A DNA stretch of 59,941 bases from a virus. Under the pieces are notes generated by a model. That model made no database searches, was not told the origin of the DNA, and saw only the letters and a program-made list of their open reading frames with translations. Below are positions 1 to 59,941 of the stretch, piece after piece (the first letter of the stretch is position 1; each line of letters opens with the position of its first letter). The position numbers and the translations under genes were made by a program. The stretch is taken from positions 1 to 59,941 of IMG/VR virus record IMGVR_UViG_3300050821_003226, one strand, 5' to 3'.

Positions 1-97
1 CGTCGTCCGGCCGCAACCGCCGGCGCAGGCCGTGGACGCCGGCGTCATTATCTCGAACAGTGCGTCGAACGGCGAATGGAGCTGGCTCGACGATCCG
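1..97. repeat. Terminal direct repeat, copy 1 (circular overlap)
   Basis: The first 97 bases match the last 97 (59845-59941) base for base. The ASCH-like gene runs in frame across the join, so this is an overlap from a circular or circularly permuted assembly. It is not evidence for a physical short terminal repeat. Confidence 0.95.
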
Positions 98-556
98 GAC
101 CTCGAGTGGGCCGGCGTCGTCGGCGAGATGTTTCGTTGCCCGTACGGCGTTCCTGGCGATCGCCTGTGGGTGCGCGAGTCGTTCTCCATTCGCGATTACG
201 ACCTAAGCCGCCTCGAGAACCTCGATCCGATGGCGTGGTACTGGGCCGAGGGGAATCCGACCGCCGGAAACTGGACGAAGCCGAGGCCGTCGATTCATAT
301 GCCGCGATGGGCGTCGCGGCTGACGCTCGAGATCGTTAACGTCGGCGTCGAGCGGCTAACGCGAATCCGCGCTTCCGACTGTTACGACGAAGGGATCCGT
401 CGGCCGGCGCCGGGCGCGATTGGGAACGAGAAGGTCGGCTTCGAGAATGCGCAGCGCGCCTATCGCGAGCTTTGGGACGATCTAAACGCCGCCCGCGGCT
501 TCGCGTGGGATACGAACCCGTGGGTGTGGGTGCTCACCTTTCGGACCGTCGTATGA
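2..556 (+). CDS. ASCH/PUA-like phage protein, C-terminal part
   Basis: This is the main part of a gene whose start is at 59768 at the other end of the contig. The rejoined protein is 210 residues. It has the family signature of widespread phage proteins that begin KxRPILFSxxMVRALLxGxKTQTRRV, continue with CPYGVPGDRLWVRE and end with a conserved Trp-rich NPWVWVLTF strand. ASCH domains have a PUA-like fold and are expected to bind RNA or nucleotides; the role in phage is unknown. The stop overlaps the start of the next gene (ATGA). Confidence 0.75.
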   Translation, partial: VVRPQPPAQAVDAGVIISNSASNGEWSWLDDPDLEWAGVVGEMFRCPYGVPGDRLWVRESFSIRDYDLSRLENLDPMAWYWAEGNPTAGNWTKPRPSIHMPRWASRLTLEIVNVGVERLTRIRASDCYDEGIRRPAPGAIGNEKVGFENAQRAYRELWDDLNAARGFAWDTNPWVWVLTFRTVV

Positions 557-1104
557 CCTTCCGTCCCTGTCCGAAGCCGGAGGCAACGCAGCCGAAACCT
601 CGGAAATGGTTGCCGAAGAACCGCACGCCGATTGCCCGGAAGACGTTTCTCCCGCGCTCGACGACACGCATCCCCTCGATGAACCGCCGGGCGACGGAAC
701 GCCGACAGCGCCACTATCGCAAGGTGATTGGGTCGGCCTTTAACAAGGAGCTGCGATACAAGGCCTACCTGCGCTCGAAGGGCTTGTGCGAATGCGATGA
801 ATGCCGCGAGATCCGGAAGGTGCTGACGACGAACTATATGAAGGGGCAATCCTATTCAACGGAGTGGGAGACGGAGCGGGTCGCATTGGCCTTCGCAGAG
901 ATCCCGTGCTGGTTTGTGAAAAGTGGGGGCGAGCCGTGGCGCCGGTTCCGGTCGAGAGACGGAGAAACCCATCACACCGGATATCGGTTGTTCGGTGATG
1001 AGAACCCCGCCGAGATCGACCTCGTGCAGTTCGCTTGGAAACAGTGCCACCAGCGTATCGAATCCGAACACGGCACCCGTCGTCGTTTTCTCAAAGGCAA
1101 GTAA
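553..1104 (+). CDS. HNH-type nuclease-like protein
   Basis: 183 residues from the ATG at 553, which overlaps the previous stop; longer upstream starts would bury most of the overlap. Cys79, Cys81 and Cys84 precede a His-His-Thr-Gly-Tyr motif at 140-144. A Cys165-His166 pair followed by an Ile-Glu ends the motif. This spacing matches phage HNH endonucleases with a structural zinc. The basic N-terminal 60 residues probably bind DNA. It sits far from the terminase genes, so a packaging role is possible but not shown by position. Confidence 0.65.
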   Translation: MTFRPCPKPEATQPKPRKWLPKNRTPIARKTFLPRSTTRIPSMNRRATERRQRHYRKVIGSAFNKELRYKAYLRSKGLCECDECREIRKVLTTNYMKGQSYSTEWETERVALAFAEIPCWFVKSGGEPWRRFRSRDGETHHTGYRLFGDENPAEIDLVQFAWKQCHQRIESEHGTRRRFLKGK

Positions 1105-1117
1105 AGGAGCCCTCCGC

Positions 1118-1153
1118 ATGACAGACCCGAAGACATGGACAGCCGCACAATGA
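1118..1153 (+). CDS. Eleven-codon mini-ORF ahead of 1150 gene
   Basis: A strong Shine-Dalgarno AAAGGAG (1103-1109) lies 8 bases before the ATG at 1118. The frame encodes only MTDPKTWTAAQ, and its stop overlaps the ATG of the next gene at 1150. The best ribosome site in the area therefore serves the mini-ORF, which may work as a translational relay. An in-frame ATG for the longer gene at 1135 lies inside it. Confidence 0.45.
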   Translation: MTDPKTWTAAQ

Positions 1154-1692
1154 AAACTCACTACGTGGGCGCGAACAACGGGGCGCACCGCTTCGAGTGC
1201 GATGCCGAGCTTCAAGTGGTGGCCGAGAATCTTCGCGAGGATATCCGGCTCATCCTTCAGTACCACCTTGACCATCAGCCGTACATAGACGCGGACGGTA
1301 CGCATGGGCATGGTGGTGGTGTGACGGGCTATGATGCCGCGCAGGAAGAAGCCACGCGCAACGGATGGCTCTCGCGCTACCGTCCCGAAGATGCGAACGG
1401 GCGAGCGTGCAGCGGAACCATTCTCACGGTGCTCAATCACACGGGCGCAATCGTGCTTCGCGAAGCCAATGCCGCACGCGGAGACAAAGCCACGCGCCTT
1501 GTGTGGGGCATCAAATATTTTGGTCACGGCGTAAAACCTCTCCACCTATGCGGGCCGTACATCGTGCCGCTCTCCGATCCCGTGATTCGCGACGGGCACG
1601 GCCTCTACATCGAAGTCGATGCAGTGCGCGGCGATGTTCGTGACATTCAGCCCGTGCGGCGGAAATCCTTTTTCGAGAGGGTACTTGGATGA
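1150..1692 (+). CDS. Hypothetical protein, 180 aa
   Basis: I do not recognise this protein. The chosen start (MKTHYVGANN) overlaps the stop of the mini-ORF; an alternative in-frame ATG at 1135 has no ribosome site of its own. The protein is mixed alpha/beta, with a His/Gly-rich stretch (THGHGGG) near residue 50. No signal peptide or membrane segment is visible. It is first in a run of translationally coupled small genes. Confidence 0.6.
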   Translation: MKTHYVGANNGAHRFECDAELQVVAENLREDIRLILQYHLDHQPYIDADGTHGHGGGVTGYDAAQEEATRNGWLSRYRPEDANGRACSGTILTVLNHTGAIVLREANAARGDKATRLVWGIKYFGHGVKPLHLCGPYIVPLSDPVIRDGHGLYIEVDAVRGDVRDIQPVRRKSFFERVLG

Positions 1693-2279
1693 CCGACGAA
1701 GTGAAGTCCCCTCCCGTCTCCCGAGCGCCGCAGGGAGGAATACCGACCGTGAACTGGAAGTTCGACGCAACCGTTCAGGCGGCGGCGGCAGAAGTTCAGA
1801 CGGCCATCATGCAGTGCAAGCAGGGGAAGATGCACTATCCGAGCGCCGCGCTCGACGCACTGTGCGAAGCTGTCGCTGACCACGCCACCCCGCCGCCTTC
1901 ACCGCTGGACGAGCGCGAGACGTGCCAACAATACACCGAGTATTGGTTGCTGAACCGAGCAACGAGCGTGCATCGTGTGACGGCGGAAGTCGTGCGGGAT
2001 ATGGCGGCGAACTACGATCTCTACCTGAGTGCCCTGGAATATGGAACCAACAAGGCTCAGGCTGTCCCGCTGGCCGCCCCCCGCGAGACACGGGGAGAGC
2101 CGACAGCATGGGCCGTGCGCGACAAGTTCGGCAAGGTGATTGGTGTAGAGGAAAATCCGCACCGCGCCGATGACATGATGCTCGCCTTCTGTCTCAACAT
2201 TCAGAACCACTCCCGCACGCCGGTCGAAGTTGTTCCGCTCTACTTGCATCCCCGTTCCCCGTCCGAGGACCAGCGATGA
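1689..2279 (+). CDS. Hypothetical phage protein, 196 aa
   Basis: ATG overlaps the upstream stop. The second half has the pattern 'PTAWAVRD ... VVPLYLHP', a Trp-containing strand and a final VPLY strand. Small C-terminal modules like this recur in many unrelated phage accessory proteins. The middle is helical and the first 20 residues are Pro/Ser-rich. No enzymatic motif was seen. Confidence 0.6.
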   Translation: MTDEVKSPPVSRAPQGGIPTVNWKFDATVQAAAAEVQTAIMQCKQGKMHYPSAALDALCEAVADHATPPPSPLDERETCQQYTEYWLLNRATSVHRVTAEVVRDMAANYDLYLSALEYGTNKAQAVPLAAPRETRGEPTAWAVRDKFGKVIGVEENPHRADDMMLAFCLNIQNHSRTPVEVVPLYLHPRSPSEDQR

Positions 2280-2473
2280 GCACGTTCAGCGCGAGGATTG
2301 AAGTCCCCTCCGGCAACCGACTGTTTATCACGGGGCACAATATCTACGACGCGCCATCGGTGACGTTCGGCGGCAAGGAAGCGAACATCGTCCGGCGCAC
2401 CAAAGGCAAGAACGGTCGTCCTGACACGCTCGAAGTTGAGTTTGCCGACTCCCAGACGGAGACGAAGACGTGA
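2276..2473 (+). CDS. Hypothetical protein, 65 aa
   Basis: Starts in an ATGA overlap and its stop overlaps the GTG of the next gene. The composition is short beta-strands (FSARIEVPSGNRLFITGHN), suggesting a small beta-sheet domain. No known family was recognised. Confidence 0.55.
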   Translation: MSTFSARIEVPSGNRLFITGHNIYDAPSVTFGGKEANIVRRTKGKNGRPDTLEVEFADSQTETKT

Positions 2474-2907
2474 GGCTGAGAATCGTTCCGCTCACGTTGG
2501 CCGAAGGCAACCAGTTTGTGCGCCTGCACCATCGGCACCACAAGCCGGTCGTCGGATGCAAGTTCGTGATCGGGGCGGCAGACGAGGTGGGCGAAGTGCG
2601 GGGCGTGGCGCTGGTCGGTCGGCCTGTCTCGCGGATGCTGGATGACGGCTACACGCTCGAAGTGAACCGCGTGGCGACCGATGGAGCCATGAACTGCTGT
2701 TCGCTGCTCTACGGGGCCGCGTGGCGCGCCGGACGGGCGATGGGCTACCGGCGCATGGTGACGTACACGTTGCCGAAGGAAGGGGGCGGGGCGCTCCGTG
2801 CCGCTGGGTGGCGACTCATCGGCCAAGCGGGCGGCGGTGAGTGGGGCAATGCGAAGCGCCCGCGCGTCACGCTTCATCCTGAACTCAAACTCCGATGGGA
2901 AGCCTGA
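2470..2907 (+). CDS. XF1762 family protein (GNAT-like)
   Basis: 145 residues from a GTG start inside the upstream stop. It has the family hallmarks almost throughout: N-terminal VPLTLAEGNQFVRLHHRHH, then KPVVGCKFVIG, VALVGRPVSRMLDDG, a central LEVNRVATDG, and RRMVTYTLPKEGG followed by LRAAGW. The fold is expected to be acetyltransferase-like (GNAT). The substrate is unknown. The family is common in phages and mobile elements, usually beside small regulatory genes, as here. Confidence 0.8.
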   Translation: MRLRIVPLTLAEGNQFVRLHHRHHKPVVGCKFVIGAADEVGEVRGVALVGRPVSRMLDDGYTLEVNRVATDGAMNCCSLLYGAAWRAGRAMGYRRMVTYTLPKEGGGALRAAGWRLIGQAGGGEWGNAKRPRVTLHPELKLRWEA

Positions 2908-3009
2908 GCGCACGTTGAGTGAGCTTCACAACCGCAGCCAACTTCAGATCAGTTTAGCGTCTAAAAGTAGTGCTGTAACGCCCTCTCTTTGATGGAGTCC
3001 CAGACCCCA

Positions 3010-3231
3010 ATGACTGACAAACCGTATACCGCTCGGCAGGTCGCAATGGCGATTGCCGCAATGGATGAGCCGATGGGCGTCACGGTGGTATTCAATGCCG
3101 ACGACTATCCGGTGAGCGTGCACGAAGACGCGAAGGAAGCCGCGCAGATGTGCGCACACTATGACGCCAAGAGCGGTCCGTACAAAACGCTGACGATGTG
3201 GGGTGATCTTTCTTCTGCGAGGAACGTCTGA
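3010..3231 (+). CDS. Hypothetical protein, 73 aa
   Basis: ATG at 3010 is preceded by GGAG at 2994-2997; an in-frame ATG at 2992 and TTG at 2989 are alternatives with no ribosome site. It has an alpha/beta pattern (ARQVAMAIAAMDEPMGVTVV). The last base of the stop is the first base of the next start. Upstream, 2908-3009 is a 102-base gap that is AT-richer than its surroundings. Confidence 0.55.
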   Translation: MTDKPYTARQVAMAIAAMDEPMGVTVVFNADDYPVSVHEDAKEAAQMCAHYDAKSGPYKTLTMWGDLSSARNV

Positions 3232-3704
3232 TGACTAACGACTCTCCCCTCCCCGCCTCCCCAGCCCCAAGCCGCGCCGAGGAGCCTGAAATCGAAACGG
3301 TGCTCTGCTGGATCGACCGGCTTCGTGCGGCGGCTGGTGACTGCGCGATTCAGTTCGGCCTCGCGACGGGCAACATGCAACTTCGCACGATCGCGCAAGA
3401 GCAGGAGCACATCTACGACGCCATTGGGAACTACCTCGAATCACGGTTCGGCTCACGTTCAGATCATTTGGCCCGCTTCCCGCAGTTCGGGGGCGGGGCA
3501 TCAGAACGGGAATCGGCAGACAAGGAACGGCTGGACTGGCTGAATGCGAACGGCGAAGAAGTCACGCTCGGTATTGGCGGGACTGAGGATGACGGCTTCT
3601 GGTGGTGCATTTCAGAGCGCAATCGTGGCGGCACTGTCCGCAGCGCCATCGACGTAGCACGCAATAAGTCCCAGTTCGGGGGCGGAGAGGACACACCGAA
3701 GTGA
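3231..3704 (+). CDS. Hypothetical phage protein, 157 aa
   Basis: Pro/Ser-rich start, a central helical domain (EQEHIYDAIGNYLESRFG), then a C-terminal module with DKERLDWLN and TVRSAIDVA. That module recurs in phage proteins of unknown role, where the pattern is 'D-ERL-WL ... R-AIDxA'. FPQFGGG and SQFGGG frame the module as linkers. The stop overlaps the GTG of the XRE gene. Confidence 0.6.
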   Translation: MTNDSPLPASPAPSRAEEPEIETVLCWIDRLRAAAGDCAIQFGLATGNMQLRTIAQEQEHIYDAIGNYLESRFGSRSDHLARFPQFGGGASERESADKERLDWLNANGEEVTLGIGGTEDDGFWWCISERNRGGTVRSAIDVARNKSQFGGGEDTPK

Positions 3705-4021
3705 AGCGCATCAAACTCGCATCCTTCGGCACACGCCTCACGAAGTTGCGCGAAAATGCCGGACTGTCGCAGAGCGGGTTGGCGCGGCGCGTCGGGTCTT
3801 CGCAGTCGGCAATCTCGCAGATCGAAGCGGGCGACCGCAGTCCGTCGTACGGGATGCTGATTCAACTAGCCGATGGCGTGGGCGTAACGATCTCATTCCT
3901 CGTGGGCGATACCGAGGGCACGCGAGAGTCGGCGTTGATCGCTCGCATCACCACACTTCCACGTTCTGCACTGCGCGAACTGGACTCCTATGTCTCTTAC
4001 CTGAGCCACAAACATGGATAA
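3701..4021 (+). CDS. XRE-family HTH transcriptional regulator
   Basis: 106 residues. Residues 10-66 form a complete Cro/C1-type helix-turn-helix: LTKLRENAGLSQSGLARRVG, then SQSAISQIEAGDRSPSYGML and a following helix LADGVGVTISFLV. The short C-terminal tail (LPRSALRELDSYVSYLSHKH) is helical and may mediate dimerisation. There is no peptidase domain of the LexA type. It is the only clear phage repressor candidate, but it is embedded in a + strand operon, not facing a divergent promoter. It may instead be a timing regulator. Confidence 0.85.
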   Translation: MKRIKLASFGTRLTKLRENAGLSQSGLARRVGSSQSAISQIEAGDRSPSYGMLIQLADGVGVTISFLVGDTEGTRESALIARITTLPRSALRELDSYVSYLSHKHG

Positions 4022-4691
4022 CTCGAAGTCTGCAGCGGGGGCCGGAGGGAACGGCGGAGACTTCAAGGTGCCGGAGAAGCGCGCGAGCGATGAAGGGTGC
4101 GTCGTCTGCACGCACTGCGATATGATTGTCGGCTACGCGAGCTATGAGAATCGGGCGAGCGTGTGGGCCGAAATGCTGGCACATGAGCGGCACTGCCCGA
4201 AGAATCCGCTCGCCATCGAACTGGCGGAGATCGCTCGCGGCTTCGGCAACGTGTCGGCGCTCGACGGCCTCACGCTCGCGGAGAAGGCGGCGAAGTGCGT
4301 CAGGATGCTGGCCGCGCTCAACGCTCCGGCAGAACTTCCGCGCTCCCCAGCCTCCCTCGACGCGAGGCCGTCCGAGAAGTCAAACGTCTTGCAAGCACTC
4401 GAAGCGAGTCAGGGCGGCTATACCGGCGATCCTTGCGTGAACTGTGGGCGGATTCGCGTCGATGCGCGCACGCTCACCTGTGAGAAGTGCGAGGTCCACC
4501 AATGCTCTGAGGCAATCTCGATGCGTGACGCAGTGGCCTGCATCAGCGGCGTCTTGCAGGAACTTCGCGTTCCGGCTCAGCCGCACCGCTTCAACACCTC
4601 GTTCGAGCAAGCCGCCTACTTTCTGCGGAAGTGCAATGCGGCCATGCTCAACACGCCCGCCCCTCCCGACGCGAGGCCGTCCAATGGCTAG
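4014..4691 (+). CDS. Zinc-binding hypothetical protein, 225 aa
   Basis: Overlaps the XRE gene by 8 bases. Two zinc-like sites are visible. Cys29/Cys32/Cys35 pair with His57, His60 and Cys61; Cys141/Cys144 pair with Cys156/Cys159 as a zinc ribbon. Two Pro-rich linkers carry the same DARPS motif, encoded by a shared 16-base word (4358-4373 and 4666-4681), so the gene looks assembled from modules. Function unknown. Confidence 0.6.
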   Translation: MDNSKSAAGAGGNGGDFKVPEKRASDEGCVVCTHCDMIVGYASYENRASVWAEMLAHERHCPKNPLAIELAEIARGFGNVSALDGLTLAEKAAKCVRMLAALNAPAELPRSPASLDARPSEKSNVLQALEASQGGYTGDPCVNCGRIRVDARTLTCEKCEVHQCSEAISMRDAVACISGVLQELRVPAQPHRFNTSFEQAAYFLRKCNAAMLNTPAPPDARPSNG

Positions 4692-4920
4692 CACATCGAA
4701 GCTGAGGCCGAAGGAAGCCAAGATGTTCCGCGACTTCGGCCGAGCGTTGCGGAAGAAGTTTCTCGCGAAGAAGGATGCGGGGAAGTCAGGCTGGGATGCG
4801 CCGGATTGGATGGAGGAGTGCCGCGAGCAACTCGCCGCCCATCTCATCAAAGGTGATCCGCTCGACGTGGCCTTGTTCGCCGCTTTTCTACACTACCACG
4901 GAGAGCGTACCAATGCGTGA
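4684..4920 (+). CDS. Conserved phage protein, 78 aa
   Basis: ATG at 4684 overlaps the upstream stop. The core, SGWDAPDWMEECREQLAAHL followed by KGDPLDVALFAAFLHYH, matches a small helical protein found in very many phages near ASCH-like and zinc-finger genes. The role is unknown. A basic N-terminal helix (LRKKFLAKK) is present. Confidence 0.7.
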   Translation: MASTSKLRPKEAKMFRDFGRALRKKFLAKKDAGKSGWDAPDWMEECREQLAAHLIKGDPLDVALFAAFLHYHGERTNA

Positions 4921-5197
4921 CTATCGGAAGAAGCCTGTCGTGATTCAGGCGTACCAAATGCACACGGCGAACGATGCGGCGCAAGGCGTCTGCACGGGCG
5001 GCGCTGATTGTGCCGGACATGGGCCAGACGGAAGCCATCCGCACATTCACACGTTCGAAGGCGATCACACATGGACCGCTGGCGATTGGGTGATTCGCGG
5101 CGTCAAGGGCGAGTTCTACTTCTGCAAGCCGGATATCTTTGCCGCCACCTACGAACCTGCTGAAGTGTCTCAGCCGCTCTGTTGGACGCTGCCTTGA
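4913..5197 (+). CDS. Conserved phage protein with GVKGEFYxCKPDIF motif
   Basis: 94 residues. It begins RDYRKKPVVIQAYQM and ends with TAGDWVIRGVKGEFYFCKPD followed by IFAATYEP. This is the signature of a small beta-rich protein present in a very wide range of phages and prophages; no function has been assigned to the family that I know of. A His-rich insert (SHPHIHTFEGDH, near 41-52) is larger than usual. Confidence 0.75.
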   Translation: MRDYRKKPVVIQAYQMHTANDAAQGVCTGGADCAGHGPDGSHPHIHTFEGDHTWTAGDWVIRGVKGEFYFCKPDIFAATYEPAEVSQPLCWTLP

Positions 5198-5237
5198 AGT
5201 GCCAGCCCGACGCGGCGCGGACGCGAGAGGGAGAGAC

Positions 5238-5666
5238 ATGACCGAGCCTGTCCGCAAGGATCACATCCGGCGCGAGAATGTGCCGTGGCGCACGACCGAC
5301 GATGCGCTGACCGAGTGCGGTCTCGATGTGCGCGACTGTCAGGCGCTGACGCCGCAAGCGATGCTGGAGAAGATCGCGGAACAAGGAGAGGTTCGCGCCT
5401 CCTTGTCGTCGTGCATGACGTGCTGGCAACATCGGCGCACGGATCGCGGCCAGTTACTCCGTGATGCGGTGTCGCGGCTCATCAATCGTTCGTGGCACGG
5501 GAAAGAATCGGGGCGCGTGGAGCGTGAACTGCGCGCCATCGGTTTGCTGGTGGCGGCACACCGCGAGGAGTTCGAGACCACACTGCGCGACATGGACGAA
5601 GCCGTGGACATCCGCACCGCACGCAAGAAGCCGCCCGCTCAAAACTTCGGAGGACTGAAACTGTGA
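5238..5666 (+). CDS. Conserved protein, ENVPWRTT/CMTCW family
   Basis: 142 residues from ATG 5238, preceded by a purine-rich ribosome site. Motifs: ENVPWRTTDDALTECGLDV, then SCMTCW and a final helix VERELRAIGLLVAAHREEFE. I recall similar proteins as conserved but unassigned in environmental phages and actinobacteria. Two Cys in the CMTCW motif and one in TECG could bind a metal. The gene ends in a GTGA overlap with a mini-ORF. Confidence 0.6.
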   Translation: MTEPVRKDHIRRENVPWRTTDDALTECGLDVRDCQALTPQAMLEKIAEQGEVRASLSSCMTCWQHRRTDRGQLLRDAVSRLINRSWHGKESGRVERELRAIGLLVAAHREEFETTLRDMDEAVDIRTARKKPPAQNFGGLKL

Positions 5667-5725
5667 CTTCGCCATCAGATATTTCAGGTGTCTCCTCCCC
5701 GGCGCGGACGCCGAAGGAGGGGTGA
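5663..5725 (+). CDS. Twenty-codon mini-ORF
   Basis: GTG at 5663 overlaps the upstream stop and has GGAGG at 5649-5653, 9 bases away. It encodes MTSPSDISGVSSPARTPKEG and stops at 5725. Its last codons run over AAGGAGG (5714-5720), the ribosome site of the next gene at 5729. Translating it would open or occupy that site, so a relay role is plausible. Confidence 0.4.
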   Translation: MTSPSDISGVSSPARTPKEG

Positions 5726-5728
5726 GGG

Positions 5729-5953
5729 ATGACGGAGCAGCTCGATGCCTTCGGCGCCGTTGATGCGCTCGCGACGGCGATGACGATCGCGATGGAGGCG
5801 AGTCAGGCGCAGGGCGGCGAACCCGTCGCCGGTTCGGCGACGTGCCCGAAGTGCGGCGGTCGGTTCGATTATCGCGCGAGCGTGCCGTCGCGGCGGAAAG
5901 TGTTCGTCAGGATCCAGTGCCGCACGAAGGGCTGTCTCGCGCTCATTACATGA
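5729..5953 (+). CDS. Small zinc-ribbon protein, 74 aa
   Basis: Strong ribosome site AAGGAGG, 8 bases before the ATG. CPKCGGRFDYRAS near residue 39 and CRTKGC near 64 form a Cys4 ribbon. The N-terminal third is an Ala/Met-rich helix. Probably a nucleic-acid or protein-binding adaptor; function unknown. Confidence 0.6.
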   Translation: MTEQLDAFGAVDALATAMTIAMEASQAQGGEPVAGSATCPKCGGRFDYRASVPSRRKVFVRIQCRTKGCLALIT

Positions 5954-5973
5954 CTCACTTTCTCGGAGGCTCT

Positions 5974-6267
5974 ATGCCGACAGAAGCGAAGTACCAGGCC
6001 GAGGACGTTTCGATCGCGCGGCTGCGCGACGAGCTCGAGCGTGCGAGGCGGGCCGAATGGGAGTTCGCGATTCGATGCGTTCTCTACGGGCTCATGATCG
6101 CGCTCCTCGCGATGATCGCCGCATGCTCGCCCACGGTCCCTACCGGGCCGTCGTGCGCGCCGGTCTACCAGTACACGGACACGTCGTGGAACGCGGCGCA
6201 TACGGCGTTCGTCACCGCGCCCGTCTACGCGTGCGCCGGCGCGACGGTCCACGCCGGGGCGCCGTAA
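5974..6267 (+). CDS. Small membrane protein, 97 aa
   Basis: ATG 5974 has GGAGG at 5965-5969; an in-frame ATG at 5950 is an alternative. A charged N-terminal helix is followed by one membrane segment (CVLYGLMIALLAMIAAC) near residues 35-51. The C-terminal part has two Cys (SCAPV, YACAG) and would lie outside the inner membrane. The LAMIAAC end resembles a lipobox but lies too far from the N-terminus for a standard lipoprotein signal. Confidence 0.55.
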   Translation: MPTEAKYQAEDVSIARLRDELERARRAEWEFAIRCVLYGLMIALLAMIAACSPTVPTGPSCAPVYQYTDTSWNAAHTAFVTAPVYACAGATVHAGAP

Positions 6268-6460
6268 CGCGCGCCGGACTTGCGGCCGCTCCGCGGCGTC
6301 GGTAGGTTGACGGCGTAGCGCTATCGGGGCGCTGCAGGGCGGGTCGGGGGACGGCGTCGCATCGCTTCGGTGGTGCGGCGCCGTTCGTCGTCCGGGCCGC
6401 TGTGGCTTGCGCGCATCGTCGCGAACGCATAAACTCGTCCGCGTCCTCTCTCTCGGATCG
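6268..6460 (+). other. Intergenic stretch with no recognised gene
   Basis: 193 bases between the small membrane protein and the ParB-like remnant. It is GC-rich and open in several frames, but with no ribosome site or recognisable protein. A small hairpin (GCCGC/GCGGC) lies just after the upstream stop. I see no clear promoter. Confidence 0.4.
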
Positions 6461-6843
6461 ATGCCCGAACCGCTCGACGCGCCGCCCGCTTCCGCTCCGC
6501 CGCCATCACCGACCGCGCATCGCGTCGAGATGGCCCGGCTCGCCGACCTCCGGCCGCACCCGCGGAACTCCATCCGGCCGAGCAGCTCGAGCATATCGCG
6601 GCGAGCATCCGGACGCACGGCTTCTACCGGAACATCGTCGTCGCGCGCGACGGGACGATCCTCGCCGGGCACGGCGTAACGCAGGCGGCCGAGAAGATGG
6701 GCTATCTCGAGGTCCCCGTTATCCGGCTCCCGATCGAGGCGAACCATCCGGCGGCGCTCAAGCTGGGGATCGACCTCGGCGCGCTCCGGGCGACGCCGAA
6801 CGAGTACGGGCTCGCTCTTTCCCCTCAACCGATAGGATCATAA
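6461..6843 (+). pseudogene. ParB-like nuclease-domain gene, frameshifted
   Basis: From ATG 6461 the frame reads into VEMARLADLRPHPRN (to 6568), the first half of a ParB N-terminal motif. The rest of the domain continues in another frame from 6571: HPAEQLEHIAASIRTHGFYR, then RDGTILAGHGVTQAAEKMG and VPVIRLP, to a stop at 6841-6843. Family members usually have about three residues between PHPRN and HP. Only two bases lie there now, so about seven bases appear to be missing. The C-terminus after NHPAALKL also departs from the family. This is either a real decay, an assembly indel, or a recoding site. Confidence 0.65.
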
Positions 6844-6847
6844 GACG

Positions 6848-7081
6848 ATGGCACGTCCAGCCGCAGGCGTACGCGAGAAAGGCACGGTGAAGTGGTTTAA
6901 CGACGCGAAGGGCTTCGGCTTCATCACGCGCGACAATGAGCAGAAGGACGCGTTCGTCCACTACTCGGCGATCGAGACGGGATCCGGGCACAAATCGCTG
7001 GCCGAAGGCGATCGCGTCGAGTTCGAGGTCGTGCAGGGACAGAAGGGACCGGCCGCGGAGCGCGTCGCGAAGCTCGCGTAG
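6848..7081 (+). CDS. Cold-shock protein, CspA family
   Basis: 77 residues. The full cold-shock domain is present: [19 protein letters not shown] (RNP1), DAFVHYSAI (RNP2), then [17 protein letters not shown]. It binds single-stranded nucleic acid and melts RNA structure. It follows the ParB remnant by 4 bases and is the first of two cold-shock genes, as if phage mRNA needed its own RNA chaperones. Confidence 0.92.
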
Positions 7082-7188
7082 CGCGCGGGCGCCGGCCGAT
7101 CGCGTACAACCATATAGTAGGGCTGGACTTCATTCGCGGACCGCTTCCGTTCGTTCACCGCTCGACGTAGGTATCCTTGTGAGACTCC

Positions 7189-7512
7189 ATGACGGGAAGT
7201 ACCGGGACTTCGATTCCACCGACGAACGGCATCAGCAGCACCGCGAGCAGCCGGGCGCCGCGCCAGAGCGGGAAGGTGGCATGGTTCAACAACGACAAGG
7301 GATGGGGCTTCCTCACGCCGGACGCCGGCGGTGCGGACGTCTTCGTCCACTATACCGGGATCCGGATGAAGCGCGGCAAGGGACGCCGGACGCTCCAGGA
7401 GACGGATCTCGTCGAGTTCGAGGTCGTCACGGGCTCGAACAACAAGCCGCAGGCGATCGACGTCGCCGTCGTCGGACAGGCGCCGATCGAAGAGTCAGCC
7501 GCAGCGAACTAA
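7189..7512 (+). CDS. Cold-shock-like protein with N-terminal extension
   Basis: 107 residues. A Ser/Thr/Pro-rich extension of about 25 residues precedes a cold-shock domain with [18 protein letters not shown] and [12 protein letters not shown]1 has Trp (GWGF) in place of the usual GFGF, and the loop carries extra Lys/Arg (KRGKGRR). It is only distantly similar to the copy at 6848, so a recent duplication is unlikely. After the stop, 7515-7534 forms a GC hairpin without a T-tract. Confidence 0.85.
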
Positions 7513-7561
7513 GGGCCGCGCGCGCAGCGCGGCGGGATGCGAAGCGACGGAAGGGCGAACC

Positions 7562-7801
7562 GTGAGGGCGACGCGACGGATGCTTCGATTGCGCGCATCA
7601 CGGCGCGAGCGTCGGCGAGCGTTCGCATGGGCCGGTCGGTTCCCGGTCCTTAAGCTCGACACGCTTCCGCTGCCGATTATCGCGGATATTCGTCGCTCAA
7701 TCTGCGATGTATTTCTCGTACTCCGCGAGAAAGAAGAGCGGCGCATAATGTACGGCGAATCGGTTGCGCGTCAGCCGCGCGGCCTCCTGTCGGGTTCATG
7801 A
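7562..7801 (+). CDS. Arg-rich hypothetical protein with MRATRRML start
   Basis: 79 residues from GTG 7562, with a purine-rich GGAAGGG upstream. The first 25 residues are strongly basic, and then a hydrophobic stretch (VLKLDTLPLPIIADIRRSI) follows. The N-terminal MRATRRMLR is shared with the 9320 gene at both protein and DNA level. The stop overlaps the TerS-like start. Function unknown; nucleic-acid binding is possible. Confidence 0.5.
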   Translation: MRATRRMLRLRASRRERRRAFAWAGRFPVLKLDTLPLPIIADIRRSICDVFLVLREKEERRIMYGESVARQPRGLLSGS

Positions 7802-8364
7802 CAGCACCGATCAGCCCCGAGGTTATGGGACGGCCACTCAAGGAGATAGACCCGGAAAAGGTCCGCGCCCTCGCGTCGATTCACTGCACGCTCGAGGAGA
7901 TCGGCGCCGTCCTCGGTTGTTCCGTCGACACGCTCGAGCGCCGTTTCGCGGACATCATTGAAAAGGGCAAGCTCGAGGGGAAGTCGTCGCTCCGTCGTAA
8001 ACAGTGGGAGGCGGCGAGCGGCCGCGACGCGAAGTACGACGATAAAGGGAACGTTGTAATGCCGGCGAAGGAACCGAATATCACGATGCTGATTTGGCTC
8101 GGGAAGCAGATGCTCGGGCAGAAGGATCAGCTGCAGCTCGAGGCCGCGGGGAAGGACGGCTCGGCGCTGGCGGCCGCGGACACGCAGGAATATGATTACT
8201 CGCAGTTGAGTGTCGACGAGCTCACGATGCTCGAGGAGCTCTCGCGCAAGGCGCTGCGCCGGGGCGCGGCGATCGGCCCGGGGCCGGTTGCGGTAGTCGA
8301 AGAGAACGGCTCGCAGAACGGGACGGCGAACGGCACGAACGGAGACGGACCGCATGACGGATGA
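7798..8364 (+). CDS. Putative terminase small subunit (HTH protein)
   Basis: 188 residues. The N-terminal helix-turn-helix is clear: KVRALASIHCTLEEIGAVLG, then CSVDTLERRFADII. A linking basic helix (LRRKQWEA) and the motif MLIWLGKQMLGQKDQ follow. This arrangement is typical of phage small-terminase or packaging-recognition proteins. The C-terminal 60 residues are Gly/Asn-rich and probably disordered. It is 14 kb from the large subunit, which is unusual, so a generic DNA-binding role is not excluded. Confidence 0.65.
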   Translation: MTAPISPEVMGRPLKEIDPEKVRALASIHCTLEEIGAVLGCSVDTLERRFADIIEKGKLEGKSSLRRKQWEAASGRDAKYDDKGNVVMPAKEPNITMLIWLGKQMLGQKDQLQLEAAGKDGSALAAADTQEYDYSQLSVDELTMLEELSRKALRRGAAIGPGPVAVVEENGSQNGTANGTNGDGPHDG

Positions 8365-8614
8365 CGAGGTCGAGCGCGTCGCGCGCGAGTACTGCCGGAT
8401 CCGTGGGGTCGACCCGGATCGCATGGTGCCGACGGGCGGGAAGCCGAACCCGCTGACCGGCCTCATGACGCTCGAGCTCCGCCATATCCCGGCATGGCAG
8501 GCGGCGAGCGAGTTCGTGCGTCAGCGTTCCGCGATGGACGACGCGTTCCTCGTCCTGAACGAGCGTATGCGCACGACGACCGACGCGAAGCTCGGCGGGA
8601 TGCGTGACGGATGA
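8354..8614 (+). CDS. Hypothetical protein, 86 aa
   Basis: Overlaps the TerS-like gene by 11 bases. Pattern: acidic N-terminal helix (DDEVERVAREYCRIRGVDPD), then helical to the end. No motif was recognised. The stop overlaps the next start (ATGA). Confidence 0.55.
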   Translation: MTDDEVERVAREYCRIRGVDPDRMVPTGGKPNPLTGLMTLELRHIPAWQAASEFVRQRSAMDDAFLVLNERMRTTTDAKLGGMRDG

Positions 8615-8943
8615 CCGTCTACCGTATCGGCGGCTTCGATGGTGCCGGCGGCCTCGAGGTGATCGTCAGTGAGATGGTTCCGCCGCCTGGCATTACGCCG
8701 GCGCCCGGCGCGGCCGCGATCGCGCGCGATAACCTCGCGGTCCTTTGCGCCGGCGGATCGCTGCTCGAGCTCGAGCGGATCCCGGCGCCGACGGTCTCGA
8801 CCGGGATGTTCCTACTCCAAGCGCACGAAGGTTTTCTCGGCCAGAAGATCGGGCCGAAAATCGTCATGCACCCGATCGTGAAGCGCCGGATCGATGCGAC
8901 GATCAACCCATTCGCGGCCTTCGCCTACATCACTGCGTCATGA
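8611..8943 (+). CDS. Hypothetical protein, 110 aa
   Basis: ATGA overlaps at both ends. Mostly beta, with PPPGITPAPGAAA and a final hydrophobic stretch (INPFAAFAYITAS). No known family was recognised. Confidence 0.5.
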   Translation: MTVYRIGGFDGAGGLEVIVSEMVPPPGITPAPGAAAIARDNLAVLCAGGSLLELERIPAPTVSTGMFLLQAHEGFLGQKIGPKIVMHPIVKRRIDATINPFAAFAYITAS

Positions 8944-9323
8944 GTACGATCGACATAACCGACGACGCCGAGCTCGAGCGCTGGATAGCGCTCCCGGTCA
9001 CGGATATCCGGACGCTCGAGGAGTGGGCGGCCGACGAAGGACGACCGATGATTTCGGCCGGAGAGCTGCTCCTGCCGCCAACCGAAGGGATTTCAATGCG
9101 CGATGCGATCGTCTCGGCGATCGACAATACACCCGCGGTTCGTCGGGTCGCGGTCAGATACGAAGGCCTCCAGCGTGATCCGGCGCAGGCCGAGGATACC
9201 GAGCATGAGGATTTCAACGACCCCGCTCTCCTTCGCACGGTCGATACGAACATCCTCGGTTATGTCGATGGCGTCAATGGTATGATCACGAAATACGAAT
9301 GGGGAGAGTCGAAGAGCGCATGA
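8940..9323 (+). CDS. Hypothetical acidic protein, 127 aa
   Basis: ATG 8940 sits in the upstream stop. Very acidic, with DITDDAELERWIALPVTDIR at the start and many Asp/Glu after it. This could be a charge-balanced partner for nucleic-acid or capsid surfaces, but nothing specific is visible. Confidence 0.5.
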   Translation: MSTIDITDDAELERWIALPVTDIRTLEEWAADEGRPMISAGELLLPPTEGISMRDAIVSAIDNTPAVRRVAVRYEGLQRDPAQAEDTEHEDFNDPALLRTVDTNILGYVDGVNGMITKYEWGESKSA

Positions 9324-9538
9324 GGGCAACGCGTCGAATGCTCCGCGCGCGGCGTCATGCGAAGGCCACGCGCCGGATGTATGGCCGTCTCTTCTTCGAG
9401 AAGAACTTCGCCGTCCGCTTCGATCTCGTCCTCGCGAATAGCTGGCGTCGCGCGGAGTTAAACATCACCATGTCGCCGTTGCGATCGCAGTTCCCTCCTC
9501 GAGCGCATCTACGCTGGCGCGGAACGGTCGCGAAATGA
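9320..9538 (+). CDS. Arg-rich hypothetical protein, second MRATRRML copy
   Basis: 72 residues from ATG 9320, overlapping the upstream stop. It opens MRATRRMLRARRHAKATRRM and is very basic. It shares its first nine residues with the 7562 gene, with mostly third-position DNA differences, so the two starts are homologous. The rest is unrelated. Function unknown. Confidence 0.5.
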   Translation: MRATRRMLRARRHAKATRRMYGRLFFEKNFAVRFDLVLANSWRRAELNITMSPLRSQFPPRAHLRWRGTVAK

Positions 9539-9912
9539 GCGAGTGCTCGAATCCCTGTGGCGGCGAGTGCTGTCGGAACTTCACCCTGACGGTCCGGCCC
9601 GAAGATCTGCCCGCGTATCTCGAGAACGCGCGCGAGGCAATGGCGGCCGGCACGGCGAATGAGTACCAGCGCGACGCCGTCTTCTGGCTCCCGCATATCC
9701 ATCCGGCGGCGCCGCACGCGGACGGGATCCCGCGCTACCGGTGCGATCTCCTCGGCGCCGACGGCCGCTGCACGATCTACGCGGCGCGGCCGCGGACGTG
9801 TCGCGAGTATCCTTCCGCCGATCACGGCGCGCGGTGCGGCGCGTGCGGCTATCAGTCGGTCGCGGGGATCCAGGAGCTCACCCTGTTGACCAAAGCGCCC
9901 GCGACAGCGTAA
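9535..9912 (+). CDS. YkgJ-type Cys-cluster protein
   Basis: 125 residues. Cys4, Cys8, Cys12 and Cys13 open the motif (CGGECCRNF), Cys70 follows, then GRCTIYAARPRTCREYPS with Cys79 and Cys89, and CGAC at 101-104. This is the YkgJ/Fe-S or zinc-chelating family signature. Such proteins occasionally ride in phages; the biochemical role is unresolved. ATG overlaps the previous stop. Confidence 0.8.
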   Translation: MSECSNPCGGECCRNFTLTVRPEDLPAYLENAREAMAAGTANEYQRDAVFWLPHIHPAAPHADGIPRYRCDLLGADGRCTIYAARPRTCREYPSADHGARCGACGYQSVAGIQELTLLTKAPATA

Positions 9913-9982
9913 GTTCGACCTCGAGAGGAACGCGCGGCGCACGTCCATCGCTCGGCGCAGGGAACGAGGAGCCGGATCGCCG

Positions 9983-11758
9983 ATGACGTTGACCTCTCGC
10001 GCGCGATCGTCGCTTCGGGTGACGAATCTCGCCGGACTCGCGGACGATCGCTTCGGCTTCGGCGCCGAGCTCTCCTCCCTCGGCCTGAACTTCGCAGGGT
10101 TGGTGTCGCCCGGCGGGCTGGGCTGCTTGATCACGGGCAGCGGCGCTCCGGTTGTTCTCGCGCCGACGCTTGATCCGATCAATGGGAATACGGACGGCAC
10201 CGGGCAACCGCGACAGGACTATTCCTCTACAGTCGGCGGTGACGCCAACACGGTCACGGGAGCGAATCTCGCGCTCGTCACACTTACCGTCGGCGGTACG
10301 TCCGCGACGATCCTGTCGCAGGGCGCGAACTTCGTCACCTTCGTGATGCCCGCGAAGACGGCGAATGCGGGCTACGACATCGTCGTCACGAACATATCCG
10401 GAAGTGCGACGCTGGCGGCGGCGATTGAGTACCTGCCCGCGTTCGCGACCGTGATTAGCGAGGCGTTGCCGGAGGAAGGTTCGTTCGGCGCGTTCGTTCC
10501 CAATCCGAGCTTGCAAGGCGTGACGGCGATCGTGCGCCCGGCCTCGCCGTGGGTCGGCACGCACGCGGTGCAGTGCAGTTCGACGCTGACGGGAAGCGAC
10601 GTAACGGGCGTGCAGCTCAACTCGGCGCCGTTTTCCGTTTCGGGCACGAATGGCATCTACACGGAAAGCGTCTATACGCTCGGCGCGACGACGCTCGCGA
10701 ACAATCCGCACCAGATCAAGCTGCACCTCACGCGAGTTAATAACGTCGAACCCGGGGGCACGATTGACGGGCCAGGCACGGACTATCCCGGCGGTGGGGC
10801 GAATAGCCTGAACATCATGGAGGACTTCGACCCTCTGTCGTTGCTCAGTGCTACGGGGGTTGGGTTCGGCGATGGTGTTTTCGTCAGAGTGCTAACGTGG
10901 TATTTCTGGGACGGCGCGGCCGGACACATGCGGAAATGGGTTAACGGAAAAAAGATCACCCTCGCCGCGTTTGTCGGATCCACGGCGTTGAGCGCGAGCA
11001 GCAACTTCTCCGTGGCGATGGGGGAGGATTACTGCAAGACGCCGACAGGGCCGATTGCGGTGATTCTCGGGCGCGCTGGCGTGTGGGATGGCTGCCCGCT
11101 CCAGCCAACCCCGATTGCGCCGGTCGTACCGGCAGTCAAGGCGTTTAGCTCATCGGCGACGCTCACGGTCGCGACGCCGTCGTCCGTCACCACGATTGCC
11201 GGCGCCGTCCCTGCTGGTGCATACATGCGCGTCGGGTTGCGCATTGGCGGCGGCGGGATCGTCACCGTCACTTACAACAACGGTACGACCAACACAGTCC
11301 TGAAGCCGATCGGCACGCAGGGCATCGTTTCGCCGGGCGGCAATCAGTGCTACGTCTTCGCGGCGAAGAACGTCCTCGGTGCGAGCGCCGGCGTCGGCAC
11401 GATCACGGTCACGAACTCTGACAGCAACACGATTCGCGGCGCGTACCTGATCGAGACGGGACCGAACGCAATCGCGCCATACGATACGGGCAACGTCAAC
11501 CCGACGCAGATCGGCACGAGCAATACGGCGGACTGCGGGAGCTTCACCGGAAGCGGGATCAATCAGTTCTCGGGTTGCTTCGTGATGACGGACGGCGACC
11601 CTGGGACGATCACGGCGCCTGCGGGATGGACCGCGCGATCGGTCGACATTCGCACCGCATGGTTCGAGCGCATCGACTTGACGGCAACCACCGTGGACTG
11701 CCAGCCAACGTTCACGAACTCGGTCGGGTGGGTCTGCGTCGGCTGGTGTACGCAATGA
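9983..11758 (+). CDS. Putative virion fibre/adhesin with IPT/TIG-like domain
   Basis: 591 residues, GAGGAG at 9967-9972. Residues about 57-135 resemble an IPT/TIG beta-sandwich (TVTGANLALVTLTVGGT, FVTFVMPAKTANAGYDIVVT). A jelly-roll-like region with Trp/Tyr-rich strands follows, then a third beta domain from about 395 on. Gly/Ser/Thr/Ala composition and lack of catalytic motifs fit a surface structural protein. The first 30 residues are basic and could be an over-extended start. Confidence 0.6.
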   Translation: MTLTSRARSSLRVTNLAGLADDRFGFGAELSSLGLNFAGLVSPGGLGCLITGSGAPVVLAPTLDPINGNTDGTGQPRQDYSSTVGGDANTVTGANLALVTLTVGGTSATILSQGANFVTFVMPAKTANAGYDIVVTNISGSATLAAAIEYLPAFATVISEALPEEGSFGAFVPNPSLQGVTAIVRPASPWVGTHAVQCSSTLTGSDVTGVQLNSAPFSVSGTNGIYTESVYTLGATTLANNPHQIKLHLTRVNNVEPGGTIDGPGTDYPGGGANSLNIMEDFDPLSLLSATGVGFGDGVFVRVLTWYFWDGAAGHMRKWVNGKKITLAAFVGSTALSASSNFSVAMGEDYCKTPTGPIAVILGRAGVWDGCPLQPTPIAPVVPAVKAFSSSATLTVATPSSVTTIAGAVPAGAYMRVGLRIGGGGIVTVTYNNGTTNTVLKPIGTQGIVSPGGNQCYVFAAKNVLGASAGVGTITVTNSDSNTIRGAYLIETGPNAIAPYDTGNVNPTQIGTSNTADCGSFTGSGINQFSGCFVMTDGDPGTITAPAGWTARSVDIRTAWFERIDLTATTVDCQPTFTNSVGWVCVGWCTQ

Positions 11759-11973
11759 TGCCGTCCATTCCGTTCTACAACGATACGTCAAGCCAGCCGA
11801 TCAAGGCTGGCGTACCGAGCAGTGCGTATATCCTTGGTCCCGGAACGGACTATATCGCCGGCGCGCTCGAAGCGAGCGCGGCGGACATACGAGAACCGGC
11901 TCCGGGCGGACACTTCGTCGGGCAAATCTTCCGTGTTCCGTCGCCGGAACTCATTCTCTTTCCTCGAGACTGA
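11755..11973 (+). CDS. Hypothetical small virion-associated protein, 72 aa
   Basis: ATG sits in the upstream stop. It is beta-rich, with SIPFYNDTSSQPIKAGVPSS and a hydrophobic C-terminus (PELILFPRD). It lies between two structural candidates and may be part of the fibre assembly. No family was recognised. Confidence 0.5.
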   Translation: MMPSIPFYNDTSSQPIKAGVPSSAYILGPGTDYIAGALEASAADIREPAPGGHFVGQIFRVPSPELILFPRD

Positions 11974-11976
11974 CCA

Positions 11977-12447
11977 ATGCCATCCTTTGTCAAACTATCG
12001 CCGCTGTCGCCCGAAGTTACGAATCCGATTCGGAGCGAGGCGACATGGGTCGCGAGCGATAAGCAGACGGCGGGCGCGCTCGCCGCAGTCGCGGCCGCGC
12101 TCCCGGCCGTCGCGGCGAGCGGTGGCGTCGCCGCCCAACCGGCCGCGCAGCGGCACCTCTCGCATATCACGCTCTCGTTTTCGGCCGTGACAACGGCGGC
12201 CGCGGAGCTCCAGGTATGGGACGGCGACGGCACCGCCGCGGGAGACCAGCAGTTGTGGGGCGTCCAGATCGGCATCGGTGTCTTGATCGTCGAGCTCAAC
12301 TTCGAGACGCGGCCGATCCATGGGTCGCCCGGCAAGAAGATGACGATCGCACTCTCGGCGACGCCGGGCGCCGGCATCGTCGGCGAGGTTTACGCGTGCG
12401 GGTACAATACGACGCAGGGGCAGGACTCGACGATGACGGAGCATTAA
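11977..12447 (+). CDS. Putative structural protein, 156 aa
   Basis: Ala-rich helix (AGALAAVAAALPAVAASGG) followed by beta-strands such as HITLSFSAVTTAAAELQVWD and KKMTIALSATPG. The composition suggests a decoration or fibre-base protein; this is inferred from context only. Confidence 0.5.
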   Translation: MPSFVKLSPLSPEVTNPIRSEATWVASDKQTAGALAAVAAALPAVAASGGVAAQPAAQRHLSHITLSFSAVTTAAAELQVWDGDGTAAGDQQLWGVQIGIGVLIVELNFETRPIHGSPGKKMTIALSATPGAGIVGEVYACGYNTTQGQDSTMTEH

Positions 12448-12454
12448 GGAACGC

Positions 12455-12949
12455 ATGGGCACCGTCACGGCGCAGTTCGACTCCGACGTTAGCGCGGCGC
12501 CGTACTCGCGCGACTTCGCGCTGCAGGCGATCAACGACGATCCCGCCGTGACGTTGACCGTTGCCGGCTTCTTGCCCGGCGACGTGATTCAGCAGGTCTC
12601 GTTTACGGCGAAGGTGAATCCGACGGACGCCGATAACGCGCCGACGTCCGTCCAGCATATCTGGCAGCCGCCGAACGGGACGACGGGCCCGCAGGTCACG
12701 CCGGCCGACTCGAGCGCCGCGGTCTACGGGATCTCGATTCCGCTGACGCAAGCCGACTCGGTGATCCTCGCGACGCTCCACGGCTACGACGTCCGGGTCT
12801 GGATCCTCCGCGGCGGCGTGTCGATCGCGCGGACGATCCTCCGCGGCAACATCATTACCTACCTCGGGAATACGTCGCTCTCGGCGCCGGTCGGCGGCGG
12901 GTTCACGGACGAGGACGGGACCTTGCTCGTCGACGAAGGCTACGAGTAA
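12455..12949 (+). CDS. Putative structural protein, 164 aa
   Basis: Beta-rich throughout (AVTLTVAGFLPGDVIQQVSF, VRVWILRGGVSIARTIL), without membrane segments. A Gly-rich end GGGFTDEDGTLLVDEGYE is the kind of tail seen where fibre parts join. It precedes the large fibre gene by 8 bases. Confidence 0.5.
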   Translation: MGTVTAQFDSDVSAAPYSRDFALQAINDDPAVTLTVAGFLPGDVIQQVSFTAKVNPTDADNAPTSVQHIWQPPNGTTGPQVTPADSSAAVYGISIPLTQADSVILATLHGYDVRVWILRGGVSIARTILRGNIITYLGNTSLSAPVGGGFTDEDGTLLVDEGYE

Positions 12950-12957
12950 CCACGCCC

Positions 12958-15900
12958 ATGAGCTCTGCCGCGGTCAAGCCGCTCTCCGGTCTCCCCGAGC
13001 TCCTCGCGTCCGATGCGATGGCGCAGGGCGATCTCCGGTTCGTGTTGCTCAACCCGCACGATCTCTCGATCGCACCGACGGGGCGCGCGTATACGCAACT
13101 CGCGGAGCAGCTCCGGAAGATGCTCCTCGCGCCGAGCGGCGCCGGCTTCACGAACAACGATCCGCTCGTCGTCGGCCCGACGACCTTCAACGGCCTGACG
13201 TATGCGTGGCCGGGGACGCAGTCGGCGAACGCGTTCCTGAAGACGGACGGCTCCGGGAATCTTTCGTGGACGACCGTCACCGGGTCGCTCGCGACGCTCT
13301 CGGACGTCGCGCTCGGATCGCTCGCGACCGGCCAGTGGTTGTTCTACAACGGCGCGACCTCGAAGTGGAATAACTCAACGGCCACGCTGCCCACGGTGGC
13401 AACCCTCGGCGATACCCTCTACGCGAGCGGGCCGAACGCGTGGGGGCGGCTCGGCGCGGGCACGGCGTTTCAGTTCCAGCAGATGAACGCCGGCGCCTCC
13501 GCGCCGCAGTGGCATACGCTCGTCGCCGCGGATATCACGAACCCGGCCGCGCTGACGCAGGGCTCGGATACGAACGTGACCCTGACGCTCGGCGGGACGC
13601 CGGCGTCGGCGCTCCTCGCGGCCGCCTCGATCACGGTCGGATGGAGCGGGACGCTCGCCGCCGCGCGGCTGAATGCGAACGTCGTCCAGGGCTTCACGAA
13701 CGATACGAACGTGACGGCGACGATCTCGGCGCAGGTCGCGACGCTCGGCTGGAGCGGCCAGCTCGCCGTCGCGCGCGGCGGCTCCGGGCTCTCGACGTAC
13801 ATCGCGACCGGCGGCATGGCGTACGCGCTGACCGCGACGAGCCTCGGTGTCCTCGGGATCGGTGCGGCGAATACCGTCCTGACGTCGACGGGCTCGGCGC
13901 CGCAGTGGTCGACGTCGTTGACGCTGGCCGGTTCGCTCACAGCCGCGACGGGCGTCACGGTGACGGCGGGCGGCCTGACCGTCTCGAGCGGGACCAGTGC
14001 GCTGCAGGCGGTGACGGCCGCCGGCTTGGTGACGGCGAACGCAGGCGCGACGATCGCGTCGGGCCAAACGCTGACGCTGACCGGGGCGACGATCGCCGGC
14101 GCGCCGACGTGGTCGAGCAATCAGGCGATCACGCTCTCGACCGCGAGCCAGCCGAACGTCACCACAATGAGCGCGCTCGTCACCGTCGGCACCATCGGGA
14201 CGGGAACGTGGCAGGCGACGACGATCGCCGCGGGCTTCGGCGGAACGGGCCTCGCGAGCTATACGACGGGCGATACGCTCTACTTCAACTCCGGGACGAC
14301 GCTCTCGAAGCTCGGGATCGCCGCGGCGAACGCGGTCATGACCTCGAGCGGATCCGCGCCGCAGTGGAGCGCGAACCTCGCGTATGCGACGCTGCCGACC
14401 GGGAACGGATCGTGGGATACCGGCGCGGCGACGACGATCACGATTACGCGATCGCTCACGGTGTCGGGGACGCTCACCGGGACGCTGACCGGCTCGATCA
14501 CCGGGAACGCGGCGACGGCGACGAAGCTCGCGACGGCGCGGAATATCAACGACGTCGCCTTCGACGGGACGGGCGATATCACGGTCACGGCGGCCGCGGG
14601 GACGCTGACGGGCGCGACGCTCAACGCTACGGTGACGGCGTCGTCGCTGACGAGCTTCGGGACGATCGTCTCCGGCGCGGTGCCGGCGTCGCTCGTGACG
14701 GCCGGGACGTTCGGCGCGGGTCTCTATGCGTTTGCGTTCGCCGCGGCGACGAACGACGCGGATCACACGTCGCTCCAAGTGAACTCGGGATCGGACGGCA
14801 CGCTCGGTCCGCTCGGCTTCTCGGTGGTCTCGCATCCTTCGGCGACGGCCGGCAGCCGGTATGTGCAGCTCCTCGTCGGCGACAACACGGGATATCGGAC
14901 GCTTAAGATCGACGCCGGCCTGATGATCATCGGCGGAACGAGCGCCGGCGGCCTGCTCGTCGGATCGGACCCGGGCGGCGCGCAGGCGTTCCGCGTCGGC
15001 GGGTCGGCGCATATCGGCGGAGCGGTGACGCTCGACGCTGCACTCGGGGCCGCTGGACTGATCACTGCCAGCGCAGGGCTCACGGTCGCGAGCGGCCAGA
15101 CGTTCACGATCACGGGCGGCACGATCGCCGGCGCGCCGACGTGGAGCTCGAGCCAGGCGATTACGTTGTCGACCGCATCGCAGCCGAACGTCACGACGAT
15201 GGCGGCGCTTGTTACCGTCGGAACCATCACGACTGGCGCGTGGAACGCCGGCGCGATCACGACGAACGGGCGCGTTACATCGACGCAGGTCGGCGGCGGC
15301 GCGTGGCTGGTGAATGTCTCGAACACGACGGGCGCCGTCTACGGGACGTTCACGAATACGGGCGGGAGCATCGACTTCGGCGTCGAGTCCTCGGTCGGCG
15401 GTTCCATCGCGACGGGCGCGTCGGCCTACGATACGGTCATCGCGAATACGAACGCGAGCGGCCTTTCCTTCGCGACGAACTCCGTCGTCCGCGGTCGCTT
15501 CGATGCGTCGGGCAATCTCACCGTGGGCGCTTCGTTCACCCTCGGGGGGACGCTAATCGTCGGTTCCGATCCTGGCGGCGGACAGATCGGCCGCATCGGC
15601 GGCGACTTCCACGCGAGCGGCGTCGGTACGTTCAACGGCGGACTCAATCTCGGCGGCGCGATAGTCAACGTGATCGGCGCCGGACTGCAGATGGATTGGA
15701 CGACGCTCGGAACGGGCATCGGCTACATGCGCGCCGTTACGACGGGCGCGAACATGCGCCTCGGCGTCGAGGGATCCGCCGGCGGAGCGATCTTGACGAG
15801 TGCGCCGGCGTACGCGGCCGTCTTCGGCACGGAGAACGCGACGGCCGTCGTACTCGGGACGAATGGCGGCGCGAACCTAATCATCGCCAGCGGCGGTGCG

Positions 15901-16830
15901 ACGAGCCTCACCAGCTCGAGCGGACAGGCGTTCACGATTGCGTCGACGGCCGCGAACGGCATCTACACGACGTACTTCAATGGCGCCTCTCCGGTCGGAG
16001 ATATCGGAAGCGCGAAGCAGGTCACGGGCGGCACGCTCGCCGATTTCGCGATCGCGGCGCGTAGCGGCGGACAGCTCATTCTCTGCACGCAGGGAAGCGT
16101 CCCGGCGCTAACGATCGCATCGGGATCTACCGCGGTCACGCTCGCGTCGACGCTGACCATCGGCGGCGCATTGTCCGGCGTCACGACTCTGGCGATGGGC
16201 GGCGCGCTCTCGGGCGTGACCACGCTCACGACCTCGAGCACGATCAACGGCCAGACGGTAAGCGCGACGGCCGCGTTCACCGGAACGATGACGATCGCGA
16301 CGTCGCTCGTCATTGGCTCCGACCCGGGCGGTATCCAGCAGGTCCGCATCGGCTCGACGCTTCATGTCGGCGGCGGCGTCACGTTAGACTCGACGCTCGT
16401 AACCGGCGCGATCAACGGACAGACGATCAGTTCGACGGCCGCGTTCACCGGGACGGTCGGCGTTGCTGGTCTCATAACCGGCGCGACGGGGGCGGCCCTC
16501 GCGACCGGTACTATGCAGATCGGCGGCAACACGCAGGCGACGGGGACCGGTGCGGGGATAAATCTTTTCACGCTTCCGGCGAACAATGGTACGCTCATCG
16601 TCTTCGTCGCTGGCAAAGACGCGAGCGGTTCGCCCTCGAACGCGTTCCTCGATATCGTCGTCGTCAACTCGAGCGGCGCGACCGGGACGCCTCACGCCGT
16701 GACGTCGACGACGACCGTCGGATCGCCGGGCGCGCGGACATATACCGACGTAACGGGCAACTTTCGCCTCGCGATCGCCAGCGGCATCAACTGGTGGATC
16801 GACTTTAGCGTCATGCAACTCGGCAGCTAA
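12958..16830 (+). CDS. Large repetitive tail-fibre-like protein
   Basis: 1290 residues, very rich in Gly/Ser/Thr/Ala with regular short beta repeats. The N-terminus (to about residue 70) looks like an attachment region. Recurrent motifs: GWSGTLAAARLN and GWSGQLAVARGGSG; GSAPQWS (two copies); a roughly 60-residue block encoded at 14034-14210 and again at 15062-15243; and three GSDPGG blocks at 14953-15024, 15552-15615 and 16307-16376. The C-terminus ends in a compact beta domain, likely the tip. It probably determines host attachment. No enzymatic motif was seen. Confidence 0.75.
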   Translation: MSSAAVKPLSGLPELLASDAMAQGDLRFVLLNPHDLSIAPTGRAYTQLAEQLRKMLLAPSGAGFTNNDPLVVGPTTFNGLTYAWPGTQSANAFLKTDGSGNLSWTTVTGSLATLSDVALGSLATGQWLFYNGATSKWNNSTATLPTVATLGDTLYASGPNAWGRLGAGTAFQFQQMNAGASAPQWHTLVAADITNPAALTQGSDTNVTLTLGGTPASALLAAASITVGWSGTLAAARLNANVVQGFTNDTNVTATISAQVATLGWSGQLAVARGGSGLSTYIATGGMAYALTATSLGVLGIGAANTVLTSTGSAPQWSTSLTLAGSLTAATGVTVTAGGLTVSSGTSALQAVTAAGLVTANAGATIASGQTLTLTGATIAGAPTWSSNQAITLSTASQPNVTTMSALVTVGTIGTGTWQATTIAAGFGGTGLASYTTGDTLYFNSGTTLSKLGIAAANAVMTSSGSAPQWSANLAYATLPTGNGSWDTGAATTITITRSLTVSGTLTGTLTGSITGNAATATKLATARNINDVAFDGTGDITVTAAAGTLTGATLNATVTASSLTSFGTIVSGAVPASLVTAGTFGAGLYAFAFAAATNDADHTSLQVNSGSDGTLGPLGFSVVSHPSATAGSRYVQLLVGDNTGYRTLKIDAGLMIIGGTSAGGLLVGSDPGGAQAFRVGGSAHIGGAVTLDAALGAAGLITASAGLTVASGQTFTITGGTIAGAPTWSSSQAITLSTASQPNVTTMAALVTVGTITTGAWNAGAITTNGRVTSTQVGGGAWLVNVSNTTGAVYGTFTNTGGSIDFGVESSVGGSIATGASAYDTVIANTNASGLSFATNSVVRGRFDASGNLTVGASFTLGGTLIVGSDPGGGQIGRIGGDFHASGVGTFNGGLNLGGAIVNVIGAGLQMDWTTLGTGIGYMRAVTTGANMRLGVEGSAGGAILTSAPAYAAVFGTENATAVVLGTNGGANLIIASGGATSLTSSSGQAFTIASTAANGIYTTYFNGASPVGDIGSAKQVTGGTLADFAIAARSGGQLILCTQGSVPALTIASGSTAVTLASTLTIGGALSGVTTLAMGGALSGVTTLTTSSTINGQTVSATAAFTGTMTIATSLVIGSDPGGIQQVRIGSTLHVGGGVTLDSTLVTGAINGQTISSTAAFTGTVGVAGLITGATGAALATGTMQIGGNTQATGTGAGINLFTLPANNGTLIVFVAGKDASGSPSNAFLDIVVVNSSGATGTPHAVTSTTTVGSPGARTYTDVTGNFRLAIASGINWWIDFSVMQLGS
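14034..14210 (+). repeat. Fibre block repeat, copy 1
   Basis: Encodes a block with TLTGATIAGAPTWSSNQAIT, then STASQPNVTTM and ALVTVGTI. The same block recurs at 15062-15243 with about three-quarters identity by eye at the protein level. Confidence 0.7.
15062..15243 (+). repeat. Fibre block repeat, copy 2
   Basis: Second copy of the block: TITGGTIAGAPTWSSSQAIT, STASQPNVTTM, ALVTVGTI. Third-codon changes separate it from copy 1, so the duplication is not recent. Confidence 0.7.
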
Positions 16831-16838
16831 TCCGCGCT

Positions 16839-16964
16839 GTGCCGAAGGTCGTCGTCATCATCATCGTCCGGGTCGGCCAGGCGAAAGCGCTGCTCGCGAA
16901 GTGGCGCGCCGAGCTCCTCGCGAAGAAGAAGCCGCCGGCGCCGCCTACCTCAATCGGGCGATAG
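16839..16964 (+). CDS. Possible 41-aa basic hydrophobic peptide
   Basis: GTG at 16839, shortly after the fibre stop, encodes VPKVVVIIIVRVGQAKALLA and a Lys-rich, Pro-rich tail. No good ribosome site is visible. It would fit a small membrane-interacting peptide. Low confidence. Confidence 0.3.
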   Translation: MPKVVVIIIVRVGQAKALLAKWRAELLAKKKPPAPPTSIGR

Positions 16965-17020
16965 TCGAGGCCGGATCGCGACCAGTACCTTTCGGGGTCC
17001 GCATCCCCTCCGGAGGGCGT

Positions 17021-17194
17021 ATGCTCGCACTGCTCCTGATCCTTATCGTGATCGCGCTCGTCGTGTCGCCGCCGGCGAATCCGAACGTCTCCCTCGCCAT
17101 TAAGATCGGCCTCGTTGTCGTCCTGTTGCTGTGGCTGATTCTCGGCGGCGGCTTGAGTGATCTCGTCAACATGCGTGGGGCGCACAATCCGTGA
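17021..17194 (+). CDS. Small two-TM membrane protein, 57 aa
   Basis: ATG at 17021 has CGGAGGG upstream. Two hydrophobic segments: LALLLILIVIALVVS and IKIGLVVVLLLWLILGGG. Size and topology would fit an accessory holin, but it lies among fibre genes, so this is only one option. The stop overlaps the next GTG. Confidence 0.5.
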   Translation: MLALLLILIVIALVVSPPANPNVSLAIKIGLVVVLLLWLILGGGLSDLVNMRGAHNP

Positions 17195-18015
17195 CCGGCC
17201 CGGGCGCGATGCTCGATGCGCAGGTCGCGAGTCTCACCGCGGCGCTCGCCGCCTGTCGGGCGCAGCATCCCGGCGTTATGACTGACGAGCCGATCGCGCC
17301 GGGCGCACCGGGAACCGGCTTGATCTTCGCCGACGACTTTACCGGGTATCCGAACACAGCCGCGCTCCTGACCTACGATCCGAACGGCCGCGGCTATATC
17401 CACATGACGCCGGAGCTCGGCGTCTCGATCGACCCGACGGGCGGGATCGGCGGGAAGCAGGCCGTGAAGATCGCGTGGCCGGCGAAGACGACGTGCAGCG
17501 ATGACAGTCATATTATCGAGCGTGCGTTCGCGGCCGTCTCGGCGATCTGCGTCTCGGTGACGCTCCGCTACTCGCCTGGCTTTGTATTCGACTGGCTCGG
17601 CCTCAAGCCGTGCGTCGGGAACGCGAAGAAGCTCGCCTTCCTCGCCTCGCCAAGCGTCGCCGGCGCGAGCCAGCCGCGGTTCGGCGTCGTCTGCGAGAAT
17701 CATGCGCTCTTGATCGGCTCGGACCTCAACGATCCGCGGCTCGCGCAAAATCTCGGGACGATCGTCACGCCGGAAATGCTCGGCGACGGCGCGTGGCACC
17801 GGTATACGTTCCGCGTCGCGCAGAGCTCGTCGCCGGCGGCCGCGGACGGGCATTGCGAAGGCTGGATCGACGGCGTGAAGCGGTGGGACTATCCGGCGTG
17901 GGCGTGTGGCGCGTCGGGCGGGTACAACGACTTCATGCTGCCGACGACGTTCAACCAAGGGTCGCCGGTCGCGCAGGCGGAGTGGATCGACCACCTTGCG
18001 ATCTGGAAACCGTGA
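17191..18015 (+). CDS. Jelly-roll (concanavalin-like) virion protein
   Basis: 274 residues from GTG 17191. From about residue 40 it has a lectin/LamG-like pattern: GLIFADDFTGY, IERAFAAVSAICVSVTLRYS, then WHRYTFRVAQSS, GWIDGVKRWDY and a final WIDHLAIWKP. Such beta-sandwich domains bind or line polysaccharide. No catalytic residues could be assigned. Probably a host-surface-binding fibre component. Confidence 0.6.
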   Translation: MTGPGAMLDAQVASLTAALAACRAQHPGVMTDEPIAPGAPGTGLIFADDFTGYPNTAALLTYDPNGRGYIHMTPELGVSIDPTGGIGGKQAVKIAWPAKTTCSDDSHIIERAFAAVSAICVSVTLRYSPGFVFDWLGLKPCVGNAKKLAFLASPSVAGASQPRFGVVCENHALLIGSDLNDPRLAQNLGTIVTPEMLGDGAWHRYTFRVAQSSSPAAADGHCEGWIDGVKRWDYPAWACGASGGYNDFMLPTTFNQGSPVAQAEWIDHLAIWKP

Positions 18016-18061
18016 CGCGTTCGCGATAGCATCCGTTCGCCTCTCTTACTAAGATTCGCGC

Positions 18062-18571
18062 ATGAGCTCTTCTATCCGCCGCGATCACGAGCATACGCCG
18101 GATCGCGAACTCCTCTTCCTCGTCCTCGAAGGACTCGAAATCATCATGTCAAAAGCCGCCGACGCTGTAAACGCCGCCGCCACGAAGATTGGCGCCGACC
18201 TCGACACGATCTCCGCGAACGGCCTCCCGGATCCGACGATGCAGGCCGCGCTCGACAACCTGACGAGCGTCGCGGCGAAGGCCGATGCGCTCGCCGCCAG
18301 TTCGGCGCCCGCGCCGGTCGTGGCGAACCTCGTTATCAGCCCGGCCTCGGTCTCGGTCGGTGTCGGGCAGACGGCGCCCGCGGGATCCGTCTCCGCGACG
18401 GATACGCACGGCGCCGCGATCGCCAACCCGGTGCTCACGTTCCACTCGAGCGACGCGTCGATCGTCACCGTCGATGCGAACGGCGTCTATACCGGCGTCG
18501 CGGCCGGCACCGCGACCGTCACCGTGATGAGCGGGACGGTATCCACGACCGTCTCGGTGTCGGTCGCCTAA
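18062..18571 (+). CDS. Protein with BIG2 Ig-like domain
   Basis: 169 residues. The N-terminal half is helical (ADAVNAAATKIGADLDTISA). The C-terminal half is a BIG2-type Ig fold: ISPASVSVGVGQTAPAGSVS, a central SSDASIVTVDANGVYTGVA and AGTATVTVMSG. Such domains decorate phage heads and tails and may bind host surface. An internal ATG at 18149 is an alternative start. A TAAGAT box lies 7 bases before the chosen start, too close to be its promoter. Confidence 0.7.
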   Translation: MSSSIRRDHEHTPDRELLFLVLEGLEIIMSKAADAVNAAATKIGADLDTISANGLPDPTMQAALDNLTSVAAKADALAASSAPAPVVANLVISPASVSVGVGQTAPAGSVSATDTHGAAIANPVLTFHSSDASIVTVDANGVYTGVAAGTATVTVMSGTVSTTVSVSVA

Positions 18572-18594
18572 CCGGCCTCCGTCTCGAGATCTCA

Positions 18595-18635
18595 CAAGCG
18601 CGCCGCTCTCGCCGGACCGAGGGCGGCGCGTCTTG
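18595..18635 (+). terminator. GC-rich hairpin, probable terminator
   Basis: An 8-bp perfect stem CGCGCCGC (18599-18606) with GCGGCGCG (18623-18630), extended by CAAG/CTTG. A short T-rich tract (TCTTGCGTTCT) follows. It lies 24 bases after the BIG2 gene. Confidence 0.55.
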
Positions 18636-18662
18636 CGTTCTACGCACGGGCGAGCGTAGATT
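18633..18662 (+). promoter_or_regulatory. Possible promoter before 18706 gene
   Basis: TTGCGT (18633-18638), an 18-base gap and TAGATT (18657-18662). Matches to the sigma70 boxes are partial. It overlaps the end of the preceding hairpin, and the next gene has its own ribosome site. Confidence 0.3.
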
Positions 18663-18705
18663 CGCCGTGCACACCGATCGACTCTCACTCTCTCGAGGAC
18701 TTCCG

Positions 18706-19071
18706 ATGTCCGCCACGAAGCAGACCCGCCTCTTCCTCGCCCAGGTCGACACGTCGGGCAAGGTCTTGATCAACGTCGCGCCGGGTGTCGTCGTCGACGG
18801 CGAGCTCCACGAAAAGCCGTTCGAGAACGTCTTCAGCACGACGGACGCGTCGCCCGCGCTCGCCGCGGCCGCGAAAGCGTTCCTCGACGCGTGCGCCGCG
18901 GTCGTCGCCGCCGAGACGGTCGTCGATCAGCCGGCGGTCGCGGAGGTTCCGGAAGTCCCGGCAGTCGTCGATCCCGCGGACGCGGAGAAGATTCTCAAGC
19001 CGGCCGTCGCCGCGATCCCCGCGATCGCCGAGACGCGGAAGCCGCGCTACGTCGGAGCCGTCGTCCAGTAA
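18706..19071 (+). CDS. Hypothetical protein, 121 aa
   Basis: ATG 18706 with GAGGA upstream. Beta-rich first half (RLFLAQVDTSGKVLINVAPG), then an Ala/Val/Glu/Pro helix. Flanked by terminator-like hairpins on both sides, so it may be transcribed alone. No family was recognised. Confidence 0.55.
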   Translation: MSATKQTRLFLAQVDTSGKVLINVAPGVVVDGELHEKPFENVFSTTDASPALAAAAKAFLDACAAVVAAETVVDQPAVAEVPEVPAVVDPADAEKILKPAVAAIPAIAETRKPRYVGAVVQ

Positions 19072-19120
19072 ATCGAATCCTTCGCTCGTCGCTCGAGCTC
19101 GTCGATCGTCGTGTCCAATC

Positions 19121-19165
19121 GCCGCCGCCACCGCTCAAGTCCACAGCGGGGCGGCGGCTTTTCTT
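19121..19165 (+). terminator. Rho-independent terminator
   Basis: A stem formed by GCCGCCGCCACCGCT (19121-19135) and AGCGGGGCGGCGGC (19145-19158), nine-base loop and the T-tract TTTTCTT (19159-19165). It falls 50 bases after the 18706 gene and just ahead of the 19183 gene. Confidence 0.75.
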
Positions 19166-19182
19166 ACTACCTCCGAGGAACC

Positions 19183-19695
19183 ATGCATAAAGTCTCCGTC
19201 CCCCACGGCGATATCTTCACGTCGGCGAAATCGTTCGGGATGCTCTCGACGAAGAACGGGCTCGTCGCCGCGAAGCTCGCAAAGATCCGGCGCGCGATCG
19301 TGACCGAGTCGAAGGACAGCGCGGAAGGATTCGACACCGTCGCGAAGGAGTTCGCCACGCTCGACGAGGACGGGAAGCCGATCGTCCTTATGATGGCGCC
19401 GGAGCGCTCGCCGGAGCAGATCGCCGCGGACGAGGCGGCGAAGAAAGAGGCGCCGAAGCCGGAAAAGCAGTTCTTCCAGCTCACGGGGACGCCGGCGTAC
19501 GAAATGACGGACGAGAAGAAGGAAGCGTTCGAGGAGGCGCGGAAAGCGTTCCTCGAGACGGAGACGGAGGTCGACGTTCCGCAGCTCACGGAACAGGATA
19601 TGGCGTGGGTCATCTGCGCCGGCCCGGGCGGGCAGGAGTTGCCGATCCCGCCGTTCATTTCCGACGTCCTCCACCGCTTCGGGCCGGAGTTCTAA
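19183..19695 (+). CDS. Conserved phage protein, 170 aa
   Basis: ATG 19183 has CCGAGGAA upstream. The protein is helical and charged: FGMLSTKNGLVAAKLAKIRR, MMAPERSPEQIAADEAAKK, then a C-terminal domain with EVDVPQLTEQDMAWVIC. This resembles, in size and layout, the DUF1617 type of phage tail or host-factor proteins, but I cannot confirm the family. Unknown role. Confidence 0.5.
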   Translation: MHKVSVPHGDIFTSAKSFGMLSTKNGLVAAKLAKIRRAIVTESKDSAEGFDTVAKEFATLDEDGKPIVLMMAPERSPEQIAADEAAKKEAPKPEKQFFQLTGTPAYEMTDEKKEAFEEARKAFLETETEVDVPQLTEQDMAWVICAGPGGQELPIPPFISDVLHRFGPEF

Positions 19696-19719
19696 CCCGG
19701 TTCTCATGCTTTCGGTCGC

Positions 19720-19747
19720 TTGCCGCGCGCGCCGCGCGGTGTAAGAT
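19720..19747 (+). promoter_or_regulatory. Candidate promoter P(19.7), GCGCGGTGTA type
   Basis: TTGCCG (19720-19725), 16 bases, then TAAGAT (19742-19747). The spacer ends GCGCGGTG, and the box is followed by TGG. The same arrangement occurs at 23973-24001 before the portal gene. This repeated non-coding word supports a shared promoter. Confidence 0.45.
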
Positions 19748-19855
19748 TGGACGACACAGCTAGGACCCCTCGAGGCTCGCTCCGCTTGTCTACTGCTCGC
19801 GCTCGACGCTCGCTTCGGCCCATCGGATCAACCGCCGGAGGAGGAGAGTTCTACC

Positions 19856-20662
19856 ATGGCAAACGTCACAGTAAAAGCGCCGGCAGGAACGCCGCAGGGA
19901 TCGCAGTGGAGCAGCCAGACCGGGACGCTCTACACGGTCGGCGCCGGCGGTCTGACGGTGATCGCGTCGTCGGACCAGGAGGCGGCGCTCAAGGCCGGCT
20001 TCTCGCTTCCGAGCAACTTCTCGGGCGCGGTCGCGGCAAACCTGACGGCAAACACGACCGGGACGCAGGCCGGCGCAACGGCGCTCTCGTACGGCATCAA
20101 CCAGATCGCGACGGCCGGCGCCGCTGCGTCCGCGGCCGCGTTGCCGGCGGCGGTTCCCGGGACGTCGGTCACGGTGATCAACGACACCGCGAACACGACG
20201 CAGATCTTCGGGACGGGATCGGACACGATCAACGGCGTCACGGCGACGGTCGGCATCACGCAGCCGGCGAACTCGGAACTGACGTACTACTGCGCCGTCG
20301 CGGGCCAGTGGCGCGTAACGCCGGGCGTTGGATTTTCCGGCGCGCTCGAGACGAATCTGCCGGCCGGTCCGATCTCGGCGAACGCGACGGGCACACAGGC
20401 GGGCGCGACGCCGCTGACCGGGATGATCAACTCGGTGAACGTCTCCGGCGCGGCGAACTCCGCCGTCCTCCTGCCGGTCTCCGCGCCGGGTATGCAACTG
20501 ATCGTCGGCAATATCGCGGCGAATGCCGTGAACGTGTTCCCGCAGGTCAACGAGAAGATCAACTCGGTGGCCGCCAACGGGGCGCTCTCGGTCGCCGCCG
20601 GCAAGTCGGCGATGTTCGTCTGCGCGGCCGCCGGCCAGTGGCACGGCATTCTGTCGGCCTGA
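19856..20662 (+). CDS. Duplicated-domain structural protein, 268 aa
   Basis: Strong ribosome site (GGAGGAGGAG). After a short N-terminus, the protein contains two tandem copies of an about 85-residue module: residues ~64-150 and ~178-265. Each has TTGTQAGATxL or ATGTQAGATPL, GAAxSAxxLP, PGxxxxV, INxVxAN, and ends CAxAGQW. This GTQAGAT module is a recurrent phage virion domain. It is probably a decoration or head-surface protein. Confidence 0.65.
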   Translation: MANVTVKAPAGTPQGSQWSSQTGTLYTVGAGGLTVIASSDQEAALKAGFSLPSNFSGAVAANLTANTTGTQAGATALSYGINQIATAGAAASAAALPAAVPGTSVTVINDTANTTQIFGTGSDTINGVTATVGITQPANSELTYYCAVAGQWRVTPGVGFSGALETNLPAGPISANATGTQAGATPLTGMINSVNVSGAANSAVLLPVSAPGMQLIVGNIAANAVNVFPQVNEKINSVAANGALSVAAGKSAMFVCAAAGQWHGILSA

Positions 20663-20690
20663 TCCTGCGCGCGCTCGATCCGTATTCCCT

Positions 20691-20729
20691 CGTGGCCCTC
20701 GATTGCGCGCGACGCGATCGGGGGCCACG
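20691..20729 (+). terminator. Long-stem hairpin terminator
   Basis: A 13-bp stem with one G-U pair, from 20691-20703 (CGTGGCCCTCGAT) and 20717-20729 (ATCGGGGGCCACG), with a GC-rich 13-base loop. TTCCGTCT follows. It ends the GTQAGAT-protein unit. Confidence 0.65.
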
Positions 20730-20764
20730 TTCCGTCTCCCACCCGCTCGCGAGGATCTCGACCG

Positions 20765-20998
20765 ATGGAAACGCCCGACCCGATGCTCCAGTTCTTCAAC
20801 TACTCGCATCTTCCGCCACGACTCGCCGAAGCGTCGAAACCGTTTTGTGATCTCGCGCGTTTGATCGCGGCCGAGCTGCCGCGGAATCCAGAGCGGACGG
20901 TCGCGCTCCGGAAGCTGCTCGAGTCAAAGGACTGCGCCGTGCGCGCGCTCCTCTACGAGCCGGTCCCGACGATTAAGGGGACGCCGACCAATGGCTAA
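20765..20998 (+). CDS. Putative Acb2/Tad1-like helical hairpin protein
   Basis: 77 residues. FFNYSHLPPRLAEASKPFCD, then LARLIAAELPRNPERTVALR followed by KLLESKDCAVRALL. The alternating pattern resembles, but does not prove, the hairpin of Acb2/Tad1-type phage proteins that soak up cyclic nucleotide signals of CBASS or Thoeris defence. Proteins of this size and pattern are common in phages of GC-rich hosts. If the assignment is wrong, it is simply a small conserved helical protein. Confidence 0.45.
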   Translation: METPDPMLQFFNYSHLPPRLAEASKPFCDLARLIAAELPRNPERTVALRKLLESKDCAVRALLYEPVPTIKGTPTNG

Positions 20999-21479
20999 GG
21001 CGACGATGGTTATCGTCCCGCGCCGAATCTCGGTGACGTCGGCCGTCCATCTCTTCGCGGAGCCGCGGTTCGCGTGGCGCGTCGCGACCGAGGCGCCGTT
21101 CGTCGCCGCGAAAGAACCCGCGTGGCAGATTATCGGGATCTCGCACGCGGAGAACACGGTCGAGTACGTCAGCGAGGCGAACGCGCCGCGGACCGTCGCG
21201 CAACTCATGAACGACGCCGGCGAGGAAGCGCTCACGCGCGAAGCGGAGTGGCCGGTGATTCGCTTCCTCCCGCTCGACGACCTCGAGCACGGCGCGATCG
21301 CCCCGGAGCAGCTCGCGTTCTCGTACGAAGCCGCGCTCGAGCGGACGGCGGCGAACGCGCACAAGGCGGAAGCCGAAAAGCCGAAGAAGGCGAAGACGCG
21401 GACGGCGTCGAACTTGGGCCGCGGCCTCAAGGATCTCACGGGCGGCGCGGTCGTCGTCGCCGACGAAGCGAAAACATGA
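20991..21479 (+). CDS. Hypothetical protein, 162 aa
   Basis: Overlaps the Acb2-like gene by 8 bases. The N-terminal part is alpha/beta (RRISVTSAVHLFAEPRFAWR, AWQIIGISHAENTVEYVSEA). Residues 119-145 are Lys/Ala/Glu-rich and unstructured. No motif was recognised. Confidence 0.55.
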   Translation: MAKATMVIVPRRISVTSAVHLFAEPRFAWRVATEAPFVAAKEPAWQIIGISHAENTVEYVSEANAPRTVAQLMNDAGEEALTREAEWPVIRFLPLDDLEHGAIAPEQLAFSYEAALERTAANAHKAEAEKPKKAKTRTASNLGRGLKDLTGGAVVVADEAKT

Positions 21480-21676
21480 AGCCGGCACGCTGCGAGCTCT
21501 GTCGATTCGCCAAGATTCCGGCGATCAATCACGTCCCGGATGGATCGTTAGTCTGCACGGAGATTACGGCAAACTATTCTCCGAAAGCGCACATTTGGGT
21601 CGGCTTTCCCGAAGAAGGTCCGGACTTGCGGGTCGCGCCGACCTTCTGCTGCTCACTCTTCGAGGCGAAGCCATGA
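21476..21676 (+). CDS. Small Cys-containing protein, 66 aa
   Basis: ATGA overlaps at both ends. Cys6 and Cys9 (CELC), Cys27 and a CC pair near 58-59 could bind zinc. Otherwise unrecognised. Confidence 0.5.
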   Translation: MKPARCELCRFAKIPAINHVPDGSLVCTEITANYSPKAHIWVGFPEEGPDLRVAPTFCCSLFEAKP

Positions 21677-22356
21677 GTCGCACCGTCTACACGCTCGCCG
21701 TCGACGGCTACGCGCCGGCGATCACGGCGCTGACCTTTCCGCTCATGAAGACGTATGCGACGAAGATCGGCGCGGACTTCCACGTCATCGACGAGCGGCG
21801 CTTCCCGGACTGGCCGGCGCAGTGCGAGAAGTTCCAAGTCGGCGCGATCGCGGACGAGCGCGGCGATGAATGGTCGCTCTTCTTCGACGCCGATATGCTG
21901 ATCCATCCGGACTTCCCGGATCTTATCGAACATCTCGATCGGTCGACGGTCTACCATAACGGGCTCGACGTCGCGACGACGCGCTTCGATTGCCGCGATC
22001 GCTACTTCCGCCGCGACGGCCGGCTACGCGCGCCCGGGAACTGGCTCTGCGTTACCTCGGACTGGACGCGCGGCGATGCGTACGACTTCCCGCCGCCGGA
22101 TCTCGACGCGGCCGCTGCGGCGCTCCGGATCCGTCCGCACGTCAACGAGCTCGGCGCCGGCGTCACGCCGCACGGGTTGATCGACGACTTCCTCATGGCG
22201 CGGAACGCGGCGCGCTTCGGGCTCCGGCTCGGGACCGTCGAGCATGTGATGAAGCAACTCAATCTCAATAACCTGCTCTGGCATGACTATCTCCATACGA
22301 ACGCGGAGAAAGCCGAGCTCCTCCATACCGCACTGAAGTCGTGGGGCCTGGCGTAG
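21673..22356 (+). CDS. Putative glycosyltransferase, GT-A fold
   Basis: 227 residues. It starts VYTLAVDGYAPAITALTFPL with a nucleotide-sugar-like entry, then LFFDADMLIHPDFPDL: DAD at 72-74 is a DxD metal-binding motif. Later FLMARNAARFGLRLG and HDYLH continue the domain. It resembles small GT8-like enzymes. The acceptor could be a phage protein, phage DNA or host surface. It ends 16 bases inside the terminase gene, so the two are coupled. Confidence 0.65.
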   Translation: MSRTVYTLAVDGYAPAITALTFPLMKTYATKIGADFHVIDERRFPDWPAQCEKFQVGAIADERGDEWSLFFDADMLIHPDFPDLIEHLDRSTVYHNGLDVATTRFDCRDRYFRRDGRLRAPGNWLCVTSDWTRGDAYDFPPPDLDAAAAALRIRPHVNELGAGVTPHGLIDDFLMARNAARFGLRLGTVEHVMKQLNLNNLLWHDYLHTNAEKAELLHTALKSWGLA

Positions 22357-23960
22357 AGACGAACGTCCCGGCGGAGCGCCGGCGGGCGCAGGCGCTCGCC
22401 GTCGCGCTCGCGCGGAAGTCCTACGATACCTGGGCCACGCGCTACTACAAGATCCGGACGAAGCGCAACCGGATCATCTCGCTCGTGCTCCGGAAAGGAC
22501 AGCGCCGGGTTGGCGACGCGGAGACGTATCAGCTCAAGACGTTCGGCCGCGCGCGCATCTACGTCCTGAAAGGCCGACAGGGCGGCATCACGACTGATCA
22601 GCAGGCGCGGAGCCTCCACGCGTGTTGGGCCGGCGACGGCGTCCAGTGCGTGACGGCGGCCGACACCGGCGATCGCGCCGACGAGATCTTCGGCATCACG
22701 CGGCGCGCGCTGACACACTTTCCGCGCGAGCTCCTTCCGGGACGCGGGCCCGCGCGTGCGCGCGAGGTGCATTTCACGAACCAAGACTCGCGGTATCGCG
22801 TGATCACCGCCGGCGTGCCGGAGAAGACGGCGATCGGCTTGACGCTGACGCGGTTCCACGGGTCCGAGTTCGCGCATTGGCCGGAACCGAAGCCGGCGCT
22901 CGCCGCGCTCGAGCCGGCCCTCGAGGCCCCGGGGACGACGATCGTCCTCGAGACGACGGCGAGCGGGTTCGATTCGGAGGGCTACCAGTGGTGGCACGAA
23001 TGCGAGGCCGCCGGATGGGCGCGCGTCTTCGTCCCGTGGTGGGAGTGCGATCCGGAAGAGTATCAGCTTCCGCTCATGGAGCCCGACGAGCTCGGCGCGC
23101 TCGACGACGACGAGGCGGCGCTCGTCGCGGTCCACGGCCTGTCGCTCGAGCAGATCAAATGGCGGCGCGCGAAGATCCGCTCGCTCGGCCGGAACGAGTT
23201 CCTCCGGCAGTACGCGGAAGACGACGAAAGTTGCTGGCTCTCCGCCGGCGGCATGCGCTACGAGGCCGAGCTCCTCCGCGTGCTGATTCAGCGGGCGCAG
23301 GGAACGACGTTCACCGAGGAGCTCGGCGGCGATCGCCGGATCTACGGGAAGCGGCGCCCGGGCGAGCGGGTGATCATCGGCGCGGATACGGCCGAGGGAG
23401 TGAACCAAGACAGCTCGACATATACCGTCCGCGCGTGGGAAGGCTGGCGGCTGCTCGAGACGTACAACAGTGCGACGATTCAGCCGACGGAGTTCGCGCA
23501 ACTCTTGAACCAGCGCGGCCGCTTCTACGGCGACGCGTTCCTCGTCGTCGAGAAGAACCTCCACGGAATCTCGGTGCTCCGGGATCTCCGCGACAAGCTT
23601 GAGTATCCGGTCTCGGAGATCTATCACCGCGAGACGCTCGACGGGAACGCGGCGGAAGCAAAGGAGCGCATCGGCTGGCATACCAGCGGCGAATCGAAGA
23701 CGCTCCTCCTCACCGCGGCGCACGAGCTCTTCCTCGCCGTGAAGGACGGCTACGCCGGGTTGCCGAGCGAGCAGACCTTGAAGGACGCCCTGAGCGTCCG
23801 GCGCGATAAGAAGGGCCTCTACGACCTGAACGGCCGCGACGATCTCGTCGCCGAAATGCTCGCGTGGATCGGGCGCAGCGCGCCGATGCCGAGCGAGGGG
23901 ATGTTCCAGGCGATGCAGCAACGGATGGCGGCCAAGGCCGCGGCCGCCGCGGCGAAGTAG
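22341..23960 (+). CDS. terL: Terminase large subunit (TerL)
   Basis: 539 residues from GTG 22341. The ATPase half has a Walker-A-like KGRQGGIT (77-84) in the KxRQxGxT form used by terminases, the acidic pair in FHGSEFAHW (175-176), and coupling motif VLETTASG. The nuclease half has D349 in IIGADTAEG, E404 in LVVEKNLHG and D500/D501 in GRDDLVAEMLAW. It packages DNA into the prohead with the TerS-like protein. The size is normal for the family. Confidence 0.92.
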   Translation: MGPGVETNVPAERRRAQALAVALARKSYDTWATRYYKIRTKRNRIISLVLRKGQRRVGDAETYQLKTFGRARIYVLKGRQGGITTDQQARSLHACWAGDGVQCVTAADTGDRADEIFGITRRALTHFPRELLPGRGPARAREVHFTNQDSRYRVITAGVPEKTAIGLTLTRFHGSEFAHWPEPKPALAALEPALEAPGTTIVLETTASGFDSEGYQWWHECEAAGWARVFVPWWECDPEEYQLPLMEPDELGALDDDEAALVAVHGLSLEQIKWRRAKIRSLGRNEFLRQYAEDDESCWLSAGGMRYEAELLRVLIQRAQGTTFTEELGGDRRIYGKRRPGERVIIGADTAEGVNQDSSTYTVRAWEGWRLLETYNSATIQPTEFAQLLNQRGRFYGDAFLVVEKNLHGISVLRDLRDKLEYPVSEIYHRETLDGNAAEAKERIGWHTSGESKTLLLTAAHELFLAVKDGYAGLPSEQTLKDALSVRRDKKGLYDLNGRDDLVAEMLAWIGRSAPMPSEGMFQAMQQRMAAKAAAAAAK

Positions 23961-23972
23961 CGACGTCGCCGT

Positions 23973-24001
23973 TTGCGCGCCCGTCGCGCGCGGTGTATCG
24001 T
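23973..24001 (+). promoter_or_regulatory. Candidate promoter P(24.0), GCGCGGTGTA type
   Basis: TTGCGC (23973-23978), 17 bases and TATCGT (23996-24001), with GCGCGCGGTG before the -10 box and TGG after it. It matches the 19720 site in layout and sequence. Confidence 0.45.
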
Positions 24002-24056
24002 TGGCGAACAAGTCTTTCCGGATCGTTCACGGCTCGCGTCCGCTCCGACTCCCCGC

Positions 24057-26468
24057 ATGGCGACGCCGCGTAAAGGCGCGATTATCAAGCCGTTCGACTC
24101 GACGGCGATCCAGCGCGTGACGGGGAATCTCCCGTCGACCGGGTCTCAGAGTATCGGCGGCGAAGGGAAAGACTCCGCACCGTCGGCCGCGATGGATGCC
24201 GCCTTCTCGCCGGCGAGCCAGTTCTTCCCGTCCGGGCGGCCGCTGAATCCGGTCGCACCCGAAGGGACGACGACCGCGCGCGCATGGGATTTCCCGACAT
24301 TCCTCAACCTCTCGTACATCCCGCGCAGCGAGGCGGGCGAGACGGGGATCACCTTCCCGACGCTCCGCCGGATGGCGTCGCCGGAACACGGCGGGCTCGA
24401 TCTTCTCCGGCTCGTCATCGAGACGCGCAAAGATCAGATGAGCGCGCAACGCTGGTCGATCCGCTCAAAGAACGACAAGAACGATACGGGCGGGAAGAAG
24501 GGCGACCAGATCCGGCAGTGGATGAAGAAGCCGGACGGGATCCATACGTTCAGCGGATGGATGCGGCTGATTCTCGAGGATCACTTCGTCCTCGATCAGG
24601 TCGCGATCTATTTCGGCCAGGGGAAGCGGAACGGGGCCGCGCGCCCGCTCTGGGAAGTCATGTCCGGCGATACGATCAAGCCGTATATCACCGCGGACGA
24701 CGGCCGCACGCCGCTCCCGCCGTTGCCGGCGTACGCGCAGATCATCAAAGGGATGCCGGCCGAGGACTATACGCTCGACGAGCTCGGCGTCTACGTCTAC
24801 AACCCGCTGCCGAATCGCCTCTACGGACTCTCGCGCGTCGGGCAGGTGATTACGACCGTCAACACGGCGCTGAATCGCGCGCTCTATCAGCTCGAGTACT
24901 TCACGAGCGGGACGACGCCCGACGGCTTCATGGAGTTGCCGAAGGAGTGGTCGCTGCAGCGGATCCAGCAGTGGACGGAATGGTTCAACTCCGAGCTCGA
25001 GGGCAACGCGAGCGAGCGCCGGAAGATTCGCTTCGTCCCGCAGGGCGCGAACTACAAAGGCACGAAGGACGAGATCCTGAAGGACGTCTTCGACGAGTGG
25101 ATGGCGCGGATCATCTGCTACTGCTTCTCGCTCCCGCCGCAGGCGTTCGTCAAGGAATCGAATCGCGCGACCGCGGAGACGGCGAAAGAGGCAGCGCAGG
25201 AAGAGGGGCTCGAGCCGACGAAGATTTGGGTCAAGGAAGTCATCGACGATATGCTCGAGCGCTCCGGCGCCGACGACCTCGAGCTCTATTGGGAAGACGA
25301 AGAGATCGTCGATCCGGCGGCGAAGGCGACCGTCATCGTGCAGTACCATGGCGGCCCGGCCGGGACGGCGAAGCCGATCATCACGCTCGCCGAGGCGCGC
25401 GAGATGGCCGGCTTCCCGCCCGCGACGCCGGCGCAGATGATCGAGCTCCAGCCGCCGGAACCGGACCCGGCCGAAGCCGGCGACGGTGGTACGAACGGCG
25501 GGAACGACGACGATCCGCCGAACGGCAACGGGAATGGGAACGGCGATGCGAAGAAGCCGGCGCCGAAGAAGAAGCCGACCGCGGCCGAGAAACTGGCGAA
25601 AGCGCTCAGCCGCCGCGGCATTACGCCCGCCGGCGGCGGGAGGTCTCTTCCCCCGGCTCCGATCAAACGGAGTCAGCTCCGGGCCGCCGAGTCCTCCGTC
25701 GACGGGACGGTGGGCCGGGTACTAAAGGACCAGCGCGCGGCACTCGCGCGCATGCTCGAGGGGAATATCAAGAAGGCGGGCGGCGACGACGTCGTCACGG
25801 AAGATCAACTGCGTGCGCTGATCCGCGCCGTCGAAGCCGAACCGTTCTCCGAGGAAGCGCGCGACGAACTGCGCGCGGCGCTCGAGCAGCTCGCACAGCA
25901 CGCGAGCGCGGCCGCGGCGCGCCATGTCCTCGAGGCAGTCGGCGCGGACGATCCGGCGACGGCCGCGGCGCTGACGCAGGCGAGCGAGAACGCGATCGCG
26001 TGGGCGGCCGCGCGGACGGGGAACCTGATCACCCAGGTCTCGGGGACGACGCGCGATATTGTGAACCAGCTCACGGCGAACGCGATCGCGAGCGGGATCA
26101 CGAACGACGATCTCGCCGCGCGGCTCGACGACGCCTTCCTCTTCGGCGCCGATCGCGCGCAGATGATTGCGCAGACGGAGACGCAGTTCGCGGCGAACTA
26201 CGGCGCGCTCGAGGGCTATAAGGCGAGTGGCGTCGTCCGCGGGAAGGGATGGGCCGGCGAGGATCCATGCGACGATTGCGAGATGAACGTGGAAGCGGGC
26301 GTCATTCCGCTTGACGAGGATTTTCCGACCGGAGATCCGGCGCCGCCCGGGCACCCGCGCTGCAAGTGCTCGATCTACGCGAGCGTGATGGTCGGCGGCG
26401 CGAAGATCGCCGGGTTCCGGCGCGTGCGGCTGGCGAAGATCTCGGCCGCGCTCCAACTTTCCGCATGA
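24057..26468 (+). CDS. Portal protein fused to MuF-like head protein
   Basis: 803 residues. Residues ~60-430 are portal: LDLLRLVIETRKDQMSAQRW, WMRLILEDHFVLDQVAIYF, LYGLSRVGQVITTVNTALNR, LPPQAFVKESNRATAETAKE. A Gly/Asn/Lys/Pro-rich linker runs from ~480 to ~530. The end is a MuF-type minor head domain: MIAQTETQFAANYGALEGY, GWAGEDPCDDCEMN and PPGHPRCKCSIYA. Portal forms the dodecameric DNA gate. MuF proteins sit at the portal and may be ejected or guide assembly. The two are usually separate genes, so this is a true or lineage-specific fusion. Confidence 0.88.
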   Translation: MATPRKGAIIKPFDSTAIQRVTGNLPSTGSQSIGGEGKDSAPSAAMDAAFSPASQFFPSGRPLNPVAPEGTTTARAWDFPTFLNLSYIPRSEAGETGITFPTLRRMASPEHGGLDLLRLVIETRKDQMSAQRWSIRSKNDKNDTGGKKGDQIRQWMKKPDGIHTFSGWMRLILEDHFVLDQVAIYFGQGKRNGAARPLWEVMSGDTIKPYITADDGRTPLPPLPAYAQIIKGMPAEDYTLDELGVYVYNPLPNRLYGLSRVGQVITTVNTALNRALYQLEYFTSGTTPDGFMELPKEWSLQRIQQWTEWFNSELEGNASERRKIRFVPQGANYKGTKDEILKDVFDEWMARIICYCFSLPPQAFVKESNRATAETAKEAAQEEGLEPTKIWVKEVIDDMLERSGADDLELYWEDEEIVDPAAKATVIVQYHGGPAGTAKPIITLAEAREMAGFPPATPAQMIELQPPEPDPAEAGDGGTNGGNDDDPPNGNGNGNGDAKKPAPKKKPTAAEKLAKALSRRGITPAGGGRSLPPAPIKRSQLRAAESSVDGTVGRVLKDQRAALARMLEGNIKKAGGDDVVTEDQLRALIRAVEAEPFSEEARDELRAALEQLAQHASAAAARHVLEAVGADDPATAAALTQASENAIAWAAARTGNLITQVSGTTRDIVNQLTANAIASGITNDDLAARLDDAFLFGADRAQMIAQTETQFAANYGALEGYKASGVVRGKGWAGEDPCDDCEMNVEAGVIPLDEDFPTGDPAPPGHPRCKCSIYASVMVGGAKIAGFRRVRLAKISAALQLSA

Positions 26469-27052
26469 CGATTAGCGCCTTCGCGATCGACCCGCTCCCG
26501 TTCGGCTGGCTCTCGCCCATCGAAGCCGACCTCCTCGCCGCGCTTGCCGTGGAGAAGGTCGTCCTCGAGATCGGCTCGTTCCTCGGTCGATCGACGATCA
26601 TACTCGCGCGGCATGCGCAGCTCGTCGTCTCGATCGACCATCATCGCGGTTCGGGCGAGCACCAGCCCGGGCAGCCGGATTGCCGGTCCGACGTCCTCAA
26701 TCGCCACGGCGTCGTCGATACGGCGCCGGCATTTCTCGAGAATATCACGAACGCCGGCGTCCGGCAGCGCGTCGTACCGTTCGTCGGGTCGATCGAGACC
26801 GCCGGCGCGCTCCTAGCGCCGGAGCGTTTCGATCTCGTCTTCGTCGACGGCGAGCACTCGCGACAAGCGACGCTCGATGCCGGCGCGATCGCGTTTCGGC
26901 TTGCGAAGCGGGACGGGATCCTGGCGTTTCACGACGTTGGCGATCGCGCGTTCCCCGGCGTCGCCGATGCCGTCGCGACGCTCGCGGGCACGTTCGGCGC
27001 GCGCAGCGTGCGGCAGGCCGGGTCGATCGTCGCGCTACAGCGGCAGGTGTAG
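26465..27052 (+). CDS. Class I SAM-dependent methyltransferase
   Basis: 195 residues, ATG in the portal stop. Motif I VLEIGSFLGRST (33-44), acidic SIDHH (57-61), then FDLVFVDGEHS (122-132) and GILAFHDVGD (151-160). This matches the Methyltransf_24 type, usually acting on sugars or small molecules, not on DNA. Sitting between portal and protease genes it may modify a virion part, or a glycan made with the help of the GT at 21673. Confidence 0.8.
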   Translation: MTISAFAIDPLPFGWLSPIEADLLAALAVEKVVLEIGSFLGRSTIILARHAQLVVSIDHHRGSGEHQPGQPDCRSDVLNRHGVVDTAPAFLENITNAGVRQRVVPFVGSIETAGALLAPERFDLVFVDGEHSRQATLDAGAIAFRLAKRDGILAFHDVGDRAFPGVADAVATLAGTFGARSVRQAGSIVALQRQV

Positions 27053-27057
27053 CGCAC

Positions 27058-27085
27058 TTGACGCGTTCCCGACCGGACGTACATT
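27058..27085 (+). promoter_or_regulatory. Candidate promoter before protease-scaffold gene
   Basis: TTGACG (27058-27063), 16 bases and TACATT (27080-27085). Five of six -35 and four of six -10 positions match the sigma70 consensus. A leader of about 130 bases follows, rich in GCTCG repeats. Confidence 0.45.
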
Positions 27086-27218
27086 AGGACGCAGTTACCG
27101 CTCCTCGTCGCACCGCTCGACCGTTCGACGCTCGCGCTCGGCTCGATCGCACGGCCCCGCTCGCTCACGGCTCGATGGCAGGATGTTTGCGGCCCACTGG
27201 CCGCGCCTCTCGGTGCAG

Positions 27219-28811
27219 ATGACGACGTCCGCCTTCAAGCTCTTCATCCCCATCACGAAGGTGGATGTCGAGAAGCGCGAAGTCTGGGGCACGCTGACGC
27301 AGGAGATCGGCGACTCCGACAAGGAGATCTTCGACTACGAGAGCTCGAAGCCGCTCTTTGAAGCGTGGTCCGATCGCGTCTCGAAAATCACCGACGGGAA
27401 ATCGCTCGGCGCCGTACGCGCGATGCACCAGCCGATCGCGGCCGGGAAGATCATCGCCATGGATTTCGATGACTCCGCGCTGAAGATCGACATCGGGACG
27501 AAGATCGTCGACGACGCCGAGTGGGATAAGTGCCAGCAGGGCGTCTATACCGGCTTCTCCGCCGGCGGAAAGTACGTCCGCAAGTGGCGCGACCCGAAGG
27601 ACAAGGGGCTGACGCGCTTCACCGCGGATCCGTACGAAGCCTCCCTCGTCGACTGGCCCGCGGTGCCGACCGCCATGTTTGAAATGATCAAGGCCGGCGG
27701 CGTCGTCGAGAAGACGGCGTTCAAGGCGCCGGTCCTCCGTGTCGATTTCCGGAAGACGATCGGGCCGAAGCTCGCGACGATCGCGAAGCGCCTCGGGATC
27801 ACGTTCGACGACGCCACGCTCGCGAAAGCGGCGCGCGCGTCCGACTTCGCGAAGGGCCTCTACGAAGTCTCGCGCCTGGCCGAAATGGCGCAGAGCCTGA
27901 TTTGGCTCCAGCAGGGCATCGTCTGGGAACGCGACGTCGAAGGCGACGACTCGCCGGTCCCGGAAACGCTCGCGACGCACGTCGAGGGGATCCTCGCGAC
28001 GCTCGACGAGATGAGCACCGAAGAAGTCAACGAAGCGATCGCACAACTCCATGCCTCCACCGCGAAGGGCGCGGCGAAGGTTTCCAGCCCGTCACCATCG
28101 ACCACATCCTCGGCGAGGACGACTGCCATGTCGGACAAGTTCCGCAAGATCGCGAAGAAGCACATGGACACGCTGAACGACCTCACCGATCACGCGAACG
28201 CGCTCCATAAGATGTTCGGCGAGCACGCGGCGAAGTGCGAAGGCACGAAGCAGGGCGAGATGGCGAAGGCGCTCTCGACGATGATGGGCGACCACTGCGC
28301 GAAGCTCGAGGGCTTCAAGGAGGAGGTCGGCGGACTCCCGGAGACGGATCCGGTCTCGGACGAAGAGCACAGCGAGAAGATGGCGAAGGCCGCCGGCGAG
28401 CTCGAGAAGATGAAGAAGCGCGCCGAGACGGCCGAAGCGGCGCTCGCCGCGGCTCCAGGCGACGAGACGCTGAAGAAGGCGCTCGGCGAATCGAAGGACG
28501 CGCTCACGAAGATGACCGGCGAACGCGATACGCTCGCGACGCAGCTCGAGGAATCGCTGACGCTCTGCGATCAGCTTCTCGAGAAGAAGAAGGGAACGCT
28601 CCTCTCCGTCGATCGGAGCGGCGACGGCGACGACGCGGTCACGAAGGCGGCGAAGGCGAAGAAGGCGCGCGAGGATGCGGCGGCCGCCGGCGCGGACGAC
28701 TCGAAGCTCACGGATCGCGAGAGGGTGCAGAAAGCGATCCGCTCGTCGCTCGGCCGGCCGCGGCTCGACCTCGGCTTCGGCGAACCGGTGGAGATCAACG
28801 CAGAAGGGTAG
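27219..28811 (+). CDS. Prohead protease (S78-like) with C-terminal scaffold
   Basis: 530 residues from ATG 27219; ATG 27183 is an alternative. The N-terminal domain has FIPITKVDVEKREVWGT, then VRAMHQP (His70) and GVYTGFSAGGKY (Ser114), the layout of S78-type prohead proteases that cleave scaffold and capsid. From about residue 304 a separate scaffold region starts: MSDKFRKIAKKHMDTLNDLT, long coiled coils and a basic tail. Such proteins often carry the scaffold as an in-frame downstream product, and a ribosome site supports that here. Confidence 0.8.
   Translation: MTTSAFKLFIPITKVDVEKREVWGTLTQEIGDSDKEIFDYESSKPLFEAWSDRVSKITDGKSLGAVRAMHQPIAAGKIIAMDFDDSALKIDIGTKIVDDAEWDKCQQGVYTGFSAGGKYVRKWRDPKDKGLTRFTADPYEASLVDWPAVPTAMFEMIKAGGVVEKTAFKAPVLRVDFRKTIGPKLATIAKRLGITFDDATLAKAARASDFAKGLYEVSRLAEMAQSLIWLQQGIVWERDVEGDDSPVPETLATHVEGILATLDEMSTEEVNEAIAQLHASTAKGAAKVSSPSPSTTSSARTTAMSDKFRKIAKKHMDTLNDLTDHANALHKMFGEHAAKCEGTKQGEMAKALSTMMGDHCAKLEGFKEEVGGLPETDPVSDEEHSEKMAKAAGELEKMKKRAETAEAALAAAPGDETLKKALGESKDALTKMTGERDTLATQLEESLTLCDQLLEKKKGTLLSVDRSGDGDDAVTKAAKAKKAREDAAAAGADDSKLTDRERVQKAIRSSLGRPRLDLGFGEPVEINAEG
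28128..28811 (+). CDS. Internal in-frame scaffold protein start
   Basis: Inside the protease gene, ATG at 28128 is preceded by GAGGA (28115-28119), with 8 bases between. The resulting 227 residues begin MSDKFRKIAKKHMDTL and are mostly coiled coil, a normal scaffold size. The arrangement is like lambda C/Nu3: a protease-scaffold fusion plus free scaffold from the same frame. Confidence 0.6.
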   Translation: MSDKFRKIAKKHMDTLNDLTDHANALHKMFGEHAAKCEGTKQGEMAKALSTMMGDHCAKLEGFKEEVGGLPETDPVSDEEHSEKMAKAAGELEKMKKRAETAEAALAAAPGDETLKKALGESKDALTKMTGERDTLATQLEESLTLCDQLLEKKKGTLLSVDRSGDGDDAVTKAAKAKKAREDAAAAGADDSKLTDRERVQKAIRSSLGRPRLDLGFGEPVEINAEG

Positions 28812-28888
28812 GTCCGCAGGCGTAGGCGAGGGATAGCGTAGACCCGTTCGTTCATTGCTCGTTGTGGCGGCCCGGAGGGCACCCACCG

Positions 28889-30403
28889 ATGTCGCGAAAC
28901 ATTTCGGACACACTCAACAAGATGAAGGCGGCCATCGCGGGCGCGAACGGGAACGACGCCTTCATGAAGGCCATCACGACGTCGCTCGGGCTCGTGAACT
29001 ACGACCTCGAAGCGGCCGCGAAGCTCATGTTCCCGTGGGGCGACAAGATCACGCCGCTGCGCAACGAGACGCCGCGCTCGAAGTCGAACCGCGGCGACAC
29101 GGCGCACCGGTGGAAGCAGATCAACGGCATCAACACGACGAACCTCCCGCCCGGAGTCTCGGAAGGCAACCGCGGTGGCGTCGTGACGACCACGGAGAGC
29201 GATAAGCTCTCGACGTATGCCGGCCTCGGCCTCGAGGACTACGTCACCGAGGAAGCGCGGTACGCGGCCGAAGGGTTCGACGACGTCCTCACGCTCGCCT
29301 CGGAGAATCTCCTCAAGGCGACGATGATCTCCGAAGAGAAGATGATCTTCGGCGGCAACTCGAGCGTCGCGCTCGGCACGCCGGCGACGCCGACGGTCGC
29401 GAACGGCCTCACGACGGGCGGCGCGCTCTCGAACACGACGTACTACGTCACGGTCGTGGCGCTGACGCACGACGGCTGGCAGCGCGCGACGGTCGGGGCC
29501 GGCGTCGTCCAGCAGATCATCCGGACGAACGCCGACGGCTCGACCGACACGATCAACGGCGGCACGTCGATCCCCTCGGCCGTCGGCAACGCCACGCTCT
29601 CGGGCGGCGGCTCGACCCAGACGCTCTACGCGAATACGACGGCCATTCAGGGCGCGGTCGCGTACGCGTGGTACATCGGCACGTCCGCGGCGCACCAGTA
29701 CCTCTCGCAGATCACGACGATCAACTCGGCGAACATCACGGCGGTGCCGGCGAACACGTTCCAGGACGCGCAGACGCTCGCGGCGGCCGACTACTCGAAC
29801 GTCGGCACATACGGCTTCTCGGGCCTGCTCTACTCGGGCCCGCTCAACTCGACGACGAGCGGCTACTACAGCGCGCTTGCGACGGGCACGCCGGGCACGG
29901 GCACGCAGTTGACGTCGGACAACGCCGGCGGCATCAAGGAGTTCAACGCGCTGCTCAAGGATCGGTACGACAACTACCGGCTCTCGCCGGACACGATCTG
30001 GTGCAACTCGCAGGAGATCAACTCGATCAAGGTGCTCGTCGTCAAGAACGGCGGCGCCCCGCTCGTTCGCTTCGTCGGGGATATCAGCTCGCCGGCGACG
30101 AACCTGCAGGCCGGCGCGATCGTCGCGTTCTACACGAACCCGATCACGATGGAGTCCATCCGGATCCGCGTGCATCCGTTCGCGGCGCCGGGCACGATTC
30201 TCTTCACGACGAAGGAATCGCCGTACGCCGGCTCGCGTGTCTCGACGCTCGTCGAGATGCTCTGCCGGCAGGAGTACTACTCGACGCTCTGGCCGATGCG
30301 CTCGCGCAAGCGGGAGTACGGCGTGTACGTCGACGAAACGCTCCTGATGTACTTCCCGCCCGCGTTCGCGGCGATCACGAACATCGCGCCGACGCTCTCG
30401 TAA
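28889..30403 (+). CDS. Major capsid protein with Ig-like insertion
   Basis: 504 residues from ATG 28889, with GGAGGG at 28872 on. HK97-fold features: KLMFPWGDKITPLRNETPR, TTESDKLSTYAGLGLEDYVT, ATMISEEKMIFGGNSSVAL. At ~163-290 a Thr/Gly-rich Ig-like segment is inserted (TYYVTVVALTHDGWQ, VAYAWYIGTSAAHQYLSQI). The HK97 part resumes at ADYSNVGTYGFSGLLY and ends RKREYGVYVDETLLMYFP. It closely follows the SU10-type capsid layout. The insert would project from the capsid surface. Confidence 0.9.
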   Translation: MSRNISDTLNKMKAAIAGANGNDAFMKAITTSLGLVNYDLEAAAKLMFPWGDKITPLRNETPRSKSNRGDTAHRWKQINGINTTNLPPGVSEGNRGGVVTTTESDKLSTYAGLGLEDYVTEEARYAAEGFDDVLTLASENLLKATMISEEKMIFGGNSSVALGTPATPTVANGLTTGGALSNTTYYVTVVALTHDGWQRATVGAGVVQQIIRTNADGSTDTINGGTSIPSAVGNATLSGGGSTQTLYANTTAIQGAVAYAWYIGTSAAHQYLSQITTINSANITAVPANTFQDAQTLAAADYSNVGTYGFSGLLYSGPLNSTTSGYYSALATGTPGTGTQLTSDNAGGIKEFNALLKDRYDNYRLSPDTIWCNSQEINSIKVLVVKNGGAPLVRFVGDISSPATNLQAGAIVAFYTNPITMESIRIRVHPFAAPGTILFTTKESPYAGSRVSTLVEMLCRQEYYSTLWPMRSRKREYGVYVDETLLMYFPPAFAAITNIAPTLS

Positions 30404-30448
30404 GCGAACCGGCGGAGGACCGCTCGACGCACGATAGGACGGACAACG

Positions 30449-30490
30449 CGCGGGGCGGGTGGGCCAGAGAAGCCGCCCGCCCCGCGTTTT
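30449..30490 (+). terminator. Strong rho-independent terminator after capsid gene
   Basis: A 14-bp stem with one G-U pair, from 30449-30462 (CGCGGGGCGGGTGG) and 30473-30486 (CCGCCCGCCCCGCG), ten-base loop, then TTTT. This would set capsid mRNA level relative to downstream tail genes. Confidence 0.88.
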
Positions 30491-30515
30491 CTTTCGAGAT
30501 CGGAGGATTCGATCG

Positions 30516-30839
30516 ATGGGTATGATCACGGTGAAGGGCAGAGGCGGCGTCGTCCTCTCGCTCGCGAAACAGGAATATCGGCCGATCAACGGCCTAATGA
30601 CGATCCCGGCCGAGCTCGAGGGGCTTGCGAAGGCGCACGGCTTCGTGAAGATCTCGGCCGCGGAAGCGTCGGCCGCGAAGCTCGCGCTCGATGAAGTCGC
30701 GACGCTCGAGGCCGGATTGCCGGCGGGACACCCGCAGGCGATCGAGATGGCCGAGCAGACGACGGAGAACGTCGCGGCCGCGCGCGAGACGAACGGCCTC
30801 GAGCCCGAAGTCGAGCAGACGCCGGGGAACGCGGCGTAA
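30516..30839 (+). CDS. Hypothetical head-gene protein, 107 aa
   Basis: ATG 30516 with GGAGG upstream. It begins MGMITVKGRGGVVLSLAKQE, a small beta entry, then a helical, acidic C-terminus. Small proteins at this place, between capsid and connector, are often head decoration or assembly factors. No specific family was seen. Confidence 0.55.
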   Translation: MGMITVKGRGGVVLSLAKQEYRPINGLMTIPAELEGLAKAHGFVKISAAEASAAKLALDEVATLEAGLPAGHPQAIEMAEQTTENVAAARETNGLEPEVEQTPGNAA

Positions 30840-30845
30840 CGATCG

Positions 30846-31460
30846 ATGCCGACCGCGCCCGCTCCGACCGCGTTTACGACCGGGCCGCAGGTGAAGCAAT
30901 ACCTGCGGATCCCGGTCACGAATACGGACGACGACGGTCTCCTCCGATCGCTCGCCGACGTCGCGAATATGGCGATCGCGAAGTCGCTCCTCCGCAACGT
31001 CTTGAGCGCGAGCTACACGGAGACGCGCAACGGCACCGGGACGCCGACGCTGATGCTCCTGAATACGCCGGTGACGGCCGTCGCCTCGGTCTCGATCGTC
31101 GGTCCGCTGGCGCAGCCGAACGTGATTCCGCCGCCGGTCTCGCTGATTCAGGGCGTCGACTACGCGGTGACGCCGTACAGCCTCAAGCTCTATAACGGGC
31201 GCTGGCCGCGCGGGATCGCGAACGTCATCGTCGAGTATACGGCCGGGTATGCGAGTATCCCCGCGGACCTGGGACACGTCGCGGCGAAGGTCGCGGCCCT
31301 CCGGTATCGCGAGCTCGAGCGCCTCGGGCAGAAGTCGAAGATCATCGCGCAGGAAAACATTACCTTCGACCTCTCGGAGTTTCCGCCCGACGTCGAGGGG
31401 ATCCTCGATCGCTACCGCACCGGCATGGGGATTAGCGACGAACTCGCGGGCACGCAGTGA
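30846..31460 (+). CDS. Head-tail connector (gp6-like adaptor)
   Basis: 204 residues. TTGPQVKQYLRIPVTNTDDD, then LLRSLADVANMAIAKSLLRN, a beta part (LMLLNTPVTAVASVSIVGPL), VDYAVTPYSLKLYNGRWPRG and a helical end. This is the size and order of the HK97 gp6-like adaptor that docks under the portal. Position after the capsid gene supports it. Confidence 0.8.
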   Translation: MPTAPAPTAFTTGPQVKQYLRIPVTNTDDDGLLRSLADVANMAIAKSLLRNVLSASYTETRNGTGTPTLMLLNTPVTAVASVSIVGPLAQPNVIPPPVSLIQGVDYAVTPYSLKLYNGRWPRGIANVIVEYTAGYASIPADLGHVAAKVAALRYRELERLGQKSKIIAQENITFDLSEFPPDVEGILDRYRTGMGISDELAGTQ

Positions 31461-31483
31461 AGAACCTCGCGAGGAACCAGTGA
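31457..31483 (+). CDS. Eight-codon mini-ORF between connector genes
   Basis: GTG at 31457 overlaps the adaptor stop (GTGA), encodes MKNLARNQ and its stop overlaps the GTG of the next gene at 31480 (GTGA). It would let ribosomes run from one gene to the next. It may be chance; its ends match the pattern of the mini-ORFs at 1118 and 5663. Confidence 0.3.
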   Translation: MKNLARNQ

Positions 31484-32076
31484 GCCCGATCACGGCGACG
31501 GTCACGGGCGCGGCCGAGGTTACGGTCGCGATTACGCGGACGGTCGATACGCAGCGCCGCTTGGTCTGGGCCGCGATCGAGGGCGCCGGCGTGAAGCTCG
31601 AGGCGAACGTCAAGAGCGATTGGCTCTCCGGTCGCGCGCTTCATCGCCAGAGCGGGCGGCTCGCCTCGAGCGTCAATACGCGCTTCCGGAGTAACGACCG
31701 ATCCGCGACGTCGAATACCGGAACGAATGTCGTCTACGGCGCCGCGTGGGAGCTCGGCTTCATGCGAAACGATCTCGGGGCCCGCGCCGGGTACGCGCGC
31801 CGGCAGAAATCGCGCGATGTCTATGGGCGCGTGAGCCTCGACGTCGCGCGCGTGAGTAAGAGCGGGAAGATCATCACGACGCGGCGCGCGAAGACGGCGC
31901 AGGGCGTGGCGTTCGTCTCGAACCGGCTCCGAAAGGTCGGCGCGGAGAAGTGGCAGCCGGCGCGGCCGTTTCTCCGGCCCGCGCTCGAGGAACTCCGGCC
32001 GTCGATCTTGCGCGATATTCGGAACGCGCTCGAGGAAGGAAAGGGCGGGTTCGGCAGCGGCCCGGAGCGCGGCTAA
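31480..32076 (+). CDS. Tail completion protein, HK97 gp10-like
   Basis: 198 residues from GTG 31480, with GAGG 5 bases upstream. LVWAAIEGAGVKLEANVKSD, RQSGRLASSVNTRF, TGTNVVYGAAWELGF and, later, RPFLRPALEELRPSILRDI. This is the gp10-like layout, with a basic middle. It probably closes the head-tail joint. Confidence 0.7.
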   Translation: MSPITATVTGAAEVTVAITRTVDTQRRLVWAAIEGAGVKLEANVKSDWLSGRALHRQSGRLASSVNTRFRSNDRSATSNTGTNVVYGAAWELGFMRNDLGARAGYARRQKSRDVYGRVSLDVARVSKSGKIITTRRAKTAQGVAFVSNRLRKVGAEKWQPARPFLRPALEELRPSILRDIRNALEEGKGGFGSGPERG

Positions 32077-32580
32077 ATGGCGCTCAATCGCGAGCAGCTC
32101 TTCGTGGCGCTTTTCACGCGGCTCCAGACGCAACTCGGGTCGACGGTAAAGTCGTACTCGCGGCGGTGGGTGTCGTGGGACGACGAACCGCCGGCTATGC
32201 AGCCCGCGCTCTTGCTCCTGAAGGGGAACGAGACGAGTAAGCGCGGCGAGGCGGCCGATATCCGCGGCGCGCCGAAGATCTGGACCATCTCCGCTGAAAT
32301 CTGGATCTACGTCAAGGACGACGGCACCGCGGAAGCCGTTCCGTCGATCCAGATCAACCAGATGATTCAGGCGATCGAAGCCGGGATGGAGATCCAGGCG
32401 GGCGAACAGACGTCGCCATTCGCGCAGTATATTGCGCGCCGGGACGCACCGCCGGCGGCGACGACGCTCGGCGGCCTGTGCATCAGTTGCGAGATCGTCG
32501 GCGAGGTCGAGATCGACGAAGGGACGCAGTCGCATACGGGCGTGATTCGTATTCCGGTGGCGATCCAAGCCGCCGCATAG
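32077..32580 (+). CDS. Putative tail terminator protein
   Basis: 167 residues, ATG directly after the upstream stop. REQLFVALFTRLQTQLGSTV, PALLLLKGNETSKRGEAA, WTISAEIWIYVKDDG and a final GVIRIPVAIQAAA. Small alpha/beta proteins at this place (lambda gpU-like) cap the tail tube at the head end. The assignment rests on position, size and strand pattern. Confidence 0.6.
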   Translation: MALNREQLFVALFTRLQTQLGSTVKSYSRRWVSWDDEPPAMQPALLLLKGNETSKRGEAADIRGAPKIWTISAEIWIYVKDDGTAEAVPSIQINQMIQAIEAGMEIQAGEQTSPFAQYIARRDAPPAATTLGGLCISCEIVGEVEIDEGTQSHTGVIRIPVAIQAAA

Positions 32581-32647
32581 ATTTGCTCAAGCAGGACCCA
32601 ACGGATCGTGCGGGACGGGGCGGGTCACGCCTCGGGAGACGGGACCG

Positions 32648-33370
32648 ATGGTCAACTTTGGCGTGGGTCAGCTCGTGCTCAATCCGGGCGGTGCGAATCC
32701 GACGCCCGTCCAGCTCGCGATCCTGCAGGACGTCGAGTTCGATATGAGCTTCACCGAGAAGGAGCTCTACGGGCAGTTCCAGCTCCCCGTCGACGTCGCG
32801 CGCGGCGAGGCGAAGTTCGGCCTCAAGGCGAAGGAAGCGCAGATCTCGGGCGCGCTCGTCGGCTCGTTCCTCACGGGCTCGAGCAGCGCGGGCGGCTACA
32901 CGGCCGGCGCGATCAACGAGGCGACGACGCTCGCGAGCACGTCGTACACGGTGACGAACTCGGCGACGTTCGTCGCGGACTGCGGTGTCATCAACCTGAC
33001 GACGGGCCTCGTCATGACGCGCGTCGCGTCGGCGCCGGCTGCCGGGCAGTACTCCGTTTCGGCGGGCGTCTATACGTTTGCCGCCGGCGACAACAACGCG
33101 CAGCTCTGGATCAGCTACACCTACACCGTGGCTGGCGCGGGGAAGACGATCCACTTCAACAACCCGCTGATGGGCTCCGGCGTGATGTACACGGCGACGC
33201 TCTTCAACGTGTTCCGCAACAAGGTGGTCGGACTGAAGTACTACGCCGTCACCGTGCCGAAGCTGCAGCTCCCGTTCAAGAACAACGACTACACGATCGC
33301 GGGCCTCGACATGAGCGTGTACGCGGACCAGTTCGGGAACGTGCTCGAGTACTACGAGTCCGACTTCTAA
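32648..33370 (+). CDS. Major tail tube protein
   Basis: 240 residues. GVGQLVLNPGGANPTPVQLA, LQDVEFDMSFTEKELYGQFQ, VDVARGEAKFGLKAKEAQIS, then a middle Thr/Gly-rich beta part and VGLKYYAVTVPKLQLPF, ending FGNVLEYYESDF. The order and length match siphovirus tail tube proteins. An extra beta segment (about 85-160) may be a tube-surface insertion. Confidence 0.78.
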   Translation: MVNFGVGQLVLNPGGANPTPVQLAILQDVEFDMSFTEKELYGQFQLPVDVARGEAKFGLKAKEAQISGALVGSFLTGSSSAGGYTAGAINEATTLASTSYTVTNSATFVADCGVINLTTGLVMTRVASAPAAGQYSVSAGVYTFAAGDNNAQLWISYTYTVAGAGKTIHFNNPLMGSGVMYTATLFNVFRNKVVGLKYYAVTVPKLQLPFKNNDYTIAGLDMSVYADQFGNVLEYYESDF

Positions 33371-33395
33371 CCCCTCACCCGCTCGAGGAACACGC

Positions 33396-33770
33396 ATGCC
33401 GGTACGCTCGAAGTTCGTCCAGGTTGGCGATCGCCCGCTCGCGATCCGTAAGCTCCCGCTCGGTCCGATCCGGAACGACCCGGAGGCGTTCGCCTTCTTG
33501 CAGAAGTCGGAGCGCAAAGGGGAGATCACGGTGAGGCAGACGGCGATGACCGTCTTCGCCTCGATCGACCAGAAGACGACGCCAATCTCGGAGGCGGATT
33601 TCTACGCCCTCGTCGACGATATGGATTGCGACACGGGCACCGACGCGCTGACGGAAGCCTTCGTCGTCGCGATGCAAGGGGCGGAGGCATCGAACGGCGC
33701 GGGGGAAGCGCAGGCGGATCCGGGGAAGGGTTCTTCACTCGAACCGGGATCCGCAGCGTCTACGGTCTGA
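33396..33770 (+). CDS. Tail assembly chaperone G
   Basis: 124 residues, helical, between tail tube and tape measure: the usual place of the G protein. PLAIRKLPLGPIRNDPEAFA, ASIDQKTTPISEADFYALVD, and a Gly/Ala/Ser-rich end that looks like a linker reading into the next frame. A -1 shift before the stop would add the GT part. Confidence 0.7.
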   Translation: MPVRSKFVQVGDRPLAIRKLPLGPIRNDPEAFAFLQKSERKGEITVRQTAMTVFASIDQKTTPISEADFYALVDDMDCDTGTDALTEAFVVAMQGAEASNGAGEAQADPGKGSSLEPGSAASTV

Positions 33771-34045
33771 TCATCACGGCGACCGGCTGGACGTACGATG
33801 AAGTCGACGAGCTCGCAATGGTGGACGCGAACGAGATCTGCACCTACTGGCTCGAGTCGCCGCCGACGCATGTCAGTTTGAGCGCGATCGTGCGGGCGTT
33901 TAGTCCGAAGAAGACGCGGCGGTCCGTATTCGAGGGACTGCCGCGCGCGGCCGCGGCACGGATCGGGACGGACGACGAAGCGGCCGCGTTCGCGTCGCAA
34001 CTGAAGGCGTTCGCATCCGACATGGCACGGCCAACGAGAGGCTAA
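33626..34045 (+). CDS. Tail assembly chaperone GT part (-1 frame)
   Basis: This open frame overlaps gene G in the -1 frame. Its own ATG gives basic nonsense up to about 33720, then a protein-like part begins: EGFFTRTGIRSVYGLIITAT, WTYDEVDELAMVDANEICTY. This matches the T portion of G/GT pairs. A frameshift near GGGGGAA or GGGGAAG (33722-33728) is likely, giving a fusion of about 215 residues. Neither heptamer is the classical slippery site. Confidence 0.6.
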   Translation: MRHGHRRADGSLRRRDARGGGIERRGGSAGGSGEGFFTRTGIRSVYGLIITATGWTYDEVDELAMVDANEICTYWLESPPTHVSLSAIVRAFSPKKTRRSVFEGLPRAAAARIGTDDEAAAFASQLKAFASDMARPTRG

Positions 34046-34065
34046 CCGGGGGTAGGCGACGAACG

Positions 34066-35751
34066 ATGGGCACCGCGGCACGTATGAACGTCGAGATCAC
34101 GGGCACCGTCGACGGACTTTCGACCGCGATGGAGCGTGCCAACGACACCGTCACCCGGGCGGCGTCGCAGATGCGGACGCAGACGAGCGCGATCGGCGAC
34201 GCGTTCGAGGGGATGGCGCACCGCTTCGAGCACTCGGGCGTGATGATCGCCTTCGCCGTAAACAACATGATGGACGGCACGCAGACCGGCGTCGAGCGCG
34301 CGCTCCACTCGATCGCGCTCCTCGGGTTTGCGTTCGGCCCGGTCGTCGGATCTGTCACGACGGCGACCGCGCTGATCCTCGAGAACATCAAGAAGATGGT
34401 CCAGGAGGCGTCGAAGCAGCTCGACGAGTTCAAGAAGAAGCTCGACGACTTCGTGAACGCCGGGAACGTCGCCGCGCTGATGAAGAAGCGCGAGGAGCTC
34501 CTCACCGGGACGCCGGCGAAGGAGGGAAAGATCGTTCCGCCGAGCGAGCTCGTTCCGGGCGCGTTCAAGGGCTCGCTCGAGGATCTCGAGGCGCAGGCCG
34601 CGAAGGTGAAGGCGGAGTTCGACAAGTGGGGGATGGGCGGGATCCTCAAGGTGACGCCGGAGCTCGCGGCCGCGCGGACGCAACTCGAGGCGATCGACGC
34701 CGCGCTCGCGGCGGCGAGCAATCAGCGCGCGCGGCTCATGCAGGGTGGCGACCTGCCGAAGGTGACGATCTCAACGAAGAGCGATAAGCGCGAGGCGGAG
34801 GATATCGCGAAGGCGAACAAGGAGAAGCTCTCGCTCCAGCTCGAGTTCGACAAGCTCGCGAATCAGGGCGACGAAGAGTTTCAGAAGATGAAGAAGAAGC
34901 TCCTCGATGCGTCGGTCAAGGATAGCGCGGACGCGGCGCAGAAGCGCATGGAGACGAACGATAAGACGAACCAGCAGCAGGCGGAACTCGACGCCGCGGC
35001 GGCGAAGCTCATGGCGACGAATCGCGCGGCCGGCGCGAAGGATATTCAGAAGGCGATGGACGACTCCGCCCGCGCCTCGGCCGAGTCGTGGATGAAGGCG
35101 ATGGAGACGGTCCAGAGTTCGATCGAGCACGCCTTCGAGCAGATGAAGGAGCACGGCGGATCCTTCGGAACGTTCATGCGCAAGATCGGGCAGGATATGC
35201 TCGGCGACTTCGTGCGCGCGGAACTCAAGATGGTCGAAGCGCACATCGCGGCGAACGTGATTAAGCAAAGCTCCGACGAACAGGGCGCGGCGAAGAGCAA
35301 GGTGATCGTCCTCTCGGAAGCGCTCTCGAGCATCTCGGCGTCCGCGGCGAAAGCGGCAGCCGCGGCGTGGTCGGCGTTCGCGAGCATCCCGTATATCGGC
35401 CCCGAGCTCGGCGCGGTCGCGGCCGGCGTGACGTACGCCGGCGTGATGGCGTTCGGCGCGCTCGCCTCGGCCGCCGGCGGCTTCGACGTCCCCGCGGGCC
35501 TGAACCCGGTCACGCAACTCCACGCGCAGGAAATGGTACTTCCCGCCCATCTCGCGAACGCGGTCCGCGGCATGGCCGCCGGCGGCGGGAGCGGCGGCGG
35601 CGAGCAGCACTTCCATTTCCATACGAACGACTCGGTCTCGACCGCCGAATGGGCGCGCCGGAATACCCGTGCGATCGGAACGGCCGCGGTCGAGCACGTT
35701 CGCCGCGGTGGCGGGTCGACGTCGGCGTCGGCGGGCCGGAGATCGCCATGA
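34066..35751 (+). CDS. Tail tape measure protein
   Basis: 561 residues, mostly helical. N-terminal IGDAFEGMAHRFEHSG and hydrophobic SIALLGFAFGPVVGSVTTAT. Long charged coiled coils from about 110-400, then a Gly/Ala hydrophobic zone and the C-terminal motif FDVPAGLNPVTQLHAQEMVL before PAHLANAV, typical of tape measures in DUF2460/DUF2163 phages. The length implies a tail of about 85-90 nm if the lambda ratio holds. A His-rich HFHFHTND lies near the end. Confidence 0.88.
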   Translation: MGTAARMNVEITGTVDGLSTAMERANDTVTRAASQMRTQTSAIGDAFEGMAHRFEHSGVMIAFAVNNMMDGTQTGVERALHSIALLGFAFGPVVGSVTTATALILENIKKMVQEASKQLDEFKKKLDDFVNAGNVAALMKKREELLTGTPAKEGKIVPPSELVPGAFKGSLEDLEAQAAKVKAEFDKWGMGGILKVTPELAAARTQLEAIDAALAAASNQRARLMQGGDLPKVTISTKSDKREAEDIAKANKEKLSLQLEFDKLANQGDEEFQKMKKKLLDASVKDSADAAQKRMETNDKTNQQQAELDAAAAKLMATNRAAGAKDIQKAMDDSARASAESWMKAMETVQSSIEHAFEQMKEHGGSFGTFMRKIGQDMLGDFVRAELKMVEAHIAANVIKQSSDEQGAAKSKVIVLSEALSSISASAAKAAAAAWSAFASIPYIGPELGAVAAGVTYAGVMAFGALASAAGGFDVPAGLNPVTQLHAQEMVLPAHLANAVRGMAAGGGSGGGEQHFHFHTNDSVSTAEWARRNTRAIGTAAVEHVRRGGGSTSASAGRRSP

Positions 35752-36356
35752 GCCAAGCAATCTTGCCTGTCCTTCCTGGGTTGACGTGGCAGAATACAAT
35801 GGCGCCGAAGTTCTCGTCGAAGATCCAGACGTCGGTCGGGCAGAGCGAAGTGCGCGCGGCGTTCAGTCCGTACCCGGTTCGGCATTACGTCCTGACGTAC
35901 AACTTCCTGCGCGGGTACGGCGCGTTCACGGAACTGCAGCAGCTCTACGGCTTCTTTTGCGCGCGCCTCGGGAGCTTCGACTCGTTTCTCTACGACGACC
36001 CGGAAGACGACACGGTCCCGGATACGAGCCCGGGGAACTTCGGGACGGGCGACGGATCGACGACGCAGTTTCAACTCGGGCGCTCGCGCGGTGGCTTCTT
36101 CGAGCCGGTATATAATCTTCACTCGACGCCGAAGATCTACGTCAACGGCATCTTGAAGACGGTCAGTACCGACTACTCGATCTCCGGCGGCTTGGTGACG
36201 TTCACGGCCGCGCCCGGGAACGGTCTCGCGCTGACGTGGAGCGGCACCTACTATTGGCGCTGCCGCTTCGAGGACGACATGATCGACTTCACCGAGTTCG
36301 CCTCCCTGTATTGGGAACAGCGGAAGCTCGGTTTCCGCACGATCCTGAACGGATAG
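35748..36356 (+). CDS. Tail protein, DUF2460 (TIGR02217-like)
   Basis: 202 residues, ATG in the tape-measure stop. PVLPGLTWQNTMAPKFSSKI, FSPYPVRHYVLTYNFLRGYG, CARLGSFDSFLYDDPEDD, then a beta end with KIYVNGILK and FEDDMIDFTEF. This is the distal tail family that pairs with DUF2163 and NlpC/P60. It probably forms the ring at the tail end. Confidence 0.88.
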   Translation: MSQAILPVLPGLTWQNTMAPKFSSKIQTSVGQSEVRAAFSPYPVRHYVLTYNFLRGYGAFTELQQLYGFFCARLGSFDSFLYDDPEDDTVPDTSPGNFGTGDGSTTQFQLGRSRGGFFEPVYNLHSTPKIYVNGILKTVSTDYSISGGLVTFTAAPGNGLALTWSGTYYWRCRFEDDMIDFTEFASLYWEQRKLGFRTILNG

Positions 36357-36364
36357 CGCCTCGC

Positions 36365-37291
36365 ATGAAATACATGAGCGCCGGGCTGATCGCCTTCTTG
36401 AACTCGCTCGGGCCCGGCGTCGATCCATTGATCGCCGACCTTCTGACGATCGCGCCCGTCGGCGGCGGTCCGGTGGTGCGCATTACATCCGCGCCCGTGG
36501 ATCTCCGGTCGACGTCGCTCCATGGCGCGATCCTGAACACGTCGCCCGTCACGCTCGACCCGACGGTCTATACGTTTATCGCCGGCGGCGTGACGTTCAC
36601 GCGCGATCGGATCGTGACGAAGATCGGTCTCGAGGTCAATCCGACGCCGCTCACGCTCGCGATCCCGCAGAGCGGGCAGACGTTGAACAGCACGACGTGG
36701 CAAGCCGCGATCGCCGCCGGCTATCTCGAGGGCGCGGCGATCACGCTCGAGCGTGCGTTCATGCCGACCTGGGGGGATACGAGCCGCGGGACGGTGATTC
36801 TCGAGAAGGGGAATACCGGCGAGTGTCGGCCGTCGCGGAGTACGATCTATCTCGAGATCAAGCCGGCGATCGCGATTCTCGGGAACCCGATGCCGCGGCG
36901 CCAGTTTCAGCCCGGGTGCTTGCACATCCTCTACGATACGGGATGCGCGCTCTCGCAGGCCGCGTTTACGACGAGCGACGCGGCCGCGCCGGGGTCGACG
37001 GCGAGCGTGATCAACTCCGGACTGACGCAGGCCGATGGCTACTTCGCGCTCGGGGCGATCAAGTTTACGAGCGGCGCGAATGCCGGGCTCCAGCGTCGGT
37101 GCTATGGGTTCGCACACGCAAGCGGAGCGATCGCGGTCAAGCCGGCGTTCCCGTTCATACCGAATACCGGGGATACGTTCGACATCTATCCGGGGTGCGA
37201 CAAGACGCAGCAGACGTGTACGGCGAAGTTCGGGAACCTCGTCCACTTCGCCGGCTTCCCGTATGTGCCCGTGGCGGAGGCGACGCTGTGA
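36365..37291 (+). CDS. Tail protein, DUF2163/BR0599 family
   Basis: 308 residues from ATG 36365; ATG 36374 is an alternative. VVRITSAPVDL, PVTLDPTVYTFIAGGVTFTR, IGLEVNPTPLTLAIP, and a Cys-containing C-terminal domain (QFQPGCLHILYDTGCALSQ, PGCDKTQQTCTAKFGN) as in BR0599 proteins. It works with DUF2460 and the NlpC/P60 protein in the tail tip. The stop overlaps the next GTG. Confidence 0.88.
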   Translation: MKYMSAGLIAFLNSLGPGVDPLIADLLTIAPVGGGPVVRITSAPVDLRSTSLHGAILNTSPVTLDPTVYTFIAGGVTFTRDRIVTKIGLEVNPTPLTLAIPQSGQTLNSTTWQAAIAAGYLEGAAITLERAFMPTWGDTSRGTVILEKGNTGECRPSRSTIYLEIKPAIAILGNPMPRRQFQPGCLHILYDTGCALSQAAFTTSDAAAPGSTASVINSGLTQADGYFALGAIKFTSGANAGLQRRCYGFAHASGAIAVKPAFPFIPNTGDTFDIYPGCDKTQQTCTAKFGNLVHFAGFPYVPVAEATL

Positions 37292-37818
37292 GCGAGAGCT
37301 ACCTCAACCGGAAATGCGGCGAGGCGATTCTCGCGGGCGCGGGCCTGCGCGGCGTCACATTGGCGCTGCGCGAAGATATCGAGCGCGATGCAGTGATCGC
37401 GGAAGCGAGAAGTTGGATATCAACTCGTTTTCACCATCATGCGGCCGTAAAGGGGTCCGGCGTCGACTGCGCGCACCTCGTCGCCGCGGTCTATACGCAT
37501 TGCGGCGTGATCGATGCGCCGGCGATTGGGTTCTACACCGAGAACTGGTTTCAGCATGAAACGACGGAACGGCTCCAGCATGCGGTCGCGGCGTGTTGCG
37601 TGCCCGTCGATCGACCGGAGCGTGGCGATCTGGCGCTCTTCCGGTTCGGCCATGCGAGCGCACACGCCGCGATCGTTACGGATTGGCGTGGGATCATTCA
37701 CGCGGACCGGACGCGGATGGTCGTCTGCGAAGATTACGTCGACGAGCGCGGGCCGCTCGAGCGACGCTTCACCGGCTGGTGGTCGCCGAAACGCTGGCAT
37801 CCTGAGGCCGCTCCATGA
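37288..37818 (+). CDS. NlpC/P60 tail-tip peptidase
   Basis: 176 residues from GTG 37288. Catalytic Cys61 in KGSGVDCAHLV, His126 in HASAHAAIV and His138 in GIIHAD are consistent with a papain-like NlpC/P60 triad. The GDLALFRFGHASAH segment is typical. It would cut cell-wall peptides during infection. It lies in the standard place after DUF2163. Confidence 0.85.
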   Translation: MSESYLNRKCGEAILAGAGLRGVTLALREDIERDAVIAEARSWISTRFHHHAAVKGSGVDCAHLVAAVYTHCGVIDAPAIGFYTENWFQHETTERLQHAVAACCVPVDRPERGDLALFRFGHASAHAAIVTDWRGIIHADRTRMVVCEDYVDERGPLERRFTGWWSPKRWHPEAAP

Positions 37819-38447
37819 TCGCCGCGATCGGGAAGCTCACGCTCAATGAGTGGTACTATATCCTCGGGATTGGCGGTCTGATCTCGGGAGGCGCGCTCTT
37901 CTTCTATCGCAAGGCGCTGGTCCCGCTCTACGGTTATGCGCGGGCGAAAGTGAAGCGCATCTCGGACGCGCTCGACGCGATCGACGCGATCAAGAAAGAA
38001 GTATTTCCCAATGGGAGCGGTTCGATGCGCGACAGCGTCGACCGCAGCGAGAAGATGGTCCGCAAGATGGCGAAGAACATTTTTATGTCGCTCGCGCAGA
38101 ATCGCTCGCTCTTCGAGCAGAGCGAGACGGGGATGTTCGAGGGCGACGAGGAAGGGGAGCTCCTGTGGGCGAATCGCGCGTTTCGTCAGATGACGGGGAT
38201 GCGCCTCGAGCAGCTCGACGGGAGTGGCTGGATCAATGCGATCCACGACGACGATCGGCGGCGCGTGGAAAACGACTGGCGTCTCTGCACGGGCCAGCGC
38301 CGTCCGATGCTCTCCATGTTTCGCGTGACGCACATTGGCACCGGCGTGACGATCTCGGTCCACTGCGAAGCATATCCCGTCTTCTCCGATGGCGGCGATT
38401 GCTCGGGCTGGCTCGCATCCATTCGCACTCGAGAGGTCGAGGTATGA
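37815..38447 (+). CDS. Membrane-anchored PAS-domain protein
   Basis: 210 residues, ATG in the NlpC/P60 stop. A membrane segment lies at about 14-31 (YYILGIGGLISGGALFFY), followed by a helix (RISDALDAIDAIKKEVF) and a PAS domain at ~97-203: SETGMFEGDEEGELLWANRA, FRQMTGMRLEQLDGSGWINA, IHDDDRRRVENDW, and SVHCEAYPVFSDGG with a strand end GWLASI. There is no kinase or other output domain. PAS domains bind ligands or proteins. A sensor in the tail-to-lysis zone is unexpected; it might monitor the membrane or bind a host PAS partner. Confidence 0.75.
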   Translation: MIAAIGKLTLNEWYYILGIGGLISGGALFFYRKALVPLYGYARAKVKRISDALDAIDAIKKEVFPNGSGSMRDSVDRSEKMVRKMAKNIFMSLAQNRSLFEQSETGMFEGDEEGELLWANRAFRQMTGMRLEQLDGSGWINAIHDDDRRRVENDWRLCTGQRRPMLSMFRVTHIGTGVTISVHCEAYPVFSDGGDCSGWLASIRTREVEV

Positions 38448-38716
38448 TTATCCCAATGGCCGACGTCTCCGCGCTGCGCAACAAGATCGGGACGACGATC
38501 CTCGGCATGGTCTCGACGCTTTTTATGGCGCTGGTGTCGTGGGGCGGCGTCCAGCTCTGGGCCTCGAAGCTCAGCGTCGACGACTATCGCGACTACATCG
38601 CGAAGGCCGCGCTCGTTCACCAGGTCGATTCGATCCACTTCGCGCGCCTCGATCGACAGATTGCGTGCGCGACGAAGTCGCCGCGATGCGCCGGCCGGCG
38701 TCATGCGACTCCGTAA
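38444..38716 (+). CDS. Small one-TM protein after PAS gene
   Basis: 90 residues from ATG 38444, overlapping the PAS stop; ATG 38456 is an alternative. One membrane segment (TTILGMVSTLFMALVSWGGV), then a helical basic end (FARLDRQIACATKSPRCAGR). It probably pairs with the PAS protein in the membrane, or is a lysis accessory. Function unknown. Confidence 0.55.
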   Translation: MIIPMADVSALRNKIGTTILGMVSTLFMALVSWGGVQLWASKLSVDDYRDYIAKAALVHQVDSIHFARLDRQIACATKSPRCAGRRHATP

Positions 38717-39117
38717 GACTCAATGCGCATTTTATCGGCGGATACCATGACGATCGCGCGACCGGCGGAAGCGCCGGCTATCGTGAACTTCCGTCGATCG
38801 AGGGCGCGCAGGGCTTGCTCTTCCAGTGCCCGAAGTGCGCCGAGGGCAAAGAGTATGGCGAAGAGCGCGACGAGATCACGGGTGAGACGATCGGCTTCCA
38901 CCGCGGCGCGCATCATATTATTTGCTGGTTCCGGAATCCACGGAACGCGCCGCGCGTCCCGGACGATATCGACCCGAAGCCCGGCCGCTGGTGGACCGTC
39001 GGCGACTCGATCGACACGCTCACGTTCGATCATGGCGAGCCGCCGATCGCGAAGAGTGTTCTCCTCGTCGGCGGGTGCGGCTGGCATGGCTTCATTACGA
39101 ACGGCGAGGCCGCGTGA
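38686..39117 (+). CDS. DUF6527-like zinc protein of the tail module
   Basis: 143 residues from ATG 38686, overlapping the preceding gene by 31 bases. LLFQCPKCAEGKEYG (Cys site), GAHHIICWFRNPRNAPRVP, then GRWWTVGDSIDTLTF and VGGCGWHGFITNGEA. This order matches DUF6527-like proteins commonly placed just before the tail-tip protein in these phages. A zinc-site role is probable; the task is unknown. Confidence 0.55.
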   Translation: MRRPASCDSVRLNAHFIGGYHDDRATGGSAGYRELPSIEGAQGLLFQCPKCAEGKEYGEERDEITGETIGFHRGAHHIICWFRNPRNAPRVPDDIDPKPGRWWTVGDSIDTLTFDHGEPPIAKSVLLVGGCGWHGFITNGEAA

Positions 39118-42100
39118 GTAGTCTTTTCGGCGGGATGGGCGTCGGCCCGCAGAACCGGAAGATCGCGAACTTCTGGTACGTCCAAACGGCCGCGTACGCC
39201 ACGCCGATCCCGCTCGCGTACGGGCAGAACCGCGTTGCCGCCTCCATGATCCATATGCCGGCGCAGCCGAAAGCGCAGGGCGGGGGGAAGTTCGGCAAGA
39301 GTGGGAAGGCGCAGAACTACACGGCGCCGGTGATCTTCGGGATCTGCGAAGGGCCGATCTCCGGAATCAACCTGCTGTGGGTCGATAAGGACCAGCCGCA
39401 ACTCTTCGCCTCCGGCTGGATCCTGAACCAAGCGAACGAACCGGGGACGGTGCCGGGGACGGCGCCGTATCATTTCCAAGTCGCGTTCACGTCCGGCGGC
39501 CTCGGCTTCTACTCCGACGTCTCCGTCTACGACTCGACCGCGGGCGTCTTCCTTACGCGGATCCCGGACAATGCGTCGCCGGCGCCGGGGCCGGGGCAGT
39601 ATCAGCTCGACGGGACGAGTAACGGCCTCTACTATTTCAACGCGGCGCAGTCGGCGCACGCGATTTGGATTACTTGGTTCTATCACTCGCAGGGGACGTT
39701 CCCCGGGAGTTGGGTCCTCAAGCTCGGGACGACGCCGACGCAGACGGTCTGGTCCGGTCTCGCAAGCTTCCCCGGACAGGGCATTACCTATCCCGGCGTG
39801 GCGTACATGGCGCACCCGGCCGCGAACTTTCCGGGCGATTCGCCGCAGCAGTTTAGCTACGAGGTCGAGGCGCTACACCAGTTTGGCGGCGGGATCGTCG
39901 ACGCGAACGGCGCCGATATTCTGACCGACTTCCTTACGGATCCGCTGCACGGCGCGAACTTTCCCGCGGCGAGTCTCGGGATCCTGAGCGGCTCGAACGG
40001 CTCCTACTACAACTACGTGGCCGCGGCCGGCCTCTTCTGCTCGCCGGTCTACACGCAGCAGCAGGCGGCGCGCGAGCATCTCGCGGAGCTTTTCGAGGTC
40101 ACGAACTCCGCGCCGTACTGGAGCGACGGCTTGCTCAAGGTCGTGCCGTACGGCGATACCGCGATGACGGCGAACGGCTTCACGTTCACGCCGAATACGA
40201 CGCCGCTCTACTCGCTCTTCGACGACGACTTCCTCCCGAACCGCGCCGTCACGGGCAGCAGTGGGGCGGACGATCGTGGGAATGATCTCGATCCGATCCT
40301 CGTCACGCGGAAGGATCCGACGCTGATCCCGAACAAGATCAAGGTCGAGTACGTCAGTCGCGACTTCGACTATAACAGCGACTTCGTCGTCGCCGAGGAT
40401 CAGGTCAGCGAAGCGTTGAACGGGCCGATCGAGCTCGGATCGCTCTCGCTCCGCTCGGTGACGGTGAAGAGCGTTGCGCGGCAGGTGGCGCAGATCCGGC
40501 TCCAGCGTGAGCAGCTCGTCACGCCGATCAAATATGAGTTCGTCCTCGGCTGGAAATACACCGGCCTCGAGCCGATGGACTTGGTCGAGCTGAACGACGA
40601 CCTCCTCGGCCTCGTCGCGACGCCGGTGCGCATCGTGTCGGTGGAAGAACTCGCCGACGAAGAGGGCTTGGCGTTTACGGCCGAGCCATGGGTCGACGGC
40701 GTCGCGTCTGCGGTACTCTATCCGGCGCCGGGCGGCGTCGGGTCGCGGCCGTCGACGAACGCCATCCCCGGGAACACGGCGAACGCGTTCATTATCGAAG
40801 GGCCGAGCGCGCTGATCTCAGCGCCGATGGAGCTCTGGATCGGCGCCGCCGGCGGCTCGAACTGGGGCGGCTGTCAGGTCTGGATCTCGACGGACAACGT
40901 CACCTTCCAGCAGGTGGGCGTGATTAACGGGACGGCCGCGTTCGGCACGATGCAGCCGAGCGGCCTCGCGACGAGCGCGTCGCAGTTCCCGACGGTCGAC
41001 TCCGTGAATACGGCGACGGTGACAATCATTACCGGGCGCCAACTCGCGAGCCTCTCGGCGAGCGATTTCGCGCACCTGACCTATCCGTGCGTCATCACGG
41101 ATGGCGTCACGCCGGAGTGGATGACGTACGAGACCGCGAGCCTCGTCACCGGATCCGAGTACGCCCTCTCGACGCTCTACCGCGGGCTCTTCGGGACGGC
41201 GCCGGCGGCGCACGCGAACACGGACGAGTTCATGCTGATCGACGGCGCCGTGGCGAAGATTCCGTGGCCGAACGGCGTCCAGGGCGCGACGGTCTACTTC
41301 AAGTTGCCGGCGTTCAACATCTACGGGGCGCAGCTCGAGGATCTCGCCAGCGCGGCGACGTTTACCTATGTGATCGGCGGCGTCCCGATCGCGCGCACGA
41401 CGGCGGTCCCGACGATGACGATTACGGTCGCGTCGAACGACAGCCTGACGGTCGCGACGGCGAAGGCGTCGATGATGGTCACGATTCCGCCGGATGGCGC
41501 CTCGATGAAGTGGCTCGCGAGTACGTCGGCGAATCCGACGGTCGCCGCGGTGATCGCGGGCGGGACGGTCGTTAGCGCCGGCGCGCCGTTCCTGAACGTC
41601 CCCGATTTGGGCGTGGCCCTTAGCTTCGGGGATACGGTCTACGTCACCGCGGTCTACTACGATCAGAGCGGCAACGCGCGGACCGCCGTGCAGGGTCACG
41701 CGACGCGCCCGAACCTGCTCTTTACGAAGACCACCTCCTGGCCGTCGACGCTCTTTCAGGCCGCTTCGCCGCCGCTGCACGCGGCGTATACGTTCGATCC
41801 GACGACCGGCGGGTTGTTCAACAACAGCACGCTCGGAAACACGATCACCGATCCGTTCAACGCGCTGGTCCCACTCCCGGCGGGCGCGATCGTCACGGGT
41901 TTCACCATCACGGCGTACCAGAATCCGGGTGATACCGGGTTGGTGAATCTTGGCTACTACACGCAATCGGCGGGCGTGCTCAGTTCACGGAATGCTATCG
42001 GCACCACGATTAATATCGGCGTCACGACGATCACGATCACCGGGCTCTCGATCAACACGGCGAACACGGCGTTCATTCTCTCGGCGATCTTCACTGGCGG

Positions 42101-42200
42101 GTCGACGAGCGGGTCGCCGTCCGGCTCGCCCGCAGGCGATCTCGGCGTCATCAGTTTTACCGTGACCTACAACATGCCCAACCCCACGGCGGCGCTCTAA
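39114..42200 (+). CDS. Tail tip/host-attachment protein, J-like
   Basis: 1028 residues from GTG 39114 (GTGA overlap). NRKIANFWYVQTAAYATPIP, LAYGQNRVAASMIHM, then FGICEGPISGINLLW and LAELFEVTNSAPYWSDGLLK; later LRSVTVKSVARQVAQIRLQR and FVLGWKYTGLEPMDLVELND. This is the central baseplate-hub region of J/GTA tip proteins. The last ~350 residues are beta-sandwich-rich and may bind the host. The tip hub works with the DUF2460, DUF2163 and NlpC proteins. Confidence 0.85.
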   Translation: MSSLFGGMGVGPQNRKIANFWYVQTAAYATPIPLAYGQNRVAASMIHMPAQPKAQGGGKFGKSGKAQNYTAPVIFGICEGPISGINLLWVDKDQPQLFASGWILNQANEPGTVPGTAPYHFQVAFTSGGLGFYSDVSVYDSTAGVFLTRIPDNASPAPGPGQYQLDGTSNGLYYFNAAQSAHAIWITWFYHSQGTFPGSWVLKLGTTPTQTVWSGLASFPGQGITYPGVAYMAHPAANFPGDSPQQFSYEVEALHQFGGGIVDANGADILTDFLTDPLHGANFPAASLGILSGSNGSYYNYVAAAGLFCSPVYTQQQAAREHLAELFEVTNSAPYWSDGLLKVVPYGDTAMTANGFTFTPNTTPLYSLFDDDFLPNRAVTGSSGADDRGNDLDPILVTRKDPTLIPNKIKVEYVSRDFDYNSDFVVAEDQVSEALNGPIELGSLSLRSVTVKSVARQVAQIRLQREQLVTPIKYEFVLGWKYTGLEPMDLVELNDDLLGLVATPVRIVSVEELADEEGLAFTAEPWVDGVASAVLYPAPGGVGSRPSTNAIPGNTANAFIIEGPSALISAPMELWIGAAGGSNWGGCQVWISTDNVTFQQVGVINGTAAFGTMQPSGLATSASQFPTVDSVNTATVTIITGRQLASLSASDFAHLTYPCVITDGVTPEWMTYETASLVTGSEYALSTLYRGLFGTAPAAHANTDEFMLIDGAVAKIPWPNGVQGATVYFKLPAFNIYGAQLEDLASAATFTYVIGGVPIARTTAVPTMTITVASNDSLTVATAKASMMVTIPPDGASMKWLASTSANPTVAAVIAGGTVVSAGAPFLNVPDLGVALSFGDTVYVTAVYYDQSGNARTAVQGHATRPNLLFTKTTSWPSTLFQAASPPLHAAYTFDPTTGGLFNNSTLGNTITDPFNALVPLPAGAIVTGFTITAYQNPGDTGLVNLGYYTQSAGVLSSRNAIGTTINIGVTTITITGLSINTANTAFILSAIFTGGSTSGSPSGSPAGDLGVISFTVTYNMPNPTAAL

Positions 42201-42472
42201 TGGATCCGATCGAAGCGAAACGCGATCTCGCGCAAGCGATTCGCTGGTACGAGGAATCGCCGAACGTCACGTCGTCGACGCGCGTCTTTACGGCGGTGAT
42301 TCTGGTCCTCGCCACCGCGATCTGTGCGTTGATGATTACCTACACGATCGTCTCGATGGTCCGGCATGAAAAGCCGGACGCAGGATTCACCGGCACGCTC
42401 GCCGGCGCGCTCACGGCGCTTGCGGCGAACGTCGCGGCGAACGTCGCCACTCGTAATAAGGGAGTCAACTAA
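42200..42472 (+). CDS. Putative holin
   Basis: 90 residues; the start is TAATG with the tip gene stop. Two hydrophobic segments: VFTAVILVLATAICALMITY and GFTGTLAGALTALAANVAAN. N-terminal charged helix. This is the first gene after the tail module, so a holin role is likely, but the proof is topology and place only. Confidence 0.55.
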   Translation: MDPIEAKRDLAQAIRWYEESPNVTSSTRVFTAVILVLATAICALMITYTIVSMVRHEKPDAGFTGTLAGALTALAANVAANVATRNKGVN

Positions 42473-43012
42473 ATGGCCCCGCTCCGCTGGACGGTCAACC
42501 GCGACAATCAGAACGACAAGCGGACGTACGGCTCGATCCTCCGGCCCGACGGATCGGCGTTCGGGCCGTCGCGCTTCGGCGACTCGATCGAGCTTCCGTG
42601 GAAGAACGATCTCCCGCAGGTCTCCTGCATCCCGGGGAACATCCTCTATACGCTCGACTTCCGGTGGTCGAACGATCATAAGGGGCCGCGCTGGTGGTTT
42701 CAGAACGTGCGCGCGCGCTCGGCGTGCGAGCTCCACTCGGCGAATATCCCGGGGCAACTCCGCGGGTGCATGGCGCCGGGCTTCGGCCGCATGGCGATGA
42801 TGGCGATCGACGGCTTCGAGCCGCAGGACGGGGTGACGAACTCGCGCCAGGCGCTCCAGCAGTTCATGACGGAGTGCGGCCTGCCCGATTTCCTGAGCCT
42901 CACGACGGAGGCGGCCGTGAACGCGTTCGTCGCGGCCCATTCCGAGCTCTGCGTGATCGAAATGCAAGTGAACGATATCCCGGGGCTGGCCGCCGCACCG
43001 ATCGCGGCATAG
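42473..43012 (+). CDS. DUF5675 protein, candidate lysis enzyme
   Basis: 179 residues, ATG next to the holin stop. RTYGSILRPDG, GDSIELPWKNDLPQVSCIPG, ARSACELHSANIPGQLRGCM: His88 and Cys99 lie in the conserved H-x-N ... G-C pair of DUF5675. This pair resembles the catalytic His and Cys of L,D-transpeptidase-like proteins. No classical lysozyme or amidase is present elsewhere in the lysis region, so this may be the cell-wall enzyme. Confidence 0.6.
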   Translation: MAPLRWTVNRDNQNDKRTYGSILRPDGSAFGPSRFGDSIELPWKNDLPQVSCIPGNILYTLDFRWSNDHKGPRWWFQNVRARSACELHSANIPGQLRGCMAPGFGRMAMMAIDGFEPQDGVTNSRQALQQFMTECGLPDFLSLTTEAAVNAFVAAHSELCVIEMQVNDIPGLAAAPIAA

Positions 43013-43058
43013 GTTCGTTTCGTCGTCTCTTCTTCTTCCTTTCTCGCTCGAGGTTCGT

Positions 43059-43304
43059 ATGGATCCGCTCGTCGCAGGACTGGTAGGTTTGATCATCGGC
43101 GCAGTACTTGGCGCCGCCGCGATGCTCTTGATCGCACACAACAACCCGAAGCAGGCCGCCGCCGCTACGTCGGATCTCCTCGCGAGCGAGGGCCGGATCG
43201 TCGCGGCGATCAACACGGCGAAGGACGCGACGACGGCGCATACGACCGCCACCGCGGGGATCGTCGCCGCCGCGCCGACGCCGACACCGCCGGCCGCGTC
43301 ATGA
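43059..43304 (+). CDS. Small one-TM protein, 81 aa
   Basis: The N-terminal segment LVAGLVGLIIGAVLGAAAML and then a helix with Ala/Thr-rich, Pro-rich end. The stop overlaps the start of the spanin-like gene (ATGA). It may be a holin partner or part of the spanin pair. Confidence 0.5.
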   Translation: MDPLVAGLVGLIIGAVLGAAAMLLIAHNNPKQAAAATSDLLASEGRIVAAINTAKDATTAHTTATAGIVAAAPTPTPPAAS

Positions 43305-44023
43305 CGGCGCCCGTGCCGCCGGCCGCGGCGAGCCCGCCGCCGGCGGCGCGGGCGTTGCCGTACGCCCTCCTCTTTTGCGCCGCGCTGATGATCCTCGCGC
43401 TGATCCAGAGTCGGCGCGCCGCGGACGCGACGGACGGCGAGAAGGCGGCGAAAGCGACGATCGCCGCCTACACCGATTCCCTAAAAGCGGACCGCAAGCT
43501 TGTCGCCGTGTCGCAGCGATCGCGAGACTCGCTCGCCGCGATCGCGGCGCGCCTCGAGCGGCCGGCCGCCGTCGCGCAGGCGAAGACGGATACGGCGAAG
43601 ACGGCGCTCTCGGCCGAGATCGCCGCCGGCGCGAAGCTTCTCGCCGATAGCCTCGCGACGCTCGCGCAGGTCCGGGCGGAGCTCGCGCGAACCGATTCGA
43701 TCGGTGCGCTGCTCGTCGCGAAGGTCACGGCGCAAACGTTCTCGATCGACTCGCTCCATCGCGCCGACCTGGCCGTGATGGCGCAGGATACGGTCGTTAT
43801 GAAGCGACTCGAGAAGGAGAACGACGACGCCGCGAAGCAGCACGTCGCGGATACGAAGGCGCTCGCCGGCGCGACGCGGAGCGTTTTCTATCGCGCGACG
43901 ACCGGCGTCTTCGCGGTCGGCGGCGGCGCGCTCTGTGGCGCCGGCGGCTGGCTCCTTCTCGGTCCGGCCGGCGCGATTATCGGTGGCGGGGCGTGCGCAG
44001 CGCTCGTCGCGACGCTCCGGTGA
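43301..44023 (+). CDS. Spanin-like membrane protein
   Basis: 240 residues. One segment near 21-36 (YALLFCAALMILAL), a long coiled coil (residues ~45-190, many Ala/Lys/Asp/Glu) and a C-terminal hydrophobic hairpin (VFAVGGGALCGAGGWLLLGP). The first two parts match an inner-membrane spanin; the last membrane part is not usual for Rz. It may be a one-gene spanin or a different lysis membrane protein. Confidence 0.45.
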   Translation: MTAPVPPAAASPPPAARALPYALLFCAALMILALIQSRRAADATDGEKAAKATIAAYTDSLKADRKLVAVSQRSRDSLAAIAARLERPAAVAQAKTDTAKTALSAEIAAGAKLLADSLATLAQVRAELARTDSIGALLVAKVTAQTFSIDSLHRADLAVMAQDTVVMKRLEKENDDAAKQHVADTKALAGATRSVFYRATTGVFAVGGGALCGAGGWLLLGPAGAIIGGGACAALVATLR

Positions 44024-44036
44024 GGCGCTCGAGGGG

Positions 44037-44042
44037 TTGACA
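44037..44042 (+). promoter_or_regulatory. Consensus -35 box before 44072 gene
   Basis: A perfect TTGACA lies 30 bases before the 44072 start. The downstream region has only weak -10 matches (TAGTCC after 16 bases). It could be a weak or activator-dependent promoter. Confidence 0.3.
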
Positions 44043-44071
44043 GTGGCACAAAACGGGATAGTCCTTCCCAT

Positions 44072-44260
44072 ATGGAACGGCGACGGAAAACTATCATCGA
44101 CGTCGATTGCGACGCCTGCAACGGCACCGGAAAGCGTCCCTCGGAATGGGATCTGCGGACCGGCGCCGTCGTGGCGTTGAAGCAATGCGATTCATGCCTC
44201 GGCCGCGGGATCGTGCGCGTGAACGCGCCGGCGGTGGCGCTCGAGCTCGTCGCGGCGTAG
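44072..44260 (+). CDS. Small DnaJ-type zinc-finger protein, 62 aa
   Basis: DCDACNGTGKR and QCDSCLGRGIVRV form two CxxCxGxG repeats, as in the zinc region of DnaJ. Alone, it would be a small zinc-ribbon protein. An upstream ATG is clear but the ribosome site is weak. Confidence 0.65.
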   Translation: MERRRKTIIDVDCDACNGTGKRPSEWDLRTGAVVALKQCDSCLGRGIVRVNAPAVALELVAA

Positions 44261-44273
44261 TTATTAAGGTACT

Positions 44274-44426
44274 ATGAAATCGAAACTCTTCTCCGAAGTA
44301 CTCTCCGCGGCGAACGACGTCCTCGCGCATGCGCGCGGGAAGAAGCGACTGAAGACGACGCGCGTCGCGAAAGAAAAGAAGAAGCGTATAGGCGGCCAAC
44401 CTGTCGGGCCGGGAAGGACGCGATAA
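44274..44426 (+). CDS. Small basic protein, 50 aa
   Basis: ATG 44274 has AAGG upstream. It reads MKSKLFSEVLSAANDVLAHA, then is Lys/Arg-rich (RGKKRLKTTRVAKEKKKR). Such starts resemble small antitoxin- or HTH-related proteins, but no complete domain is present. Probably nucleic-acid-binding. Confidence 0.45.
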   Translation: MKSKLFSEVLSAANDVLAHARGKKRLKTTRVAKEKKKRIGGQPVGPGRTR

Positions 44427-44517
44427 GGGGATGGCGTTAGGGTAACTGTCTTGCCGGGACACCAAGCCCGGGTGCGGACTACGGATCGCCACACGCCGGG
44501 ACCGACCCGGCTCCAGC

Positions 44518-44590
44518 GCTGGAGTAGCTCAGTCGGTAGAGCGCCTGCCTCGTAAGCAGGGGGTCGCCCGTTCGATCCGGGCCTTCAGCT
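44518..44590 (+). tRNA. tRNA-Thr (anticodon CGT)
   Basis: Complete cloverleaf. Acceptor GCTGGAG/CTTCAGC (one G-U), D stem GCTC/GAGC, anticodon stem CCTGC/GCAGG with loop CTCGTAA, so anticodon CGT, and T stem GCCCG/CGGGC with loop TTCGATC. No CCA is encoded. ACG is by eye the dominant Thr codon of the phage, so this tRNA can support translation. A 14-base palindrome, CTCCAGCGCTGGAG (44511-44524), spans its 5' end. Confidence 0.93.
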
Positions 44591-44987
44591 CTCAGGGATG
44601 ATGTAAGCGCATATGTTCGAGTCGCGGGATCGGTAGCGGAGCTCGAGTCCAAAGGGCTGTGACACGGCCAGCCACGGGCGCCGGACGTACCCGAATACCT
44701 GCGTAGGCGAACGAGGAGCGGAGTCGCGACCGATAACCTGAAGGATCTATCACCCGGTCAGTGAAGCGAGGAAGCCGGACGGGCGTAAGTATCGTGTCGT
44801 TTTATTACCGAGCGGAATAAAATCCCGAGCGGGAATAAAACTGCAGCCAGATTGCCAGACGCCGGAACCGCGCAGAGACCACTTCGAGGAAGGGCCACGA
44901 CGCCGTCGACATCCCAATGTGTCGGCGGCGTTCGTGCATTTCGGTACTGGCGGCGAAAGACTTCTCCTGCTATAATCTTTTCTACCT
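44591..44987 (+). other. Non-coding region after tRNA
   Basis: About 400 bases with no convincing gene. It holds a hairpin (GGCTG/CAGCC, 44656-44674), the AT-rich repeats at 44799-44841, and a leader before the HTH gene. I found no second tRNA: one T-loop-like string (near 44613) has no matching stem. The region might carry a small RNA, an attachment site or an operator. Confidence 0.4.
44799..44841. repeat. AT-rich inverted/direct repeats, possible operator
   Basis: GTTTTATT at 44799-44806 faces AATAAAAT (44816-44823) and pairs perfectly with AATAAAAC (44834-44841). The two AATAAAA units each follow CGAGCGG (44809-44815, 44826-44832). In this GC-rich genome such A/T-only blocks are rare. 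It lies about 150 bases ahead of an HTH gene, as an operator or replication/integration site could. Confidence 0.5.
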
Positions 44988-45182
44988 ATGACAGAAAACG
45001 AACTTCTCACGGTCATCGAAGCGTCCGTTTTTGTCGGCGTCGCGGTCGGCGCCGTCTATAAGCGGATCGACGCGAAGAAACTCGCGAAGACCGTCCGCTT
45101 CGGAAAGATTCTCGTCGCGCGCGTCGACGTCCTCGAGTGGAAGAAAGAACGCGAAGCGGAGGCGCGCGCGATTCTCAAGTAG
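44988..45182 (+). CDS. Excisionase-like HTH protein
   Basis: 64 residues: LTVIEASVFVGVAVGAVYKR and IDAKKLAKTVRFGKILV, then VDVLEWKKERE. It is a winged HTH of the MerR/excisionase type. No integrase lies nearby. It may regulate the recombination genes after it, or act on the repeats upstream. Confidence 0.7.
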   Translation: MTENELLTVIEASVFVGVAVGAVYKRIDAKKLAKTVRFGKILVARVDVLEWKKEREAEARAILK

Positions 45183-45224
45183 GACCGTTCATCCCCGCAG
45201 GTTTCCCCGATAGGAGGTTCCCCG

Positions 45225-46289
45225 ATGGCTCCGGTTATAGATGGTGAAGGTGGCGTAGCACTCTCCGACGAGGCCGCGGCCGAGCGCGCGTGGCTCGTCG
45301 ATCGCCGGTCCGCGATCACCGCGACCGACGTCCCCGCGATCCTCGGCCTCTCGCCGTTTTCCTCGCCGATCAAAGTCTGGCGCTCGAAGATTGGTGACAC
45401 GGAGGACCAGGCCGACAGCGAGGCGATGTACTACGGTCGACTCTTCGAGCGGCCGATCCTCATGGCGTACGAGAAGCGGACGGCACAGGAGCTCGTCTAT
45501 CCGGAACCGTTCCGGATGATGCGATCGCTCTCCGTGCCGCAGATCGGGGCGACGCTCGACGCCCGCCGGCTCCGCGACGGCGCGCCCGTCGACGCGAAGA
45601 ACGTCGGCTTCCGTTCCGAGGTCTACGGCGACGAGGGGACGGACAACTTTCCGGCGCACTACGCCGCGCAGCTCATGATGCAGATGTTCGTGACCGGTGC
45701 CGCGGTCGCGGACCTCGCCGTGCTCTTCTCGCGCTACGACTTCAAGGTCTATACGATCGAGTACGATCGCGAGACGGCCGAGGGGCTCGTCGCGCGGTGC
45801 CTCGACTGGTACCAGGCCTACGTCGTCGGCAATACGGCGCCGCCCGTCGACGGCACGCCCGACTACACGGCGTTCGTGAAGCGGCTGAAACAGGCGACCG
45901 ACATGGTGATCGTCGCGACGCCGGAGCAAGAGGAGTGGGCGCGGAATCTCAGCGTCACGCGCGAGCAGCTCGAGATGCTCGATATGGAGAAGAGCCGCCT
46001 CGAGAATCTGATTAAGACGGCGATCGGCGAGGCGAAGGGGATCGAGAGTCCGCGCTTCCGCGCCCTGTGGTCGCAGGCGAAGGACTCCGTCGGTCCGGAT
46101 CTCGAGCGGATCGCCTACGAGCTCGCGAAGCGCTACGTCTTGGCGAAGCATGAGCTCGCGCTCGACCACGGCGATCTGTCGTGCGTACTCACGGCCGAGG
46201 GCGTTCTTGCCGAGCTCAAGGAGCAGAAGGACATGCAAAAAGTCACCCGCACCGGTTCGCGCAGGTTCACGTTCAAGTATGAGGGATAG
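45225..46289 (+). CDS. YqaJ-family viral exonuclease/recombinase
   Basis: 354 residues, with AGGAGG upstream. RRSAITATDVPAILGLSPFS, MYYGRLFERPILMAYEKRT, IGATLDARRL, GAPVDAKNVGF, then FPAHYAAQLMMQMFVTGAA. This matches YqaJ nucleases: the acidic and Lys residues GATLDA, DAKN and YAAQLMMQM form the metal site. It would digest double-stranded ends in recombination with an annealing protein. Confidence 0.88.
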   Translation: MAPVIDGEGGVALSDEAAAERAWLVDRRSAITATDVPAILGLSPFSSPIKVWRSKIGDTEDQADSEAMYYGRLFERPILMAYEKRTAQELVYPEPFRMMRSLSVPQIGATLDARRLRDGAPVDAKNVGFRSEVYGDEGTDNFPAHYAAQLMMQMFVTGAAVADLAVLFSRYDFKVYTIEYDRETAEGLVARCLDWYQAYVVGNTAPPVDGTPDYTAFVKRLKQATDMVIVATPEQEEWARNLSVTREQLEMLDMEKSRLENLIKTAIGEAKGIESPRFRALWSQAKDSVGPDLERIAYELAKRYVLAKHELALDHGDLSCVLTAEGVLAELKEQKDMQKVTRTGSRRFTFKYEG

Positions 46290-46294
46290 CCCCG

Positions 46295-47365
46295 ATGGCG
46301 ACAACCGAAGAGAAGGAAACGCGCGAAGGCGATAGCGTCGCGCTCGTCCGGAAGGAAACGCGGACGCAGATCGTCGAGGCCGGATCCGCCGCGTTGAGCG
46401 CGCAGATCGAGGCGCGAATCAAGGGCCAGTTCTTTCTCGCGCGGCAGTTCCCGCGGGACTGGCGCGAGGTCCGCTCGAAGCTCCTGCAGGCGTTCGAGCG
46501 CCCGATGCTCGCCGAGGGCGCGATCTACTCGAAGCCCGTCGGCGGGAAGCGCGTCGAGGGGCTCTCGATCCGCTTTGCCGAGGAAGCGTTCCGCGCGATG
46601 GGGAACGTGAGCGTCGAGACGATGCTCGTCTCCGACGACGAGGATAAGCGCGTCTACATCGTCAGCGGTATGGACATGGAGACGAACGCGATCGTCCCCG
46701 TTACGGTCGTGGTGACGAAGCAGGTCGAGCGCTCGAGCACGAAGGCGGGCGACGTCGTGCTCGGCGAACGGCTGAACTCGAACGGGAACAAGACCTTCAT
46801 CCTCAAGGCGCGGAGCGAGGACGATTACCGCGCGAAGGAGCAGGGCGCGCTGCAGCGGGCGCGGCGCGACGTCATCATCTTCTTGACGCCGGGCGATATC
46901 CAGGAAGAGTGCGAGACGAAGATCCGCGAGACGCTCCGCGATCGCGACCGGAAGGATCCGGAGGGGACGATCAACGCGCTGACGGATTCGTACTACCGCC
47001 TCGGCGTCTCGGTCGCGGAGATCGAGAAGTTCCTCGGCCATTCGGTGAAGACGATCAACGAGGCGGAGCTCCATATCCTCCGCGTGACGTACACGATGAT
47101 CAAGGAGGGCGAGGGAACGTGGGCGATGGCTGTCGAACACAAGCTCGGCGCGAACACGGGCGCCGACGCCGGCGACGATAGCGCGAAGCCGGCGAAGACG
47201 GGCGCGGCCGCGAAGCTCGCCGAGGTCGCGAAGGCCGGCGAGGCGCAGACGACGGAAGAGAGCCGGATCGATGCGCTTCGGAAGAAGAAGACCCGGACGG
47301 ACGAAGAGAACGAAGAACTCCGCCAGTACGAGCTCGATCACCCGCGCGCGGCCGCGGCCGAGTAA
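46295..47365 (+). CDS. Candidate single-strand annealing protein
   Basis: 356 residues, just after YqaJ. FFLARQFPRDWREVRSKLLQ, RPMLAEGAIYSKPVGGK, VEGLSIRFAEEAFRAMGNVS, YIVSGMDMETNAIVPV, RRDVIIFLTPGDIQEECETK. I recall this family as a common partner of YqaJ or lambda-Exo-like nucleases in phages, and a RecT/Erf-like role is an inference. The C-terminus is Ala/Lys/Glu-rich and disordered. Confidence 0.6.
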   Translation: MATTEEKETREGDSVALVRKETRTQIVEAGSAALSAQIEARIKGQFFLARQFPRDWREVRSKLLQAFERPMLAEGAIYSKPVGGKRVEGLSIRFAEEAFRAMGNVSVETMLVSDDEDKRVYIVSGMDMETNAIVPVTVVVTKQVERSSTKAGDVVLGERLNSNGNKTFILKARSEDDYRAKEQGALQRARRDVIIFLTPGDIQEECETKIRETLRDRDRKDPEGTINALTDSYYRLGVSVAEIEKFLGHSVKTINEAELHILRVTYTMIKEGEGTWAMAVEHKLGANTGADAGDDSAKPAKTGAAAKLAEVAKAGEAQTTEESRIDALRKKKTRTDEENEELRQYELDHPRAAAAE

Positions 47366-47427
47366 GGCCGACCAATACGCCCGCGTCGTCGATCGGCGGC
47401 GCGGCTTCCCCCGAGGAGTACTCCCCG

Positions 47428-48678
47428 ATGAAGATCGTTCGACTCGAAGCAGAAAACGTCAAGAAGTTGAAGGCCGTCACTATCACGCCCGACGGCGCGA
47501 TCGTGCAGATCACGGGTCCGAACGGATCCGGCAAGACGTCGGTCCTCGACGCGATCTATATGGCGCTCGCCGGCAAGCGCGCGATCGACTCCGAGCCGGT
47601 GCGCAGCGGCACGGAGAGCGCGCGGATCCTCCTCGATCTCGGCGAGGTCATCGTGAGGCGGACCTTCCGCGCCGACGACGGAACGACGAAGCTCGAGGTC
47701 ATGACGGTCGACGGGGCGCGGTTTCCGTCGCCGCAGAAGATGCTCGATTCGCTCCTCGGGACGCTGACCTTCGATCCACTCGCATTCTCGCGCGCCGACG
47801 CGAAGGGTCAGCTCGAGACGTTGAAGGCGCTCGTCCCGCTCGAGATCGACCTCGAGCAGCTCGATTTCGAGAACCGGCGCGACTTCGACGTCCGGACCGG
47901 TGTCAGTCGGACGATCCGCGAGCTCGAGGCGCAGGTGAAGGGCCTCCATCTCGTCGACGTCGCGGATCCGCCCGACGTCGCGGCGCTCCTGAACCAGCTC
48001 GAGAAGGCCGTCGAGCATAACCGCGAGGTCGATATCGAGGCGCGCCGGCGGTCGGATTATCACGCGTCGATCGCGCATAAGGATATCCGGCTCGCGAAGC
48101 TCCGCGAAGAAGTCCGCGAGCTCGAGACGGATCTCGGGCTCATGCGCGACGAGGTCGCGATGTGGGGTCCGGAGGAGACCGTCGTCGACGTCCGCGAACT
48201 CCGCGAGCAGATCGACGCGGCGACGGACGTGATCCGGACCTACGAGGCGGCGCAGCGCGTCGTGAGGGAACGGAAGGAGCTCCTCGCGAAGCTCGATAGC
48301 GCACACATCGAGGCCGAGGATCTCACGGCGAAGATAGAGGCACGGACGGCGACACGGACGGCGGCGATCGCGGCCGCGAAGATGCCGGTCGAGGGGCTCG
48401 CGTTTGGCGACGGCGAGGTTCGGTACAACGGGCATCCGTTCAGCCAGGCGAGCGGTGCCGAGCAGCTCCGCGTCTCGGTCGCGATCGCGATGGCGGGAAG
48501 TCCGAAGCTCCGCGTCCTCCGCGTGAAGGACGGTTCGCTCCTCGACTCGAAGAGCCTCGCCATCCTCACGGAAATGGCCGAGCTCCGCGACTTTCAGGTG
48601 TGGATCGAACAGGTCTCGGAGTCCGGGACCGTCGGGATCGTTATGGAGGACGGCTCGATCGTGCCGGCGCGCGCATGA
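47428..48678 (+). CDS. SbcC/RecF-like SMC-type ATPase
   Basis: 416 residues. N-terminal LEAENVKKLKAVTI and Walker A GPNGSGKT (30-37); middle coiled coils (~150-310); then SQASGAEQLRVSVAIAMA (ABC signature-like) and LRVLRVKDGSLLD (Walker B position, with Asp). It is a compact Rad50-like ATPase with no long arms. Phages use such proteins in recombination or replication repair, often with a nuclease partner. It follows the annealing candidate. Confidence 0.8.
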   Translation: MKIVRLEAENVKKLKAVTITPDGAIVQITGPNGSGKTSVLDAIYMALAGKRAIDSEPVRSGTESARILLDLGEVIVRRTFRADDGTTKLEVMTVDGARFPSPQKMLDSLLGTLTFDPLAFSRADAKGQLETLKALVPLEIDLEQLDFENRRDFDVRTGVSRTIRELEAQVKGLHLVDVADPPDVAALLNQLEKAVEHNREVDIEARRRSDYHASIAHKDIRLAKLREEVRELETDLGLMRDEVAMWGPEETVVDVRELREQIDAATDVIRTYEAAQRVVRERKELLAKLDSAHIEAEDLTAKIEARTATRTAAIAAAKMPVEGLAFGDGEVRYNGHPFSQASGAEQLRVSVAIAMAGSPKLRVLRVKDGSLLDSKSLAILTEMAELRDFQVWIEQVSESGTVGIVMEDGSIVPARA

Positions 48679-49037
48679 GCGCGAACGCCGGCGTCGATCC
48701 GCAAATGCTGATCACCTGCAAGTGCGGAAACAAGATTTCGATTGCGCCACCGCGCGCGATCGCGACGAACTGCTCGCAATGCAAAAGCATCCTGACCGTA
48801 ACGGAGGATGGCGATTGGTTCAAGCTGGAGATATCGGCACCGAAGAAGGAAATCGACACGTTCAATAAGTGGGGCGTTTCGACGTTAGGGCGCGATGGTT
48901 TGTCGCTTCTCGTGCCCGCGGCGACGGAGCGCATGACATACGACGAAGCGCTTACGCTCGCTGCGTGGCTGGTGGCGATGGCCGGCGACGACGAGATACG
49001 GTTCGCCGAGATCCTCGACGCGGTCAGGAATACATGA
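48675..49037 (+). CDS. Zinc-ribbon hypothetical protein, 120 aa
   Basis: ATG in the upstream stop. CKCGNKISIAPPRAIATNCS and QCK form a zinc ribbon. A helical C-terminal domain follows (YDEALTLAAWLVAMAGDD). No function is known. Confidence 0.55.
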   Translation: MSANAGVDPQMLITCKCGNKISIAPPRAIATNCSQCKSILTVTEDGDWFKLEISAPKKEIDTFNKWGVSTLGRDGLSLLVPAATERMTYDEALTLAAWLVAMAGDDEIRFAEILDAVRNT

Positions 49038-49228
49038 GCGACGAACGCGTCAATCCCGTCTTCACCGTGACCGGTCGATTCGGCGGCTACGCCCACGAGA
49101 AGCTCGTCGGCACCTATACCGGCGACGCGACGAAGGCGGACGTCGAGAAGGCGTTCTTCGGCCCGTTCGGTGGCCGGGATGCGCACGCCGCGAACGGCTG
49201 CTTCACCGTCATCGTCCACGCGGACTAG
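49034..49228 (+). CDS. Hypothetical protein, 64 aa
   Basis: ATGA overlap. A small alpha/beta protein: VFTVTGRFGGYAHEKLVGTY and CFTVIVHAD at the end. No match in my knowledge. Confidence 0.5.
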   Translation: MSDERVNPVFTVTGRFGGYAHEKLVGTYTGDATKADVEKAFFGPFGGRDAHAANGCFTVIVHAD

Positions 49229-49232
49229 GGCG

Positions 49233-49571
49233 ATGATCGACCGCGACGAACAGCCGACGCTCTTCGGGATCCCACCGATGGGAACCGGGCAGGTCGTAGT
49301 GGTCGGCGCTCCGACCGCGCGCGAGGTGCCGGATCGCGCGCGGCAGGAGCGGGCGGCGTTCGTCCGGAAGCAGGTCGAGCAGGTGATCAAGAAGCGGAAG
49401 ACGGCGGCCGCATATCGGTCGAAGGCAAAGAAGCTCCTCGAGAAAGCCGAGGCCGTCGGCGACACCGCGGCCGGCGACGAAGCGCGGGCGCTCTACTTGC
49501 TCGCCGAGCGCGCCGAGACGCGCGCCGAAACCTTTATCCTCGCGCTGATCGCGCGCACGGAGCTCCGGTAA
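49233..49571 (+). CDS. Hypothetical helical protein, 112 aa
   Basis: The first 20 residues contain QPTLFGIPPMGTGQ. The remainder is basic and helical (FVRKQVEQVIKKRKTAAAYR, ARALYLLAERAETRAETFIL). It may be a DNA-binding or assembly factor. Confidence 0.5.
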   Translation: MIDRDEQPTLFGIPPMGTGQVVVVGAPTAREVPDRARQERAAFVRKQVEQVIKKRKTAAAYRSKAKKLLEKAEAVGDTAAGDEARALYLLAERAETRAETFILALIARTELR

Positions 49572-49757
49572 ATGGCGGTGCAGATTATCGAGATGGGCGA
49601 GTGCGTGATCCACGGCCTCGTCCCGGTCTGGCGCTACACCTGGAACGCGCGCCCCGAGTTTACGAGCGGCCCGTGTTGCCTCCCCTGCATGATCGAGTAC
49701 CTCGCGGAGCACCTGAATAAGGTCACGAATCCTCGCCTGATTCAGTTCGGCGAATGA
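49572..49757 (+). CDS. Small Cys-containing protein, 61 aa
   Basis: Directly after the upstream stop. Cys11 and GPCCLPC (near 34-39) suggest a zinc site. It resembles small zinc-knuckle proteins of phages; no family was identified. Confidence 0.5.
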   Translation: MAVQIIEMGECVIHGLVPVWRYTWNARPEFTSGPCCLPCMIEYLAEHLNKVTNPRLIQFGE

Positions 49758-50122
49758 CGACCCTCCCCTGCCCGGAGTGCGGCGCGCCGCTCCAGCTCAA
49801 AGACTCGAAGTACGGCAAGTTCTATGGCTGCTCGATGTGGCGCACGACCGGCTGTAAGGGGTCGCACTCGGCGCATAAGGATACCGGCGCGCCGATGGGC
49901 TTGCCGGCGCGGGCCGCGGTAAAGGCCGCGCGCGTCCGGGCGCATCGCGCCTTCGACTCGCTCTGGACCGGCGGCGCTATGACGCGGAAGGCGGCTTACA
50001 AGTGGCTCCAAAAAGCAATGAAGCTCTCGAAGCGCGAATGCCATATCGCGGCATTCGACGAGGCGCAGTGCGAGCAGGTGATTCTCGAAGTCTCCCGTCT
50101 CCGATCCCCGAGGTCTGCATGA
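49754..50122 (+). CDS. Topoisomerase-type zinc finger protein, DUF3268-like
   Basis: 122 residues. CPECGAPLQLKDSKYGKFYG, then CSMWRTTGCKGSHSAH: a zf-C4 type finger as at the end of topoisomerases. A DUF3268-like helical part follows (LWTGGAMTRKAAYKWLQKAM). The likely role is single-stranded-DNA contact near recombination enzymes. Confidence 0.75.
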   Translation: MTTLPCPECGAPLQLKDSKYGKFYGCSMWRTTGCKGSHSAHKDTGAPMGLPARAAVKAARVRAHRAFDSLWTGGAMTRKAAYKWLQKAMKLSKRECHIAAFDEAQCEQVILEVSRLRSPRSA

Positions 50123-51969
50123 GCACGAAAACGTTCCTCTCGCTCGCTCCGAATCTTAGGCTCCCGCTCGAGTCCGTCTCGCGGACGTTCGGCATCCTCG
50201 CCGCGCGCGGCGCCGGCAAGAGCAATACGGCCGCCGTGATGGCCGAGGAAATGTTCGCCGCGAAGCTCCCGTTCGTCGTCATCGACCCAGTCGGCGCATG
50301 GTACGGCCTCCGCTCGAGTGCCGACGGGACGGGCGCGGGTTTGCCGATTCCCATCTTCGGCGGGAAGCATGGCGATCTCCCGATCGAGCGCGAGAGCGGC
50401 GAGCTCGTCGCGGATCTCGTCGTCGAGAAGCGGTTGACCTGTGTGATCGACCTCTCGCAGTTCGAGTCCGAGGGAAGCAAGAAGCGGTTCCTCCTCGCGT
50501 TCGCGAAGCGGCTCTATCAGAAGAACGAGAGCCCGCTCCACCTCTTTCTCGAGGAGGCGGACGACTACATCCCGCAGAAGCCGATGGGGAACGACGAGAA
50601 CTACCTCCTCCGGGCGTGGGAGAACATCGTTCGTCGCGGCAGGAGCCGCGGCCTCGGGATGACGATGATCACGCAGCGGAGCGCGGCGATCAACAAGATG
50701 GTCTTGACGCAGGTCGAGACGCTCTTCGCGATGCGCACGACGGGCCCGCAGGATATAGCGGCAATCGAGGCGTGGGTGAAATACAACCAAGCGAGCAAGG
50801 ACGTTCTCGCGACGCTCTCCTCGCTCGGCGACGGCGAGGCGTGGGTCTGGTCGCCGCACTTCCTGAAGACGATGGCGCGCTTCCAGATCCGGCGGCGGGC
50901 GACGTTCGACTCGGGCGCGACGCCGACGAACGTTCGCGCGGCGGATACGCGGCCGCCGGCGACGCTGGCCGACGTCGACCTCGAGGCGCTGCGTACGAAG
51001 ATGGCCGCGACGATCGAGAAGGCGAAGACGGAGGATCCGGCGCTACTCCGGCGCGAGATCGCGGAACTCCGGAAGAAGGTCGCCTCGCTCGCGGCGCCAC
51101 CGAAGGGACTAATCGCGCCGGCCGAGCTCGAGGCGATCCGCGTCGCGGAATACGCCGGCGGTCGAAAGCGGGAGCGCGACGATATCCTCCGCGATCTCGC
51201 GAAGATCAAGAAGCATTTCGACGCCCTTACGGAGTCGTTCGCGCGGATGGGGCCGATCATCGACCAGGCCTTCGGGCGGCCGGAGATCGCGGTCTCGGTA
51301 GATCTCGCGCGCCCGGGCGGCGATCGGAGCTTCGCGGTCGTCGCGGCGCGCCGCGGCGGAAAGGTCGAGATCCTCGATCGAATCGAGATCCATCGCGGAA
51401 ACGTCGATTCTGTAAACCATCGCGAAGCAGGACTACGTTCGGTTTCCAAATCTGCGGCTGGTTTACAGGAAGGCGGGAAAATCGCGGGCGTAGAACAGCG
51501 GATCCTTGATACGCTCGCCGGCCTGGCCGACCTCGGCATCGATCGCCCGGACAAAGCGACGACCGCGGCGCTCGTCGGCTACCATCCGAACGCGAAGAGC
51601 TTCGCGAACGCGATCGGCGCGTTGCGCTCGGCCGGCCGGATCGCCTATCCGACCGCGGGCGCGATCGCGCTCACGGACGAAGGCCGGGCGATCGCCTCGA
51701 GTAACCTTGCGATCGGATCGGTCGCGGAGCTCCATCGGGTTTGGTTCGACAAGCTCGGCGCCGTCGCGCAACGGATCCTCGCGCCACTCCTCGACGCGTA
51801 TCCGGAGAGCGTCGAGACGGCCGCGATCGCGAAGGCCGCCGGGTATCACCCGAACGCGAAATCGTTCGCGAATATGAAGGGCCGTCTGCGTACGCTCGGG
51901 CTTGTCGACTATCCGGGGCCCGGGCAGATGGTAGCGACTGCGGTCCTCTTTCCGGAGGGCTTGCGGTGA
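50119..51969 (+). CDS. HerA-type ATPase with duplicated winged helices
   Basis: 616 residues. Walker A AARGAGKSN (28-36), IDPVGAWYGL, Walker B LHLFLEEADDY (140-150), and arginine motif region RRGRSRGLGMTMITQRSAAI. This is the HerA/FtsK-like DUF87 pattern. After ~310 comes a coiled part, then SVDLARPGGDRSFAVVAARR, which looks like an RNase-H-like strand pair. Two tandem winged-helix copies share YHPNAKSFAN at ~489 and ~576. HerA motors translocate DNA and work with nucleases. Confidence 0.8.
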   Translation: MSTKTFLSLAPNLRLPLESVSRTFGILAARGAGKSNTAAVMAEEMFAAKLPFVVIDPVGAWYGLRSSADGTGAGLPIPIFGGKHGDLPIERESGELVADLVVEKRLTCVIDLSQFESEGSKKRFLLAFAKRLYQKNESPLHLFLEEADDYIPQKPMGNDENYLLRAWENIVRRGRSRGLGMTMITQRSAAINKMVLTQVETLFAMRTTGPQDIAAIEAWVKYNQASKDVLATLSSLGDGEAWVWSPHFLKTMARFQIRRRATFDSGATPTNVRAADTRPPATLADVDLEALRTKMAATIEKAKTEDPALLRREIAELRKKVASLAAPPKGLIAPAELEAIRVAEYAGGRKRERDDILRDLAKIKKHFDALTESFARMGPIIDQAFGRPEIAVSVDLARPGGDRSFAVVAARRGGKVEILDRIEIHRGNVDSVNHREAGLRSVSKSAAGLQEGGKIAGVEQRILDTLAGLADLGIDRPDKATTAALVGYHPNAKSFANAIGALRSAGRIAYPTAGAIALTDEGRAIASSNLAIGSVAELHRVWFDKLGAVAQRILAPLLDAYPESVETAAIAKAAGYHPNAKSFANMKGRLRTLGLVDYPGPGQMVATAVLFPEGLR

Positions 51970-52505
51970 ACGACGAAGAGAAAATGGCCGCGTACATCCG
52001 CGAGGCGAACGCGGCGCGCGAGCGCGAGCGCGAGTATCAGCGGATCAAGAAGCAGGCGAAGACGTTCAAGCTCCCGCTACCGCGGCGCGAGATCTCGCAG
52101 AGCGATTCCGAGCGGCCGACGTTCCTCGCCGCGTGCGCCGTCGCCGGCGTACCGGAGCCGGTCTCGGAATGGCAGTTCGCGCGGCCGGCGCGCGCGTGGG
52201 CCTTCGACTACGCGTGGCCGGAGGTTCGGCTCGCGCTCGAGGTCCAGGGCGGGATCTTCAGCTTCGGGCGGCATACGACGGGCGAGGGGTTCGGCCGCGA
52301 TATGGAGAAGTGGAACGCCGCGGTCGCCCTCGGCTGGTTCGTGATTTTCTGTATCCCGGGCGAGAAGAACAAGGTCGCGCTGACGCCGAAGCGGCGCGAG
52401 ATCTCGTGGCAGATCCCGGCGCTGATGAACCTCGACACCGCGCGCATGGTCCGGCGCGTCTTCGACGAGCACGCTAAACTACGATTCAGGGAGGCGACGC
52501 CATGA
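51966..52505 (+). CDS. PD-(D/E)XK/Vsr-like nuclease
   Basis: 179 residues, GTG in the HerA stop. WAFDYAWPEVRLALEVQGGI: Asp81 and Glu92-x-Gln94 fit the D...ExQ/K core. His103 and Glu107 (FGRHTTGEGF) and ALGWFVIFC complete the fold. Related phage proteins are Vsr-like or resolvase-like nucleases. Adjacent to the HerA ATPase, it can act with it as a motor-nuclease pair. Confidence 0.72.
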   Translation: MNDEEKMAAYIREANAAREREREYQRIKKQAKTFKLPLPRREISQSDSERPTFLAACAVAGVPEPVSEWQFARPARAWAFDYAWPEVRLALEVQGGIFSFGRHTTGEGFGRDMEKWNAAVALGWFVIFCIPGEKNKVALTPKRREISWQIPALMNLDTARMVRRVFDEHAKLRFREATP

Positions 52506-53182
52506 GTGGAGGAAGTTGGAACTACGCCTATCGCGCCGTCGAGGAAATGTCCGAGAGTCTCTCGAGGTCCGACGTCGCTGAACGCCGGGCCTTCGGCGCG
52601 CTGCTCGCGAAGGTCGGTAAGGCGATGTATGCGATCGAATGGGTCGACTCCTGCGACTGGAAGCGCGGAGATGAGATGGATCCGATCCGTACCGCACTTG
52701 GTGATCATGCGGCGGCGCTAGTGCTCGACGCTGCGGCCACGACGCTGAGTGAGTATATCGCCCGCGCCCGTGCAACGCTCGCGAAGTATACGCCGCCGGC
52801 CGCGCCGACCAGCATGACCATTATGGATTCCGTTGCGACCGACACCGCGAAGGAGATCGCCGAGATCGCGCGCCGGCGCGTCGAGCTGATTATGACGAAC
52901 CGCGAGAAACTCTGCGAAGCGTTCATTGCCGAGACGGGACTCAAGCCAAGCGAATGCGAGCTCGTCGAAGATACGAGCGATCCCTACCGGACGGTGTTGT
53001 CGATCAGGCCGCGGACGCCGCGTACCATCGCGATCGAAGAGGTACAGATCAGCGATCGCGAAGCTCTCGCGGAAGATATACAACGACTCGTTGAAGGTCC
53101 GATGCGTCCGCCGAGCCGTTACGATATCGCGGACGGCTTGCTCGCGCTCGGCTACCGGAAGGTCGTCGAGGTCGTCCAGTGA
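52502..53182 (+). CDS. MSGGSWNY-family phage protein
   Basis: 226 residues. The N-terminal 90 residues match a recurrent phage family: MSGGSWNYAYRAVEEM, FGALLAKVGKAMYAIEWVDS, CDWKRGDEMDPIRTAL. The rest is a separate helical domain. Unknown function. Confidence 0.65.
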   Translation: MSGGSWNYAYRAVEEMSESLSRSDVAERRAFGALLAKVGKAMYAIEWVDSCDWKRGDEMDPIRTALGDHAAALVLDAAATTLSEYIARARATLAKYTPPAAPTSMTIMDSVATDTAKEIAEIARRRVELIMTNREKLCEAFIAETGLKPSECELVEDTSDPYRTVLSIRPRTPRTIAIEEVQISDREALAEDIQRLVEGPMRPPSRYDIADGLLALGYRKVVEVVQ

Positions 53183-53316
53183 AGCCGCGAGTAGAATGGG
53201 TTGCCGAAATGGCCGAGCCGGTTCGCGCGCAGGAGCTCATTCCGCCGTCGCCGGCGACGGACGCGTCGACGATCGCCGCGCTCACGGCGCCGCGCTGCCA
53301 CTGGTCCGAGCGGTAG
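53179..53316 (+). CDS. Small protein, possibly amber-interrupted
   Basis: GTG 53179 in the upstream stop. 45 residues, ending PRCHWSER at a TAG (53314-53316). After that TAG the same frame stays open to 53421 and codes WARSLGPQADTLFNERVVAL then VVLVLAELLSALYL, a convincing membrane segment. The full protein would be about 80 residues. So the TAG may be a nonsense mutation or a readthrough codon. Confidence 0.45.
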   Translation: MKPRVEWVAEMAEPVRAQELIPPSPATDASTIAALTAPRCHWSER

Positions 53317-53421
53317 TGGGCGCGCTCGCTCGGCCCGCAGGCGGATACGCTTTTCAACGAGCGGGTCGTCGCGCTCGTCGTACTGGTCCTCGCGGAACTC
53401 CTCTCCGCACTCTATCTCTAG
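53317..53421 (+). other. Open frame after TAG with a membrane segment
   Basis: In frame with the gene from 53179. It has no start codon of its own, and it codes a charged segment then a hydrophobic one before a TAG. It is the likely C-terminus of that protein. Confidence 0.4.
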
Positions 53422-53436
53422 CCCCGAGGTTCTCCG

Positions 53437-53601
53437 ATGCTCGCCTCCGACGGTCCCCGATTCCGTACGCCGAAGAACGCGCTGATCGCCTTCCTCGTCC
53501 TCGCGCTCGTCGTCCCGTTCTATTTCCTGCTTTGGGTCGATCGCGCCGCCACGCAGTGCCCGGTATTTAATACGCCGCCATCGACGAAGGGCAAGCCATG
53601 A
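53437..53601 (+). CDS. Small one-TM protein, 54 aa
   Basis: ATG 53437 with CCGAGG upstream. MLASDGPRFRTPKNALIAFL, then VLALVVPFYFLLWV: one membrane segment. C-terminus Pro/Lys. The stop overlaps the next start. Unknown role. Confidence 0.5.
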   Translation: MLASDGPRFRTPKNALIAFLVLALVVPFYFLLWVDRAATQCPVFNTPPSTKGKP

Positions 53602-53759
53602 AGCCGTCGATCGACGAGCTCGTCGCGCACGCGAATACGATCGCGACGACCGCGGGACGTGACGCGCTCGCGCTGATCGTCGACGTCCGCGATCCGCGGC
53701 CGGCCGGCGCGGTGAACGCGCTCTGGCGCTTCCTCGTCGCTCGAGGCGCCGCGAAATGA
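53598..53759 (+). CDS. Hypothetical protein, 53 aa
   Basis: ATG 53598 in the upstream stop. MKPSIDELVAHANTIATTAG, then ALALIVDVRD and a basic C-terminal helix. No recognised family; coupling at both ends supports that it is real. Confidence 0.45.
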   Translation: MKPSIDELVAHANTIATTAGRDALALIVDVRDPRPAGAVNALWRFLVARGAAK

Positions 53760-54037
53760 CGCAAGCCCCGGAAGTGAACTTCGTCGTCTCGCTCGCCGGC
53801 GGCATCATCGGGATGACGATCGCGAACGTCGCGCACGGCTTCGGCCGGGCATGGCTCCGCGATCGCCGCTCCGGGAAGCTCGAGCGCATGGTCGCGGCCG
53901 AGCTCCTCTCGAGAGGACTGAGGATCCGCGCGATGCAGATGCAAACCGTTGGCGACGTCGTCCCGCCGCGCCCGACGCCCGCGGCTGCGAAGGCGGTCGC
54001 TGATCAAATCGAAATCACTATGCGTCAGGAGGACTAG
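53756..54037 (+). CDS. Hypothetical protein with hydrophobic N-terminus, 93 aa
   Basis: ATGA overlap. The segment FVVSLAGGIIGMTIANVAHG may be membrane-inserted, then RAWLRDRRSGKLERMVAAEL is basic. The end is a helix. Function unknown. Confidence 0.5.
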   Translation: MTQAPEVNFVVSLAGGIIGMTIANVAHGFGRAWLRDRRSGKLERMVAAELLSRGLRIRAMQMQTVGDVVPPRPTPAAAKAVADQIEITMRQED

Positions 54038-54041
54038 CCCG

Positions 54042-54299
54042 ATGCCGCGCGAAGTCGAATACATCGAAGTCCCCGCGGGCACGCCGCCGGCGGAATGCAT
54101 GGGTGCGCGCCGCGGCGGATCGTGTACGGCCGTCATCTTCTGGATCGAGCGCGCCAGTCGCAACAAGAAGACGCCGGACCGCATCGTCCGGATCCCCGTC
54201 GACTGCGACGCCGACGACCAGTGTTACGCGCCGACCGCGAACGAAGCCGGGCTCGGGATCTCGCATTACACGACCTGCCCGGACGCCGGAAAGTTCTAG
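54042..54299 (+). CDS. Hypothetical protein, 85 aa
   Basis: Four Cys are spread over the protein (ECMGARRGGSCTAVIFWIER, VDCDADDQCYAPT, TTCPDAG). IVRIPVDCDADDQ suggests a small beta domain. Possible zinc-binding protein. Confidence 0.5.
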   Translation: MPREVEYIEVPAGTPPAECMGARRGGSCTAVIFWIERASRNKKTPDRIVRIPVDCDADDQCYAPTANEAGLGISHYTTCPDAGKF

Positions 54300-54349
54300 C
54301 CGTTTCTCACCCGTCCCACCGTCCCTCACCTCTCGGAGCTCGAAACCGT

Positions 54350-54988
54350 ATGCCGTCGTACAACATTAAGACCACCGCGGAGCAGCGCGAGATCATCGAC
54401 GTCGCGCTGAAGAACCAGAAGAAGCTCGCGCAGGACGCCTACTCGCTGCTCAAGCGCCTCGGAAAGTCCGAAGCGCCGGCGACGGAAGCGCAGGGCGCGG
54501 TCGAGTATCTCATGGACACGTTCAAGGCCATGAATATCGGCGAGCGCGACGCGAAGGACTGGGAGATCAACCAGCAGGGGGCCGAGCAGCTCCGCGCCGC
54601 GTTGGTGAACTTCTCCCGGCAGGCCGCGAAGCAGAACGAGAGTGCGCACCAGTTCACTCTGATGACGGATCTCTCGAAGAAGACGAAAGCCGTACAGGAC
54701 GTATTCGACCAGGTCAGCGAGCAGTTGAACTTCGGCCTCATGCCGATCGGCGCCGCGGTCGAGGAGATGAACGCGAAGCCGCCGCGCACCGACGAGGATG
54801 GCGAGGACGGTGATCTCGCGAAGGACGATGGCGTTCAGCCGGCGCCGCACCGCGGACGGCGCTCGAGCGCGGGGAGCGATCCGCTCGTTCTCGCCGACGG
54901 TGGCGCGAAGTCGCGCGTCGCACGGCCACCCCGAACGGCCGGCGCAAAGACGATGGCGATGATGGGGCGAGGCCGCCGCAAGAAGTAG
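54350..54988 (+). CDS. Hypothetical protein, 212 aa
   Basis: ATG 54350 with CGGAG upstream. Helical first 150 residues (EQREIIDVALKNQKKLAQDA, MDTFKAMNIGERDAKDWEIN). From 150 on it is disordered and rich in Gly/Arg/Ala, ending MMGRGRRKK. It precedes the GTAAC-repeat region. Possibly a DNA-associated protein. Confidence 0.5.
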   Translation: MPSYNIKTTAEQREIIDVALKNQKKLAQDAYSLLKRLGKSEAPATEAQGAVEYLMDTFKAMNIGERDAKDWEINQQGAEQLRAALVNFSRQAAKQNESAHQFTLMTDLSKKTKAVQDVFDQVSEQLNFGLMPIGAAVEEMNAKPPRTDEDGEDGDLAKDDGVQPAPHRGRRSSAGSDPLVLADGGAKSRVARPPRTAGAKTMAMMGRGRRKK

Positions 54989-55009
54989 TCGGACAACACT
55001 TTGCGCGAT

Positions 55010-55134
55010 GTAACGCCACCCGTAACGCCATCACTGTTACAAGTAACGCTCTGTATGTAGGTGTGTCTGTAGGTGGAGTTGTAGTGGTAGTTCCTCCTAC
55101 TGGCGCGAGTAACTACGGAGCGTTACCGTAACGG
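55010..55134. repeat. GTAAC repeat region, candidate origin/operator
   Basis: Seven GTAAC or GTTAC half-sites in 125 bases. Direct copies: GTAACGCC (55010-55017, 55022-55029), GTAACGCT (55043-55050), GTAAC (55109-55113), GTAACGG (55128-55134). Inverted copies: GTTAC (55036-55040) and GCGTTAC (55120-55126). Two palindromes result: GTTACaaGTAAC (55036-55047) and CGTTACcGTAACG (55121-55133). A GT-rich stretch lies between. It is just before the replication initiator gene, as iterons or an operator would be. Confidence 0.55.
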
Positions 55135-55175
55135 CCCCTTATCGTTCGCCACCATCCGATCTGAGGAACGCCCGA

Positions 55176-55913
55176 TTGTATTCCAAGCTCTTTTCGTCGA
55201 TTCTCGATTCCTCGATCTGGCTCGAGGACGATTCCACGCGTATTGTCTGGCTCACCTTTCTCGCGGCGAAAGACGGCGAAGGGTTCGCGCGCTTTGCGGC
55301 GATCGAAAATCTGGCGCGGCGCGCGAACGTCTCCATCGAGAAGGCGACGCATGCGGTCGAAGTGCTCGAAGCGCCGGACGTGAACAGCAGTAGCCAGGCG
55401 CACGACGGGCGGCGGATTGAACGCGTACCCGGCGGGTGGATGGTCCTCAATGCGAAGATTTACGACGACATGGTTCGCCGGGACGACGAGCGCGCCGCCA
55501 CGCGCGAGCGGGTCCGGATCCACCGCGACCGGAAGCGTCAGGGGGTGGATCCGTCGGCGCCGGAGATCGCGGCGGATTGCGTCGAGGTGGTCGACGATGC
55601 GTTCGAGCGCGCCTGGACGCTTTACCCAAGCCGCGGCGACCACGGCAATCCAAAATCGACGGCGCTGAAAGCGTGGCGGGCGCGCCTGCGCTCGGGCGTG
55701 AAGCCCGAGGAGCTCTTGAACGGCGTGATGCGCTACGCCGCCTTTGTGCGCGCCAAGGGGAACGAAGGCACGGAGTTCGTGAAACAAGCCTCGACGTTCT
55801 TTGGGCCCTCGAAGTTTTGGCTCGAACCATGGAATCCGCCGACGCCCCGCAATGGGAGTTCGCGCGAGGCGCGGAATGACGCGGAGATCGAGGCCTTCGC
55901 CCGTGGCGAGTGA
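55176..55913 (+). CDS. Replication initiator (phage replisome organizer)
   Basis: 245 residues, TTG start with TGAGGAA upstream. N-terminal winged domain: YSKLFSSILDSSIWLEDDST, RIVWLTFLAAKDGEG, NLARRANVSIEKATHAVEVL, GGWMVLNAKIYDDM. A basic linker (RERVRIHRDRKRQG), then a DnaD-like C-terminal part. It would bind the repeats upstream and recruit host helicase. It is the only replication-initiation protein seen. Confidence 0.75.
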   Translation: MYSKLFSSILDSSIWLEDDSTRIVWLTFLAAKDGEGFARFAAIENLARRANVSIEKATHAVEVLEAPDVNSSSQAHDGRRIERVPGGWMVLNAKIYDDMVRRDDERAATRERVRIHRDRKRQGVDPSAPEIAADCVEVVDDAFERAWTLYPSRGDHGNPKSTALKAWRARLRSGVKPEELLNGVMRYAAFVRAKGNEGTEFVKQASTFFGPSKFWLEPWNPPTPRNGSSREARNDAEIEAFARGE

Positions 55914-56457
55914 AGGGGCGATCTCGACGATGATGAAGCTCTTCTCGCAAAACTTTGCGGGCACCGTCACGAAGGAGCGGTGTCGGCTCTTTCATGCGGC
56001 GCTGCTCGAGGCGACGGACGAACAGGTTATGGCTGCCACCAAGCGGATCCTCGCCGAACATCGCGGCGAGTTCTTGCCGCCGGTGGCGTTGGTGCGCGAC
56101 GCGATCGGTCTGAACGACCGCGGCAGCGCGATCGACCTTGAGAAGACGCTGCGCGCGATCTCGCATCTCGGCGAGACGCATCCGAACTCCGGCCGCTGGC
56201 GGGCGCCATCGACGAATCGCGTCGAAATGGTCCTCGGATCCGCGATTGCCGAAGCCTACGGCGAAGCCGGCGGCCCTTTGCTCTTCTCGGACAACCAGAC
56301 GACGCGGGAGATTGCGGAACGGGAGTTCGTCCGGGGACTCTCCCGCGCGGTCGTGCGGCGCGGGTCGGACGCGATCGCCCTCCCGAAGTCGGCGCCGGTC
56401 GCGGCGCAGGCCGGCCGGATCACGGTTCCCTTTCTCCCCGGCACCATGCACCCATGA
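55903..56457 (+). CDS. Putative helicase-loader-like protein
   Basis: GTG 55903 overlaps the initiator stop; ATG 55876 and ATG 55930 are in-frame options. MMKLFSQNFAGTVTKERCRL, FHAALLEATDEQVMAATKRI, LGETHPNSGRWRAPSTN, VLGSAIAEAYGEAGGPLLFS. It matches small phage proteins found right after replisome organizers, likely loader-type partners; the biochemistry is inferred. There is no AAA+ Walker motif, so it is unlike DnaC. Confidence 0.55.
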   Translation: MASEGAISTMMKLFSQNFAGTVTKERCRLFHAALLEATDEQVMAATKRILAEHRGEFLPPVALVRDAIGLNDRGSAIDLEKTLRAISHLGETHPNSGRWRAPSTNRVEMVLGSAIAEAYGEAGGPLLFSDNQTTREIAEREFVRGLSRAVVRRGSDAIALPKSAPVAAQAGRITVPFLPGTMHP

Positions 56458-56765
56458 CCGACGACGAACTGAAACGCCACGCGGCCGCGACCGTGGCCGC
56501 CATCTTCGGCGAGCTCTCCTGCTCCGTCGTCGACGCGACGATCCCGGAAACCGAAGTACTGGCTGTGACCTGCTCGCTGCGCGAGTGGATCGTGTTCAAT
56601 GCGTTCACCGCGACCTTGTTCAAGGCGCTGGCGAAAGCGCAGGCTGACGTTGGCGTGAACGATCCGCTCTTTACGCGCGCACGGGCCGCGATGGCGAAGA
56701 TCGAAGCGCAGGTCGATCGGATGAATCGCGTGATTGCCGAGCAAACGAAGGCCCGGCCCGCATGA
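56454..56765 (+). CDS. Hypothetical protein, 103 aa
   Basis: ATGA overlap. Helical: DELKRHAAATVAAIFGELSC, WIVFNAFTATLFKALAKAQA, MAKIEAQVDRMNRVIAEQTK. No known family. It belongs to the replication operon. Confidence 0.5.
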   Translation: MTDDELKRHAAATVAAIFGELSCSVVDATIPETEVLAVTCSLREWIVFNAFTATLFKALAKAQADVGVNDPLFTRARAAMAKIEAQVDRMNRVIAEQTKARPA

Positions 56766-56950
56766 TCGACGCCGCGCAGGTCGAGCGCGATCGCGCCGAG
56801 GCCGAACGCTGCAAATACCAGCGCGGCACGCAGGGCGTCTGGGCGCGGCGCTGGCTCGCGCTCTACGACTGGACGCACGCCGCCGATCGCACGGCCGAGC
56901 TGCTCGGCGTCCGCGCGCCGGCGCCGCGATCGGAGATCACACAGAGTTGA
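56762..56950 (+). CDS. Hypothetical protein, 62 aa
   Basis: ATGA overlap. A charged helix (QVERDRAEAERCKYQ) and a second helix with Trp (GVWARRWLALYDWTHAADRT). Small and unknown. Confidence 0.5.
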   Translation: MIDAAQVERDRAEAERCKYQRGTQGVWARRWLALYDWTHAADRTAELLGVRAPAPRSEITQS

Positions 56951-56993
56951 CGTGTCCCGAAGTACCCTCCCCAATAGATAGGAGATCGACCCG

Positions 56994-58622
56994 ATGACGA
57001 CGGACGTTACGAAAGCTCCGACCCCGATCGAGTTCAAACTCATCCCGCTGGCCTCGATCATCGAGAGTCCATGGAATCCGCGGCATCATTTCGATCCGGT
57101 GAAAGAGGCGAACATGAAGGCCTCGCTCATCGCGCACGGCCAACTGACGATCGCGCTGGTGCGGCCCATCGCGGGCGGGAAGTTCGAGCTCGCCGCCGGG
57201 CATCGCCGGTTCCGCGGGGCGAAGGCGGCCGGCCTCGCGACGCTCCGGTGCGAAGTGCGCGAGATGGAAGACGGCCCGTTCTGCGAGATTCTCGGGATTG
57301 AGAACGACGAACGCGATAACCTGCACCCGCTGGATCAAGCGGAATCGTACAAGCTGCTGATGGAGCATTCCGGGTACGACGTAGCGAAGATCGCGGAACG
57401 GATCCAGCGGAGCCACGACTTCGTCCATGATCGCCTCCGGTTACTGCAACTCATTCCGGCGCTTAAGGCGGACTTCCTCGCCGGGCGGTTCCTGCTCGCG
57501 CATGCGATTCTCCTAGCCAAGCTCTCGGACGAGCAGCAGGCAAAGGCGATGTCGACCCGCGTCGCGCACGCGGGGATGAGCCGCACGATCGGTGGCCTGT
57601 ATCGCGATCAGGAGGCGACGCTTGATAAGGGCGAGTTTCCGTTTGTTCCGGTTTCTCCGGCGGAGCTGCAGGAGTGGATCAACGACAACTGCCGGTTCGA
57701 GCCGGAGGCGGTGCAGCTCGAGGAGGATTTCCCCGAGACGGCCGCGTTGCTCGAGTCCGCGCAGGAGACCGGCGTCAAGACCGTCTACATCACGGACGGC
57801 TATCAGGTCTCGCAGGGCGCGCGCGATGTGAACGTGAAGACGATTCCGGAACGTTCGTGGAAACGAGCGGACGGTGAAGAAGGCTCGAAGACCTGTGACA
57901 AGGCCGTCGTCGGGATCTATGCCGATGGCGATCGGCGCGGGGAAGCGATCGGCGTATGCGTCAGCAAAACGAGCTGCACCGTGCATTGGGGCGCGGAAGT
58001 GAAGGCGCGGCACGAGCGCGAGGCGAAGCGGGAGAAGAATCCGAATGCGACCGCGGGCAAGCCGAAGAAGGCGAAGGCCCTCAAACCCTATACGCCGGCG
58101 CAGATCAAAGCGAAGCGCACGACGTCGATCCGGGTCGCGGCCGCGAAGCCGATGGAGGCCGTCCTCGAGCGCGCGCACCTGAAACCGTCACGCCAGCTCA
58201 TCGCGGCCGCGCGCACGTGGGCGACGAAACAGGCCCGCGTGAAAGGCTCCTTGAGCGCCGAGCAACTCATTGTCGCGCAGTTCGCCGCGCGGTTCGGGAG
58301 TATCGAATGGGTGCTCCGCGAGCGGATCGGCGAGCTCAAGATCTTCGGCGTCGACCAGGTCCTTAAGATTGTGAAGGTCGACACCTGCATCTATTGCGGA
58401 TGCGGCGCCGAGAATGCGTGTGATTTGGGCTACAACCCGAAGACGTACGGCCGCCTCCGCTGCAACTGGATCTCGAAGGCTCCATTCGTCTGCAGCAACC
58501 CGGTCTGCGTCGCCCAACATGAGAAGGCCGGCGGAAAGCTCGACGCGAAGGCGAAAGCCGCCGTCGGCGCCGCGGTACTAGACGATGCGGCCGCGGCCGA
58601 CGACTTCGACGACGAGGACTGA
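56994..58622 (+). CDS. ParB-family protein with Cys-rich C-terminus
   Basis: 542 residues, GGAG upstream. ParB N-domain: IPLASIIESPWNPRHHFDPV, LIAHGQLTIALVRPI, FELAAGHRRFRGAKAAG (GHRR at 69-72), then HTH SGYDVAKIAERIQRSHDFVH. A long tail (200-540) has zinc-like CIYCGCGAENAC and CSNPVCVAQH. It binds DNA as a ParB-like clamp or a non-partition transcription factor. No ParA is visible in the window. Confidence 0.85.
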   Translation: MTTDVTKAPTPIEFKLIPLASIIESPWNPRHHFDPVKEANMKASLIAHGQLTIALVRPIAGGKFELAAGHRRFRGAKAAGLATLRCEVREMEDGPFCEILGIENDERDNLHPLDQAESYKLLMEHSGYDVAKIAERIQRSHDFVHDRLRLLQLIPALKADFLAGRFLLAHAILLAKLSDEQQAKAMSTRVAHAGMSRTIGGLYRDQEATLDKGEFPFVPVSPAELQEWINDNCRFEPEAVQLEEDFPETAALLESAQETGVKTVYITDGYQVSQGARDVNVKTIPERSWKRADGEEGSKTCDKAVVGIYADGDRRGEAIGVCVSKTSCTVHWGAEVKARHEREAKREKNPNATAGKPKKAKALKPYTPAQIKAKRTTSIRVAAAKPMEAVLERAHLKPSRQLIAAARTWATKQARVKGSLSAEQLIVAQFAARFGSIEWVLRERIGELKIFGVDQVLKIVKVDTCIYCGCGAENACDLGYNPKTYGRLRCNWISKAPFVCSNPVCVAQHEKAGGKLDAKAKAAVGAAVLDDAAAADDFDDED

Positions 58623-58626
58623 GGCA

Positions 58627-59052
58627 ATGACGAGCCCGGCGCAGCACGTCCTTTTCCACGACGATAGTGCGAAGCTCGCCGGCGTCGCGGCCGCGTGGTG
58701 GCGCGCGCGGATCGAGGCGCCGAAGTTCGACGCGATCGGGTCGACGCAGCGCGACGCGCCAATGCATCTCGCGCAAGATCTCGCCGCGATGAACGTCCGC
58801 GCCGCCTCGGGCGAACAGTTCATCGCGTTCGAGCGCGAGCTCACGAAGGTCCTCCTCGAGCGGCGGCCGCTGATCGTCGACGTCGACTACGATCCCGACG
58901 ATACGCTGTGGGCCGCGGCGAAGGAGGCCGAGGTCGACCGGAGTCGGTTCCCGTGGAAGACGACGATGTGGATGGACTGGCGCGCGGGCCGGATCCGGAC
59001 GCGCAGCGGGTACGGGCGGCCGATCGAACCGCTCTGGCCGGAGGTCCAGTAA
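58627..59052 (+). CDS. Hypothetical protein, 141 aa
   Basis: ATG 58627. Mixed alpha/beta: VAAAWWRARIEAPKFDAIGS, FIAFERELTKVLLERRPLIV, DVDYDPDDTLWAAAKEAEVD. An acidic strand (VDVDYDPDD) might bind metal. No family was recognised. Confidence 0.5.
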   Translation: MTSPAQHVLFHDDSAKLAGVAAAWWRARIEAPKFDAIGSTQRDAPMHLAQDLAAMNVRAASGEQFIAFERELTKVLLERRPLIVDVDYDPDDTLWAAAKEAEVDRSRFPWKTTMWMDWRAGRIRTRSGYGRPIEPLWPEVQ

Positions 59053-59057
59053 CGCCG

Positions 59058-59771
59058 ATGATCATTCTCTTTGACGTCGAAACCACCGGCGCCGGCGAGG
59101 GCGCCGAGATCATCGAGGCCGCGGTCGCCGAGGTCACGATGCCGGCGGGCGAGACGCCGTATCTGATCGCGCTCGGCGACGTGCGCGTCCAGCGCTACAA
59201 GCCGACGAAGCCGATCGACTTGGGCGCGCTCGCCGCGCATCATATTCTCGAGGCGGAGCTCACGAACGAACCGCCGGCGTCGACGTTCGCGCTACCGGCG
59301 GAGACGAAGCTCATGATCGGCCATAACATCGACTTCGATTGGAAGATGGCCGGGTCGCCGCCGATCCACCGCGTCTGTACGCTCGCCCTCGCGCGCTCCG
59401 TCTGGCCGACGCTCGACACCTACAGCCAGGGCGCGCTCCTCTATCACTTGCTCCCGCATCACGTCGCGCGGGAGAAGCTCGTCACGGCGCATAACGCGGA
59501 GACGGACGTCCGGAACCTCTTCCTCGTCCTCTCGGCGATCTGCGCCGTCCTTCAACCGAAGTCGTGGCGCGAGCTCTACCGATTCGGCGAGGAGGCGCGG
59601 ATCCCGAAGTTCATCACGTTCGGGAAGCACAAGCCGAAGCCGGGCGAGGCGCCGAAGCCGTTCACCGAGCTCCCGCGGAGTTATCGCGAGTGGCTGCTCA
59701 AAGAGCCGGAGATGGATCCCTACGTCAAGGTCGCCGTCCGGCGGTCGTTCGGGATGGCGGACGTCGAATGA
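59058..59771 (+). CDS. DnaQ-like 3'-5' exonuclease (ExoX-like)
   Basis: 237 residues. DEDDh motifs: FDVETTG (Asp6, Glu8), IGHNIDFD (His89-Asp94) and AHNAETDV (His145, Asp150). C-terminal FGKHKPKPGE and LPRSYREWLL match the ExoX type. It degrades single-stranded 3' ends, acting in repair or replication. The stop overlaps the ASCH-like start (ATGA), closing the circle. Confidence 0.87.
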   Translation: MIILFDVETTGAGEGAEIIEAAVAEVTMPAGETPYLIALGDVRVQRYKPTKPIDLGALAAHHILEAELTNEPPASTFALPAETKLMIGHNIDFDWKMAGSPPIHRVCTLALARSVWPTLDTYSQGALLYHLLPHHVAREKLVTAHNAETDVRNLFLVLSAICAVLQPKSWRELYRFGEEARIPKFITFGKHKPKPGEAPKPFTELPRSYREWLLKEPEMDPYVKVAVRRSFGMADVE

Positions 59772-59941
59772 AAGAGCGCCCGATTCTCTTCTCCGGCGCG
59801 ATGGTCCGCGCGCTCCTCAATGGCTCGAAGACGCAGACGCGGCGCGTCGTCCGGCCGCAACCGCCGGCGCAGGCCGTGGACGCCGGCGTCATTATCTCGA
59901 ACAGTGCGTCGAACGGCGAATGGAGCTGGCTCGACGATCCG
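59768..59941 (+). CDS. ASCH/PUA-like phage protein, N-terminal part
   Basis: ATG at 59768 overlaps the stop of the ExoX-like gene (ATGA). It encodes the typical family N-terminus, with PILFSGAMVRALLNGSKTQT followed by RRV. The contig end truncates it, and the frame continues at position 2 of the window to the stop at 554-556. Confidence 0.75.
   Translation, partial: MKERPILFSGAMVRALLNGSKTQTRRVVRPQPPAQAVDAGVIISNSASNGEWSWLDDP
59845..59941. repeat. Terminal direct repeat, copy 2 (circular overlap)
   Basis: Identical to positions 1-97. Removing one copy leaves a circle of 59,844 bp. The reading frame starting at 59768 continues without a break into position 2. Confidence 0.95.

Follow-up and report, generated by a model that had tools for sequence, protein, structure and literature searches.

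What does a HerA-type ATPase do in the early operon of a tailed phage, and does it act together with the nuclease whose gene overlaps its own? Both questions are raised by a 59,941-base virus record, the whole of which we analysed and refer to as the window. The record is that of a tailed phage, and genes for the large subunit of terminase, a head protease, the tape measure and tail proteins lie 5' of an early-type operon (positions 45225–53182) whose genes are co-oriented. The operon encodes, in order, a YqaJ exonuclease, a phrog_3657 protein, an SbcC/RecF-like ATPase, a zinc-ribbon protein, the HerA-type ATPase and a DUF559/Vsr-like nuclease (Table 1). Stop/start overlaps, of the sequence ATGA or GTGA, occur at 48675, 49754, 50119 (ATGA), 51966 (GTGA) and 52502, and thus in most of these genes. 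A preliminary description of this DNA had the gene list right in outline, in that the open reading frames it named lie about where it placed them and the GTGA overlap between the HerA and nuclease genes is indeed present.

Table 1. Features of the early operon and of the HerA gene (positions are those of the window).
Feature	Position	Strand	Basis
YqaJ-type (lambda-exonuclease family) recombination exonuclease, 354 aa	45225..46289	+	PF09588, phrog_434, TIGR03033
phrog_3657 protein, 356 aa; putative partner of the exonuclease in single-strand annealing	46295..47365	+	phrog_3657; place after YqaJ
SbcC/RecF-like short ATPase, 416 aa	47428..48678	+	AAA_23, phrog_1499
Small genes	48675-49757	+	ORF list
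120-aa protein, zinc-ribbon-like by eye	48675..49037	+	CKCG...CSQC; start overlaps the stop before it (ATGA)
DUF3268 / topoisomerase-type zinc-ribbon protein, 122 aa	49754..50122	+	PF11672, PF01396
HerA-type ATPase with tandem winged-helix tail, 616 aa	50119..51969	+	DUF87, HerA_C, AlphaFold2, 93 distinct relatives
HerA motor (ATPase) domain, residues 2-277	50122..50949	+	structure match; conserved G33, K34, E146, R187
HerA variable linker, mostly disordered, residues 331-451	51109..51471	+	pLDDT; unconserved in alignment
HerA winged helix 1, residues about 456-523	51484..51687	+	model, relatives' alignment, fold search
Recognition helix 1 and preceding loop, HPNAKSFANAIG, residues 489-500	51583..51618	+	column matching, model
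HerA winged helix 2, residues about 548-612	51760..51954	+	model, relatives' alignment
Recognition helix 2 and preceding loop, HPNAKSFANMKG, residues 577-588; matches helix 1	51847..51882	+	column matching, model
Inverted repeat CTGTAAACCA / TGGTTTACAG, 39 nt between arms, within the herA linker	51410..51468	.	weak candidate binding site only
phrog_503 / DUF559-Vsr-like nuclease, 179 aa; adjoins HerA, no conserved partner	51966..52505	+	phrog_503, family profile
Further gene	52502-53182	+	ORF list

A HerA-clade motor that begins without a HAS domain

Two Pfam profiles, DUF87 (35.9 bits; cut-off 23.2) and HerA_C (27.9 bits; cut-off 22), match the ATPase, and they are the only ones to do so; the FtsK_SpoIIIE motor profile gives no match. 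The full-length AlphaFold2 model (pLDDT 84) is confident for the motor and for the tail, whereas the linker is mostly disordered, with residues 331–347 and 386–451 at pLDDT below 50 and a helix (residues 350–384) in between. Residues 2–277 of the model match solved HerA structures with a Z of about 28 (Foldseek E 8e-14), as against about 17 for FtsK motor structures, and in 74 sequences G33 and K34 are near-invariant and E146 and R187 invariant. By profile and by predicted fold, the motor is of the HerA clade. Residue 2 of the model aligns with HerA chains from residue 109–152 on, so that the phage protein begins directly with its motor; the N-terminal HAS domain is absent when the predicted model is compared with solved HerA structures.

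The HerA motor fold is what the phage protein shares with the HerA–NurA system of archaea and bacteria (PMC12977600), from which it differs in having neither a HAS domain nor a NurA partner and in carrying an added tandem winged-helix tail. With the anti-phage SIR2–HerA and DUF4297–HerA systems (PMC11291478) it shares this fold and superfamily-level profile matches, but it has no SIR2 or DUF4297 partner and no HAS domain, lies in a phage early module and scores far below the cut-offs: the two NCBIfam HerA_antiphage profiles give 48.5 bits against a cut-off of 800 and 36.2 bits against 850. Matches to PADLOC are confined to the motor core.

Relatives gathered by sequence comprise 93 distinct proteins that share the motor, the variable linker and the tail. 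About 90 relatives with the tail are in phages and several are on plasmids, namely large plasmids of Mycolicibacterium, Clavibacter, Mycobacterium and Tsukamurella. One stretch of the linker (residues about 393–459) is found in the window only, and resembles none of the other open reading frames with which it was compared. The genes around HerA include those for integrases, ParB-like proteins, replication initiation proteins, a methyltransferase and a helicase, none of which is constant, and several of the plasmid relatives adjoin FtsK/SpoIIIE-type genes. Because the neighbouring genes differ so widely, context does not fix the role of HerA.

Two winged helices with matched recognition helices

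Modelled alone, the tail forms two winged helices of the DNA-reading type (pLDDT 93). The first matches the DNA-binding repressors MarR, DtxR and MntR with a Z of about 11 over ~70 residues, and the second is covered less well in the structure search. (Note that fold searches with the tail yield mainly single winged helices, so that the lack of tandem matches among them carries little weight.)

We scored the 88 proteins in which both repeats were present, comparing repeat 1 with repeat 2 column by column, and set the result against random re-pairing of repeats. The recognition helices within one protein were 0.870 identical, compared with 0.307 after re-pairing and 0.372 in the highest of 1000 shuffles (88 proteins), in columns that had been picked after the pattern was seen in the first 11 proteins. 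Plasmid relatives, which were fetched later and had no part in finding the rule, follow it by inspection in six of six cases, and in a non-redundant set of 60 tails helix identity was 0.861 versus 0.306. Columns 33–40, which form helix 3, were 0.68–0.99 identical within proteins against 0.13–0.49 when re-paired (z up to 22), and the preceding loop (columns 28–32) and wing column 50 were matched too. The scaffold of the tail was near chance (22% identity versus 18%), as were most of scaffold columns 7–25 and 54–60.

We also compared codons at the 918 positions where the two repeats have the same residue and that residue has more than one codon; codon identity there was 0.485, and the codon usage of each protein predicts 0.480. 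Since the codons match only at the level of usage, it is selection, and not recent gene conversion, that keeps the helices alike, and this constraint on the protein sequence has lasted long enough for the synonymous sites to become random. Tandem repeats can become homogenised, but with synonymous codons randomised at the matched positions and the flanking scaffold near chance, it is scarcely credible that the match reflects a recent duplication of the tail or gene conversion instead of selection for one DNA sequence. Read plainly, the helix sequences suggest that both helices must read one and the same DNA sequence.

Motors and tails are exchanged as modules

Helix identity between proteins stays at ~0.3 at all motor identities from 30 to 90%. 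Motor similarity thus says almost nothing about helix type (Spearman 0.06), which indicates that motor and tail shuffle independently. Motor identity was 75% or more in 69 pairs, of which 57 had helices at most 40% identical, and the motors of 28 pairs with identical helices were 34 to 94% identical, although such pair counts overstate the number of independent events because some of the loci come from one project or from related phages; two of the loci, L063 and L067, are near-identical both upstream and downstream. Identical helices occur also on motors only 34–43% identical, among them those of the window and locus L006 (38%). The motor of locus L001 is 76% identical to that of the window, and its helices differ. 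Where pairs were compared as DNA, ~0.9 kb of motor DNA was 78–85% identical (80–85% in loci with no other match) and most of the remaining locus was unmatched, the homology ending near residue 308, at the domain boundary. That the match between motor DNAs stops at the domain boundary, taken together with the switching of helices, indicates that motor and tail are exchanged as modules.

Because the reading helices are shared within a protein and differ between elements, the motor looks addressed to the DNA of its own element. We found no description of this pattern of address tails in the literature searched and, as far as that literature shows, it is new. Many helix types occur on similar motors, and the family may therefore be a ready-made system for learning the recognition code of winged helices.

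Searches for the DNA site

In the window, no over-represented word was convincing and no tandem array or iteron cluster was found. A discriminative dyad search over the helix classes returned G+C palindromes only, a search for inverted and direct pairs of 5-mer and 6-mer half-sites common to elements with the same helices gave none beyond multiple testing, and the repeats upstream of herA in plasmids followed no common pattern. When the synteny of close relatives was searched for a co-swapped site, mostly the motor DNA alone was common to them. The word TGTAAACC is restricted within the window to the inverted repeat in the herA linker, at 51410–51468, where it occurs twice (0.10 expected). As the site of the tail this repeat is a weak candidate at best, being absent from the relative with the same helices.

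A motor that may be addressed by its tail

The reading that we favour, at a probability of roughly 0.62, is that HerA is a ring-shaped dsDNA motor addressed by its tail, which would read one half-site twice and load the motor at an address on its own replicon. In particular, the HerA gene product is predicted to be a hexameric ATPase that would form a ring-shaped, HerA-clade motor on dsDNA; the pair of C-terminal winged helices would bind DNA, each reading the same half-site; the site would consist of two like half-sites on the genome of the element itself; and binding by the tail would load or orient the motor by analogy with the action of KOPS on FtsK. The most likely job of such a motor would be the handling of the phage genome in early replication and recombination, or else the maintenance of a prophage or plasmid through segregation, multimer resolution or the clearing of DNA.

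In FtsK, KOPS is read by the γ winged helix, which makes loading directional (PMC2680272). Like FtsK and SpoIIIE (PMC2680272), the phage protein has a motor of the HerA/FtsK superfamily and a C-terminal winged helix, a likeness that here is one of fold only, and its loading is likely to be guided by sequence; unlike them, it has two winged helices per chain, with matched recognition helices, and an address that varies by element, and no KOPS-like repeated word was found in the window. The comparison with FtsK and KOPS is an analogy, the phage motor being of the HerA clade. TraB of Streptomyces plasmids, an FtsK-type dsDNA motor whose C-terminal winged helix reads short repeats, offers a further likeness to the phage HerA, from which it differs in having a motor of another clade and a single winged helix.

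The HerA motors known so far have been described in company with partner enzymes that dock on them, and the HerA of one structure study contacts DNA without sequence preference (PMC12977600). Some 90 phage and plasmid HerA motors, each with a matched and switchable pair of helices, would be natural sequence-addressed DNA motors, and if the address is specific to the replicon it would be relevant to the question of how phages and plasmids that share a cell distinguish their own DNA. A tentative extension, for which we hold out limited hope, is that temperate phages and large plasmids draw on a common, freely recombining stock of HerA motors and of address tails made of tandem winged helices, and that this stock makes up a code of replicon identity, in which each motor would act only on DNA bearing its own address and so set self against non-self, or compatibility, among co-resident elements.

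Genes for replication initiation proteins, a DnaB-type helicase and ParB-like proteins often lie close to HerA, and these, together with the tandem winged helices and the replicon-specific diversity, would also suit a replication initiator whose tail binds an iteron-like origin while the motor assists in opening or remodelling that origin, its specificity diverging as in the relatives of lambda O. Such an initiator is a serious rival to the address reading, if an unlikely one, given that the window holds no iteron cluster, that the HerA clade translocates dsDNA and that a separate initiator gene lies next door in several of the loci. Phage repressors are known to diversify in specificity, and the likeness of the winged helix to MarR and DtxR repressors might suggest that the tail represses the early operon by binding an operator and is switched by the ATPase, with helices that diversify as immunity specificities do. 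A full and conserved HerA motor would be unusual in a repressor, however, and in the plasmids there is no shared repeat upstream of herA, which makes a regulator of this kind, also a serious rival, improbable.

The adjacent nuclease is a chance neighbour

The preliminary description suggested that HerA may pair with the PD-(D/E)XK-type nuclease next to it, in the processing of DNA ends or against competitors. On that reading the two would resect ends, or act on competitors, as an ATP-driven complex like HerA–NurA or HerA–DUF4297. The overlap of the genes by GTGA and the existence of HerA–nuclease complexes elsewhere speak for such a pair. So does the nuclease itself, as the active residues whose loss had been named as evidence against the pair are kept: D81, E92, H103, D112 and K115 are invariant in eight relatives, and the first four are the conserved D, E, H and D of DUF559/Vsr-like (EDxHD, PD-(D/E)XK) nucleases. 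The protein has no Pfam match of its own and belongs to phrog_503 (E 6e-22). Three of eight relatives match DUF559, and the family profile matches weakly (E 0.0085) the structure 3r3p, entitled 'Mobile intron protein', which we take to be the Vsr-like homing enzyme I-Bth0305I. Unlike I-Bth0305I, the phage nuclease is not an intron homing enzyme.

Against the pair stands the distribution of the two genes. We searched fetched flanks (8–12 kb per side where the contig allows) with the nuclease-family profile. The flanks of the 102 other HerA loci contained no such nuclease, and those of the 87 other nuclease loci contained no HerA. The nuclease is present anywhere in only one of 40 whole HerA-bearing viral records, and there it lies at 5 kb of 112 kb, with HerA beyond 77 kb. 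A set of 50,697 annotated phages includes one carrier of this HerA and 138 carriers of the nuclease, and no phage in the set has both. Where annotated phages carry the nuclease, it stands by itself, a short way ahead of terminase or close to genes for replication O/P or NinB. Moreover, the domain of HerA on which both NurA (PMC12977600) and the DUF4297 nuclease (PMC11291478) dock is the HAS domain, which the phage HerA lacks. Genes unlinked in other phages are what the preliminary description had itself named as counting against its idea, and the idea fails on that ground. A complex of HerA with the nuclease is highly improbable, and we reject the pair on the reciprocal linkage tests and the whole-record check; the nuclease gene is a chance neighbour of HerA and encodes an independent phage enzyme of the nin-region type.

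The recombination genes of the operon

Except for HerA the operon is ordinary, YqaJ and its neighbours forming an ordinary recombination cassette. The YqaJ protein matches PF09588 with 66 bits (cut-off 22), phrog_434 with an E of 6e-58 and TIGR03033 above its cut-off. The 356-aa protein encoded after it had been put forward as a candidate for DNA annealing, a suggestion that we could not substantiate: it matches phrog_3657 (E 1e-47), a family of unknown function, and has no Pfam match, and no tie to a known annealing family was found. Of the several zinc-ribbon proteins that had been described, profiles bear out one, at 49754–50122, which matches DUF3268 (PF11672; 89.3 bits) and Zn_ribbon_Top1 (PF01396; 37.9 bits); the second, at 48675–49037, can be recognised by eye only, from CxC...CxxC, and has no family match in profile searches. 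The recombination setting itself is sound, in that the YqaJ and SbcC-like genes are real. Five other loci have an SbcC-like gene no more than 8 kb from HerA, and three have YqaJ near it. The SbcC-like protein matches AAA_23 (50.7 bits) and phrog_1499 (E 5e-90), and has relatives in 150 annotated phages.

Repeats and palindromes within herA

The HerA-type ATPase gene carries a perfect inverted repeat in a low-GC patch of its linker, and within the window TGTAAACC is unique to this repeat. In the DNA coding for the tandem winged helices of the C-terminal tail, each recognition helix is encoded by a CGCGAA N4 TTCGCG palindrome. The corresponding DNA of L006, a relative with the same recognition helices, is likewise palindromic (CGCGAA N4 TTCGCG). 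These palindromes are probably a codon coincidence arising from the AKSFA motif.

Defence-model matches and gene neighbourhoods

The PADLOC models mad3 and mad8, which belong to one defence system, match the SbcC-like gene and herA at the superfamily level. ParB-like genes often neighbour this HerA family in phages, as in the window and at about 31 HerA loci. On two plasmids (L199 and L200), FtsK/SpoIIIE-type genes adjoin a HerA gene with the winged-helix tail, and one of these neighbourhoods also includes EccB, which belongs to a type VII secretion locus.

Coordinates of features in the window
Feature	Position	Remarks
513-aa protein	28862-30403	head region; strong match (E 1e-107) to the family phrog_13692, which has no known function
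tRNA-Thr (CGT) gene	44518-44591	directly upstream of the operon
Small excisionase-like HTH gene	44988-45182	follows the tRNA-Thr (CGT) gene
SbcC-like gene	47428-48678	
herA	50119-51969	
Inverted repeat	51410-51468	CTGTAAACCA / TGGTTTACAG; 10-nt arms
Recognition-helix palindromes	51591-51606, 51855-51870	
ParB-like gene	56994-58622
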